Positions 1 through 64,000 of a DNA stretch of 64,000 nt are shown here, in pieces. The DNA is from Malus domestica. Taxonomy: Eukaryota > Streptophyta > Magnoliopsida > Rosales > Rosaceae. The position numbers were made by a program, and so were the translations under genes. Where the stretch lies: the NCBI RefSeq assembly GCF_042453785.1, contig NC_091664.1:31048501-31112500 (forward strand), given 5' to 3'. The notes beneath the pieces were generated by a model, which saw only the letters and a program-made list of their open reading frames with translations, was not told the origin of the DNA and ran no database searches. Each line of letters starts with the position of its first letter. Positions within the stretch are counted from its first letter, which is position 1.

Positions 1-303
1 AGAGCACAAGGTGCTTATGTGTTTGTGGTTTCTATTACCGTTGAAATAATTGAAGAACGCTTCAGCACATATTGATGTGTTTAAGGCAGTCTTCCACTGA
101 CAATGATGATGGATGCATGGGTTAATAGCCTTAACCACTTGAAATGCTCCGAAAGTCTCCATGCCTATGTTCTTTGGAGATAACAATTACGAGAATATCT
201 TTATATATTATCTGCATGGTTTATTTGATATCAGAAGAAGAATGAATATATGTGTTGTTTGAAATCATTTAGTGGATTCCTAACTTTGCCAACACTTGTC
301 CAG

Positions 304-2957
304 GGCACTCTCATATCGCTGAGGCACTAAAAGTACCGCTTCATATATTCTTCACAATGCCATGGACGTAAGTGTTGTCTCTGTGTTAGATCAAATGCTG
401 ATATATTTTGCTCAATGATTATCTTCTTGGATTTCAGTTGCATCGTCCATTGTTCATTTTGGTGTGACACATTTCTCAACCACACACAGTTGATTATTCA
501 ATATATGGACTGTTCATGCATATGTATGTATTTTAAACGTACTGATAAAAGAGAGAAAAGCAGCAAATCATGAACTATTCTGTGTTGTTTGATTAATCGC
601 TTGATAACTATTTACCTTTTCTCAGGCCTACGAGTGAATTCCCCCATCCTCTATCCCGTGTCACGCAACCAATTGGATATAGAGTGAGTCTCATATGATT
701 TCCTTTTCTACCTTACTGGTAGTGATTATATTGATGCTTTTGTTTGACAGGCCTATATTATGTAATTAAACAGATTTTTCTTTTCTTTCCAGCTATCATA
801 TCAAATAGTCGATGCATTAATTTCGCTAGGAATTCGAGACATGATAAATGAGTTTAGGAAGAAAATGCTGAAGCTGAGACCTATCACATATTTAAGTGGA
901 AACTATAGTTCTCAACCTGACGTGCCCCATGGGTATATATGGAGTCCTCATCTTGTTCCCAAACCTAAAGGTCGTATATTTAAATCTTTTTCCTTCAGAT
1001 GAAAACTTTGCATGTATTGACTTGATATGAACTCACAGATTCTTCCATGTTAAATGAACTGATATTGAATGTCGTAATGGAAAATTAATTGGTTAGAATT
1101 TCTTGCTGAAGATATGATAGAGATACATGGTCATTTCAAAATACTCATAGTGGTTGCGAACTACATAAGCTTTGTCATGATACATGGGCTTCTTGTTCCA
1201 GAAATAGTGTGCTAATATTATTGCACAAGCCTCCTGGAATTTGATTTGATAGGGTAGAAATATACTAGCTTGACCAAATGAGAACACAATATGCTGATTA
1301 TTTGCTAATATGCCTTGGTTTTCACTTGTCTGGCAGATTGGGGACCGAAGATTGATGTTGTTGGGTTTTGTTTTCTTGACCTTGCTTCAAATTATGAACC
1401 CCCAGAGCCACTTGCGAAGTGGCTTGAAGCTGGTGACGAGCCTGTCTATATTGGATTTGGTAGCCTGGTGAGTTTTTTCTTTGCAGCTTTTTCTATTCAT
1501 TTGTTTCCTCCATACACTCAAAAAACTAGTTGTTTATTTCCAACGAAACCGTAATAGCCAAAAACCACACATCACCACCGACTGATCGCCATCATGTCGG
1601 TCCCCCCCCCCCCCCCCCCAAAAAACCAATAGGTTGTGGGGGTTCTATTCATGGCAAATTGTCCACTTTGCTCAGTTGTTCAATATCTGATTTGAATGAG
1701 ACATTTCTAATGCAGAGGATACCCGTGAATTGTATAGTTAAGGTCAATTGATTGAACATTTATTAAATTGTCTTGCTACATGCTAATGTTTTCCCTTTGT
1801 TGCGGTATTGTAACAGCCTCTTCAAGAACCGGAGAAAATGACCGATATTATCCTTCAAGCTCTGGAAATAACTGCACAGAGAGGCATTATCAACAGAGGC
1901 TGGGGTGGCCTTGGTAATTGTAAGTCTTGATTCTTTAATAAAACAAGATAAATATATACATATAATATTATATCTATGGTTTTCACAAGCACATTGTTGC
2001 TTCTTTACATCTGAAAACCATTGTATATTTGTCTTTCCAGCAGTAGAACCAAGGGATTCTGTGTACTTGGTGGACAATTGCCCCCATGATTGGCTATTCA
2101 AACGATGCTCTGCTGTGGTAAATTCTAATTTGCTTTTAGACTCATTTTGATTGTTTGAGACTTCACTGCACGGTGTCCACGACATCATTCTCTCACAGTT
2201 GGGCCGAAATGGTATCTCCCTTGCAGTCTGTGTCATGCATAAGCTTGACGCTCTTTTATGTCGTTGGTTTTCCCCCTTGGTTTAGCTTTTGCTTGTACTT
2301 TGTTTGCTTTCCGAATGAACTTGGTTTCAATTGGATATGGAAATTCGTTTTAGGTACATCATGGTGGTGCTGGAACAACTGCTGCTGGTCTGAAAGCTGC
2401 GGTAACTGATAGTACCATTCTTAGGAAATCTTATATTTGTGAATGATTTTGTGGCTTATATATGGGTGATACTCTTGTGTTCTTTCTAGTGTCCGACTAC
2501 AATTATACCATTTTTCGGGGACCAGCCGTTTTGGGGTGAGAGGGTGCATGCCAGAGGTGTAGGTCCTGCACCCATCCCGGTTGAGGAATTCTCGCTTGAC
2601 AAGTTGGTTGATGCCATACGCTTTATGTTAGATCCAAAGGTATTTACCGTTCTCTTTTCTAACTTCAAGTGATTCACATATGTCGGCACTTTAAATTGTC
2701 ATTTTTTCGTGTAAAATTCTCACACCCGCACATGCAGTAGTTTAACAAGTACATAACTTCTCCATTGAAAGGTTAAAGAGTGTGCTGTAGAAATTGCGAA
2801 GGCCATGGATAACGAAGACGGGGTCACGGGAGCAGTGAAGGCCTTTCATAGGCACTTTCCTTGCAATAAATCCGATGATGGCGAACCCGATCAGTCATTG
2901 CCAGCTAAAAAAGGGTTATTATCTATCAGGAGATGTTTTGGCTATTCCCACACATGA
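304..2957 (+). CDS. Sterol 3-beta-glucosyltransferase, UGT80 type (3' part, left-truncated)
   Basis: This enzyme moves glucose from UDP-glucose to the 3-OH of membrane sterols to make steryl glucosides. Readable coding exons are 304-367, 626-683, 793-970, 1337-1467, 1817-1919, 2041-2117, 2354-2401, 2490-2639 and 2772-2957. Together they give 330 codons in one frame, with the N-terminal part lying left of the window. Family landmarks in order are HIFFTMPWTPTSEFPHP, YIGFGSL, the UDP-sugar binding box (VPHDWLF-like NCPHDWLF, then VVHHGGAGTTAAGLKA) and FFGDQPFWGERVHARGVGP. The C-terminus ends CFGYSHT. Exon 2041 could instead start at 2044, since a CAGCAG acceptor keeps both options in frame. It converges on the CYP97A gene. 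Whether it is the UGT80A or UGT80B subfamily cannot be settled without the N-terminus. Confidence 0.93.
1602..1619. repeat. Poly(C) tract, 18 C
   Basis: A run of 18 cytosines lies in the intron between exons 1337-1467 and 1817-1919 of the UGT80 gene. Another 18-C run lies at the far right of the window. Confidence 0.95.
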
Positions 2958-3063
2958 TTCTCAACAGCGACGATTCTATGTATGTTTAGGCTGATCACTA
3001 ATCCAGTACTAATCAGACCATGTCAAGTTCCGCTATCCTGTAATTGGTAAGCGTAGGTTTCTT

Positions 3064-3574
3064 TAACGTTACACCACCTCCATTGCCTCACCTCCGTCGA
3101 AAGCATGTTAGTATCTTTTCGCTTGCAATAGTAGAATACTTGTTCCTAGTTTCCTGGTTGATAGGATTTTCCTTTTGTCGGCTTGGCTGCTACTTACTCT
3201 CTCTGCATTGCATTGGTTCTTCAGGTTGTGGGTTGGTTTTTGGCTGAGTTCTGATTGCTTTCTGGCATAAAATTTTGGGAGGTTTAACGAAAAGTCCACA
3301 GTACTGTTTATTTTAACAAAAAATCACATTTTTACACTAAAAAGTCAAATCTGATACTATTCATTTTACCTTTTATTTTGCCCTTATCGTCAAAACTCAA
3401 AATTTTCAAGCATTTTTCATTAGTTTTCCTTAAAATTTTTGTGTTCGAGATCCTCGGGTGGGTTCGGTTGCTACTAAGCAGGTTCCGGCTGCTGGCTCTC
3501 TTGAAGTTTAACTTAGCATCTGCTAAAATTGAGCAGCTTCAGATAGAGTAGGATCAGGTGACATTTGATACGTT
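3064..3574 (-). pseudogene. Relic of the 5' end and upstream region of a rhamnogalacturonate lyase gene
   Basis: This stretch is a diverged direct copy of 34780-35352, the start and upstream flank of the intact lyase gene. Read on the minus strand, about 3111-3071 encodes MLSTEVRQWRWC, matching MLSMEEVRQWRRW at the start of the intact protein. The upstream similarity then runs on past a 154-bp MITE insertion and ends near a shared AGGATCAGGTGACAT. Nothing of the rest of the lyase coding region is seen toward 2957. It is a gene fragment, not a working gene. Confidence 0.75.
3277..3430. mobile_element. 154-bp MITE with 9-bp target duplication
   Basis: The element starts GGGAGGTTTAACGAAAAG and ends CATTAGTTTTCCT. 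It is flanked by TAAAATTTT at 3268-3276 and 3431-3439. The paralogous sequence near 35210 lacks the insert and has a single similar site, so the boundaries are seen directly. The ends are only weakly inverted. A target duplication of 8-9 bp fits a hAT or Mutator origin. I recall very similar sequences as abundant in apple and pear; that part is from memory. Confidence 0.8.
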
Positions 3575-3951
3575 CATCAGTATGTTTCGTCAAGTTAGTT
3601 AACTACTGGAGTAAGTCCTCCTGTTCGTCGAGAATTCCGAGCAAATGATCCTCGTTCATACGAGAAACAAAGTAGATTGCCAGATTTACAAAGCGCGATG
3701 ACTCGTCGCGAGACTTTACCAACAATGCTGATTAAGAACTATATTGATGAGTTGAATATGCTTAAAATGCACTATACAAACACATTTTCTTTCTAAGTAT
3801 TGCAAACCTTCTCTATGGCACGACCGCGGGTATGCACTTGCATCTTATTAACTAGCGCCGCCCTCTCAATTTATAGCATTATCTACAGACCTCACATCGT
3901 CGAGCATAAGATTTAACCGAAGCACATCAAACACATCGGAACGTAAAATAA

Positions 3952-6900
3952 TCAAGGATGAGCAGAAGAAACCTCACCTTTCTGACCAGCTACAGAATCC
4001 CCTTTTGGGACACCGACAGGCGTATCCACTTCAAATGAAGGCATCTCCAATGTGGGAACGATCGGAGGTTTTATCCTCCTAGTGACTGTCATCTTCAACC
4101 CTTCCGTCGTGTGAATGGTGGCTCCCGTTGTCATCTTGACCTGCTCGGAGAACCATTCGTTAGATAGAATCATAAAACTTCTTGTGGTTCTTCACAACAC
4201 CACCAACAACTACCTGTGTTTAAGAATCACGCTTCGAAAAGCTCCAGTTAGGCTATAAATAATACACCGTACACGCACGAAACAACATAGGGATACTTAC
4301 CTCGGGAGCGCCTAGTGCCAATTGAAAGTTAAATCTTCGAACAAGCATCGAAAGAGCTACAACAGTCTGTCAATTAGCAACGTGAAAGTTTGTAAACGGT
4401 CGTCGTTAGAAGCATGAAAAAGTAAGTGTTTCTCATTCACCAAGTTCAAATGTTTACATTACCTCGAATGTGGCAAACATGTCACCTACGCATTTCCGTG
4501 GTCCTCCACCAAAGGGCAAGTAACTGAAACAATAACTACCAGAGTCATTCATCTGTAAAAAGACAAAGATACTTTATATGAAACCTCAAGAGAAAATCTG
4601 ACCCTCAATCCCATCTCAACGAAGATAGCACAAAATAACTTCAAGCAATAATAACAACAAAGTCTTATCCCACTAAGTGGAGTCAATTGTATGAATCTTA
4701 GAACGCCACTGTGGTCAGGTGTTATGCCAAGTCCTCCGTTAGCTCCAAAACAGAATAACTTCAGAAGTAACTTAAGAAACTTAACATTTGCAGTAGTAGC
4801 CCATTTTATAATTTTAGGTCACATTTAAAACCGAGCGCAATGGCAATCTAGTCATACAACCGACCCCACTTAGTGGGATAGGGCTTGGTGGTGGTGGTTG
4901 TTGTATGTTTCACATTTAAAAGTGTAATGATACCAGACAGTATCTTGTGACATGAATCCGATTCATGCAAGAGGCAGAGAGAAAAATTACCGAAAATTTT
5001 GGTTCGTCTCATTTGGATTGGGTCCATCTAATGGCCATCTTTCAGGGTAAAACTTATCTGCATCATCCCATTGTTTTGGACTGCGATGCAGATTCCAAAT
5101 ACAAATGAATATATCCTCATTCCTGTAAATGAAAATATAATTAAGGAATTAGTTTTTGCATAGTAATATTCAATGTATGTGTTTTTCTAAAATCATGCTT
5201 CTCCAATAGTATCAAATAATCTATACATGAAACCCAAAAAACCCGTGAATGCTAGGTACGATAATTTCATACTATCAAGGAAGAAATTTTTCTTTTGAAA
5301 AATAATATGCTCATTTAAGAAAGAAAAAGCTAGAGTTCTTGTAAAGAAAAAAAATATATCAATAGATCCCAGGTATGACCTTTTAATAGGGAAGTCTCCA
5401 AGCTTGTCATCCTCAAGAGAACGACGAATTAGCACGGGTGGTTGTGGGTAAAGCCTCAAGGACTACATAGGAAGAAGGAAGGTCAAACCAAAAACAATCA
5501 TATTGAAAATTATTAGAAGGTTAGCCTTCTAATCATTCTGAGAAAAGATGATCTGCTTACTTCGTTAATCACTCGAGTTGCATACTTGAGTTTTTTCATG
5601 TCTTCAATGGTTGGAAATCTATCGCCTAGAATGGAATCAACCTAAGAACATGAAGTGTTATAATTAAAAAGAAACAGTATGATATAGGCTAAAGTATTTA
5701 TGACTCCTATTGATTCTTCTTGTAAAAATATGGATGCATTAATATTAAGACATTAACATACCTCCTCTTGGAGCTTGGCCATGACCCTAGGTTCCTGCAG
5801 CCAGTAAAAAATTTAGCAAGCACCCGAGATTTACAAGTTGTTATATTTATGCACTTCAAGTAAAAAATCCGTATTACGATGTTCTAAAGAATATAAAATT
5901 GAGAAATTAGTTCCATTACCAAGCGTCAAATTTGCTACCTTGGAAAGAAGATAAAACGTCCATGTTAAGACTGCAGCTGATGTTTCATGTCCAGCTATTA
6001 GCATTGTCATCAAGTCATCACGGAGTTGCTTGCTAGAAACCTACAAACAGTGGAGCAAAAAGTTCAACCATATGAGCTAGTGACGAGCATGTCTGATAGT
6101 TTGTGGTTACATACATCATCGCCAGATGCCAAAAGGAAATGGAGAATACTAGGATCTTGTTCATTCATGTACTCCTCATGAAACTGTAGCTCTTCTTCGT
6201 CTACCATTCTCTGCAGATGAAAAATGAAAAATAAAAAATAAAGCAATAATGCACCAGATTAGCAGCCTTGCCCAGCCATGTATGATCTCGAAGGAAAATA
6301 CATACGCGTGAGTGTGATCAGAAACATGTTTTGCCAAACAATTGAGATGGCTTTACCTTGCAAATTGCTATCAAATCATCCAGTGCAGTATTAATTAATT
6401 TGAGGGCTGTTGAGACTTTTCTTTGTCGTGGTGAAATGTCTTTCCATATTGGGATCTCCCATACTGGTATTGGTGAAACACTACGATCTTCTGATTCTCT
6501 CAGGACAGTGTACACAGCCTGCTCTAGCCAAAATAGATTGACACCAATAAATGATCATGAGAATCATTGAAGATAAGTGGAAGCTAAACAGGAAAGAACC
6601 TCGTATAACTGGAACTAAGACAAAAGGAATGGAAAGGAGTACCTCGACAATCCCAGTGTCATTTGTTAATGAATCAAAATCATAATTAAAAAGTGCCTTG
6701 CCAATGATATCCAGTGTCAAACGGGAGAAAAGTGACTCCATCTCTACATCTTCCCCATCAGATGCAGCAGCATCTAGCTTTTGGCAAAGCCTGTCTGTAG
6801 CTTGTCCGAAGAGATTAATCATAGCTGTTACATACTACAGTTACAAAATAAGAAAATAGATATCAACAATAAAAATTGATCAATTAAACGAAAGTTACAA

Positions 6901-9520
6901 ATAGTTCCTATGGCATGTGTCAAGGTTTACATTTACAGTGAGGTAGCTTCAAATTGCATGAGAAAATGAACAAGCTCATAAGATTCTTATGTGCAGTTTT
7001 CTTAATAATCAAGTGTGTTTGTTATAAAGGAAGAGCAATTTTTTTAATATATGAACAAAATCAGTATGCTCTTCAAACTTTTGAAGATTGGTTACCGTAT
7101 ACAATATTTTAATCTTAGAAACTGCAAGGAACAATTTGGAGGAGTTGCCATTCTAGAGAAAAACTGAATGCCTGTTCTAGAATGACTAGTCCTCATAATT
7201 GCTCCTTCTGATGCACAGAACCGTGGCATTAGTGTTGTGTTTGGCTCATACATTTGTGAGTAATTATGAGTCATGTGTTGACAACAATTGAAGACCATGT
7301 GAATGCTACAAGGAAATGGCAGCAACTGTGACTTTGTGTTTGCTTGCACACAATTGTGCATGTTTTTTTTTATATGCATTAAATGACAAATGGAGAAAAG
7401 TTGTACTTTATAGACTAGGTATAGACTTTGGTGCATGCTAGGTAGGCTAGGTAATGATTATGTCATGTGAACTTAAGACTTTTTGGTCTTGGTTGTTGGC
7501 ATAGTTGCTAGTGTATGCCTATAACTAGATGCAATATTTGTGCATTTAGTAATGCTTAGAAAGTGGGAAGGTAAGCATCATAGAAGCATCCAAGGGGAGA
7601 GCATCCGGCCCCCCATGGGAAAGGTTGAACATGGGTTGAGAGAAAATCAAGAGAGCTAGAGTGAAAAGTATTCTAGTGAAAGAACTCTTGGGGTAGAGTG
7701 AGGCTCTTGGGAAAATTCTATGAGTGGGTGTACAAGGGATTCGGGAATGAATTATATCAATTTAACTCATGTGTACTTGTACTGTTATTCTCATAGTGAA
7801 GAGCAATATCTCTCCGGGGACGTAGGCAGGTTTTTGCTAAACCTCGTAAATTTCTCTGTGTCTTTATTTCTTGTATTTTATTCTATTCAACTGAGTGTTA
7901 TTTGGTGAGGTTGTAATTTGAATCTCGTTTCCGCACTAATGAACGGGCCAAGGCACAACAATCAGAATTTCAAGGTGCACAACACCTTCTCGTGCAAGTA
8001 ACAATTGAATTTCTCGGAATCATTCTAATTTCGGTTTCCATATCAGAGATCTTGGTCCTGTTTAATATCCAACTTTCCCCCTGTACTACAAATATAGATA
8101 TGCAATTTTAAAAGAGGTTTTGTCCTGGGGATGCCTTGCCCGATGGTTTTGCTATTGGAAACATTGAATTAATGAAAACAGAGACATTCTTCCACAAGAT
8201 TGAAAAGGTACAACTGAAATAGAACGGATAGGAACGAACTACCTTCTGATGCAATGCAGGAACTATAGCACGTCGCCGTCTGCGCCATATTTCACCGTCT
8301 GCTGGAATGAGACCAGTTCCCATGACAAATTCTAGAATTTCAGCCAAGATTCCCTGTGCACAAAGTATCTATTAATTGAGAGAGGGAGGGAGAGAGAGAG
8401 AGAGAGGACAGGAAAAGAAATTAACAAATTGATTAACCTTTGAATAAGCCTTTGAATTCTCCCTTAATATATGTTTGGCAATCGCCGGATCAGAAACTAT
8501 CAAAAAGGACTGCAGCAAGAATCAACAAGTAATCCACTGAGAATAGCAACTTTTTTCATCGGAACGATGTATTAAGTTTGAGGTCTAAATTAGAAATAAA
8601 AACCTTTGGTCCAAATTTCAGCCTGTAAATTCCACCATATGTGAGGTAAAGCTCAAATAGTGGGATGAAAAAGGCCTCACTTCGAATGGCACTGATCGCT
8701 CCTTTTGCCTCTGGAATTTTTGGATAGTCTTCAGCTGCATCAGCCCAGCTGAACAAGAAATCTAGTATCCCCGTAGGAACACCAACCTTTGACAAACCGC
8801 TCTTCAATTGAGATGGAAAACTAATTACGACATTCAAGAGACTCAGAGTTACGAATGCATAAACACAAATGTGGATGTATAATAACACAAAAGTAAAGCT
8901 TCCCCAGATAATATTCTACTTCCACAAATCCAACAAAAGAAAGTAATAGACTTTCTTCAGACAACTAAGAACACCAAAAAAAGTTTTCGACTTTTCACCA
9001 CCAAATACATAACATCTAAGTAAAATTTAACCTATACATCTTGCTTTTGCTATAATTTAGTATAATCAAAACTCATTAAACAAACTACTAAGCAAATTTG
9101 ATCGAAAGCAGCTGAAACTTCCAAAACAGATCAAAACTAAACGCAGAATTTCAATCACTACTAATCATTTACCCAGATTTCTCCACAGTGAATTCTCCTG
9201 AGGCAATCCCAGCAGAAAGCTCGGCGCGCCGCTTCTCTTCCAGCAACCGCTCCACGCTCTTCACACCGATGTCGACAGAATCAGGCTCTCTGCCATTAGA
9301 AGAGGAGCATGTAATCGTAGACAACCCAAACCTTCCTGCAAAACCCACCAAACTTATCAGCAAAAAAAAGGTACGAATTAAGCAAAAGCTCAAAGATCGG
9401 AACTTTCAGGAGAAATGGACCTCTCTGTTTGATGGGTCGGAGCCTGTTGGAGTGGAGCTTGGCCTGGAAGGTTTTGGCGGGGACGAACTGCAGCAGAGGA
9501 ATAGTGGCGGCAGTGGCCAT
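3952..9520 (-). CDS. CYP97A3: Cytochrome P450 CYP97A, plastid carotenoid beta-ring hydroxylase (LUT5-like)
   Basis: This plastid P450 hydroxylates the beta rings of alpha- and beta-carotene on the route to lutein. Sixteen exons from the start are 9520-9421, 9335-9173, 8820-8604, 8509-8438, 8353-8243, 6834-6643, 6518-6357, 6210-6115, 6040-5939, 5794-5762, 5641-5561, 5462-5380, 5122-4991, 4523-4463, 4366-4301 and 4140-3952, giving 619 aa; the Arabidopsis enzyme is near 595. The N-terminus ([12 protein letters not shown]...) is rich in A, K and R with no acidic residues over about 30 aa, as in a transit peptide. Landmarks are the I-helix oxygen-binding box AGHETSA, the ExxR in [28 protein letters not shown] and the haem loop [12 protein letters not shown]. 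Intron 1 (85 nt) uses a weak GTCCAT donor, chosen because it joins two well-matching frames. Intron 5 is 1.4 kb and holds LTR-like sequence. Confidence 0.95.
4640..4910. repeat. Two Au-type SINE 3'-end fragments in opposite orientation
   Basis: In the CYP97A intron at 4524-4990, 4648-4745 carries TCTTATCCCACTAAGTGGAG and following SINE-like sequence in one direction. 4855-4905 carries CGACCCCACTTAGTGGGATA followed by a GGTGGTGGTTGTTG tail in the other. The conserved core plus a TTG-rich tail is the signature I know from Au-like plant SINEs. Neither piece has a recognisable 5' promoter half. Confidence 0.6.
7190..7975. mobile_element. Copia-type LTR remnant inside CYP97A intron 5
   Basis: The stretch reads like the right half of a Copia LTR in plus orientation. 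It holds a CTCCGGGGACGTAGGCAG motif, a TTGCTAAACCTCGTAAATTT motif, a T-rich polyadenylation-like stretch and a terminal GGCACAACA near 7963. No internal coding sequence or partner LTR is seen, so it looks like a solo or fragmentary LTR. I could not find a clean target duplication, and the left edge is uncertain. It is a fossil and lies opposite to CYP97A transcription. Confidence 0.5.
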
Positions 9521-9772
9521 TGGCGGTGTCCCTTCAGCCGTCGGGATTGGCGGTTGAGGAAGAGAGGAAGGGAGGAGGAAGAAGAAGAAGATGATAATCC
9601 AGAGGCCAAACGTGGCCGTCTTCAAGCGCAACAAGAAGTTGGCAATAGAGTATCTTTTGGCTGGGTTCGTAGTTAGATACCCGCCCATTAAAATCCAATT
9701 GCGTCGAGATTCGGTATCTTCTCACCCACCCGACCCAAAACGCAGAGAAATTTTTAATTGTGATGAATACAC

Positions 9773-9890
9773 GGATGGTACACCACGTGTTTTTATGTAA
9801 GTGGTGGAAAATTTTAATTTTTAAGTTATTAACTTTTTAACACATATAATCCACCATTTATATAGAAACATGTGATGCACCATCTCGTAT
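9773..9890. mobile_element. Short foldback MITE upstream of CYP97A, carrying a G-box
   Basis: The left arm GATGGTACACCACGTG (continuing to TGGTGGA) pairs with the right arm ending CATGTGATGCACCATC, with about 35 bp in each arm and an AT-rich loop. The left arm contains the palindrome CACGTG at 9784-9789. It sits about 265 bp upstream of the CYP97A start codon. Confidence 0.65.
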
Positions 9891-10651
9891 AACGGTCACA
9901 CTGAAAAATCCCTCCAAAACGCATGCATGACACCTTTACAATTCGGTTTATGTCCTAATCTCAAATATTCTTGTCATAAAGACCCTAATCTGTTGTCTTG
10001 TCTTGAAACAAACAAAAATTAAATAATTTATTGCAAAAGTGACCGTAGCTAAAATGGCTAAAGCGGATGTGTACTAGTATTCAATATTGTATACAGACAA
10101 GTATAACTCACTTGTTGATCATCAATTACGCAACGCATTCAACATTGCAACAAAATCACCATCCATACGTACGTTCTGAATTATAGATGCAAGATGACTA
10201 TTTGTTATGGGAATTAAGATTATCAAAACGGAAACATGCAATCAAATATTCACACCAATAAACAAAATAATTAACCAAAACTCAACTTAATATGTCTATA
10301 AAGAAAATAACCGAACAATTAATCATCCGAAAATACCAATAAAAACCATGCAGTGCAAATATAGTTTCCAGAACACCAATGTATATGATATTGGGTCTCA
10401 CATCCCTTTCCGGGGTTCTTCATTTTATTACTACTAAATAAAAATCAGACGACAACTTTTCTGCAACAGCGGCTCCAGCCAAAATATAGTGATTAAACTC
10501 TTATTGTTTTGTCCCGCATTGCTCTTATGGCTTATCATTCTCCCCCTGCAATGCAACCACAAAAAATAAAGCTGAATATATTAATATATTTGTTATTAGC
10601 TATTTTCGAACTTAATTAATTGGTACGTATAAACCCTGATTACTGTAGAAC
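9891..10651. other. AT-rich spacer
   Basis: No coding similarity was seen. The right end probably includes the 3' untranslated region of the neighbouring minus-strand gene. An alternative last exon of that gene could lie near 10540-10548 (acceptor TTGCAG on the minus strand). Confidence 0.5.
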
Positions 10652-13600
10652 TTAATGAGAATACCCACCATTTTCACGCCTCTGCTGAGCAAGAAACATT
10701 CGCAGATGCGGATCAATGGGTAACCCCATGGCTTCGTACTTCGGATCATACAGGGAGTTCATGATCGCCCTGCAGGAAATTATACATAATTAATTTGAGA
10801 AGATTACTGCTGAATATAGAAAGTACACATGACAGTGAAAATAACATGCATATGAAATTAATTTAACCAATGAATTTGATAATAAAAGATGATTAATAAT
10901 TAATTACCTAGGGGGAGGAGCTGGAGCACTGTTGCTATAGTTCGGAACTGGAAAATTCATGCTCCCTTGCCAGTTGTTCATTGGAATCTACGTATATGTG
11001 ATGGAGAATATACATCATATCACTGATAAAATGAAATAAAACGAAAAACCACTAAATTAGATTAATTAGACTATACGTACCGTTGCAGCAGGCCTCTGAA
11101 ACTCTCCCGCTAGCTGGTCGTACGCATTCACGCTCGTAAAGCTCGAAGGCTTCCCTTGCTGAAAAAGGATTCGGAACCATATATATCGATCTAAGACGGT
11201 GGTGGAAAGTAATGTGTATGTCTGCTAGGTCTAAATATTGCTACATGTATTTATATGGAGAAGGCAGAGCTACTCTCTATAGGTGAATGTGATGATATTT
11301 TGAATATTCTTCTAGGGTTTTTTAAGTGTTACTGGTGTGTAAGGTACTTAAAGCACGTTCATGTGAGGACCAATTAAACGTAATCAAGAACAAGCACATT
11401 TACTTCATAAATGTGATATATATGTTCTGTGATTGTCAGTGTCAAAGGAAACAAAATTATGTAGAGAGATACTATAAAGTTTATGAAGAAATAATGCTTA
11501 CTTGAATGACGATGTTCTGGTATCCGGCCGATGGAAGGCTGCCATTGGATGCTGCAGTAGACTGATTTGCCATCAGCCCATGAAATTGGATTTCTGGGGA
11601 CCTATATATATGATGCAACAACATTACTTTTTTTTTTTTTTCCAAAGCAAGTACAATACTGAGTTAGTGAATACTAATTTCCATTTAATCCATATTTGGA
11701 AAGCTAATATTTTGACTGGAGAATTTTGAAATTTCGGAATTTAATTTGCCTAATATTATGTCTATTTTAATTGAAATATGACTCGATACAAAGGTAATAT
11801 TTTTCAACTTTTTTTAATTTAAAAGAGAAGGTCCAATGTATCGAGTCACATATTCTCTATTTTCCAATATAAATATAAGGGATTAATAATATTGTGTATA
11901 ACATTCCGTTTTCTTATATATAACTAATATGAGTTATATAACATTTCGCTCACTCTCTTTCAGAAAAAGAAAAGACTACCAATTACCAAATAACTCAGCA
12001 TAAAAAATAAAAAAAATACCAACAGCTAGGTTGATTAATCGGGAATTAACTATAAACAATAATTAAAATTTGAAAATCAATAGGAGAAAATTATTTAACT
12101 ATAAGACAATAATTAACTAGAAGATTCAATTCAAATATGTATAATTTACACACACACACACACACACAGAGATATATTATAAGAATTAAACTCATGGACA
12201 CTTTTGATACGTGATTAATTAATTATACCCAGAAAGAGTTGCAGGCTGATGCAGCTGCATGGGTTGCTGGGAACTCAAGGAAGCAATTGCCTGCGTCCTC
12301 ATGTAGGGGGATCCACCATTTCCATTATCCAACTGTGCCTGCATATATAGACAAGAACCAACATAATAGAAAATATGAAATTAATTTATGTAAGATATGA
12401 AGACCATTTTTATCATCGAATTTCACAAATAAAAATAATATCAATTAATTCCTCACCACTGGGATGTTGTTGGTGGCATTTGTGTAACCACTTGCAATGC
12501 CAGTTTCGAAGCTCCTCAGTGGAACTTGATCATCAATGGGAAAAAACATACGATTGCTTCGGCTGTCTTCAGATGCCATGTTTTGTTGAAAACTAAATAA
12601 AGAAGTAAGCAACGCAGCTAGGGTTAATGTGATTCATTTGGAACCAATTATCTTAATTATATATTATATTGAACTGGTAGTATTCATAGTATAGTGATTG
12701 GTGAATAACTGATAGCTAATATGGCACCGAAAATGGTTGTCAATATTAATTATATAATATTGTCCAAAAAAATATAATATAAAATGCTGAGGTAGTTAGT
12801 TTACACACACACACATACATAGGCATTTGTTGAAAGTGTTGGTGAAAAGACTGCTGGATGCCGCTTGGCAGAGAAACACTTGACTGCTGATTAATTCCAA
12901 GGATATGGCCCATGAGAATTTGCTCAGAGTTGACTGTGTACTTCATGGAGTCTTTGGCTGCAGGTGCATAATCCACCTAAACAATAATAATAACTGTGGT
13001 AATTTCTCATTGAGTAAAAGGAATAACATGTATGCATATGGAAGTTGTTGTGTATTGGGCATTTCAAAATATGTCATGCACTTCAAATTTACAAAAATAT
13101 TAGGGAAAACTTGTGTTGAGAAGAGTGAGGATAGCATTTCAAAAATATATCATTCTAAAATTCCTTTGAATTTATTTGTAGAAATAACTATATAATATTA
13201 GACTGAACATGAAATACATATAAATATATAAAGTAGTACACGAGAGAGATAATACCGCAGATGAAGAGAAAGGTGACCATGGCCCTGCTAATGCAGAATC
13301 AGTGGAGAGTGAAGGGATCTCGTAGAACCCTGGAGTAACCGGACTGCTGCCAGCGCCAACACCTATCTCAAATGCCTCTTGGGGTTGGGGCTCTTCCACC
13401 ACCGGCCTATTTGTGTATCGTAAGATGTCAATTTAAATCTATGATTAGTCCCAAAATTAGAGAACGAATTAATCTATATAGTAAAACGATATGTATAAAT
13501 ATTACTGTTGATCATGAGGCTGAAGCAGCATTGCTGCAGAATCCTGCTCATCATCATCGAATCCACCACCGCCAATTAAATTCTCTTGGTTCTCAGAAAT

Positions 13601-14257
13601 AATTGGTTTCTCATTTGCCTGTTCATCTTCTTTCATCATCTCTATTTGCTCAGCTAGATCGTCCACTTGTTCATTGTTCAGAACAACTTGCTCATTTTCC
13701 ACAACGTGAACTTTCTCATCAACTGCAACTTTCACTTGTTCTTTAAAATCAGGATCAGCCACAGTTACATCCATTACATGCTGGTCAGCAGTTTCTATTT
13801 GCTCCCGCTGCAGGCATTTAATTATAAGAAAATTTGATCAACTTGTTTAATTCTTTACAATTGATCAGCTTATTTTTATATAATAATTAATTAGCTATAT
13901 GCGTCTACTTTAGTACCATCTGTATGCTCTTACTGAAAAATGATTAAAAGTAAACATTTTAAAAAATAATAAGCAAAATCATAATACGATCTCATTGAAC
14001 AACACTCAAACTGATGCTTGACGTTGCCATGTATGCTCTTGTTTTTGTATTTAATGAGTTATAATTAATTTTTATTACATTAAAATAATAATTAATTGTT
14101 AAATTCTTAAGATTTGTATATATAATGGGAGGCAAGCATGCATATTACAAATCCATTTATATTGAAGCTAGAATTCACGCATTACCCCTTTTTCGGTTGT
14201 AGGTTTTGAAGTGACTCCAAGGATGTTGTTGCAGGAGTTGCTCTGATTGGTTGACAT
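10652..14257 (-). CDS. Unrecognised Q/S-rich protein, 434 aa
   Basis: I do not recognise this protein. Ten exons with good splice sites, in order, are 14257-14186, 13807-13506, 13406-13256, 12976-12819, 12592-12457, 12338-12229, 11601-11502, 11158-11081, 10987-10908 and 10769-10652, all in one frame. Residues about 25-125 are acidic and V/E/Q-rich (KVAVDEKVHVVENEQV). The middle is S/P/Q-rich with QQSFHQHFQQMP and LSSQQPMQLHQPATL. The C-terminus holds an ordered-looking motif SLYDPKYEAMGLPIDPHLRM. No signal peptide, membrane span or classical DNA-binding domain was seen. The composition suggests a transcriptional co-regulator or the tail of a transcription factor, which is inference only. A strong acceptor (CCTTCAG on the minus strand, ending at 14283) just before the ATG keeps the frame open, so unseen 5' coding exons are possible. 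A GTGGGT donor in the last exon could give a slightly different C-terminus. Confidence 0.7.
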
Positions 14258-14595
14258 AGCTAGTAAAGTATATATAGAGACCCTGAAGGAAAAAAAAATA
14301 CAAAAAATGTCAATCAAATTTTACGTACAAAATAAAAGTATGACAAAAAAAGTTCAAAATAAAATGAACGATTATACAAAAAAAAAATAGTTATCACAAA
14401 GAACTAAGTGAAAATGTAATGTGATTACATAAACAATATACAATATGCTAAAGAAAATAATAAATCTTTTCTCAAAAAATAAATAAATAAACAAGGAAAA
14501 TGCAAACAAAACTCGTGGACCCTTTTTTTCCATATGATACACCATATTATTCAAAGCATTGTCGTCAGCAACCATGAAATTATATATTCAGAATA

Positions 14596-14660
14596 TCTCG
14601 GCCGACAACCCTAAACTACATTTTGCATTTGAAGAGCATCCCTGGCGAAAACCTTAAGCT
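14596..14660. repeat. About 40-bp repeat unit, copies on both sides of the Cassandra element
   Basis: CTCGGCCGACAACCCTAAAC followed by TACATTTTGCAT recurs in similar form at about 15371-15405 and 15408-15445. The array existed before the Cassandra insertion that now splits it. Confidence 0.65.
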
Positions 14661-14675
14661 ATTTTTTGTACATTC

Positions 14676-15316
14676 TGCAAGATCCCACATCGCACAGGGG
14701 AGTGATCATTAAATGTATATTCTCATCCCTACCTAGCACGAGGCATTTTGGGAGTTTATTGGCTTCGGGTTCCATCGGAACTCCGAAGTTAAGCGAGTAG
14801 CGCGCGAGAGCACTCCCATGATGGGTGATCCACTAGGAAGTTCTCGTATGAGTTCTCAGAAACAAAACCATGAAGGCGTAGTCATGGCCCAAAACGGACA
14901 ATATCTTGCTACGGTGGTGAAGCGGGCACGGGAAGTGATCCGCCCCAGGCCGGGATGTGACAAATGGTATCAGAGCCAATCCCTAGCAGAAGTTTGTCGA
15001 CGAGGACGTCGGGCCCCTAGGGGGTGGATTGTAAGATCCTACATCGCCCAGGGGAATGATCCTTAAATGTATTTTCTCATCCCTACCTAGCACAAGGCCT
15101 TTTGGGAGTTCATTGGCTTCGGGTTCCATCGGAACTCTGAAGTTAAGCGAGTAGCGCGCGAAAGCACTCCCATGATGGGTGACCCACTAGGAAGTTCTTG
15201 TGTGAGTTCCCAGAAACAAAACCGTGAGGGCGTAGTCGGGGCCCAAAGCGGACAATATCTTACTACGGTGGTGGAGCGAACCCGGAAAGTGATCCGTCCC
15301 AAACCGGGATGTGACA
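14676..15316 (+). mobile_element. Cassandra TRIM retrotransposon, structurally complete
   Basis: Two direct terminal repeats of exactly 287 bp (14676-14962 and 15030-15316) begin TGyAAGATCC and end GGGATGTGACA. They enclose only 67 bp. The internal part begins with a primer-binding site, TGGTATCAGAGCC, complementary to initiator-Met tRNA as usual for the family, and ends with a G-rich purine tract. The flanks carry a 5-bp target duplication CATTC (14671-14675, 15317-15321). Each repeat contains a 5S-rRNA-like block (GAACTCCGAAGTTAAGCG, then GATGGGTGAC-like), the hallmark of Cassandra. The repeats differ at roughly one site in ten, so the insertion is old. It codes for no protein by nature, and the short open frames inside are chance. 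Confidence 0.95.
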
Positions 15317-15445
15317 CATTCGAAATTCTGAATGGTAACACACTAAGGTGCCTTTAGCTTGTCCACAGCATACAGCCGACAATTCTAAACTACATTTTGC
15401 ATGTCTAGAGCATCTCGGCCGGCAATCCTAAACTACTTTATGCAT

Positions 15446-16273
15446 ATTCGCCTACTCTTTATTTTGGATAACCTTTGCATAAACTTGAATTTGAAATGTT
15501 AAAAACTAAAAAAGTTACAAATTAAACTAGTACTTGCAAGATATTGAAATACTACTAGAAAACAAAACATACAAAGGACTGAATATTGGCGGAGGAGGCG
15601 TTGCGGCATTGATTCTTAAACCCGATAAAATATTTATGTCGATATATATACAGGCCGGTCGAAATACTAACTTTGGAATTTTTAGTAAAGAAATACTAAA
15701 GGGAAAGAAGATGAAATTAAAAAACTAAATAAGGAAATCCCACGTTGGCGTTAATATTATTATTTACCATGATCTACATTACAAATTTACAATGGTTAGT
15801 GAATCCAGAAGACAATTGCGATTCTTGTTAAGTTTCACAACATAAGTAGTATAATATTTAGAATTAGGAGGGAAGCCCCGAAAAGGGAATAACTTAAATG
15901 CTGTAACTATTTGCATGCATATTATAGATAAAATAAATTTAAAATTTTTATATGATAATTCTGATAAATTTGAAAAATTAATAAGGTAGACAATTAGAAT
16001 AAAACATAGAAAGTAAATATTTAAAAAGCTGCCATAATTGCATAAATATATTGACATATCCATTTTTTAACAGCTAGTACGTATGGCAATCAAATTAAAA
16101 TTCCTTACGGAAAATTGTTAATATAAGAAGAAATAAGAATATGTGCATTTAACAAATTAATGGAATATCTAGATATAGTAAGACCACATGATTATTTATC
16201 GAAGACCACATGAACAGAGATGCGAGTACAAGAGACTTATCCTAATCTATTTGTCAGTTCCTCATTTTGTATA
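15446..16273. other. AT-rich spacer without recognised features
   Basis: No coding similarity, terminal repeats or structural RNA was recognised here. Confidence 0.5.
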
Positions 16274-16276
16274 TAA

Positions 16277-17465
16277 GGGTGCGTTTGGTACGTGGGATGG
16301 GACGGAACAGAATGGGACGGACGCGTTCCATCCCACATTTGGTGCGCCAAAATTATGTGGAACGCGTGTCCCACGGAACGAAAATGGGTTAGATTTTGGT
16401 TCCCCCTTCCCCCCCTGGAACGGGTTTTTCCATCTCGTGGGACACAAAATTATATTTTTTTGGACAACAATACCCCTCTTATTTTTCATTAATTACATTG
16501 TCTACCTCCTGTTCTCTCCCGTAACCTCCCTCTCTTCTACCCTTGTCTCTCCCGTAGCCCTTCTCTTCCTCCACCACAAACCCAGTAACCCAACTGCTAA
16601 CCCAATCCCAACAAACCCATCTGACAACGACGACGTCACCATAGCAAACCTTCTTCTTCTCCGATGCCGTTTGGCGTCACGAACATAACCCGCATCTCGT
16701 CATCTCCGTCCGTGTAAGCAAGGTGGATCTGATCCGGAACACGACCCGATTCGAAGCTAAGCTCGTCATCTGAGGTGGCGAGCAGGTGGGTGGTGCCGGG
16801 GAGGGGGTTGTGGTCCTGGTCAAGGTGGTTAGGGTCGACCTCGGACTCGTTCCAGCCGAAAATCCAGAAGGAGTAGTTGAATCGGAGATTGACCAGAGGG
16901 AGGGAAATGGAGCCGGACCCAGATTTCCATGTGGGGGCGGAGGAGAGGAACTTGCATCCTATAAAGTTGTCGTGGTGGGAGGAAGGGGGCGAGTAGATGC
17001 TGAGCCAGTCGAGTCAAGAGGGCGAGTCGATGCCGGACCATTGGATTAGGACGGAGTCGCCTGATTTGGAGAGGAAAGTTAGGGAGAGAGAGTGAAACAG
17101 TTTAATGGTTCGGAGGGAAGAAGGTGGATGCTGCACGGAGGATGATGACGACGCTGCAGAAATTGATTGAAATGAATTTTGAAATTTTTCTGTGTTTGAT
17201 TTGAAGAGATAGAAATTGTTTGGGGGTCTAATTCGTCATTTTTTTTCTTCTTGTAATTGTTTGGGGGTCTGATTGGTTGTCGAGAAAACGAAGGAAAACG
17301 ACAAAGCTACAGAAATTGTACAAACAAGGCTAAGTTAGTCATTTAACACGAAATCCGAACCGTTCCGTCCTATGCATACCAAACATAACACGAACCTCCA
17401 TTTCGTTCTGTTCCATCCCGTCCCGTCCTGTTCTGTTCCGTCCCGTCTGCGTACCAAGCGGTACC
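16277..17465. mobile_element. PIF/Harbinger-type non-autonomous DNA transposon carrying a host gene fragment
   Basis: The ends are inverted: the left GGGTGCGTTTGGTACG faces the right GGTACCGCTTGGTACG (read inward). Inside both ends are GGGACGGAACAGAA-like subterminal repeats. The element is flanked by TAA at 16274-16276 and 17466-17468, the 3-bp TWA-type duplication of PIF/Harbinger. No transposase is visible in 1189 bp. The interior holds about 470 bp of a purple acid phosphatase gene on the minus strand, so it belongs with the gene-capturing Pack-type TIR elements. Confidence 0.85.
16640..17110 (-). pseudogene. Captured fragment of a purple acid phosphatase gene (PAP2/PAP9-like)
   Basis: Read on the minus strand, the interior of the Harbinger-type element encodes SKSGDSVLIQWSGIDSPS, then [74 protein letters not shown] and RVMFVTPNG. 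This order is the N-terminal, fibronectin-like region of plant PAP2/PAP9-type phosphatases just before the metallophosphatase domain. The metal-binding catalytic half is absent. One in-frame TGA follows DSPS; otherwise the frame is open for about 150 codons. No intron is seen within it. Function as a phosphatase is excluded. Confidence 0.85.
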
Positions 17466-17515
17466 TAATTGAACATAAGCAGGTGGCGTTAGTAGATGGA
17501 ATTCTATTTTTCACA

Positions 17516-17536
17516 AAAATATATATATATATATAT
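17516..17536. repeat. AT microsatellite
   Basis: An (AT)n run sits between the Harbinger-type element and the plastid-like segment. Confidence 0.8.
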
Positions 17537-17664
17537 GTGGGGTTCACTCCTAATTCTTTTACAACCATTCGTGCTGTGTCTATTCTTTTCCTTTATAGAT
17601 TGTGAGAAATGTGTGAAAGATTGTGAGAACGTGTGAAAGACAAAGTCTAGTGATAGGTCAAAAT

Positions 17665-17965
17665 TCATACAGGCTTCCCTAGGATTGGCTTTGGTTTTTT
17701 GTGCAGCTTGGGTGGAAGGCAAAGAAGACCCATTGAGGAGGGTCTAAGCCATTAATGAGATATCACTCTGAAAGAGTTAGAATTTTAATTTTGTGTCAGG
17801 ACCTACTGGTCAAGAGACTGTCTCAAGTAAATAGTTTTTATGGGCCGTAGGCATCTTAAAAGGTAACAAATGCATGTAAAGGTTTTCCTTGGGTCATTCG
17901 GAGATTGGCTCTCGAGTGCAAAAGTAGAAAGAAGCTCGACTGCAAGACCTACCCCTCATGGTTAC
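17665..17965 (+). pseudogene. Decayed nuclear copy of plastid 23S rRNA (NUPT)
   Basis: The segment follows the plastid 23S rRNA around domains IV-V in order: AGGATTGGCTTTGG, TGGAAGGCAAAGAAG, GTGTCAGGACCTACTGG, GACTGTCTCAAGTA, AAAAGGTAACA, CGGAGATTGGCTCTCGAGTG and GCTCGACTGCAAGACC. Compared with the plastid sequence as I remember it, most differences are C to T or G to A, the pattern left by deamination of methylated cytosines in nuclear organelle DNA. It is not a functional rRNA. A mitochondrial 26S source fits less well. Edges are approximate. Confidence 0.8.
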
Positions 17966-18690
17966 TCCTTTTGATACCATATAATTTTATAGTGTAACCA
18001 ACTTTTTTCTTGAAAAAACCCACAAGTGGCTCTCGCTTTTATAGATCCTTCTCCTTAAGCAATAGTAGTTTTGGTTTGGGTATATTCATCTTATCTGAGG
18101 GTGATCGTTTTGACCACAAACTGGCCGAATCAATGTTTAGGGTGGTCTATACACTTAATTTTTTTTTTTTAATAGAAGCGATAGAGTGTTTCATTACTAA
18201 AAACAACCAAATTAATACAAGAGGTGCCATATAGGTACAATTTATCCAATGACCAATTTCTTGATCTGGAAATAGTTTGTATAAGATGCAAATAATTTTA
18301 AACTTCTCTACAGCTACCATAATATATCAACACAAACAAAAGTACCGTGTAAAACTGTCGCAAAAACGGCAGATGCGACAATCCTTACACCGGTACCCTG
18401 ACATAAAGTCATCAAGGCCACACAAATCGATTAAACGACACAAACAGATAATCGGAGCAACATAAAATCTACTAACCCAACTCGCTTACAGCACTACTAA
18501 CAAATACTTAAAGCTAAACTAGAGTCGATGACGTGTCCCCAGGAAAGACATGAGTACATAAATACGTGGCAAAAGGCGTGGTTTGCAAGAACATGTGGGT
18601 GCATGGGGTAGTAAGGACGATAAAGGCTTGGGGCTTAAGTGGCAGAGTATTTCCCATAACACGCCAGAGCCACCGTACATTGTCATCGTC
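17966..18690. other. Spacer, unassigned
   Basis: No gene recognised. A T-rich run occurs near 18159-18170. The short open frames at 18010-18234 and 18277-18465 have no recognisable similarity or coding bias. Confidence 0.5.
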
Positions 18691-19940
18691 GCTATTACAG
18701 TAAATATAGAAATATAGAGAATAATCCGAATGATGAAATAATCCGAATGATGACTTTAAGGTTCTTTTTATATTTGTTTCCTTCGACAATGTGAACTTTA
18801 GAGAAATCTTGATTTGCAAAATTCTTATCACAATTTCGAGTTTCCTCTTCAATTTGAATACCCTTTTGCAAATTCTCCAAACTAATATTTTCCACCATGT
18901 GTAGAAGTTTCTTTCTATAGTTATTCCATGTTTGGGGTAATTTTGCCATAATAGCCCCAACTATCATAGGATACGGAATAACTATTTTAAGTTCACGAAG
19001 CTTTGAGACCAAGACCAATAATTCATGAACTTGGTCTAGGATGGGTTTGTTATCAAACATAGTGAATTCATAATATTTGAACATTAAAAATTTATTGGTA
19101 CCTCTTTTTTCCGTTGTGTACTTGTGTTCAAGTGCTTCCCAAATTTTCTTTGGAGATTGAATGTGTGCATACATGTCATATAAACGATCGGATAATGTGC
19201 CCAAGATGTGTCCTCGACATACCAATTCATCTTCTTCACGCTTCTTTCGATCAGCAACTGTATTGTCCGAGTCTTTGTCACTTGGCTCACAAATAGGCTC
19301 CAATTTCGGGTCCAACACATATATGACATTTAGAACAGTAAGCATGAAACGCATCTTGTCCTTCCATCGGGTGAAATTTGATCCATCAAATTTGTCTAAC
19401 TCGTAGACATCTTGATTGATAATCTTCAAAGCCATGTTATCAGATTTGTTATCCATGACAAAAATAACACTTTAAGATTGTTACAGTAAATATAGAAATA
19501 TAGAGAATAATCTGAATGATGACTTTAAGGTACGACTTGAATCGTTTCCTTAAAGTGTTATTTGCCCCCACTCGAATTAGTTTGCTAAAGGGTTCTTGGC
19601 AAATCACTTCCAGGATACAACAAAGTATGGAATATTTGATTAGCAAAACCGAATTGTATTCCCTTAGAAATAACTAGAAAAAAATTGTATGAATGTGGTG
19701 AAGAGAGAAAAGATAGCAAAGAAATTACGTAGACAACAAATTTCTGAAATTGTGTATGAAACATTATGCCACAAAAGGTATTTATAGGTATTAAGGCACC
19801 CGTTCATCGAGTCATTTCATTTTAATTAAAGATATACAACTCTTCTTAAAAGTGTTGATCTAAAAGACATGTCTTCTATTTAGAATTTTCAGAAAATAAA
19901 TATTGACTAATTATATTTTTTAATTTTACTCATACAATTT
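18690..19940 (-). mobile_element. Copia retrotransposon remnant (gag region plus LTR-like flank)
   Basis: The minus-strand frame at 19456-18770 encodes a Copia gag-type protein. Landmarks are LDKFDGSNFTRWKDKMRFML, the IWEALEHKYTTEKRG region and LVSKLRELKIVIPYPMIVGA. Upstream of its start (19457 to about 19940) lies AT-rich sequence of LTR/leader character. A ~50-bp stretch just upstream of gag (about 19487-19533) recurs at 18693-18760 on the other side, suggesting internal loss by recombination between short repeats. No protease, integrase, reverse transcriptase or second full LTR is seen. It is a broken fossil, and the outer edge of the LTR-like part is not defined. Confidence 0.75.
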
Positions 19941-21220
19941 GAGTAAGCATCATATCTTTTAACCAAAAGTTCTAACCATTCAACAAGATGTACAAAGGTT
20001 GAAATCCAACCTTTCCGCCTATAGGCTTGCTGCGCACCGCAGCAGCCTTTCCCTATTATACATACAGATATGCTGCACAATACAGCACTAAGTCTATTAT
20101 ATATATATATATATATATTATTGAAATCTTTAGCAGTCGCCACCACGAGCTCATAGTAACAAGTATAAAGTCGTTAGCACCAAAAGCCACCAAGGGTTTT
20201 CGCTGACCGGAAAAAATCTAAGATCTATGAACACCAAGGTCACATGAAAAAATTGAAATCTTTCAAGTCATCTTCTGCATTATTCCGACAACTACGCATA
20301 AATTGAAGCAATGACTTGGGCAAGTGTGCATCAAATTTTCAATGGCAATGGCAAAGGCCTCAACTTGGAGGCCATGTGCTTGGCAAAGACATCAAAGAGT
20401 AGTGTGCGTAGCATAGGAATGCGGCGCCAAAGCCACTGACAACACCGTAAATGCGTTGTAGCCAGCCAACATCACTAACCTAAAACCAAAGGATCGAGCT
20501 CAAGCTTGTAAAGGGCATGCCTTAGTAAACCCAATCCAACCAACAGAGAGCCTTAATGGCTTCAGACATGCACATCGAACAACCACGAACACCCAAACTA
20601 CCATCGCCGTGGACACGACCACCACGCTCAGTAGTGCAGAAGAAAACAAAATTAGGTCGTTATCAATAGGAAAGATAATATTAACCTGAGACTACTCAAC
20701 TAGAAAGAGGTGTTGTAGAAGCCGATAGAAGAAGAGGAAATGGGATAGGAGATAAGGCGGAGGAGGAATTGGCTAGAAGGGGAAGATAGGACGAAAGAAC
20801 ATAGGGAGTGAAGGTGAGGAATGAGGACAGAGGGGAGGAGGAAGGGAGGCTAGAAGAAAGGAGTTGCCACCAGCCCTAAGCCGAAGCAAAGGGCCCACGG
20901 TTGTGACGCTTCTAGATTTAGGTTTTTTTTTTTTTTTTTTTTTTGGGAAAGAGAGAGGTGTGAGTTTCTTCCCACCCCCCAATTGATGATTGGCCATTTT
21001 AAATCAATATTTTTTTTCGACGTATCAACCAGATATTGGTTTCTTTCTCATTACCCTAGTTCTTAAGGCAACAACTAACCACTCAACTCAGATCTATCGA
21101 AATGCTTATGGCATGTCTGATATCCAACTTGGATGCAAAATTTTAATGTGTCGAATTAAAAAAATTTAATGTTAATTTATCGGATGTTTGAGCTCTACTT
21201 TTCAAATAGGATCATATTTC
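19941..21220. other. Repeat-like spacer with purine-rich and poly(T) stretches
   Basis: It contains an (AT)n run near 20098-20119, a G/A-rich block at 20700-20860 and a T tract at about 20923-20944. The composition resembles transposon untranslated sequence, but I could not assign a family. No coding similarity was recognised. Confidence 0.4.
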
Positions 21221-21254
21221 GTACCTTTTTTTTTAATATAAATGCTAATTATGA

Positions 21255-21400
21255 ACATACGACGTATGTTATAACTATATCTATTTTCAAATTAAGTGTA
21301 TGTTACAATCCTTTCACTTTTTTCAGACTCAGTTCATAAAAGACTATAACGTACACTTAATTTGAAGATGCGTGTAGTTATGACATGCTCCACGTGTGCA
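21255..21400. mobile_element. Foldback MITE-like inverted repeat
   Basis: TTTTCAAATTAAGTGTATGT at about 21290 pairs with ACGTACACTTAATTTGAAGA at about 21350. The pairing continues outward through GTTATAACTA / TAGTTATGAC, for arms of about 45-60 bp. No target duplication was identified. Confidence 0.6.
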
Positions 21401-21999
21401 TACATTTTTCTATCAAAAGAAGTGAAACATGATCCTATATGGAAAGTCGCGAGTGCAGACATTTGATAAATTAATTGATAGGTCGGATTTTGTAGTTTAT
21501 CTACAATTAAATATGATTTAAAATGGTAATTGTACATCACTGTCGTCATCTACAAGAACAAAATTTTGTAAAATCTGACAATTAGGTAGAAGTATAGCAT
21601 GGAAACTGTGTCATGCATGAATAATGCATTGCAAGTGTCAAAGAAATCATGTTACCAACTAAGAGAGGTTAGCTAGTAGGATGCTGAACAGTTGATGCTA
21701 TGCATGCACAGATCTTACTACAAGTGTCAAAGAGAGCATACTGACTTTTTAATTTTTTATCTTCTAGCTAGTTGCTTGCAAGAATTCAAGCTTGAGTACC
21801 TTGAATCCTGCAGATCATGATGAAGAGAGGAGGGGTTAGAGTGAATATATAACAAGAAAATATAGGATACACATACAGATCTTAAATATCTCTTCATCAA
21901 GGATAGATAACATGATCAAAATGTATGATTTGATTGAGAAAAAGAAGAAGCAAAAGAGATAATCATGAGAATGCTATATACAAAGGTTAAATGCGCATC

Positions 22000-22430
22000 A
22001 CAGAAAAATGAGAATTATAGCTATATAACAAAGGTAAATCTACACAAAAGAAGAAAATACATAAATCAAAACTTGTTTAATCAGTTGGTTATCTATGTGT
22101 CTGATAAAAAAACTGTGAAAAAAAAAATGATGAAAATGTTATATGGAAAGGCTAGATACGCATCATAGAAATCAAAACCAAAGCCTTTTAGTTGGCTATG
22201 TGAAATGCTAAACATTAACAAAAAGAAAATGAGAATGCTAGCTATATATCAAAGGTATATCCACACAAAAAAGAAATCACGTAAATCAGAGTTTGTGTTT
22301 CTAATAAAAAATAAAAAATAAATAAAAAAAAACAGTGAAAAAAAAAAGAGAAGATGATGAAAATGGTACATAAAAAGGCTAGATCTGCATCATAGAAATC
22401 AGAATCAAAGCCTTTTAATTAGTTGGCTGA
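22000..22430. repeat. Imperfect tandem duplication, about 215-bp unit
   Basis: Unit 1 (about 22007-22224) and unit 2 (about 22225-22430) share in the same order ATGAGAAT..GCTATATA, CAAAGGTA, CACAAAA, the A-rich tract, GATGAAAATG, AAAGGCTAGAT and CATCATAGAAATCA. Both end with AAGCCTTTTA and AGTTGGCT. It is non-coding. Confidence 0.75.
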
Positions 22431-22475
22431 GCAAGTTTCTGATGTCTCTGCAAGCCTTGATATAGCGAATAACTA

Positions 22476-22545
22476 TTGGAAACTAACCTTCACTGGCCTC
22501 TTCGAAGTACTCCACTGCTTTGTCTTTGTAGTCCTACTTATATAA
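22476..22545 (-). other. Possible orphan exon, weak
   Basis: Between an AAGTAG acceptor and a GTTAGT donor on the minus strand, one frame reads DYKDKAVEYFEEASE, which has coding character. No partner exons were found nearby and the protein is not recognised, so chance is a real alternative. Confidence 0.2.
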
Positions 22546-23144
22546 CCTACAAGGAAAGCAAAGGTATCGAATAGATTAACATCACAAGTAAAGCACTCAT
22601 CTAGAAAATAATTTGATGACACATGTAATTAAGTCTAATTTCAGAAATGGAAAATTTTATTTACAAGTGTACTTACAGATGTCTAGCCTAGCTAATTACT
22701 CAGATAAAGTTCATGAATTTACAGCGCATTCACTAGTAAAGTTGACACAATAGTCCACTGTTTTCACTAATATATTTCTAATATCTTCCTGTAACAACAT
22801 TTAGTAATGGAATCAGTTAAGGTAAATTTTTTTTGGCTAAGCAATTAAGGTAATTACATATGAAGTTTTAATTACATCTACCATAAAAAGTTGGGAGGAT
22901 GCATATAATTTGGTCGCATTTCTTATATGCGTATATGTTAATGTTTTCTTAATTAATAGATATCTAGTGTGGCATAAAATGATGCCCAGCTTTACAGTTC
23001 AATGGGCCGTATCATTTATTTTTACTTTTGTACATAAAAAATTATGCGATCGATCGGAAAACCGTGTTGTGGATGTCAAAGAGTTAGTCAATTAATTGTG
23101 TATTAAATTGAACAATATGAAAAATGTTAGGAAGATTGTATTAC

Positions 23145-23330
23145 CACTACTACAAAAAACACTTGTTGCGATGAAAAATAATTCGCGGCGCATGATTCAT
23201 CAAGAAAGTCCTTATCTCATAATTTTGCGCAATGAGTGGTGAAAAATTTTATCACGCAAAACCTAATTATATCAATTGTTTGTTACATTAATCTTTCGCG
23301 CAATTGAAATATTTCGTAGAGTAAATTTTT
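23145..23330. mobile_element. CACTA (En/Spm) transposon end
   Basis: The terminal CACTACTACAAAAAACACTT is the canonical start of plant CACTA elements. It is followed by subterminal GCGC-containing repeats (TTCGCGGCGC, TTTTGCGCAATG, TTTCGCGCAATTG). No opposite end or transposase was found, so this is a fragment or a small derivative. Confidence 0.65.
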
Positions 23331-23431
23331 TGAATTTTAATTTAATTGTATGGATTTAATTTTTTATTTGAATTAATTTACTTTAAATCAAATTACTAAT
23401 TTGACATATTTAATTTTTCATATTGGATACT

Positions 23432-24387
23432 AGTTGTCCTATATGTGGTGGTCCTGATGAAAATTTAATTCATCGTTTGAGGAAGTGCTCTAAAGCTATA
23501 GTTGTTTGGAATTCATTGAAGGCTCCTAGTAATATCTGCTCTACTTTCAATTTAAACTTGGAAGGATGGATTGCTGCTAACATACACTGTAAAACTCTTT
23601 AGTCACCAAGGGTTGGAATGATGTAATATTTTCTGGTTTGCGTGTTGGCATATTTGGAAGTGGACAAATTGTATTGTCTTCAATCCATTATATCAAGCTC
23701 CCTTTGACATTGTGAACACTATTTTGAAGTATGCATAGGAGTGGACCGATGCTAATAAGGTTAGTCATTATGAGCCCCATAATTCTTGAAAAGTTGGCTT
23801 GGGTTTCTTCAAATGAGGGATGGTTGAAATTGAATATTGATGGTTCTTGCCAAGGACAAAACCATGATATCGGTTTGGGAGTACTTAGAGATCGTTAGGG
23901 CTCTTGGATTAGGGGTTTTTTTCCAGCTAATATGGGAGTAGGAGAAGTCCTTGAAGTTGAGTTGTGGGGTCTCTTTTTAGGCTTTTGAAAATGGCTTTGG
24001 ATAAGGGTGCTAGGAGAACACTTGTGGAATCTGACTCTACTGTTTTAGTGTCACTTGTCAAATGTATTGGGCATGAGTTGCATCTCTTGACTTCTTTGTT
24101 ATATGGCTGTAATCACTTGATTACTTAATTTGATCAATGTAATTTAAGTCATATTTATAGGAAAAAGGAATATTGTGGCAGATGGTTTGGCAAATTTGAG
24201 CTTTTCTTTGGACTTGGGCTATGTTATGTTGGATGACCATCTTCCTTCAATCGTTTGCTTACTTCTAGATGATATTTCCGGGGTTGCTAGGAATCGGGCT
24301 ATTTGTGTAAGCCTTTTGGGCTGATGTTCTTCCTTGTTTAGCATTTTTGCTTAGACTTTGGGCCCCTTTATAACAAAAAAAAAAAAA
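23432..24387 (+). mobile_element. LINE (L1 type), 5'-truncated 3' end with RNase H region
   Basis: Conceptual frames read CPICGGPDENLIHRLRKC (zinc-binding tail of the reverse transcriptase), then KLAWVSSNEGWLKLNIDGSC (first RNase H Asp), EVELWGLFLG and LVESDSTVLVSLV. A later piece reads NIVADGLANLS, and a 13-A tail ends at 24387. The reading frame switches several times and holds stops, for example after VLRDR near 23898, so the copy is dead. The transposase-like front half is missing, as is usual for L1 insertions. The left edge is approximate. Confidence 0.8.
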
Positions 24388-25230
24388 CAGAGCACAAAGG
24401 GTGTATGAGTTATTAATTTCGATCCAAGAAAATTAGTAAACAGCTTATATGATAGAGTTAGACGAATTCATACTGTGATTTTAGATAAATTAACAAATAA
24501 CTTCAACAAAAATCCGATTATGACTCTTCTTCAATCCAACTTCTCCTCAATTCAGTTCATTAATCTCCATTCAATTCATCCCACTCTAACGACTAATTAG
24601 TAAATATGCATAATAATAGTAATGCAGAACAGAGGGGAAAAAAAAATTAAAGTTTTTTTTGTTTTGGGTAATTTGTGTGCCGAAGCCCATCAAAACAAAC
24701 CAGATAGAAATCATATTGGGCTACAAAACGCTACACTTGATCGACAACAAAAAGCAGCCCAAATCATCATTAGGCCCAAGTAATCCAAGGGGGTCATATT
24801 TCTCTACGCATTTCTGTGGAAATTGGGTGTCAGAGCCGAGATAAAAACAAGAAAATTGGAGGAAGAAAATCAAATTTAAAATCGGTTTACACTCTCAGAC
24901 TGGCCAATAGTAAAAACCTGGCTGCCATACTTTCCGAAGGCGGCGTCCGAGACGACGGAGAGCGAGTATAAGAACCGGTTGCACGCTCGTAATTAAACCG
25001 CTACTCGCTGTGAGTGCTTTCATCTTCTCTACTTTTCTGCATCGTTTTTAGCTAGGGTTTCTGTTTGCGTTTTCTGGTTTTTTAATTTAATTTAATTATA
25101 TATATATATTTCAGATTTTACGTTTTCGTCGTTATTTGAAATTGGAGTTGCAGTAAAACCCTAGGCTGACTTGTTTGGAGGTTTTGAATTTGTGTACTAG
25201 GGTTTCTGAGATTCGGATTGAGATCTTGAA

Positions 25231-28200
25231 ATGGCGCAGCACTTGGGCGGCGGTGCGGAGGCGCACGCCCGGTTCAAGCAATACGAGTACCGTGCTAACT
25301 CGAGTTTGGTGCTGACCACCGACTCTCGCCCACGTGATACGCACGAGCCCACCGGCGAGCCGGAGTCTCTATGGGGAAAGATTGACCCCAAGCACTTCGG
25401 TGACCGGGCTTACAGGGGAAGACCGCCGGAGCTCGATGACAAGCTTAAGAAGTCGAAGAAGAAGAAGGAGCGGGACCCGAATGCTGAACCTGCTCCAGTT
25501 CGGCAGAGTAAAAAGCCGCGGCTTCATGAAGAGAGCGTGCTCACGGCCACTGAGGAAGGGGTTTATCAGCCTAAGACCAAGGAAACCAGGGCTGCCTATG
25601 AGGCTATGCTCAGCGTCATTCAGCAGCAGCTGGGTGGCCAGCCTTCGAGTATCATAAGCGGCGCTGCGGACGAGATTTTGGCCGTTCTTAAGAACGAGAA
25701 CTTTAAGAATGCTGATAAGAAAAAGGAGATTGAGAAAATGTTGAATCCTATACCCAACACCGTCTTTGATCAGTTGGTTTCAATTGGGAGGTTGATTACT
25801 GACTTCCAAGATGGGGGTGATGCTGGAGGGTCTGCCGTGGCTAATGGTGATGAAGCCTTAGATGACGATGTGGGTGTTGCGGTTGAGTTTGAAGAAAATG
25901 AAGATGATGATGAGGAGAGTGATCTTGATATGGTCCAGGAGGACGACGAAGAGGACGACGATGATGTGGCTGAACCACATCAGTCTGGGGCTATGCAAAT
26001 GGGTGGTGGGATTGATGACGATGAAATGCAGGAAGCAAACGAGGGTATGAGCCTTAATGTTCAGGACATTGATGCTTATTGGCTTCAGAGGAAGATATCT
26101 GAAGCTTATGAGAAACAGATTGATCCACAACAATGCCAGAAGCTTGCTGAAGAGGTGCTCAAGATACTCGCTGAAGGTGATGACAGGGAAGTTGAAACCA
26201 AGCTGTTGGTTCACCTTCAATTTGACAAATTCAGCCTTATTAAGTTTCTATGTCGAAACCGGCTGAAGATTGTCTGGTGCACGCGTTTGGCCAGAGCCGA
26301 AGACCAAGATGAGAGGAAGAAAATTGAGGAGGAAATGCTGCAGTTGGGTCCAGATTTGGCTGCAATTGTAGAACAGCTGCATGCCACAAGGGCTAGTGCA
26401 AAGGAGAGGCAAAAGAACTTGGAGAAGAGTATTAGAGAAGAGGCTCGCAGGTTGAAGGATGAGAGTGGTGGAGATGGGGACAGGGGTAGGAGGGGCCTGG
26501 TCGATAGAGATGCTGACAGTGGTTGGTTGAAGGGGCAGGCAGAGCTACTTGATCTTGATAGCCTTGCACAAGAGCAAAGTAGACTTTTGGTGTCAAAGAA
26601 GTGCGTGCTTCCAGATGGGTCTTACAGACATCCCAGCAAGGGATATGAAGAAATCCATGTGCCAGCCTTGAAACAGAGACCATTTAATCCTGATGAGAAG
26701 CTTGTAAACATATCTGCCATGCCAGAGTGGGCTCAGCCGGCTTTCAAAGGAATGACCCAGTTGAACAGGGTACAGAGTAGAGTCTATGAGACTGCCCTTT
26801 TCAAAGCGGACAATATCCTGCTATGTGCTCCTACTGGTGCTGGAAAAACTAATGTTGCAGTGCTCACTATACTTCAGCAGTTTGCGCTGAACATGAACAA
26901 GGAGGACGGTTCCATAAACCACAGTGATTATAAGATTGTATATGTTGCACCTATGAAAGCTCTTGTTGCGGAAGTTGTTGGAAATCTTTCTAATCGTTTG
27001 AAGGATTATGATGTCAATGTGCGGGAGTTAAGTGGTGACCAGACATTGACTCGCCAACAGATTGAAGAAACTCAAATTATTGTCACAACCCCTGAGAAGT
27101 GGGATATCATTACCCGAAAGTCAGGAGACCGGACTTACACTCAACTGGTCAAACTTCTTATCATTGATGAAATTCATCTCCTCCATGATAATAGAGGCCC
27201 TGTTCTTGAAAGTATCGTTGCTAGAACTGTTAGGCAGATTGAGACCACTAAAGATCATATTCGGTTGGTGGGGTTATCTGCTACTCTCCCTAACTATGAA
27301 GATGTGGCATTGTTCTTGCGTGTTGACCTTAAGAAGGGACTGTTTTATTTTGATAACAGTTACAGACCTGTCCCCTTATCTCAACAGTATATTGGAATCA
27401 TGGTGAGGAAACCATTACAGAGGTTCCAGTTGATGAATGATCTCTGCTATGAGAAGGTCGTCGCTGTGGCTGGAAAACATCAAGTCCTTATCTTTGTCCA
27501 TTCGAGGAAAGAAACAGCCAAAACAGCTCGAGCTATAAGAGATACTGCACTTGCCAAGGACACCCTTGGCAGGTTTCTTAAAGAAGACAGTGCTAGCCGA
27601 GAGATTCTAACTACTCATACAGATTTGGTCAAGAGCAATGATCTCAAAGATCTTCTGCCGTACGGTTTTGCCATTCATCATGCTGGATTGAACAGGGCAG
27701 ATCGCCAACTGGTTGAGGATCTCTTTGCTGATGGGCACGTACAAGTTTTGGTTTCCACAGCAACACTTGCTTGGGGCGTGAATCTGCCAGCTCACACTGT
27801 GATAATCAAAGGGACTCAGATCTATGATCCAGAAAAGGGAGCATGGACTGAACTAAGTCCTTTGGATGTTATGCAGATGTTGGGGCGTGCAGGAAGACCT
27901 CAGTACGATTCGTATGGAGAAGGGATTATCATTACTGGCCACAATGAGCTTCAATACTATCTTTCTTTGATGAACCAACAGCTTCCCATTGAAAGTCAAT
28001 TCATATCCAAATTGGCTGACCAACTTAATGCTGAAATCGTTCTTGGAACTGTTCAAAATGCTAGAGAAGCTTGCAATTGGATAGGATACACTTACCTGTA
28101 TGTTCGCATGCTACGTAACCCCACACTCTATGGTTTGGAAGCTGATGTTCTCTCCAGAGATATTACATTGGAGGAGAGACGAGCTGATTTGGTAAGAATC

Positions 28201-31200
28201 GCTCAAACTTAGCATTATTTGCTGTTGACATTTTCATTCCCTTGCAACATTAGTAATAGTAGTATAGTATATAACCATATTCTTAATTGCACTAGATAAC
28301 AAACAAGTGCATATCAATGGAGAGGAAACACGCGAACAAAAGGGGCTTGACATAGTAATGTCAAAAAGTAGTATTGGTATAGGAATTTGCTTGTCCCATT
28401 CTATTAGATATTTTATGGCATTTGAGTCTGTGTTGACCATGATGGTTTTTGGGTTTTGATATATTTCATCTTTAATTCTATCTGGTTTCTCTTGGACTCA
28501 TTTAGTGCTCGTCCATTCTGTTCTTATCGTTGCTGTGGCACTTTGTAGCATTTATCTGGATTCCTGCATTCTGTATTTCTTATGGATCTCTCATTTTGTC
28601 TCAACCATTTCATTTTGCAGATCCATTCTGCTGCAACCATCTTGGACAAGAATAATTTGATTAAGTACGACAGAAAAAGTGGATATTTCCAAGTTACAGA
28701 CTTGGGTCGCATTGCAAGTTATTACTATATAACTCATGGAACAATATCCACATATAATGAGCATTTGAAGCCTACAATGGGGGATATTGAGCTTTGTCGA
28801 TTGTTCTCGCTCAGTGAAGAATTTAAGTATGTTACTGTGCGGCAGGATGAAAAGATGGAGCTAGCAAAGCTTTTGGATCGTGTTCCCATTCCGGTGAAGG
28901 AAAGCCTGGAAGAGCCCAGTGCCAAGATCAATGTCTTGCTGCAAGCATATATCTCACAGCTGAAGCTTGAGGGGCTTTCGTTGACATCAGATATGGTCTA
29001 CATTACTCAGGTTTGTATTATTATTTCATGCTTTTTTCTCATTTATTGTTTGAGATACAGTTTGGATTGTGCTGCCAGCTTGTTCTAGCTTACGTATATA
29101 TTTTGTTTCTCTTATCCTGTTATTCATTTTCTGCTCTTTTTTTTTTTTCGGTTTTGGATTTGTTCAGAGTGCAGGGCGTCTTCTACGAGCTCTTTTTGAG
29201 ATTGTCTTGAAACGAGGATGGGCTCAACTAGCGGAAAAGGCTTTGAACATGTGTAAGATGGTTAACAAGAAGATGTGGAGTGTCCAAACACCTCTTCGCC
29301 AATTCACTGGTATTTCAAATGATATTTTGATGAAGCTGGAGAAGAAGGATTTGGCCTGGGATAGGTATTATGATCTCTCTTCGCAGGAGCTAGGGGAGCT
29401 TATTCGTATGCCAAAGATGGGAAGAACACTTCATAAGTTCATCCACCAGTTCCCCAAATTAAACCTTGCAGCCCATGTGCAGCCAATTACTCGCACTGTA
29501 TTGAGGGTGGAGCTCACTATAACACCAGATTTCCAATGGGAGGACAAAGTTCATGGATATGTGGAGCCATTTTGGGTAATAGTGGAGGATAATGATGGCG
29601 AGTTTGTCCTTCATCATGAATATTTTCTGCTGAAGAAGCAGTATATTGATGAGGATCATACTTTGAACTTTACAGTGCCAATATATGAGCCCCTTCCGCC
29701 TCAATACTTCATTCGTGTTGTGTCTGATAGGTGGCTCGGGTCCCAGACTGTTTTACCTGTTTCTTTCAGACACCTCATTTTACCTGAAAAGTATCCTCCA
29801 CCAACAGAGTTATTGGACTTGCAACCACTTCCCGTGACTGCATTAAGGAATCCGTTATATGAAGCTCTGTATCAAGATTTCAAGCATTTCAATCCTGTTC
29901 AAACTCAGGTTTTCACTGTTTTGTACAATTCAGATGACAATGTCCTAGTTGCTGCACCAACAGGGAGTGGGAAGACCATATGTGCAGAGTTTGCTTTATT
30001 GAGGAATCATCAGAAGGGCTCTGATAATGTCATGCGTGTTGTGTATATTGCACCTATTGAAGCTCTTGCCAAGGAACGTTACCGTGACTGGGAGAAGAAG
30101 TTTGGAAAGGGTCTCAATCTGCGAGTTGAATTATTAACAGGGGAAACAGCCACAGACTTAAAACTGCTTGAGAAAGGTCAGATTATCATCAGCACTCCAG
30201 AGAAATGGGATGCTTTATCCCGCCGCTGGAAACAGAGAAAGCATGTTCAACAGGTTAGTCTTTTTATTATAGATGAACTCCACTTGATTGGTGGTCAGGG
30301 TGGTCCCATCTTGGAGGTAATAGTCTCTAGAATGAGATACATAGCGAGTCAACCTGAGAACAAGATTCGTATTGTGGCTCTGTCAACTTCTCTTGCAAAT
30401 GCAAAGGATCTTGGGGAATGGATAGGGGCTAGCTCTCATGGCCTTTTCAATTTTCCTCCTGGTGTGCGCCCAGTGCCTCTGGAAATACACATTCAGGGGG
30501 TGGATCTGGCTAATTTTGAAGCCAGGATGCAAGCAATGGCAAAACCCACATACACTGCAATTGTCCAGCATGCCAAGAATGGGAAACCAGCTCTTGTTTA
30601 TGTTCCTACAAGGAAGCATGTTCGACTAACGGCTGTGGATCTGATGACCTACTCAAATGCAGACGGTGGGGAGAAACCGTCATTTCTGTTGCGGTCTGTA
30701 GATGATATTGAGCCTTTCATTGAAAGACTTGGCGATGAAATTTTGAAAGGCACTTTGCGCAGTGGAGTGGGCTACCTGCATGAAGGTTTAAGCAGTTTGG
30801 ACCAAGAAGTTGTGTCACAGCTGTTTGAAGCTGGGTGGATTCAAGTTTGTGTCATGAGCAGTTCAATGTGCTGGGGAGTGCCGTTGTCAGCACATTTGGT
30901 GGTTGTGATGGGAACTCAGTATTATGATGGCCGGGAAAATGTTCACACTGATTACCCTGTTACTGATCTGTTGCAGATGATGGGTCATGCTAGTCGCCCT
31001 CTACTAGATAATTCTGGGAAATGTGTCATCCTCTGCCACGCACCTCGTAAAGAATACTACAAGAAGTTCTTGTACGAAGCATTCCCTGTTGAAAGCCATT
31101 TGCACCATTATCTACATGATAATCTGAATGCAGAAGTTGTTGCAGGAATAATTGAGAACAAGCAAGATGCTGTCGATTACCTTACATGGACTTTCTTGTA

Positions 31201-32359
31201 CCGGAGGCTCACACAAAATCCCAACTATTACAATCTTCAGGGAGTTACTCAGCGGCATCTTTCTGATCACCTGTCGGAGCTTATTGAAAATACACTGAGC
31301 GACTTGGAGGCAAGCAAGTGTGTTGCAATCGAGGATGACATGGACCTTTCTCCTTTGAATCTTGGCATGATAGCTTCATACTATTACATCAGTTATACCA
31401 CCATTGAGCGTTTCAGTTCGTCTTTAACTTCCAAAACAAAGATGAAGGGTCTTCTTGAGATTCTAACTCACGCTTCGGAGTATTCACAACTTCCTATTCG
31501 ACCAGGGGAGGAAGAGGTAGTTCGGAGGCTAATTAACCACCAGAGGTTTTCCTTTGATAATCCCAAATGCACAGATCCTCATGTTAAAGCAAATGCTCTG
31601 CTTCAGGCCCACTTTGCTAGGCAGCCTCTGGGTGGTAACCTAGCGTTGGACCAGCGAGAGGTGATCCTTTCCGCTAGTAGGTTGCTTCAGGCGATGGTTG
31701 ATGTCATTTCCAGCAATGGCTGGCTAAGCCTTGCTGTCTTAGCCATGGAAGTCAGCCAGATGGTGACTCAGGGCATGTGGGACAGGGACTCGATGCTTCT
31801 ACAGCTTCCTCACTTCACAAAGGAGTTGGCAAAGAGATGCCAGGAAAATCCTGGAAAGAGTATAGAGACAGTGTTTGATTTGGTTGAGTTGGATGATGAC
31901 GAAAGGCGTGACCTACTTAAGATGTCAGATTCACAGCTGCTGGATATTGCACGATTTTGCAACCGCTTTCCCAACATTGATATGCTATATGAGGTGCTTG
32001 ATAGGGATAACATAAGGGCCGGGGAAGAAATCACTCTGCTAGTCACTCTCGAACGTGACCTTGAAGGGAGGACTGAGGTAGGTCCTGTGGATGCCCTGAG
32101 GTATCCCAAGGCCAAAGAAGAGGGCTGGTGGCTTGTGGTCGGCGATACCAAGACAAACTCGCTGCTCGCCATCAAGAGAGTTTCGCTGCAACGGAGGGCC
32201 AAGGTGAAGCTCGAGTTTGCTGCTCCTGCCGAACCCGGAGAGAAGAGTTTCATTCTTTACTTCATGTGCGATTCATATTTGGGATGCGATCAGGAATATG
32301 ATTTCACTCTTGATATTAAGGATGCAGCAGGACCTGACGACGACAGCGGCAGCGAATGA
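25231..32359 (+). CDS. BRR2: U5 snRNP helicase BRR2 (DExH-box, two helicase cassettes)
   Basis: BRR2 unwinds U4/U6 snRNA to activate the spliceosome. Coding exons 25231-28191, 28621-29010 and 29168-32359 give 2180 aa, close to Arabidopsis BRR2a. The N-terminal region has an acidic stretch (about residues 210-250), then cassette 1 with Walker A APTGAGKT, box [17 protein letters not shown] and [13 protein letters not shown]. Sec63-type sequence follows. Cassette 2 has [12 protein letters not shown] and a degenerate motif VI (GHASRP instead of GRAGRP), then a second Sec63 region. The active first and degenerate second cassette is normal for this family. A 5' leader intron is likely (GTGAGT near 25011). 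It converges on the lyase gene, with stop codons about 395 bp apart. Confidence 0.98.
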
Positions 32360-32659
32360 TATGTTCCCTGTTCTTCCAAGCATTTTCTCTTCTGTTATGT
32401 TTTTTATTTCCGCTGTTTCTGTTTCTTAAAGGTTATGGTTCGTATGTTCCATATGATGTAATATACTCTACTGGATGACGATAATTTTGCACGCATGCCC
32501 CCTTTCAGATTAAAGGGCTCGTTGGGGCTGTTTTTTCTAACAATATATTTTCTGCTTATAATTTTGTTATTAACTTATCGAAACTTTGTATTTATAGAGT
32601 TCTAATTTGAAATAAATATGAAACATATTTGAAACAAATATGAAAGAAATTATACAACA

Positions 32660-32702
32660 ATCAAGTCTAATCTCGCTAAGTGAGGTCAGTGAGGTCAGTT
32701 GA
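32660..32702. repeat. SINE core fragment between BRR2 and the lyase gene
   Basis: AAGTCTAATCTCGCTAAGTG followed by AGGTCAGTGAGGTCAG resembles the conserved Au-type SINE 3' core, with a small internal duplication of GTGAGGTCA. Confidence 0.4.
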
Positions 32703-32753
32703 AAGAAATCGTAAATCGTATGTACTATTAAACTGTAATACATAATAGTGCAA

Positions 32754-34805
32754 TCACTCTGGTGGAGGTCCTTCCAGTCGGATGTAGTCGTACATAACTC
32801 CGGCGAAAGGTCCCCAGTTTCTTGATTGAGTAAGGTATATGGTGTTGTATCCTTGTTGTAGTCGATAGCTCGGCACATCAACACTGAAAAGCCAGTACAA
32901 ACCATGAATTCCATGCCTTGCTATGGCATTGTCCTTCCCTATTAGCCCTGTCGAAAAATGAGGTGTGTCGGTCTGGTTGTTGAATCGAACCTGCAGTTCA
33001 GCATAGGTGGCCGAAGCCAATGCCAATTGGAGCGTATAATCTCCGGTCCAAACGTCTTCAAGTTGAAATACAATTTGCCATGTCGTTGCCTCGTATGTAC
33101 CGTTTCTGTTTCTTGTCACATGAGCGTAAAACCAATCATCGTTGTAATTGTCTGTGCCGACGGTGTAGATGAGATCATGGTCAGGGTAATAATCTCCATA
33201 TCGTTCCCACAAGCCATATTGCCTAAACTTGTTTGCGTAATTGTCAGTGAACAAACGGTTCACAAGGGTCGGATATGGATCCGGTATGTTGAACTCTGCG
33301 GCTGACCGATCGGGGATGCCAATCTCCCACAAGGTTGGACCACTTCTCGGAGGTTCGAAGGTAATATTAGCTAAGTTGATTTCACTTGCAGGTTCAATTG
33401 TAATATCATGCTCGTACTTGTAGTCCCCAATGAAGCCGGGAACAGTTGCATACAAACTATAGTTCCCCGGTCGAACATCTTTTATGTAGAAATAACCTTG
33501 CTTGTCAGCTTGAGTCCAGAACTGATAACCCTTGCATTCCATTTGCCATGATCCCGCGTATCCGCGTGCAGCCAATCCCACATAAGCATAACTTGCTGAA
33601 TCTAGGCCCTCGTGGAAGTACGAATCCCATATTAGTAACTGACCAGCAACTGATCCACGTTCATCGGAGCTAGGAAAGTCTTCGGACTGAGTGAAATTGT
33701 ACGGCCAACTCTTTACTTCTTCATACATCTGTTCCTTTGCATTTTCCCAGAGAGAGAAGGAGGCATTCGAGCTTGGAATGTCCGAGTTAAGATACACAAA
33801 GACAGGACCAAAAACCTTCTTCCATGCCTCACCTTCTGCGAAGGTCAGTCCAAAACCTCTCCCGACGTAGTGACTACTAAGAAACACAGTGAGGGAAGTT
33901 GGTCCCACATGAGAGGTAAGTTCCTGCTTGAACGGCCCCGCTGAACGAAACTCAGTACTAGGTGTGATCATCCAAAGACCTATAGCATCGTCAGTGCTAA
34001 TCCAACCGTGAACCTTGATGTCTTTGACTTCACTGGAGTATTGGTATTTGTCATCCACCTCTCCTTTAAAGTCGGGATTGCTTGGATTAGTTAAAAGAAC
34101 AGCTTCGCGATAGGCAAGGGCCTGAGCGTGGTCTCCGTCGCGATCTTTGGCTGTTGGCATGAATCTTCGTCTGTCGTCTGATACAGCCATGAATTGAAAT
34201 TTATCTTCTCGAAGTTTCAAAACGAGTCTTGTTTGACCTAGGTGCAATTCCGGCCACCCTTCTAGACGCTCATATATGGCATATGCATAGAACCCAGCGC
34301 GGCCACGCTGCATTATGTATCTTTTGTCAACATTTAAGGGTAGCGTCCAATCACCGAGGGAAATATCAAAAGTTTTATTAAAAGAAATCTCTATTTGGTC
34401 TGCCGTCGATGTAACAATCTTGAATGTTGTTCCTTGTAGTCTGTCCAAGCCATTTTTCGAGACAAGATCCCAGTAACCTCTATTGCTTGGGGGGTTTTTG
34501 ATTTCGAGCAAGTTGTCAATTCCCTTGTATTGAATTCCAATGACATCTCCTCCAGGATAAGAAAAAGTGACTCGGACAATGCCATTGTTCAGCTCCACCG
34601 TGTTATGAGTTTGTTGTGTTAGCATCTGGTTGAAATTGAGCTCATTACCATTAACACTCCTTAGTGCTCGCCTTCCAGAAATCGTTATCGTCTCAGAAGC
34701 ACCATTATTATTGTGGAGGAAGAAGAGCAAACCCAGTAGTGCGACTGAAAAAACTCCGAGGATACCCCATCTCCTCCATTGCCTCACCTCCTCCATCGAA
34801 AGCAT
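32754..34805 (-). CDS. Rhamnogalacturonate lyase (PL4), intronless, membrane-anchored
   Basis: This enzyme cleaves the rhamnosyl-galacturonosyl backbone of pectic RG-I in the cell wall. The whole protein lies in one open frame with no intron. The frame is open up to an ATG at 34859, but I prefer the MLSMEEVRQWRRW start (about 34805), because the basic head is then followed by the hydrophobic ILGVFSVALLGLLFFL segment, a signal anchor. Domains in order are a beta-sandwich catalytic domain (VELNNGIVRVTFSYPGG, GFYAYAIYERLEGWPELHLG, ending near residue 380), a middle fn3-like domain (YFYIKDVRPGNYSLYATVPG) and a C-terminal CBM-like domain (GLYWLFSVDVP, then AGVMYDYIRLEGPPPE). Plant paralogues I know are interrupted by introns, so a retrogene origin is inferred. 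A relic of its 5' end lies near 3071. Confidence 0.93.
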   Translation of the reverse strand: MLSMEEVRQWRRWGILGVFSVALLGLLFFLHNNNGASETITISGRRALRSVNGNELNFNQMLTQQTHNTVELNNGIVRVTFSYPGGDVIGIQYKGIDNLLEIKNPPSNRGYWDLVSKNGLDRLQGTTFKIVTSTADQIEISFNKTFDISLGDWTLPLNVDKRYIMQRGRAGFYAYAIYERLEGWPELHLGQTRLVLKLREDKFQFMAVSDDRRRFMPTAKDRDGDHAQALAYREAVLLTNPSNPDFKGEVDDKYQYSSEVKDIKVHGWISTDDAIGLWMITPSTEFRSAGPFKQELTSHVGPTSLTVFLSSHYVGRGFGLTFAEGEAWKKVFGPVFVYLNSDIPSSNASFSLWENAKEQMYEEVKSWPYNFTQSEDFPSSDERGSVAGQLLIWDSYFHEGLDSASYAYVGLAARGYAGSWQMECKGYQFWTQADKQGYFYIKDVRPGNYSLYATVPGFIGDYKYEHDITIEPASEINLANITFEPPRSGPTLWEIGIPDRSAAEFNIPDPYPTLVNRLFTDNYANKFRQYGLWERYGDYYPDHDLIYTVGTDNYNDDWFYAHVTRNRNGTYEATTWQIVFQLEDVWTGDYTLQLALASATYAELQVRFNNQTDTPHFSTGLIGKDNAIARHGIHGLYWLFSVDVPSYRLQQGYNTIYLTQSRNWGPFAGVMYDYIRLEGPPPE

Positions 34806-35352
34806 GTCAGCCTCTCTCCGCTTGGAAAAATAGAGTACTTGTTCGTAATAACAAATCAATGTAGTTTTTCTGTTTTGAGATTAACTGATTATATTCGATA
34901 TTATATAGTCAGGCACATTCATCCTCATGTAGTTAGGACTCCTCGTGTTGTTGGAATTCCTAATATAGAGTTTGGTTTGATTTTCCTTAAATTAGAATAT
35001 ACGTCCGCTTTTATGTTTCTTTGTTACTTAAAAGTTTTCCTGGACGATTTAGGAAGTCTTGTTCCTTTTAATTTTCGGTAGATAATTTGTTTAGGATTTG
35101 GTTTGAATTTTCGTGGTTAAGTTGGGATTTCCGTTTGGTTGGTTTGGCTGCTACTTGCTCTCAGGTTAGGGGGTTTGATTTTTGGCAGAGTTCTGATTGC
35201 TTTCTGGAATATAATTTTTGTGTTTGAAATCCTCGGGTTTGATTCGAGTGCTGCTAAGCATGTTCCAGCTGTTGGTGTTTCCCTTCGAATTTAACCTAGT
35301 ATTTGCTAAAATGAAACAGCTTCGGATAGACTAGGATCAGGTGACATCTGAT

Positions 35353-35488
35353 TTTCCTCGTTGATTTAGGATTTCCCTTTCCCTTTTATGTTTCTTTGTT
35401 AATTAGAATTTCCAACTCCTAGTTTCCTGTAATACTCCATTGATAATCCGTCTAGTGTTCGGTTTGAATTTCCTTGTTGAGTTAGGAT
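35353..35488. repeat. Internal repeat of the lyase upstream region
   Basis: About 35413-35490 (CTAGTGTTCGGTTTGAATTT, then CCTTGTTGAGTTAGGAT) resembles about 35057-35128, so the upstream flank is itself partly duplicated. Confidence 0.5.
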
Positions 35489-35489
35489 G

Positions 35490-35655
35490 CAAAGAAAGGT
35501 CAAGGTAGGTGAAGCTTGAATTGCTGCTCCTGCAGAACATTTTTCCTTCTGCGGGGAGAGGATGAGATGTTTTTTTTTCTTCTGAACATTTTTCCTTCTG
35601 TTATGGTTTTTGATTTCCACGCGCTATCTGTTTCTATAACATTTGGCTCATATGT
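35490..35655 (+). pseudogene. Fragment of the BRR2 3' end
   Basis: AGAAAGGTCAAGGT followed by GAAGCTTGAATTGCTGCTCC parallels the last codons of BRR2 (around 32198-32235). TTCCTTCTGTTATGGTTTTT then GATTTCC..CTGTTTCT and CATATGTTG parallel its 3' untranslated region (about 32375-32455). The part in between is lost. It lies downstream of the intact BRR2 in the same orientation, beyond the lyase gene. Confidence 0.7.
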
Positions 35656-36230
35656 TGGCTGATGATAAATCTCGCATCTGTAAGGCAAGCATTTGCTAAA
35701 ATTCGCTTGCCTTCGGTTCTAGTGAATGGTTACAGCAACCCCTAATGCCTTATTTTTCTCGGCTTGTGGTTGTGCCAAGGATCTTCTTATGATATTCTTC
35801 TGTGGCCGCTCATGAATCTAAATTATTGAGAAATTGAGAACGAAAAAACTCAAAATAATAACAGCTTTTGAACTATTTGTACAGATAATTGGGAAGGATT
35901 TATTGACACTTGAATTTCCTTTACATTTGATACAAGAGAGAGAGAGAGAGAGACCAAACACTTTCTTGCAGTGTAAGGAACAATATCCCAATTTAACAAA
36001 ATAAAAAAACAAAAGGAAAAAAGGAACAAAATATCTCAACAACAGGAGAAGGACTTACGTGAAACCCTAAGATGGTGGTGTTCTAGACCAATTATAAGAG
36101 GCTAAAACGTGCCATCATGTTATTAATCTAAAACACCATGCGTCCGGTAATGTAGGTAAGTCTCTCTCCCATAGTGGATACATTTGAAACGGGAAATACG
36201 TATATAACACAATTTTGAAAAGGAGGGTTA
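35656..36230. other. Spacer with a GA microsatellite
   Basis: No gene recognised. A GAGA run occurs at about 35935-35953. The right end likely holds the 3' untranslated region of the LEA-like gene. Confidence 0.5.
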
Positions 36231-36260
36231 ACATGAAATATGAACAAGGGACAGGATGAA

Positions 36261-36936
36261 TTATATGGTCTCTTTCTTGGTATTCATGCTTTTCTTGACC
36301 TGCTCAGCATTTTCTTTGACGAATTCCTTGGATTCGTCGGCCTTGCCCATCACAGTGTCTGCCGCCTTCTGGGCGGTGCCCTTAGCTTGGCTCCATGCAT
36401 CTTGTGCTGTCTGCTTTGCTTTCTCAGACACATCTTGTGCGGTTGCAGACACCTTGCTGGCCATGTCTTTGGCTGTCTGCGAAACCTGGAATCACACGAT
36501 GAATCGTCAATACTATAAATTTCCCGAGAAATTTGTGGTTAATTACATGCTCCGCAGTAGAGTAAGTCTTGTTTTTACATTTTCAGCAGCATTCCTAGTT
36601 TCATTGACTTCTGCAGCTGCATCTTGCTGTGAACTTGCCTGCGATCATGAACCAAATTAATTGTTCTTCAATACATGTAATGTCATCAAGTCCACTAAAT
36701 TGCAACCGAGGCTCCGAGTTCAATTCCCCCTCCCTAAGTATCGATCGCTTGTATAAACAAAAAAAATACAACAATAAAATCGGGACATGTTTAGTGATAT
36801 ATTTTATGCTTACTTGAATACGTCTAGGGGCTGTAGCCAAAAAAATCCTAGGGGTTGAAGTGGCGTTCCTTGCAACGGATGCTCCGACAAGGCCGGATTT
36901 GGGGACGGTGGTAAACAGACTAGTTAAGCTTGCCAT
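36261..36936 (-). CDS. Small LEA-like protein with organelle targeting peptide, 135 aa
   Basis: Exons are 36936-36814, 36638-36579 and 36485-36261. The first about 40 residues (MASLTSLFTTVPKSGLVGAS...) are rich in S, T, A and R with almost no acid, typical of plastid or mitochondrial import. The rest is a hydrophilic A/K/E/Q-rich helix with 11-mer-like repeats (AKDMASKVSATAQDVSEKA, KQTAQDAWSQAKGTAQKAAD), as in group-3-type LEA proteins that protect membranes and enzymes during drying. There is no cysteine or membrane span. Intron 1 holds a SINE fragment. The exact LEA subgroup is not certain. Confidence 0.85.
36690..36770. repeat. tRNA-derived SINE fragment in LEA-like intron 1
   Basis: CCGAGGCTCCGAGTTCAATT followed by CCCCCTCCCTAAGTATCG is a SINE segment around the Pol III B-box (GAGTTCAATTCC), followed by an A-rich tail. 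The A-box half is missing. Confidence 0.5.
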
Positions 36937-37317
36937 AGTTGTTTTTCGATCCTTAATTAATGTTGACTTGCTTCTTAATTCTTGTACTGAATTTGTAAGA
37001 GGTTGCAGGAAGCCAAGTATATATATACAGAAGCAAGAGAAGTGAGATGGTCTGGATGTGCATGCATGCAAATTGCATCGAGGAGCATTTTCCGCAAATG
37101 GTTGGCTGGAAAATTGGTCTTTTAACGGTCGATCGGACGACCCAGTCAGTAAGAAATGGGATTCACTAATGTTGTCACTAAATTACTCTGAGGATTTGCT
37201 AAATGCTAATTAATTAGTAAAAATAGTAGGCGCTGTTCTTAGACATGACTTATTATACAGGGGCCACAGGCTATATAGCTAAAAATAGTTTGCCCTAAAC
37301 ACTAAGCTAGAAGGAAG

Positions 37318-37422
37318 AGGTATGTTGCTCAGTTTGTTAAGAGCTTTTACCCTTGAACTCGAGACCTGAGTGTCGAATTTGATTCTCCCCTACTTTCCTA
37401 TTGCTTGTATTATATATGCCAA
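37318..37422. repeat. tRNA-derived SINE
   Basis: GCTCAGTTTGTTAAGAGC (A-box like) is followed by CCCTTGAACTCGAGACC, GTGTCGAATTTGATTCTCCC (degenerate B-box) and a TTGTATTATAT end. The order and spacing are those of tRNA-derived plant SINEs. A reverse-oriented relative, AGATTCGAACCTAGGACTTA, lies at about 38058-38080. Confidence 0.6.
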
Positions 37423-38108
37423 AAACGGAACCTAAGCCAGAAAGCTAGAAAGATTGAAATTGCTTAACTTAATGCTCAGCAAGTAAGATGAATATCATGG
37501 TTTAACTGACACTTAACTGTAAATGTTTAAGTTTTAATGTTGCCTTCATACAGGATTTGATTTGTTGATTTGGATTCTCCCTTGATTTATTATTGATTTT
37601 GAACCCTTCTGGAATCAAGTAACCTCTCCAAGAATATGTTCATTTTCTTTTATCTATATATAAATTTCCACCCAAAGTCTTTAATAAATAATATTAATCT
37701 TTAATTAATTTGCTATCTATACCAACTATTCGATAAAAGAAGGTAGTTATCCCTATGGATATGCTCCACTATGCCTTCTACATCTGATTTCAGAAGCTGG
37801 CTAGCTAGGGTTAGGCGCCATAATATTCTTTACGAAACAACTACAGTTTAATGATATTTTTTTTCATCCGTAATCGTGAGAGGTAAGTTCAAATTTCATG
37901 AATAGTCTCGTTGTATAAAAAACTTAATTAAATAAATAAAAACTTAGGGTTTTTTTTTAATAGTACAACGATATATTTTACACTAAGGGGGGTGGGGAGA
38001 GTTTGGCTAAGCAACACAATGGGCAACCTAATTTAGTATTGAATTTGCCATTCACAAGATTCGAACCTAGGACTTATCGCTTACAAGTAAAAAAAAAAAA
38101 TCACCAAG

Positions 38109-38611
38109 CTGTTATTGGAAATACAAATAAAAACAGGTTGTAAATGGTTGCTGCTAGCTGTTAGTTGCTTTACAGGTTGTATTCACACTTGCTGCAACTA
38201 CAAAGACTAAAGTTTCCTCCATGTGCTAGCTGAAAGTGTGTTGAAAGTGTCTAGTAGCTGGTGCATGTGTGAAAGAGTGTAAAGATGGTAAACACCATCA
38301 TTCATTGCATGTGTTGTTGTATTTTTTATTAAAAGCACTTGAGTGGTTAGTCACTTTTTGCATGTATAACTAAGCCTCTTGTAAGGCTTTAGGACATTAC
38401 ATCTGATTGCCATTCCATTTCAGCAATTGAGTTTGGAAACTCTTTGAAATATATCAAAGTGCATTGTTTGCCGAAGCTTGTTGCTTCCCTCCTTTCTTTT
38501 TTTCTTTTTGTCCAATTTTATTGAGAGTGCAAAGTGAGAGGTGTGATAGAGTTTGTAAACTTATCACCCACATATATTGGTATTGAGTTAGTAAACTTTG
38601 AATACCAACAG
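38109..38611. mobile_element. Possible solo LTR (Copia-like)
   Basis: The stretch begins TGTTATTGG and ends ATACCAACA. It carries LTR-like internal sequence (GCCTCTTGTAAGGCTTTAGG and polyadenylation-like T-rich stretches). No internal domain and no clear target duplication were found, so the call is tentative. Confidence 0.35.
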
Positions 38612-38871
38612 CTGTAATACTGAGGGGCAAAACATAGGGTTTGTTAAACTTCCAGTCTGTCAGTGAGCGGGTTAGGAAGGGTCCCCATTTCTTTCTCACT
38701 CGGTAAATATTAAATACACAAACCTCCAAACTTACGGCAAGAAATAATATCAAAATATTCTGAAAATTGTGCAGAAGATACATCTACATTATTAGAGCTG
38801 AAACCCTAGCTTGTAATGTATACGTGTATATGTTAATATACATTTGGCTGCGGCCAATACTTAATTATCAG

Positions 38872-38899
38872 TATATATATATATATATATATATATATA
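38872..38899. repeat. AT microsatellite
   Basis: An (AT)n run of about 14 units lies just upstream of the kinase pseudogene. Confidence 0.9.
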
Positions 38900-38936
38900 A
38901 CTGAAGATCACGAGAGAACACGAACGAGTATTCCGG

Positions 38937-40390
38937 ATGATGATGATGATGATCATGGTGATGCCCGGATGCTCAAGCAATTATGGCAATCTTACCGACA
39001 TTCCCTATCCTTTTGGCACAACTCTAGAATTAACCTTTCTCATTGCTTGTAACAGTAGAGAAAACGGACAACGACAACCATATTTCCCTAACTCCAACAT
39101 AGCCATCCGTGCGATTATTCTTTATTGTAGAAGTTGATGAATACAACTTCTCGTCTTCAGATCTTCTAGACTTTCGCAAGAGAGTGACTTAGTTGGAGAC
39201 GCAAAATGCAAATGTCGAAAAGGATTCAAGGGGGATGGATTGACAAGTGAAAAAGGTTGCGTCCGAAACGATGATACTGCATTTAAAAGGCTTGCTATTG
39301 CAATAGGTAATTAAGTACTTTAATAATTTCATTATATTCGTTTGCTTCTTACATGTAGCAGTTTATGATATGATAATAGGTTGAGGGATTTGCTCGTCTG
39401 ATTTGAATACTAACATTTCTCGCATTTGTGGGTTAAGATAATTAGTCATGATAGTGTGCCCGACCTCTTCTAAAAAAAACGAAATCGTAAGCATTTTCAG
39501 ATTTTGCTCAGGCATATATTTGCCAATGCCTTTTGGCGGTTATAGGGACTGTTTATGGATTTATTGGGGAACAAAGAGAAGAAGGTTCATGAAGCTCAAA
39601 CAAAATGGTGGGCTATTGCTACAACAACTCTCCGATCATAGAGAACCCGTTGAGACGAAATTTTTAGCGCGGAGGAACTAGAAAAGGCCACGAACAATTA
39701 TGATAAAAATAATGTCCATGGCCAAGGAAGTTTTGGAACAGTTTACAAAGGAGTTCTATCAGATAACACGGTGGTCGCCATAAAAAAGTCCAAAATTTGT
39801 GGCGAAAGGCAAATCCAAACATTCGTTAACGAGGTGATCGTGCTTTCTTGGATAAACCATCGTAATGTGGTTAAGCTTTTAGGCTGTTGTTTGGAGACGG
39901 AGGTGCCCTTACTTGTTTACGAGTCCATCACGAACGGGAATCTTTACAGACACATTCATGATCGGAAGCAAGGAGATTCTTCCCGGGTTCTTTCGTGTCA
40001 AACACGTCTTAAAGTTGCGATAAAGATTTCAGGAGCTCTTTCGTACTTACACTCGGAAACTTCCATACCTATCATACGAGACGTGAAGACTGCGAATATA
40101 TTGCTGGATGAGGATTACACGGCAAAGATCTCCAACTTTGGAACTTCGAGGCTTATTTGGATCGATGAGAGTCAGTTAACTACGTTAGCACGAGGAACGT
40201 TTGGATATTTGGACCCGGTATACTCTCTGCGCAGCCAGCTGATAGAAAAGAGTGACGTTTATAGTTTCGGAGTGAGCTGCTAACTGGTAAGCAGGTCATT
40301 TGTTTTTCAAGGCCGGAGCGTGAAAGAAATCGGGCTATGTATTTTGTTTCTCATACGAGTGAGCTGCTAACTTTGGTACATGTTTTCTGA
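38937..40390 (+). pseudogene. Wall-associated receptor kinase (WAK-like) pseudogene
   Basis: Remnants appear in family order. The galacturonan-binding start reads GCSSNYGNLTDIPYPFGTT (38960-39020), an EGF-like piece CKCRKGFKGDG lies near 39205-39240, and the juxtamembrane FMKLKQNGGLLLQQLSD near 39585-39640. The kinase domain (39663-40275) has GQGSFGTVYKG, AIKKSKI and INHRNVVKLLGCCLETEVPLL. It is broken in several ways: most of the extracellular domain is missing, the frame shifts between the juxtamembrane part and FSAEELEKA, the catalytic HRD has lost its His (IPIIRDVK), and DFG has become NFG. After YSFGV a small deletion puts ELLTGKQVICFSRPE out of frame. Protein kinase activity is therefore excluded. 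Confidence 0.88.
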
Positions 40391-41061
40391 CAGTTTATCG
40401 TTTGGTGAATTGATTTCCGCATGCCCTTTTTTCTCTTTGCACACCATGTTTATTTCTCTCTTTATTCTATTATGATTTATTCAATCTAAAAGGCCCAAAA
40501 TAACCACTTAGTATTACGGTCTAATGATATTCATATTTACTTGTAAGTTAGAAGTAGGTTCGATTCTCGTCAAAAGTCTAATTCGAACCAAATTATTATG
40601 ACAAGCCCACTGTGAGGTCAATTGAGAAAAGAAAAGAAAAGAAAAATGATGCACTAAAATCACTTCCCATTGTTAAATATATACTTCTACGTGCTAGTTT
40701 CGGATCAGCTTTTGTGTTTAGTCTTACCGGTCTGATATTTCATGCAGTTTTAGATTAGTTGAGCAAGCATTCTAAAGCGATCATCCGTTTGATACCCAAG
40801 ATCGAATTCCCCTCCCCGTAGTTTAGATTAACTTAGTATAGTACAATTGCTTCTATTAGAAGAATAGTAATTAGAAAAACATAAAAGACCAAATTATATA
40901 AACCATCTTCATGAAAACAACAACAAACAAGGTATCAATTATTTTCACCCACATATAATCTCATCATTAGTCTATAAGGGAGATCATCATTAGAAGCTTA
41001 GAAAAATCTGTATCAAATAAGGAAGGAATAAAACAGAAGAGGCTGAATCAGAATTTAGGAA
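40391..41061. repeat. Spacer with SINE scraps
   Basis: AGAAGTAGGTTCGATTCTCG near 40550 and TACCCAAGATCGAATTCCCC near 40796 resemble SINE B-box regions. An AAAAGAAAAG run lies near 40626. No gene is seen. Confidence 0.4.
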
Positions 41062-42117
41062 TTAAACTTCCGGTGCACTGGATCCCACCGACTTCCAGAG
41101 CTTCACCCAATCCGCCATGGCATCACCTGCACGAGCAAACATAGGATCTACCTTTCCCAACTGCTCCTTCACCGCCTTTGCCATGTCGACAACACAGTCT
41201 TCTGCAGTGACCGCTGATCGTGGCAACCTAACTGACTGAAAGAAAGGAACCACTTCCTCCATTAGCTTCACACCCTCCCACTCTTTCTTCAAGCTTTCAA
41301 TGGCATCACCTCTTTCCTTTCTCCATACATAAGGTATCCCAGTTTTTACGCCAATTCCCAGGTGATCGCATATGACCTTTACACACATTCCAGACCATAG
41401 ATCTTCCACGGTCTCCCACCTGATCTTTCCTTCCGCTGACAACCTCAAAGCCGGGAACAAAGCTGGCCCCACCACCTCACGATCAAAAGCAATGTTTATT
41501 CCACTTACAGGCATTAAAGATCTCACCGGAACAGTCATTACAGCATCCACATATCGAGAATTCCTCTGCTCTGGCTTGAGGGCCTGTGTTGGTGCATCAT
41601 AGTCTGCCAAATTGAGCCACAGTCCACATGATAGCGCACATGTGACCCCACTCCTCAGGCTAAATGGGTAACCACGAACAAAATCTGCTCCCTTCCGATA
41701 CGGATCATAGAGTGTGTTAAAAAAGAATGGGGTAGCTGGAGCTTTGAGATTGGCAATATGCTGTGCCACTACATCTACTATATGACCATTGTTGTCCTTA
41801 GCCGGGATGCAGTCATCATCAATTGAGATAATATATTTTTTCCTTGAGACCAGATAACCAAAATACCTGCATGAGTAACCAGAGAAGAGAATGGAATGGG
41901 AAGAGCCCACCAGCCGGTTTATGTCAGATTTGGTAAAGACATCCACGTTAAATCCTTCTGGAACATGGAGCTCCCCATCCATATCAGGGTCTTTGACAAT
42001 AATCAGATGGAACGGGGAGAATATTGGTCTCCATTCATTCAAGAATGGAGTCAGGTCGGAGTTGATTGCCGCAACCACGATGTCAACCTCACTAGGGTTG
42101 ATGCTTGTGTCAGACAT
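41062..42117 (-). CDS. Reversibly glycosylated polypeptide / UDP-arabinopyranose mutase family, 351 aa
   Basis: The family interconverts UDP-arabinopyranose and UDP-arabinofuranose at the Golgi surface for cell-wall polymers. The protein starts MSDTSINPSEVDIVVAAINS. It carries the DxD-type metal/UDP site SIDDDCIPAKD, FSGYSCRYFGYLVS, the NTLYDPYRKGADFVRGYPFS segment (containing the arginine region reported to be glycosylated) and LSCGLWLNLADYDAPTQALK. An upstream in-frame ATG at 42159 adds 14 residues not expected in the family. The coding region is a single exon. The 5' untranslated region probably extends with an intron to about 43590. The sequence diverges from the very conserved RGP1-type and looks closer to RGP5, which may lack mutase activity alone. 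Confidence 0.92.
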   Translation of the reverse strand: MSDTSINPSEVDIVVAAINSDLTPFLNEWRPIFSPFHLIIVKDPDMDGELHVPEGFNVDVFTKSDINRLVGSSHSILFSGYSCRYFGYLVSRKKYIISIDDDCIPAKDNNGHIVDVVAQHIANLKAPATPFFFNTLYDPYRKGADFVRGYPFSLRSGVTCALSCGLWLNLADYDAPTQALKPEQRNSRYVDAVMTVPVRSLMPVSGINIAFDREVVGPALFPALRLSAEGKIRWETVEDLWSGMCVKVICDHLGIGVKTGIPYVWRKERGDAIESLKKEWEGVKLMEEVVPFFQSVRLPRSAVTAEDCVVDMAKAVKEQLGKVDPMFARAGDAMADWVKLWKSVGSSAPEV

Positions 42118-43610
42118 CTTCAAACAGGAGTTGGGAGAGAAAAACAACAAAACTTGCACGTGCTTGTTTGATTAGTTGATCTTTGTCTTCCAAAAGTTAT
42201 ATACTCTGCCCACACAACAACACCCAATCTCAAAACTTTTCAGAGCATCCTGCACGAGATATTATTATAGGTCAGAAGAAGGCCGCCAAAATCAGTTTCA
42301 AATATTACAGGAAAGGAAGGACACTGGAAATTTTCAAACAAAACTTACTGGTAGGAAGGACAGGGGTGAGGGTCTGCCGAATATTAAGTGACTGGATTAG
42401 TGAAAGGACTTCTTCCTTGCCAGTTGCTACAAACAGCTTCAACACTTTCTCATTTAGCTTTCCTGCTCTCAAAGTTTTCTGCCATTAAACTGAATATTAC
42501 TATTCCCATATCCCAAATGCATAATCATACATGAAAGCGGAAGGCAAACAGAGACCTTAGAAAGGCAAAATGACGAAGGTGTGGTTGCAATTTTGACAAA
42601 TGTCTCAAATCAACACAGCAGTATAGAAAGCAAGAAGGAAAAAATGACGCCGGCATCAGACTATGAAAAAGTGATGTTCTGGTTTTCTCTTGATTAGAAT
42701 CAAACAATCAAACACTATTTTTCATTTTCAGCTAAATCTGAAATTTCAATCTATAATTCTCCTCAAGCACAACGTTTCACAATGTAACTAACACAGAACA
42801 CCTTGCTGATCTTTCACAATGGGGAGAGGGATCGGTTGGGGGCTGAGGGTGGGGATGATGTTATTTTCTCTCTGCTAAATCGACATTATCCACTAGTGAT
42901 CAATGAGAGCAATCTTTTACAACAACTTGCAGGAAACACAACAATCTTGATCATAGGCAGTCCACATCTGTCTCATGATTGACCATGTGGAGCTACAGAT
43001 CGAATATAAACATTGGAAAAGTCATCAAATTTACATGATACAGGTAGCACTCCATGCTTCAGGAAGCTAACACATATTCAACATTCTTTACCATAAAAGA
43101 TTAGGCAGATAAATTGTCTTTAAAAGAAATAATTCAGTAAATGTATGCAGGATGACAACATACATATGCTATTACAAAACAAACCCAAAATCCAAAAAAG
43201 GTAGAAAGCCCTAAAATCCCCAAATCATGCGAATCAGCAATTCATTCAACCCACGTCGATTGACATCAAAATTTCAAAAATTAAGACAAACCCAATTCAT
43301 ATCTCACCAAATCAAGCCTGCCCATGTCCACAATAAAACAAACAATCCATTTGAGACCCAAAAGAAAGTTACTTTCGCGGTAAAATCAAGAACAAGAATA
43401 CCAAATTACCAATCAGCTGTCTAATATTCTAAGGTCCTAACAGAAGGGAGAAATAGAGGAGGATAGAGAGAGTACCAGGAAGAGATCGAGGAGGATGTGG
43501 TCAGGGAGAGGAGAGAGATCGGATATACTGGGGAGGTTGAGGACAGCTAAGTCAATGGTGAGAGATAGCAGAGAAGGCGGAGTTCTCATTCACTCATTCG
43601 TACAAACATG
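42118..43610. other. Likely 5' untranslated/intron region of the RGP gene
   Basis: No other coding sequence is seen. On the minus strand, CTTCCTG followed by GTACTC near 43475 could be the donor of a leader intron. CT/GA-rich sequence surrounds 43450-43670. Confidence 0.4.
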
Positions 43611-43629
43611 AATATTTATGCGTAGAAAT

Positions 43630-43665
43630 CACTCTCTCTCTCTCTCTCTCCTCTTTCTCTCTCTA
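43630..43665. repeat. CT microsatellite
   Basis: A (CT)n run with a short interruption lies near the presumed transcription start of the RGP gene. Confidence 0.85.
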
Positions 43666-43866
43666 GAAAATTAATAGCAGAGAATAATTGGTCCAACGTA
43701 GTTTGTCCGGGATTGCAGAGACTGCGGGGAAGACGAGAGAAGGAAGATAACTTTTTTTTGGTTTTTTGGATTTCGGGATTTCTGACTGTGTTTTCTCCGT
43801 CTATCATGGCCATTGGCCACCTGTGTTTGGGTTTGCACGTCACTTGTCGTTCGCACGTGTGACCGA

Positions 43867-44120
43867 CTTGTTTTATTTGAAGCTTGGATAATCCAATAAA
43901 GTTCTATTTAACGTAAAATTGGTATAAAAAAAAGTATGCGATTGTTTGTAAGTGCTTTAACATCACTAAGAAAATGTTTTGGAGTTTTAAAATTACCTAA
44001 CTGTGCTTGTTGTAAGAAGCACAATTATACGTTTTTTACATGAAGTATTTCAAATACTTTTCTAAAAGCATCTCTAATAAAATCTTTAAATGCAGTCCTT
44101 ACCACTACGTCTTTAAATTT
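43867..44120. repeat. Dispersed AT-rich repeat resembling 48540-48720
   Basis: The segment shares short blocks such as AAGCACAATTAT / GAAGCACTTCAAGTGC-type sequence and TTTCTAAAAGCA with 48540-48720. It is probably a miniature transposon family, with boundaries undefined. Confidence 0.35.
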
Positions 44121-44270
44121 GGAGACTTTGTGGCTTGACAGAGCCCTAGTTCCTATACTATAGGAATTGGCGGGAGTACTCAAAAGTTTGCTCACATTTG
44201 AGGACTATAGATAGGGACAACTTTGAGTGGGGATGGAGGCACACCCACGTGAAAGACGAAATACAATGGG

Positions 44271-44483
44271 GAGAGATGAATTGTCTGCCCTCTTCTTTCC
44301 ATACTCTTCTCATGCCCTCCTGTTTTGTACGATCACGATTAAGCTACGTCAACATTTTATATTAATTTTTTTTTATAAAAATAATGAGGTAAAAAATAAA
44401 TATTGACGTGACTTAACCGTGATCGTACAAAACATGAAAATATGGGAAGAGCATGGACAGGGGAGGACAGACAATTCATCTCC
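44271..44483. mobile_element. Foldback MITE with about 90-bp arms
   Basis: GAGATGAATTGTCTG at 44273 pairs with CAGACAATTCATCTC at 44468. The pairing continues inward through the arms to TTTTGTACGATCACG and CGTGATCGTACAAAA, leaving an AT-rich loop of about 50 bp. It lies between the RGP and acidic-protein genes. Confidence 0.75.
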
Positions 44484-45075
44484 ATAAAAGGGAAGTACAA
44501 GATGCAAAAGTTAGGCGTTAGAAGTGAGTTCCCCGACTAAAATTCCTAAAGAAAAGTTTGTAGCACTTATTAAAACCTTTGACTTCTTTTATGGCAAGAG
44601 CCGAACCGAGCCATTTCGTTAGGTTTGTTTTTTTTTATGTCGAAGTCAATTTGTTAGGTTTTCTGCAGTTCTACAATTGAATTTTAAATCGCAAACCTTT
44701 GACATGTTTAGTAGACAGAGATTCAAAGCCTAAAACAAATACAGAAGAAACCACCATGAGAAGCAAACATTATATCGACCGACGAAAATGGTAAAAGTAG
44801 AGCCAAATACACAACTCTTGCAGTTACAGGTACTTAAGTTTACAGATAACTTGAGACTTCCGAGACTAAAACGCACTACGGGCAGAGGATATGAAACCTT
44901 ACAGTTTGTAGCTTGTGGGAAGCACAAACTTTGGATCAAAACGTTTTCTGGCATCTGCAGCTTACAAAAGCTAAACCAATACACACGATCTAATGATCTA
45001 CTAATTAATGCCCTTAATGTGACATCAAAACGGAAACAGACAACAAAAAATCTACAAGTACAAGCCGCCAGCAAT

Positions 45076-47206
45076 TCACGAGTCCAGTTTAACTCCGATG
45101 ATGGACATGAGAAAGCGAAGTTTGTGATTAACTTGTTCGAGATCAGGAGGGTCACTAAATGATATCGTCGGGAGTTCCACACCGGTGAAGAGGTAAAGAG
45201 CCTTCAGTTCCTCTATGCATGTTGCATGGGGTGTGCCCTTGTATCCGACTATACTTCGCATAGCACCGATCTTCTCCCTTATTTTAGCATCATCGTACAG
45301 TACCTGAAGATGCAGCGAGTGAAGCAACTCAGCTATCGGTCACATTAAATAATTGAAACACTTTGCAACTTTAAATACACTTATTCGATCAGCAGGCTTC
45401 TATCACCAGTTTGTGTTTCCCTCTAAAAGAAGGGCAGCAACTTAATTATATGAGATTATTATTTAAGCACATAGAACATGAAACAAACTCTAACCCCATT
45501 TGGTTGCATGTTGAAATCCTTTCCGGATGACATCCCAGAATCTGTAGATTCATGTGCAATGCCTGAAACGGGAAGCTCTGTAGCTTTATCACCCACATTA
45601 CCTAAAGGTCCTCCAAAAGTATGAGTTAGTACTAGAATTACTGAACTGGGAACAAATTATTTGCAAGGGAAAGAAACTACAGTGTATAAAATTACTGTGA
45701 TGATCGTTTTAAAAACTTACCTTCGGAAGTTTCACAAGAAGCACACCAGTCTTGCTGACCAGAAACATTTTTGTCATTGAACAAATGAAGCCCGCCTGCA
45801 TCTGAAACTGAGGATACCACAGTTTCCTTCTCTTTAATCAACTGAAAATCTACGTCACTGATGGTATCCTCGGTTCTCCTTCCTTGCTGTACTGGTTCCT
45901 CTCTGATTATCACGGGCTTTTGCTCGTCTTCCACAATGCTGCTCACCACAGGTTTCATATTTCTCTTGTCTGCCATTTTCTTTTCTTCCTCTAAAACATC
46001 GTTAACATTCTTGGTTTCCCCTATTGGCTTCTCCACTTCTAAATTTTTCTCAGCATTCTTGCTTTCCGAAACACTCCCAATATCTCTGGTCGGTTTGACA
46101 TCCTTGGAAACAGTCTTTGCATCGTTCGCATATCTCATTTCTTGGAATCCTTGCATACCTTCACATTCATCTGGAACTTCCCCAACTCCACCTTCCATGG
46201 TACTAGTTGGTTCTTGCGATCCAATATCAGCAATTCTAGCTTCAACTGGTATCTCAATGTCTTCAGCATGTGTACCAATTTTTTTATTTCTTACCTCCCC
46301 ACCTCCTCCAGTTTCTCCCACATACTGCTTGTTCATCTCCATTGCATTATCACCGTTGCCTTCATCCCTTATTTTTTCTAGCAATCCCCTTGTCTCTTCC
46401 ACCAACTCCTCATCTTCTACGTTATCACTTACTCCTTCTTGACCCTCGCTCTCTTCGATTACTAGGGTAGTCACTTCAATCGGTGTCACTCCCATTTGAT
46501 CATCAGTTTCATCACCCTCAAGCACATTCAACACCAATCCACACACCTCATCGACTTGATTCTCATCGAGTACAGAATCATCCTTAAAATCATCAGTCAA
46601 TCCTTCAAATTTCACCTCGTAAATACTATCCAATATTAGCTTTTCCTCCTTGTTCGTAGACTCATCAACATCCTCCTGATATCCATTTTCTTCTACAATT
46701 TCATCCGCATCTTCAGTTACATTTCCTTGTGAATCCTCCACAATAATGGCATAATTTTCCTCATCTACAAATTCTACTCTCATCTCGCCACCTTCAAGTC
46801 TATCCCTCCAATCCCACCCTTCTTCCTTTTCGATGTCAGTCTTCCCTCCTACCCATGTGTCCTGTTCCCATTCCTCATCTTGCTCGAATTCTTCGTTATT
46901 CGTCATTAACGTTCCATTATTTTCCGACAAAAGAGGAGGTTCACCATAAGGGAGCAACTTGCTCATGATCTTCTCAGTGCAAGCATAACTTGCCAAGACA
47001 ACACCGGATGGAACAGAAACGGCAAACCCAATTGCGGAAATAACCACAAGTGGCGGAAGAACAATTGGGGCAGAAGAAATTACCATACCAGTCACCAGAA
47101 TTTTCAACCCAAGTCCCCATCCTTTGTTCAAGATCCACCTCACCTTCCCATAGTTAGCTTCAGGGCAGTCTTCTTCTAGCTCGGACTCCCCACTTGGATC
47201 CTCCAT
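45076..47206 (-). CDS. Acidic single-pass membrane protein of unknown role, 606 aa
   Basis: Exons are 47206-45721, 45601-45495 and 45303-45076. I do not recognise a named family, though the layout resembles uncharacterised plant proteins. The start MEDPSGESELEEDCPE was chosen because the upstream open frame (to 47401) has no coding character. Residues about 25-75 are hydrophobic (GLKILVTGMVISSAPIVLPP, then LVVISAIGFAVSVPSGVVLA), likely one or two membrane segments. Residues about 85-500 are very acidic and low in complexity (E/D/N-rich). The C-terminal 75 aa form a compact, apparently conserved module (DDAKIREKIGAMRSIVGYKG, then CIEELKALYLFTGVELP). That module may hold the function. Confidence 0.8.
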
Positions 47207-49200
47207 CCTATGCATATATATGATACATGTAGCAACCAAATTATTGCCAGTTAATGAATTGAATTTTGAATTTCGACGAGGTAAATAAACTTGGAATTTT
47301 AATAAAACGTCGGAATTTCTAAATTGAAATACATCAATCCTCTTATTCATGTTTGAGGGCAAACGACAATGGATTTTAATAGAAATTATGTAACAATACA
47401 ATCTTCAAATAGGGTATCCTGGATAAACCTTATTCACTTGAATTGCTTGGAAATTGATTGGAAAAAGCGAAAAATTAATTTAAAGAAGAAATTTCTAGGC
47501 ATCATATAGCAAGCAATCGAACAAAATAACACTATCCCAAGTAATGAAAAATAAATAGAAACAAACATGATAAATTAATCCATTAATCTGGAATTTAGTT
47601 TTCCCCTAGCAAGACATATTCAAGAACCTCAGCAAATTAACTAAAATAATCTTAAACGTAAGGTCTAATTACCTGATCGATCTGTGCGAGCTGCTACTTT
47701 GCTTGACTTGATTTCATGGTAAATCCAGGTAAAGGTAAATTTAAATCTATTGGAATTTTATAATTACCACCACAAGGCTCTTCGGCTGAAGTGAAAGCAT
47801 AGGAGGAACCCTAATAAAAATAACTCGTAGTCGATGGAGAGGAAGGGTTTAAAGCAGACGGCGGATGAAGTCTGCATGCGACACGCGTTGATAAAAGTCT
47901 GCATGCGACATGCAGACGGATAGGATCGTATAATTGTCCTCAACGTGGCTGCAGAAAGCACCGCCACCTGCACCTCCGCCTCTGACTAGGCAAAAAATAC
48001 CCCCACATGCTAGTTCACTCCTTCCATATAATATGTTAGAACGAATCGGTATGTCACTTGAATTTCTGAAACTGTTCGGTCCTTTAATGCCCTTAGTCTT
48101 GTCTCTGTTTAGAGAATTGCTTATATCACAAGCACCTATTGAAGACTGTTTCTACTACGAATATGTAGAAATATTACTAAAAATTTTACTATTTAAAAAG
48201 AAGAAGCACGTAATAAGTAATTTATACAACCCCTGTTATGATCCCGAATACTTAAATTTTTTTCTACTAAAAACAAGCCAATAGTGAGGAACGTTTTTAT
48301 TGGGTATTTTGGTCGCACGGTTTTGGAGACGACCAAAGATGCTTTTACAAGGAGAACTGCTTCTACGTTTTTCTGCCATACGCAGTTTTTTTTTTCTTGT
48401 TCCAAACATGATCTCTGCTATATGCAGTTGGAAGCGTGTTTAATTGTTATAAAATCATTTAACATTTACAAAAAGCAGTTTCAAACAAGTTCTAAAATTG
48501 AATCGTTTAGAAGTGCTTTTAAAATGATTGAAAGCGTTTTTGGTTATTTAAAAAAAAATTCGTAAAAGTGCAAGTGAATCTTGGAAAAACACTTGAAGTG
48601 CATCCTGCATGAAGCACATAATGGTGCTTCTTGTACGAAGCACTTCAAGTGCTTTTGAAATACAAAAATATTTTTATTAAAAGTACTTTTAACCATTTCA
48701 AAAAAACTTTGAAATAAGGAAACGCAAGCTACATAGACTCAAGGCCATGAAAAGTATAGGCCTATTATAATCTTTTTGGTGAAAGGCCCATGATTGTCAT
48801 TATTTTTTTTGGGCTTGGCCTTACTTTAGTATGTATTAATTGATTTTAAAAGGTTTTGATGAAGTTTAGTTGATGGGAGAAATTTCACATAAAACTTTGA
48901 TTCCCCGAAATTCAACGAATGTTAAAATACAAAATGAAAATTATCCGATTCTCTCGATCTCTCAACTTTTGTAGTTTTTTAAAATTAATTCTTAATTAGA
49001 AACACTTAATGTTATAAATTTCTTTAAAACTCTACTTGAATATATCCGAATTTTTAACAATTTCGATAAACTATCTTAAATTTATAATCTAATACACTTT
49101 ACACTTCAAAAAATTATTTCAAACTTAAATAACATACTTTTAAATTTATTAAAAAAAAAATCTCTCAAAATCCCAACCAAACACAATTACAGACAAAAAG
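47207..49200. other. Spacer between acidic protein gene and eIF3b, repeat-rich
   Basis: The left part may hold a leader intron of the acidic-protein gene. 48540-48720 carries GAAGCACTTCAAGTGC-type repeats. 48840-49190 is AT-rich with CTCTCAAAATCCCAACC near its end, resembling the MITE nested at 62239-62427. No gene was recognised. Confidence 0.4.
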
Positions 49201-49241
49201 ACATAAATATTTATCTTTTCGTTTTATTTCGCGGGGACCAG

Positions 49242-49283
49242 GTTCCAAGTTCCAAGTTCCAAGTTCCAAGTTCCAAGTTCCAA
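49242..49283. repeat. Six perfect copies of the 7-mer GTTCCAA
   Basis: The heptamer GTTCCAA is repeated six times without mismatch about 140 bp upstream of the eIF3b start codon. Confidence 0.97.
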
Positions 49284-49338
49284 CTGAGCAAATAACGCAT
49301 CCGCAACACAAGCGATAGCTGCTACACACAGTCGCACC

Positions 49339-49348
49339 AAAACCCTAA
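49339..49348 (+). promoter_or_regulatory. Telo-box upstream of eIF3b
   Basis: AAAACCCTAA lies about 75 bp before the eIF3b ATG. Telo-boxes (AAACCCTA) are common near the start of plant genes for translation and ribosome biogenesis. Confidence 0.5.
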
Positions 49349-49421
49349 AAAGCTTTCCTCTTCACCTCCGTCGCACTGCTGCGCGAGGCCCTCTCGAATA
49401 TCCGGCTTCTCCGATATAAAC

Positions 49422-52400
49422 ATGGCGGACGTCATGACGTACAATGACATAGAGGCGACGGCGGCCCGAATCGGAATCGACCTCTCGCAGCTGGACCTCG
49501 ATTCCATCCGCCTCCCTGCCGGCGAAGACTTTGGCATTATCAGGTAATCCTAGCTCCGAACCAAACCCTGACTTTCCAGAAAATTGATAGCAAGATTCGT
49601 TCTTTCCCAAACCCTATCGTGGTTCCATAAGTTTGATAACGGAAGTTCCTTTTTTTGGAATTTATTAATTTTGTGTTTTTGCTCTGTAGAAGCATGATTT
49701 GAGTATTTTTTTAATTAATTAAATGGTTGGTTTTTATGGTTGCGTAGTGATGATGAGGATATATACAATGTGGACAATTCAGAGTTGGACGCAGGGTTTA
49801 GCAACATAATTGTTGTTGATAACCTCCCTGTTGTTCCTTTGGAAAAGTTTGAGAAGCTCGAAAACGTCATTCGTAAAATCTATAGCCAGATTGGTGTGAT
49901 CAAAGACGACGGCTTTTGGATGCCTCTTGACCCCGAAACCAATAAAACCTTGGGGTATTGCTTCCTTGAGTTTAATACTCCTCAGGTATCTTTTGTCTCA
50001 TAAATGGCAAATTGTGTGTATATTGTGTTTCCAATGAAAATTCGCAGATTGATAGATACGCGTAATGAATAATCATCACTTGGGTCCCAAACTATGTCTC
50101 TGTGTGCGAACGATTGATATGTAACCTTGCATTGTTGTGATTGTAGGAAGCTGAGCTTGCCAAAGAGAGGACTCATGGATACAAGCTGGATCGATCACAT
50201 ATTTTTGTTGTCAACATTTTTAACGACTTTGATCGGTTCATGAGTGTTCCGGATCAATGGGCCCCTCCAGAAAGTAAACCGTATACACCAGGGGTAATTA
50301 TGCTCTAATCAATCAAATTTTTGGACATCATGAATTGGAAATAAGCTCTGGTATTTATTATGTTATCTTCTTGGGCATCATTACAGGAAAACCTTCAACA
50401 GTGGCTAACCGACGAAAAGGCCAGGGACCAACTGGTCATTCGTTATGGTGCAGACACGGAAGTGCTATGGAACGATGCAAGGCACCTGAAGCCGGAACCG
50501 TTCTACAAACGCACTGTAAGTGGATGTGTATTCCCCTTTACACATTGTTAATGTTTTCTCTCTAAACGGTCACCTTCTCTTATATTGGATACTTCAACCG
50601 AGAATAATCATATGTATTATCTGTTACAGTTCTGGACTGAGAGCTTCGTGCAGTGGTCCCCTCTGGGGACTTACCTGGCCACCGTTCATAGGCAGGGTGC
50701 TGCAGTCTGGGGAGGCGCCTCTACGTTCAATCGTCTGATGCGTTATGCTCATTCCCAGGTTATTTTTGGTTTTTGGTTTCAATTTGAGGGGGTATCTGTA
50801 TTTGTTTTCTCTCTCGGTCCTTACCCCTAACTGTCAACCGCAGGTTCGACTGATTGATTTCTCACCTGGTGAGAAATACTTGGTGACATACAGCAGCCAT
50901 GAACCAAGCAATCCTCGTGATGCAAATGTGAGTGAGATTCAATACTTTTTGTGATTTTTCTTTTCCCTTGTTTATGCTTCTAATGTGAAATTATTTTACA
51001 GAGGGTCGTGATAAACATTTTTGATGTGAGGACCGGAAAGGTAATGAGAGATTTTAAAGGAAGCCCAGATGATTTTGCTATTGGAGGAGCTGGAGGTGTT
51101 GCTGGGGTGTCTTGGCCTGTTTTCAAGTAAGTTTATATGATGCAAATGTGAAATTGAGTGTTTTGAGTGTTAACTGTATTTTAATGGTTTACCTTTCTTT
51201 TAATATTTGCAGATGGGCCGGGGGAAAAGATGACAAGTACTTTGCCAGGATGGGAAAAAATGTTATTTCTGTATACGAGACGGAAACATTTTCTCTTGTA
51301 GACAAAAAGTCAATGAAGGTGGAAAATGTCATGGACTTCAGTTGGTCACCAACTGATCCGATTCTTGCACTATTTGTTCCAGAACTGGGTGGTGGCAACC
51401 AGCCTGCTAGGGTGTGTGTCTTGTTCCATTTTACTTTCTGTTTTCCTAGATCTGGTCTTTTCCTCTTCCCCTTTTCTGTATTTCACTGTAGGGTAGTTAA
51501 ACTAATGCTTCGCTGATACAAATAGGTGAGTCTTGTTCAAATCCCTGCTAAGGAGGAGTTGAGGCAGAAGAATCTTTTCAGCGTCAGCGATTGCAAAATG
51601 TATTGGCAGAGCAATGGGGAGTATCTAGCTGTTAAAGTCGACCGCTACACCAAAACAAAGAAAAGCACATACACTGGATTTGAGCTTTTCAGAATCAAGG
51701 AGCGGGACATTCCTATCGAAGTCTTGGAATTGGAGAATAAGAATGACAAAATTATTGCATTCGCTTGGGAGCCTAAGGGCCACCGGTTCGCAGTAATTCA
51801 TTGTGATAACACGAACGCGAATAACAACCCAAGGCCCGACATAAGTTTCTACTCCATGCGAAGTGCTCACAATACTGGCCGTGTTTCAAAGCTCACTACT
51901 CTCAAGGGAAAGCAGGCAAATGCCCTTTACTGGTCACCTACCGGCCGCTTCATCATTCTGGCAGGATTGAAAGGTTTTAATGGGCAGCTAGAGTTTTACA
52001 ATGTAGATGAGCTGGAAACCATGGCCACCGCTGAACATTTCATGGCGACGGATATCGAATGGGATCCCACCGGAAGGTATAATTTTGGATATCTTACTTG
52101 TCAGTTGGTTTCTTACTTGCGTCTTGATTTTGACATGCTAGTTTTGTCTTTCAGATACGTAGCTACTACAGTGACCTCAGTCCATGAGATGGAGAACGGC
52201 TTCAACATATGGACATTCAATGGCAAGCTACTTTATCGGATACTAAAGGATCATTTCTTTCAGGTAATGCCATTATAGAGGAGGCACTGAATCTTTTTCG
52301 CATGCTCTATATTCTGACATATTACTCAATTTTTAAAAACTTTAATCATCTCTAATACAATTTACATCAAGGTTCTTACAACAGAAAAAGAAATGAAGGA

Positions 52401-52899
52401 ATTGAGTATAAAATAATTTAGTTTACAAATTATTGTAATGTCGTAGTGTTGTATGCAATGAAGTTTGTGATGATAGATTTGGAAGTACCAGATCCCTTTG
52501 TGACAAAATATAAATTCTAGTTGTAATAGATTCATGCTCTAACTGTGTACCCGTTTGTTGTAGTTCTTATGGCGCCCAAGGCCGCCATCATTCTTGACTC
52601 CTGAGAAAGAGGAGGAGATTGCAAAGAACTTGAAGAAGTACAGCAAGAAGTACGAGGCAGAGGACCAGGATGTTTCAATCTTCTTGAGCGAGCAGGATCG
52701 CGAGAAAAGAAGAATGTTGAAGGAGGAATGGGAGAAGTGGGTGGCTCAGTGGAAGCAGAAGCACGAAGAAGAGAAAGAGGTGAGGAAAAATCTTAGGGAC
52801 GGAGAAGCAAGTGATGAGGAAGAGGAGTACGAGGCTAAAGCTATTGAGGTCGAAGAGGTGATAAACCAGGTAGAGGAGGTCGTTGCTTTCGAAGAATGA
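49422..52899 (+). CDS. TIF3B1: Translation initiation factor eIF3 subunit B, 722 aa
   Basis: This is a core scaffold of eIF3, which recruits the 43S complex to mRNA. Exons are 49422-49543, 49748-49985, 50147-50293, 50387-50515, 50630-50758, 50844-50927, 51002-51126, 51213-51411, 51526-52076, 52155-52263 and 52564-52899; their sum is in frame. The N-terminal MADVMTYNDIEATAARIGID is plant-typical. An RRM follows (NIIVVDNLPVV, LGYCFLEFNTPQEAE), then a nine-bladed beta-propeller with the repeated pattern VQWSPLGTYLATVH, DFSWSPTDPILA, YWSPTGRFIILA. The C-terminal helix is rich in K/E (EKRRMLKEEWEKWVAQWKQK) and binds partner subunits. The length matches the Arabidopsis protein closely, and no defect was seen. 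Confidence 0.98.
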
Positions 52900-53360
52900 G
52901 TGGTGTTCTGATTATAATTTTGGAGCTTATGAATCTAGATCTTGTCTTTTGAACACTGTATAAGTACTTAATACATCTTTAGATTACGTTTCAGAGCATT
53001 TGGATGAATTTTGATCTTCATCCATGTTGCGTTTTTGTTTCTGAACTAATGTGTTTGACCGAAAGCGTTATAATTTGTTTCGGACTTCCAAAGAGTTGTC
53101 TACGCTACGTTATTAGTCGTGTTTTTATGTTTCTGTTCTGTTGGAATCCTGGTCCGTTTGATCCTTCGTTGTTGGGGCCTTACTGCACATCTAATGCATC
53201 ATTCGTCCGGTGCACGGCGTGCGCGCAAGTGATGAATTTAGCAAAAAACCGTAACAAAATTGATGGGTGATATGTTGACATGAATTGGAAGTTTATGGGC
53301 GCTCAAAACCAAATGAAAAGTTTAGATACCTGATGTGTCATTTACTTGAGTATTCATACA
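52900..53360. other. 3' flank of eIF3b
   Basis: Probably 3' untranslated sequence followed by spacer. The open frame at 53004-53270 has no coding character. Confidence 0.4.
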
Positions 53361-53369
53361 TTCGGGGAG

Positions 53370-53681
53370 TGTTACACATTCAAAGGCAAGTATTGTAATC
53401 TTATTGGGGTAAGGAATTAACCTTGTCAGATTCTACCATCTATCTTACATTAGATATTAACTTAGGGTTGTAACCCAATATCATATCTCTTACATTATAT
53501 ATAACCTTATTAGAGTTGTAATCCTATTGAAATAAAGAATTAACCTTTCCTGTTAGTATAAATAAATGCACAACGAGATAGGAAAACACATCTCAAAATT
53601 CACCAAATTCGTTGTTTCTCTATGTTTGCCGCACCTTTCTATTCTCTCTACAATTCATCAGTTAAATCAGGCCTACAACAG
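53370..53681. mobile_element. Solo LTR, Copia-like
   Basis: The stretch begins TGTTACAC and ends CCTACAACA. It contains a TATAAATAAATGCAC promoter-like motif and ATTGAAATAAAGAATTAACC polyadenylation-like sequence, the usual LTR plan. No internal element follows. A clean 5-bp target duplication was not found. It lies about 410 bp upstream of the Pelota start codon in the same orientation. Confidence 0.55.
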
Positions 53682-54088
53682 CAGGTGCAATCCAAGATCA
53701 ACCATACGACACCACTGTTTTTAAGTTTCTCATTGCTCAAAGACGTCGTCACAAAACGTTGCTGAATTTTTTTCATACGAACAAGTTATCAAAGCGCAAA
53801 AAAGAAACTTTATACAATCGAGTTATCGAAGCACAAAGGGATGGTTTCTATATACGCGTCAAACTGTGATAGGTTTAATCTGGAGCAATAGCACGGGTCT
53901 ACCGGAGCCCCGGGTAAACGACCCAGGAGTCTTTCGCACGTGCACGGGCGCACCACTACCGCCACTCAAACCGAAAGCTTCTTACGCTTCTCCTCCTTCG
54001 TCTTCCTTCCCCTCGTCGTCGGGACACCCAAAAATCAAAACTTTCTCCGTCGAGTTTATTCGGACAAGTAATCCTGTACAGCGAGACG

Positions 54089-57000
54089 ATGAAGATTGTT
54101 CGGAAGGACTATATTCCCGGCGGACCCGGCAGCGTTAAGGTAACTTATGATTGATTACTTCATAATTGTTACTGTTAATACAGTGATTCGTTTTCGCTGG
54201 TTTTGGTGTAAATCTGTAATTTTGATTTGAATTTTGGGTGAATTTTGAATTGGTGGGTGTGTCAGATGATACCGCTGGATTCCGATGATTTGTGGTATGC
54301 TTATAATTTGATTGCTCCGGGAGACACAGTCATGGCTGTCACTGTTAGGTAAAACCCTTTTTTTTTTTCTTAACATTCTGATTTACTGATTAATTGTAGT
54401 TCTAATGTTTATTTACTTGTTACAAATCCAGCTGAATTCAAATTTAATAATTTAATTGGAGGAATTTGAACTTAATTATTAGCTGCATTTAATTTGTTTC
54501 TAAAAAAACTTTCATTGTTTTTTTTTTTATTCGCTCGAAATTTTTTTCAAGGAGTAAGCTTGAGTGAAAACATTAGTGTATTTGTACTTGTGATAACATT
54601 GTCTGAGAAATTGTAGGAAGAAAGGACAAGTTTTACTTTGCAATCAGTGCAAGTCGAATGTTTCTATAATTCTGAGTGTATTTTTTCTTATATTCGGAGA
54701 TGGTATACGAATTCTTTTTTATTAAGATGTGCTCGGGAACCAGTTTGATTGGTCAACATGCATCCAGTAGCAATTTTCATGACAACCGTATGCATTGTGT
54801 AATAGGAAAGTTCTGAGAGAAGCGGCTGCTGGTGGAAGAGATTCAGAGCGCGTGAAGCTGAAGTTAGAAATCAAAGTCGAAGAGGTATGGAGAAAAATTT
54901 TGCTCTAATTATGCTTTTTGTTCGGTGTTATGTTCTTATTTTGTATGTTCCTTTTAGGTTGCTGATTATGACAAAGTAGGAGCTGTCTTGCGTATACGTG
55001 GGAAGAATATCCTGGAGAATGAACATGTAAAGGTGAATGTCGTCTTAAATTGAATTTAATACTGATCAATTGGGAATTTTCAAGTTCTGCTCTAAGCTTC
55101 TCATCTTCCTAATGTAGATAGGAGCATTTCACACTTTGGAGCTTGAGCTGCACCGACCTTTTGTGTTAAGAAAGGTATGATTTTTGTTGATCTGCATAAG
55201 TTTATAACAATCCATATTTATTTTTCTGTTGAATCTTTTGAGTTTCATGTGATATAAACCTGTTATGCAATGCATTGACTTGTGTCATGCTATGTTATAT
55301 GTTTTATAGGATGTCTGGGACTCATTGGCCTTGCACGAACTCCGTCAAGCTTCCGGTATATACTCTATTTTGCCCCCCAGCCTCCTCCGTTTTCCCCTGT
55401 TTATATATATTAAGATAAATAAATAAACTCTTTAGATTCTTAAATTAATGTTACTCCTCTTTCTTGTGATATTGACCAATTTCTCTTTGAAATGGTATAA
55501 TGCATAACCTCCTCCTTTATTATAGGGATAGAGATTGATATTTAGGTCTAATACTTACTTGATGCTCCTGTTTCTACGATTTTCAGATCCTGGTGCAAGT
55601 GCTGATCTAGCTGTAATTTTAATGCAAGAAGGATTAGCACATATTCTCCTTATTGGTAAAAGGTGTGCCTTACTTCATTCCCAACATGATTCGTTTAAAC
55701 GGTGACGAGTGATGGTGATGGTGCGGACCCATTGTCCATCCCTATACATTACTCTTGTAGTTATTATTTTCCCCTCTTTTCTGGTAGTTATTTGCATTAG
55801 GATCCTGGTTATATCCTTAAAATGTGTGTTAGGAAAACTGCTTGACAGATTGGTTAAAGTCTCTTCTTTATGAAATTGTGGATTTTGAAAATATCACTCA
55901 AAAAAGCTCAAAAGCCAAGATTGTGCATATGCATACTGTTATCCTGCATTACTTACCATGAACCTGAAATTATGACCTTATGAGACTAATGCTCTTGCAA
56001 CTATTTCTATCAGTATGACAATTACTCGTTCACGAATAGAAACTTCAATTCCTCGCAAGCACGGACCTGGGATTGCAGGTTATGAATCGGTACGTTTTTC
56101 TTTTAGAATTTTTTTTTTCTGAAATCAAGTTTTCTGTAATTATTGCATTACTAATATCTTTCCATCTTTTACAGGCTTTGAATAAATTCTTTGAGAATGT
56201 GTTACAGGTAATTTCAAATTGAGTTTTTCCCAGAAGCTCCTCACACAAACATAGCTTGCATCTAATGAGGCAGGTTTCTGTATGTGATAGGCTTTCTTGA
56301 AGCACGTTGATTTCAGTGTTGTTCGGTGTGCTGTGATTGCAAGTCCAGGTTTCACAAAGGTTTGATATGACTCTGTATGAGCCTTTGAAACTCATTAGTG
56401 TGAAATTGTGAATTTCCTTCAGGCCTTATTTTACTAGTGGACTAGCACTACATATAGAGCTTTCTTCTAAAATTAGTTACTTGTGGAATCAATCTTTACC
56501 TGGTTTTAAGAACTGACTTTTATGTAAATAGTAAAACAATTTATTTGATATTAATATGCGTTCTTATCTGCTTCAGGATCAATTTCATCGTCACCTATTA
56601 TTGGAGGCAGAGAGAAAACAGCTGAGAAATATTATTGAGAACAAGTCGCGGATAATTCTTGTGCACACAAGCTCAGGTTACAAGTATGGTCACATACTCA
56701 AACTACTACCATATTTATGTTGTAAATGTTCTGGATTCCTTGTTCCTGTATCATTTTCATTTTTCAGTCTTCATTTTCCATTGCTGGAGTTGGGGCTACT
56801 GGGGTTACTTTTTAGCAATGAGCTGTGAACACATCATGTTTATAACTTTGTATTTTATAGGGTGACGGGATTTACCAGTTCATACATCCAGTACATGTGA
56901 TACTAATTTACTCTTTATTATTTAATCTTGTTTCTGACTTGAGAATCAATACACTATTTCAGTGATCGTCTATGCTTTTCAATCTTAATTTACAAGTGTG

Positions 57001-58202
57001 TGGATTTTATCTTCTTGCAATGACAGGCATAGCTTAAGGGAGGTTCTGGATGCTCCAAATGTTATGAATATGATAAAAGATACTCAAGCAGCACAAGAGG
57101 TACAACACCCAACTTGGTTAATATTCGTAACTCCATAATTGTCATTGCTAAAATAAAGAAAAATAACATTGTATTGGGCCCTTTCTTCTTCAGGTTCGAG
57201 TTCTGCAAGATTTCTTTGGCATGCTTTCAAATGTCAGGTTCTAAACTGAAATATGTTTTGCCTTAATTTAAAGTTATACTTAGATGCCAACTTACCATCC
57301 TTTGGAACAATGATTGGAGGCTTGTTCTTGATAAGCATGTATACTAAGTCATTGATAGTTGAAGACCAAAAAATGTGGGTTGTACCTCTTAGCGAGCATT
57401 GAAGTTTGATTGATTTCATGATATCTAAGAAATCACTTAATACAAGGTCTTGCAAAGGGATTTGTGTATAGGTAGGTAGGTAAATACAAAAGAAGCTTTG
57501 AACATATCTGGTCATAGTAAGAAAACTAAGATAGGATGGAGAGTAACAGCCGCAAATGAGTTAAAAGGCAGCTTCAATTCAGTAGTTACTCCCTCCACCC
57601 TAAAAGTTAATATAAGTTGTCAATTAGTCTGTCGGAGGAATAAAATCTCTGTAATTTTTACTCGTATTCTCAAGCTTTTAGCATAGTTATTGAATTATTG
57701 TTGTCAAGCAGGATCCAGATCGTGCATGCTATGGACCGAAGCATGTTGAAGTTGCTCATGAACGAATGGCTATCCAAACCCTTTTGATAACAGATGAACT
57801 CTTCAGGTTAGTTTAATTGTCTCTTCTTTACTATCAATGAACTGGTCCAAAAGATCCTTTTATTATAGGAGAAATGTAGTTTAAAGGCTGTAACAATAAG
57901 AATTTCTCGATGGACAGGAATGCCGATGTTGTAGCGAGGCAAAGGTATGCCAATCTGGTGAAATCGGTGAAGGATTCAGGGGGCACTGTTCATATCTTTT
58001 CTTCTTTGCATGTTTCAGGAGAACGTAAGTATTTGCATCGTTCGTACCAATGCTGCTTTAAGTATCTGACACTTTTTATAAAAAAAAATTCTGAACCAAA
58101 CTTTCTAATCATCTTATCATATGAACAGAACTGGCACAAATAACTGGCATTGCTGCAATCCTTCGTTTCCCTCTACCCGACCTGGACGATATAGAGATGT
58201 AA
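54089..58202 (+). CDS. PEL1: Pelota, mRNA surveillance and ribosome rescue factor, 379 aa
   Basis: Pelota (Dom34) with HBS1 frees ribosomes stalled on mRNA (no-go and non-stop decay) and is linked to virus and transposon control in plants. Sixteen short exons are 54089-54139, 54266-54348, 54806-54884, 54958-55032, 55118-55174, 55310-55355, 55587-55662, 56014-56089, 56175-56207, 56291-56359, 56577-56683, 57027-57099, 57194-57232, 57712-57806, 57918-58024 and 58129-58202. The Sm-like N-terminal domain ([20 protein letters not shown]) is followed by the central eRF1-like domain ([39 protein letters not shown]) and the C-terminal domain ([20 protein letters not shown], then [20 protein letters not shown]). 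The protein ends [10 protein letters not shown]. As expected for Pelota there is no GGQ motif. Confidence 0.98.
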
Positions 58203-59146
58203 CGGAACAAGCGATCTGTTGGAAATCATCAGGCTTGTGTTGTAACGTATATGTTATAGTTAGCCTTCAATTTGTTACACCTACACAAATAACAGTTGTA
58301 ACGGGCTTATAGCAATTTCTTGTTTCATTTGTTTGACCACGACTCGTTAAAATGTTACGAGTATTGTTTATATCGTAATACGATAATCATATTGAGTGAA
58401 GTATATTTTTTACTTTAATTCGAATACTCCCGGCTCTTTTAATTATCTTTAGGTGCTGTGGGTACATGAAAAAACGGGGTGTTCCGAGTTGTGGTTGGTC
58501 CGAAAACTTTTGCCACCTGGTGTTACTAATCCATGTACTATGGTTGACACCGAGCATGTTATCATGTTATGAAGTTGTATCGAAATTTCGGAACATCCCG
58601 TGGAGACGGCAAATCAATGGAAGTCAAAGGGGTTTGCTATCCAGAATTACAAGAGTAAATTCCATCTCCTAAAACAGGTGATATTTGACCAAGTTGGAAA
58701 CAAACACAGGTGGTGAAAACAAATGAATGGATAACCTACATTTTTGGAACTTTATAATTTGAGGGGCTATTTTAAGAGGAATTCATCTGTATCCCGAAGA
58801 ATGAGGGATAAAATTGAATTAAGAGGAGATACAAAGATTGCAGTTTCGTTGTTTCTTTCGTTTCCTCGTTAGAGTAATCCACGAGAACGGAAGTGGTGGT
58901 TAGCTTTCTTACGCTCGAATGCCATGAACAAATATCTTAAATTCACAGCATTACTTGGCTAAGAAAGTTAATCACCTCTCCGTAGATTGTTGTTTTTGAG
59001 GGGGCTAAAGTATTTGTACGGCTCGAATGCTATAGTACTTCCCCCCGCTACCACGGCAAAAGTTTGGTGTATTACCAAACCCTTTCTTGAAGAACAAGAA
59101 ACAAGGAAAAAAGGAGAAAGAAAAATTTGTTTAGATTGTTGAAAAG
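58203..59146. other. Spacer between Pelota and the sugar transporter gene
   Basis: No gene or clear repeat recognised. Confidence 0.5.
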
Positions 59147-60848
59147 ATGTCGAGAGGGGCTGTCGTGGTTGTAAGCGGGGTACGGCAAAATGACGGTAAC
59201 ATCACCAACTTCGTGTTGGTGAATTGCCTGGTTGCTGCCTGGGCTGGTCTCCTCTTTGGTTATGACTCAGGTTGCCCTCAAGCTCTTATCAACCATATAA
59301 TTTCCTTTTACATTTTGTACTAACATGTTATCAAAATACATTTTTCACCGCAATCAATACAATGTTGATGTGCATCCGTTCGTTTTGCTTAGAGAATTTC
59401 TTTTAAAGAAGAAGGTATTTATGTAATGGTGGAAATGTTTTGCAGGAGGTGTGATTTCGAGGGAAGCTTTTCTGAGGAAGTTTTTTCCATCGGCATTCAA
59501 AGAAAGGGAAGCGGACAACGAAAACATGTACTGCAAACCACACAACCATCTGATGATTTTGTTCACCTCTTCTGTCTACATTGCAGCAATGGTATCCGCC
59601 CTGGTTGCTTCTCCAGTAACCAGGGCCTTCGGTCGAAACATTTCCATGAGCATTAGCGGCGCTACCTACTTGATCGGTGCCATCCTCAGTGCCGCCGCAG
59701 TGAACGCTGTAATGCTCATCATCGGTCGCATTTTCCTCGGCATTGGCATTGGTTTCGCCCTTCAGTCGAGTATAATCTTTTTGTCAGAAATGGCGCCGGC
59801 TTTTATCAGAGGAGCTCTCAACTTTATACTCCAACTGAATGTGACAATTGGGATTTTAGTGGCGAATTTCGTCAACCATAGCGCCGGACATATAAAAGGT
59901 GGATGGGGAGGGAGAGTTTCTTTAGCATCGGCAATTATTCCGGCGCTACTGCTTTTGGTCGGGTCTCTCTTCCTGCCGGACACTCCCAACTCCATGCTTG
60001 ACAGAGGCCAACCGGCTGACAAGGTAAAGAAACTGTTACGGAAAATTCACGGCACGTCAAATGTGGAGGTGGAGTTCCAAGACCTTGTTTTCGCCACCGC
60101 GGCTGCGAAAAAAGTAAACTCGCCCATGAAAAATCTCTTGTTTCATCCCAAGTACAGGCCTTACCTTGTCATGTGCATCTTTATTCCGATTTTCCAACAG
60201 CTCGCCGGCATCAACGCCATCACATTCTACGCGCCGACCCTATACAAGAAATTAGGGTTCGGTCACAAGGCCTCACTTATGTCCAGCGCTATAACCGGAG
60301 TTGTGAACGTTGTTGCTACGTGTGTTTCCGTCGCGGGTGTGGACACATTCGGACGGAGGCCCTTGTTTCTTGTAGGCGGTGTACAAATGTTTATATGTCA
60401 AATGGCGGTGGCAGCAATGATGGCGATCAAGTTTGGAATTTCGGGACATGGGAACATGTCGAAAAGCGAAGCGGATTTTTTGGTGATTTTAATTTGCTTC
60501 TACGTAGCAGCATTTGCTTGGTCTTGGGGGCCATTGGGATGGTTAGTACCAAGTGAAATATGCCCATTGGAGGTGAGATCAGCAGCGCAGGCACTGAATG
60601 TATCTGTCAACATGTTGTTCATGTTTGGAATTGCTCAATCTTCCCTCACTATGTTCTGCCACCTCAAGTTCGGTCTCTTCTTCCTCTTCGCCGGATTCGT
60701 GTTGATCATGACGGTTTTCGTGTTCTTTTTCGTGCCAGAGACGAAGAACTTTCGGATGGAAGACATGGACAGGGTGTGGAGGGAGCATTGGTTCTGGGGG
60801 AGGTATATACCCGAGCCGCAGGAGGTTTCTGACTGTGAGATGAATTAA
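59147..60848 (+). CDS. STP-type monosaccharide/H+ symporter, 508 aa
   Basis: This plasma-membrane importer of hexoses is driven by the proton gradient (major facilitator, sugar porter family). Exons are 59147-59270 and 59446-60848. Landmarks are NCLVAAWAGLLFGYDSGGVI (TM1), the extracellular lid with a conserved Cys in NMYCKPHNHLM, GRIFLGIGIGF, LPDTPNSMLDRG, IFQQLAGINAITFYAPTLY (TM7), DTFGRRPLFLVGG, AWSWGPLGWLVPSEICPLEV and the PETKNF end. Twelve membrane helices are expected. The TM4 stretch reads GFALQSSIIFLSEMAPAFIR, where STPs usually have FANQ and P-L-Y/F, so Asn is replaced by Leu. That could alter substrate choice. The two-exon structure is simpler than many STP genes. Confidence 0.95.
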
Positions 60849-60994
60849 TCAAAAGATCATCTCATGTTAATTTTTTGACAAAGTTCTAGGGTGGACTCTA
60901 GGTGCAAGTTAAATGTACAAATTTACCATGTGTACTTTCTTTCTTTGTCCATAAATGAACTTGATGAGCATTAGTTTTGGGAGATTTTTTTTTA

Positions 60995-61310
60995 TTGGAT
61001 TGTGCTATCTACATACATTTTTTTACTTCTTATACATCCTTTTAATTTCTGACCATCGGATCGAATGAATTGAAGAATATCAAATGATATAAATTAGGGA
61101 TGTGCTATCCACACATCCCAAATTACTTCTCACACATCCTTGTTAATTTATGTCCGTTGATCTTCTTCAATTCATCCAATCCGACGACCGAAAATTAGAA
61201 TGGTGTGTGAGAAGTAAAATGGGGTGTGTGAATATCACACCCTATAAATTAATAAGGAGTATGAGAAGTAAAATGGGGTGTGTGGATATCACACCCCTTT
61301 TTATTTTTAG
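60995..61310. mobile_element. MITE with 45-bp inverted ends, plus an adjacent partial copy
   Basis: GGGATGTGCTATCCACACAT at 61107 faces GGGGTGTGTGGATATCACAC ending near 61298. The match continues inward through ACTTCTCACACATCC / AGTATGAGAAGTAA. A related half copy (TGTGCTATCTACATAC, then ACTTCTTATACATCC) lies directly to the left at about 61000-61080. A second right-end-like block (TGAGAAGTAAAATGGGGTGT) at 61207-61245 suggests nested or tandem insertion. Confidence 0.7.
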
Positions 61311-61934
61311 GGTGATTTTGTGTCAAACCAATAAAAATTTACAATATTAATAATATATCAACAATATTTATGTTAATTATAAATAAGTCAATCATATATT
61401 GTGATACTTAAATGCATTTAAAATTAACAAAAATTACAAAATCTGTTACTACAACTGACACCCACTTCAATTGACACTCCCTTTTTTCCATAGTTTTTAT
61501 ATCTTGGAATAAGTCAATATGGATCATCCGTGTCTTTCTTGATTCTATAATTTTTTTATTTATTAAAAGCATAATTATTAGTGTCCATATAATGAATTTT
61601 CAAATGACAAGTATATTCCCACATATATTACAAATTACGGATGGGGATCCTCTTCAGATCCTCCTTGTGAGGACAAGATAGATTTTATCTGTTCATCGTA
61701 CATCATGCGATTAGCTTTCGTTAGGTAATGTTTGTGTTTAGTTTTAAATAAAGAATTCAAAATGGTTTATGATTGCATGATGCACGATAAATAAATAAGA
61801 TGTGAGAATCCTATCCGAATGGGATCTAAACTCCAAAATACCAATTTACCAAATACTCAATAAATTTATTTTACTTTATTTTCACAGTTTTTTTAATAAA
61901 GTAAGCAACACCAAACTAGCGCTAGTAGGGCAGG

Positions 61935-62830
61935 GGGAATTTGGAAATATAAACATTTTGAGAAGCACCTAATGAAATATAGCCTATGTTTTTCATTTGT
62001 TATAAAATTAACCAAAATTGAAGTGAAAAAGACTTAATTACCCGTATGTTAAAACTCTCTCCTCCTCCTACCTCTACTGTTCGTCTCCTACGCTCCAAGA
62101 GGTTGAAGAAAGAGAAAGCATTCATTTTTGCAGAAGAATCGCCCAAATCCAATCCAACACAACACTTTCTCATTTCCTTGCTCTAAACTGAATTCCTCAA
62201 GGGAGGAAGACAATAATAGCAAATATTAGACAATTTAGGAGGTATATTTAATTAAGAATTTGAGAGATTTTAATGAATTTATAAATTTATAGAGTTTTAA
62301 TTGATTTGTAGACATTTCATATAAAATTTTGATTCAATTATCTTGAATCAGTATTGTGAGCTTTTTGTTAAAACTCTGTTCATTAAAATAATTAAAATCC
62401 CTCAAAATTTCAATTGAATATACCCTTAGATTACGATAGCATGTATTGCTCTTCCCCTTTGACTCGTAACTTTCCGGATACAGGTAGGTAGTGGATCGGA
62501 TTGATTTTCAAATTGCAACTGTAATCCTATCGTTTTCTTGCGTTTTCTCGGCAGCCAAACAGTCAACGTTTCTATTATGCGCGTGCAGATTCTCGGCAAC
62601 CAACCGATTGAAGGTTTTGATTCGAAATCAATTGAGGGATTGAGATTGAGATTAGCATTGAGGAATTAGGTGCGTTGGAGACAAACAGTCGAGGTAGGAG
62701 GAGAAGAGAGAGTTCACTTGAGGGTAATTAAGTCCTTTCATTTCAATTTTGGTTAATTTTATAACAAATGGATTACATAGGCTACATTGCATTATGTGGT
62801 TCTCAAAAAGGTTATGTTTCCAAATTTTGG
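61935..62830. mobile_element. MULE-like non-autonomous transposon with about 160-bp inverted ends
   Basis: The left arm (about 61935-62098: AATTTGGAAATATAAACA, TTTGTTATAAAATTAACC, AAAATTGAAGTGAAA, CTCCTCCTACCTCTACTG) matches the reverse complement of the right arm (about 62672-62830) in the same order. Long TIRs of this size without coding sequence are typical of Mutator-like non-autonomous elements. I could not fix a 9-bp target duplication, so the outer edges are accurate to about 10 bp. The interior holds a nested MITE and two non-coding stretches with sequence such as TCGGCAACCAACCG. Confidence 0.75.
62239..62427. mobile_element. MITE nested in the MULE-like element
   Basis: GGTATATTTAATTAAGAATT followed by TGAGAGATTTTAATG faces the right end, which reads inward GGGTATATTCAATTGAAATT, TTGAGGGATTTTAA. 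Both sides continue with AGAGTTTTAA. It inserted into the larger element after that element formed. Confidence 0.65.
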
Positions 62831-62962
62831 ATAGAAAAATCATGAGCTGGTGGTTCAGTGTAAATAACGATTTACAAGGTTTCTTTTTTTAAATTAAAAA
62901 TTAAAGCTCTCAGGTTTGAAATTCGTTGTTAGTGTGGAACCCAAATTTGTGGTCAATGAGAG

Positions 62963-63159
62963 TTTAAAACATTTCAGTGAGTTTTCCTGATTTTTAGGTA
63001 ACCGTGCCTTGTCATCAATTGTTTTCTTTAAAAAAATAAAATAAAAATCCGATAGGGCAGCTTAAAATGTTTCAATGAGTCTTCCCGACTCTTAAGTAAC
63101 CGTAACTTGACACCAATTGTCTTCTTTGAAAAAAAAAAAAAAATCCGATAGGGCGGCCA
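62963..63159. repeat. Tandem duplication, about 99-bp unit
   Basis: Unit 1 (62963-63061) and unit 2 (63062-63159) share TTTCArTGAGT, TAACCGT, CATCAATTG/CACCAATTG and TTTCTTT. Both have an A-rich tract and end ATCCGATAGGGCrGC. It lies just upstream of the DEAH13-like gene. Confidence 0.8.
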
Positions 63160-63218
63160 GGGTTTAGGGTTTATGGGCAACTATTGTTATTGACATGACT
63201 ACTTGAACCCTAAACCCT
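63159..63218 (+). promoter_or_regulatory. Pair of telo-box motifs upstream of the DEAH13-like gene
   Basis: AGGGTTTAGGGTTTA at 63159-63173 and AACCCTAAACCCT at 63206-63218 lie about 100-160 bp before the ATG, in opposite orientation. Such motifs mark promoters of plant ribosome-biogenesis genes, which fits the predicted role of the downstream gene. Confidence 0.6.
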
Positions 63219-63316
63219 GTCAATTGAACATCAAATCAGCGACGTCAGCCTGTTCTACCGTCGTTCCGGGGCTGTGGCGTGAAGCAGAGGCCGGCAGGTA
63301 AGTCGACGAACCAACC

Positions 63317-63892
63317 ATGGAACTCTGCTTGGGAGATGGCGGGGTAGATAGCAACGCCCTCGTATTGCCAGCCAAGAGAAGGAACAAAAGGAAGGGCACC
63401 AATCAGGTGAAAAACTGAAATTAATTTACTGATATCACTGCTTTCTTTCTTTTCTGTCAATGAATTCCAATTAGTTTGTTCCTGAATCTAATTTGATTTC
63501 ACCCTAGGAGTGTGGAAAACCCAATAAAAGAAGAAAAGCGCCAACGGTTAGCAAATCCCAGCGGAGGAGGCTCAAGAAGTTGGAGGTTCGTTGGTTTATC
63601 TGTCTGCGTTTTCGGTTTGTTTTGATCTTTGGTTCGTTCTTCGCTTAATTTGATTTTACCGTAGGGGAGTGGAAAACCCAATAAATCAAAAGCACCAATG
63701 GTTAGCAAATCCCAGCAGAGGAAGCTGAAGAAGTTGGAGGTGTGTTGGTCTATGTATCTGTACATTTTTCGTTTTGTTCCATTTCGGTTTTCTCTTAAGT
63801 TGATTTGGATTTGGAATGGTTTGCTGTTTTTTAATTCTCCAGGATGAGAAGGAAAAAGCCCTTTCAATCTCCAAAAGCATTGAGGCCTTAGA
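63317..63892 (+). CDS. DEAH-box RNA helicase of DHX37/DEAH13 type, N-terminal exons only (right-truncated)
   Basis: If correctly assigned, the full protein works in 18S rRNA maturation in the nucleolus. Exons 63317-63406, 63508-63585, 63665-63739 and 63843-63892 encode MELCLGDGGVDSNALVLPAK, then RRNKRKGTNQ, two related basic segments, and DEKEKALSISKSIEALE. The 'SNALVLPAKRRNKRKG' start and the 'SQxRKLKKLE' plus 'EKEKALSISKSIEAL' helix match what I recall of the plant DEAH13 N-terminus. The helicase domain lies outside the window, so the name rests on a short region. Exons 2 and 3 are tandem copies. No other neighbour shares its direction closely. Confidence 0.65.
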
Positions 63893-63918
63893 GTACGCCT
63901 ATATATACCTTCCTTGCT

Positions 63919-63936
63919 CCCCCCCCCCCCCCCCCC
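63919..63936. repeat. Poly(C) tract, 18 C
   Basis: Eighteen cytosines lie within the intron after exon 4 of the DEAH13-like gene. Confidence 0.95.
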
Positions 63937-64000
63937 TCTTCTTGTTTGATATACAGATGGGGTTTGATGAAATTAATTTTGTGTTGTTTACGTTTATCAG

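Follow-up and report, generated by a model that had tools for sequence, protein, structure and literature searches.

The window analysed here is a stretch of 64,000 nucleotides of the apple genome (C4:31048501-31112500). At positions 16277-17465 lies an inverted-repeat element of 1,189 bp. The original prediction had placed an element with inverted ends, bordered on either side by TAA, at this position. Its coordinates proved exact, with the qualification that the ends are imperfect repeats. The left arm (16277-16663, forward strand, 387 bp) begins with the terminal inverted repeat GGGTGCGTTTGGTACG and is also found in relatives without the phosphatase piece described below. The right arm (17127-17465, forward strand, 339 bp) finishes with its own terminal repeat, CGTACCAAGCGGTACC. 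Over the outermost 16 bp, GGGTGCGTTTGGTACG at the left corresponds imperfectly to GGTACCGCTTGGTACG at the reverse-complemented right end. Directly inward is an inverted pair of 25 nt with 88% complementarity, and the subterminal parts contain further inverted and tandem repeats. The two copies of the TAA target duplication were read at 16274-16276 and 17466-17468.

G+C content is 0.499 for the element, 0.562 for the captured piece and 0.337 for the flanks (1 kb per side, pooled). A 35-bp left-end pattern, allowing up to 3 mismatches, had 364 matches in the genome (651 Mb, 19 contigs), whereas the reversed control pattern had none. Hence, the element ends are not a product of chance. The flanks of the element, when joined, matched only their own place and gave one weak match (77%) elsewhere. 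No paralogous empty site was found in the genome with these joined flanks, a result that is uninformative either way. Ten open reading frames of 65-168 aa lie in or across the element, and none contained a Pfam domain at E 0.1. The list of frames includes none longer than 168 aa in or across the element, which thus has no transposase of its own.

Of the 27 window open reading frames with at least 130 aa, 8 were scanned with Pfam to survey the surroundings. A copia gag remnant is present at 18698-19471. The nearest host gene among the scanned frames encodes a BRR2-like helicase (25222-32356). Genes for a rhamnogalacturonate lyase and a reversibly glycosylated polypeptide occupy positions 32757-34880 and 41065-42171 respectively.

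The phosphatase fragment and its donor gene

Between the two arms, on the reverse strand at 16666-17126, is a piece of a purple acid phosphatase gene that we take to be PAP2/PAP9-like. The piece is 461 bp long, comes from inside exon 1 and runs from codon 16 to about codon 169, counted from the predicted start. It covers the fn3-like region and the beginning of the domain that follows; the catalytic domain is absent. An N-terminal phosphatase fragment of about 470 bp had been proposed, and the alignment bears this out, with 439 of 463 columns (95%) identical to a gene on contig C13. The fragment ends inside the element and does not continue beyond 16277-17465, as the joined flanks also indicate.

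The reading frame had been described as nearly intact, with one internal stop. That stop is present, as an in-frame TGA at 17014-17016 (reverse strand) where the parent has CGA. However, alignment to the parent also reveals a second in-frame stop on the same strand, TAA in place of CAA at 17102-17104, and, near 17092, a deletion of 2 bp that breaks the parent's frame. The window element thus combines two stops with a frameshift, and the catalytic domain of a working phosphatase resides in exon 2 of the donor instead. The fragment gave a partial fn3_PAP match (E 3.2e-05), under the Pfam cut-off, and a search of solved structures with its 151 aa gave no match at E 0.001. It had further been remarked that no intron is seen. 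The remark is correct but uninformative: the captured stretch lies within one exon, hence the missing intron says nothing about an origin from RNA or DNA.

The parent gene presupposed by the original prediction was located at C13:4186000-4195500 (about 4.19 Mb), with the piece matching at C13:4190413. Judged from its translations, this gene is apparently intact. The open frames that contain exons 1 and 2 are 268 and 431 aa long, respectively. The Pfam domains Pur_ac_phosph_N (E 9.2e-15), Metallophos (2.2e-14) and Metallophos_C (3.1e-16) were detected, with fn3_PAP under the cut-off, and a structure search matched exon 2 to solved purple acid phosphatases. Exon limits and start codon are predictions made by reading translations, and codon 16 was counted by hand from the translation. 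The start codon and the initial 15 codons of the donor are not part of the captured piece. A genome search with PF17808 produced 21 matches, all elsewhere. Since the C13 donor and the elements are missing from these matches, the search is insensitive for this phosphatase subfamily.

A second related locus, at C2:20433427 (within C2:20429000-20438500), is a degenerate phosphatase paralogue without element ends, 87% identical to the window copy. It holds exon 1 and partial exon 2 sequence in broken frames. A consensus built from 15 near-full fragments has 98.9% identity to the C13 donor and 92.8% to the C2 paralogue. Five sites are substituted between consensus and donor, and at three of these the consensus has the C2 state. 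These three differences therefore probably arose in the donor after capture.

Copies, sister elements and target sites

When the whole element served as query against the genome, 40 of 1,205 candidates were scored and 100 pieces came back; the counts given are lower bounds. A protein search with the fragment returned 35 pieces from 38 candidates. Further copies with the same ends had been anticipated and do exist. The phosphatase piece is carried by at least 22 dispersed elements on 12 contigs (L009-L029 and L046/L047), some with internal deletions. Among L009-L029 (n = 21), 10 are without the equivalent of about 17127-17310, and 4 without about 17248-17360. Two further places among the matches, C13:4190413 and C2:20433427, have the phosphatase sequence and no element ends. 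All 22 of the phosphatase-bearing elements align with the window element without a break across the left junction. Ends and fragment thus travel together, and neither of the two refuting findings named with the original prediction (independent ends, or a fragment running on outside the element) was obtained. Junction sequences were read at the left in the window and three further copies, and at the right in the window and two further copies.

One phosphatase-bearing element, L046/L047 (C10:14274039-14290697), is split by about 15.6 kb of other DNA. Another (C10:37872285-37875308) has an insertion of about 1.8 kb of other DNA. A third, at C15:20642499-20643753, lies less than 100 bp from another element of the same family.

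We examined target sites at 37 loci, and both ends were located by script in 34. Identical 3-bp duplications flank 28 of these 34, with the consensus TWA (T in 24, A or T in 25 and A in 26 of the 28). The script detected no matching duplication in the other six, one of which (L022) has TAA on both sides on reading. Three bases outside the duplication, on the two sides, are C (17 of 28) and G (19 of 28). The target context of the 28 loci is weakly palindromic, roughly GTTCnnTWAnnGAAC.

Could a phosphatase pseudogene lie between unrelated inverted repeats by accident? The paralogue at C2:20433427 does demonstrate that a degenerate copy without ends is present in the genome. Conversely, the same arms surround the fragment in 22 dispersed elements, and duplications border 28 of 34 family elements. 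We regard an accidental arrangement as virtually inconceivable, and the arms and fragment held in common led us to reject it.

Ten relatives (L032-L041) have both arms, with extra tandem repeat units where the fragment would sit (read in four). In L042, which belongs to a separate branch, the join at the fragment's position is uninterrupted. Because the same uninterrupted join occurs in another branch, the comparison suggests that the state without the phosphatase piece is the older one. A left-arm tree of 36 sequences did not cleanly split phosphatase-bearing from other elements, and placed four elements without the piece (L042-L045) with the bearers; it was not used to order events. We infer a single capture, in which the gene piece would have taken the place of a tandem-repeat stretch still kept by sister elements.

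Superfamily and acquisition of the fragment

The element had been called Harbinger-type. The TWA duplications at 28 of 34 loci agree with this label, as does the finding that three ends of the family have DDE_Tnp_4 genes nearby, and one of the three a Myb-like gene as well. Among 100 of the 364 left ends and 150 of the 157 PF13359 (DDE_Tnp_4) matches listed, three pairs fall within 8 kb of each other. The left ends concerned are at C15:13400830, C17:16871822 and C16:35005237, and at each the domain is downstream on the same strand. The chance expectation for such pairs within 3.2 kb is at most about 0.08.

At the C15 locus, similarity to the family of the window element is about 90% over the left 150 bp, and an open reading frame with a Myb_DNA-bind_3 domain (E 1.4e-11) follows. 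Three close copies extend to the final or penultimate base of the C15 stretch that we extracted (L104). Hence, the C15 right end is either farther out or lost. A further element, at C3:19649183-19652391 (L106/L107), has both ends enclosing sequence like the C15 stretch downstream of the Myb-domain frame. It therefore shares the stretch after this frame with the C15 locus, without the Myb domain itself. The C3 element is flanked on each side by the 7-bp sequence TATATGA, and not by a clean 3-bp duplication.

From these sequence comparisons, membership in PIF/Harbinger appears well supported but not sealed, since the loci read include no complete autonomous element with DDE_Tnp_4, Myb and both ends, and no right end was found at C15 in 13404000-13407300. 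Mobilisation would have occurred in trans, by a PIF relative bearing DDE_Tnp_4 and Myb. Taken together, we hold it very likely that the window element is a non-autonomous PIF/Harbinger (Tourist-like) Pack-type transposon that carries a C13-derived phosphatase piece and has spread genome-wide.

The left junction offers a clue to how the piece was acquired. On the element side, the sequence ...CTTCTCCGGCGCCGTC is present both in a phosphatase-bearing element (L015) and in other elements; the crossover in the donor reads CCGCCGTC. Donor and element have GCCGTC in common, a microhomology of 6 bp at one junction. No element ends were found in the 9.5 kb around the C13 donor. The shared GCCGTC, and a donor locus without trace of an element, would be explained by template switching during the repair of a break or gap. 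The replaced repeat stretch also fits such an event.

Alternatively, two neighbouring insertions flanking the donor exon may have fused and then moved as one unit. This model has been put forward for Pack-TYPE elements of several superfamilies (PMC8903248, which also cites Catoni et al. 2019 for it), and the pair of relatives less than 100 bp apart at C15:20642499-20643753 confirms that neighbouring insertions do occur. However, remnants of elements are absent from the 9.5 kb around the donor. With arms of 387 and 339 bp, the element shows no inner terminal repeats beside the fragment. Furthermore, the related elements that we read are continuous across the fragment's position. We consider fusion unlikely here, and prefer template switching as the putative route.

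Decay, further captures and relation to known systems

Pairwise identity among the 15 near-full fragments averages 92.3% (range 89.6-95.4%), and their identity to the donor is 92.7-97.0%. Relative to the consensus, we counted 110 synonymous changes, 168 nonsynonymous changes and 16 stops. Under neutrality, 110.0, 169.1 and 14.8 would be expected with the same spectrum of mutations. Changes at the three codon positions number 90, 88 and 116. Because the change counts across the 15 copies fit neutral decay, the captured piece is shown to be a passenger without selected coding function.

We weighed whether the fragment may nevertheless be functional, either as a peptide made from an open frame or as a source of siRNAs that regulate the donor gene. 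Two near-full copies, L015 (C16:3379680) and L017 (C10:4680618), retain the donor frame whole. Small RNAs could cross-match the donor, given that fragment identity is still 92.7-97.0%. Conversely, in 13 of the 15 copies the donor's frame is interrupted by a stop or broken by an indel, the fragment begins only at codon 16 and so lacks the donor's start, and the classes of change are those expected under neutrality. These points bear on a coding role and do not refute the small-RNA effect that the original prediction put forward. Overall, a function seems very unlikely, and we retain the passenger reading.

The same family of terminal repeats holds at least two more gene captures. The first is in L045 (bases 201-1315, C8:4668535-4669649) and is replication-factor-C-like. 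The piece of 226 bp is 97% identical to C4:4635048-4635273 and 95% identical to C4:4743406-4743634. The gene concerned encodes MVLWVDKYRPKTLDQAIVHQDIAQNLKKLV, and the piece apparently extends from the end of its 5' untranslated part through the first exon and the intron into exon 2. The label is based on this peptide, whose matches are to subunits of replication factor C (best E 8.7e-05). In Pfam, the sole match was to Rad17 and fell below threshold (E 0.037). If the intron is rightly read, this capture was made from genomic DNA. All or nearly all of L045 is matched by five elements, itself included. Eight relatives share the outer parts and have no match to the piece at 526-746.

The third capture, of about 340 bp, is in L042 (C2:31129130-31130417) and L043 (C13:35944651-35945956). 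It is 91-92% identical to C6:20313375-20313715 and, for L042, also 88% identical to C14:16817985-16818328. These two loci are the likely donors. The piece consists of 5' noncoding DNA followed by an apparent first coding exon (MLEPELCGSRMLS...), presumably of a gene similar to those for plant SAP30-like proteins. It is possible, though doubtful, that this one PIF/Harbinger terminal-repeat family captured pieces of several host genes, each independently and from genomic DNA, with all three captures examined coming from 5' parts.

Several known systems resemble the apple element. Tourist-like or PIF-Harbinger MITEs are non-autonomous, make a TWA duplication, have ends that start with GGG and include a TTTGG core, and contain no recognisable protein domain of their own. 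The apple element has all of these traits. Its family differs from typical MITEs in being longer (about 0.8-1.3 kb) and in containing host gene DNA. Pack-MULEs are Mutator-like, with 8-9-bp duplications, long terminal repeats and a 5' acquisition bias. Like them, the apple elements are amplified, non-autonomous and contain captured pieces of host genes, but their duplications are the 3-bp TWA. The Pack-TYPE traits are also present: host gene DNA between terminal repeats, a donor elsewhere, a piece that moves with the element and no transposase.

The original prediction held that gene capture is much less described for PIF/Harbinger elements. This needs correction, since gene capture has already been described for the Pack-PIF elements of maize, such as Zm-Pack-PIF cluster #18 (PLoS Genet 2022, PMC8903248). 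As described there, cluster #18 has a 163-bp piece, at 97%, in 72 copies and absent from a sister group of 52. Both it and the apple element have PIF-type ends, mostly TTA/TAA duplications and an internal host gene piece. The species, gene and terminal-repeat family are different, and the apple fragment is larger (461 bp). For the apple family, moreover, a donor exon, junction microhomology, neutral decay and at least three gene pieces are documented. Among the other papers listed by literature searches, including PMC11197308 and PMC12550479 (on transposons of the Rosaceae and of 207 plants), no title or abstract opening names gene capture by the family of the window element or by an apple PIF element, although the bodies of these papers may mention it. 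A literature search with the terminal sequence gave no plant-transposon paper by title. The kind of capture is thus already known from maize; what sets the apple family apart is that the donor is resolved, that the piece has decayed neutrally and that several captured genes occur in one family.

For annotators of the apple genome the finding is a caution, because at least 22 partial phosphatase look-alikes are transposon cargo. More broadly, this is a well-resolved case of PIF/Harbinger gene capture, apparently outside the grasses. A single genome provides the donor, the junctions, sister elements without the piece, the copy number and the neutral decay. How such elements acquire DNA could be studied well in a family that carries three different gene pieces. 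If the 5' bias holds across other family members, Pack-PIF elements would share the bias of Pack-MULEs, and a common repair-linked mechanism would become testable.
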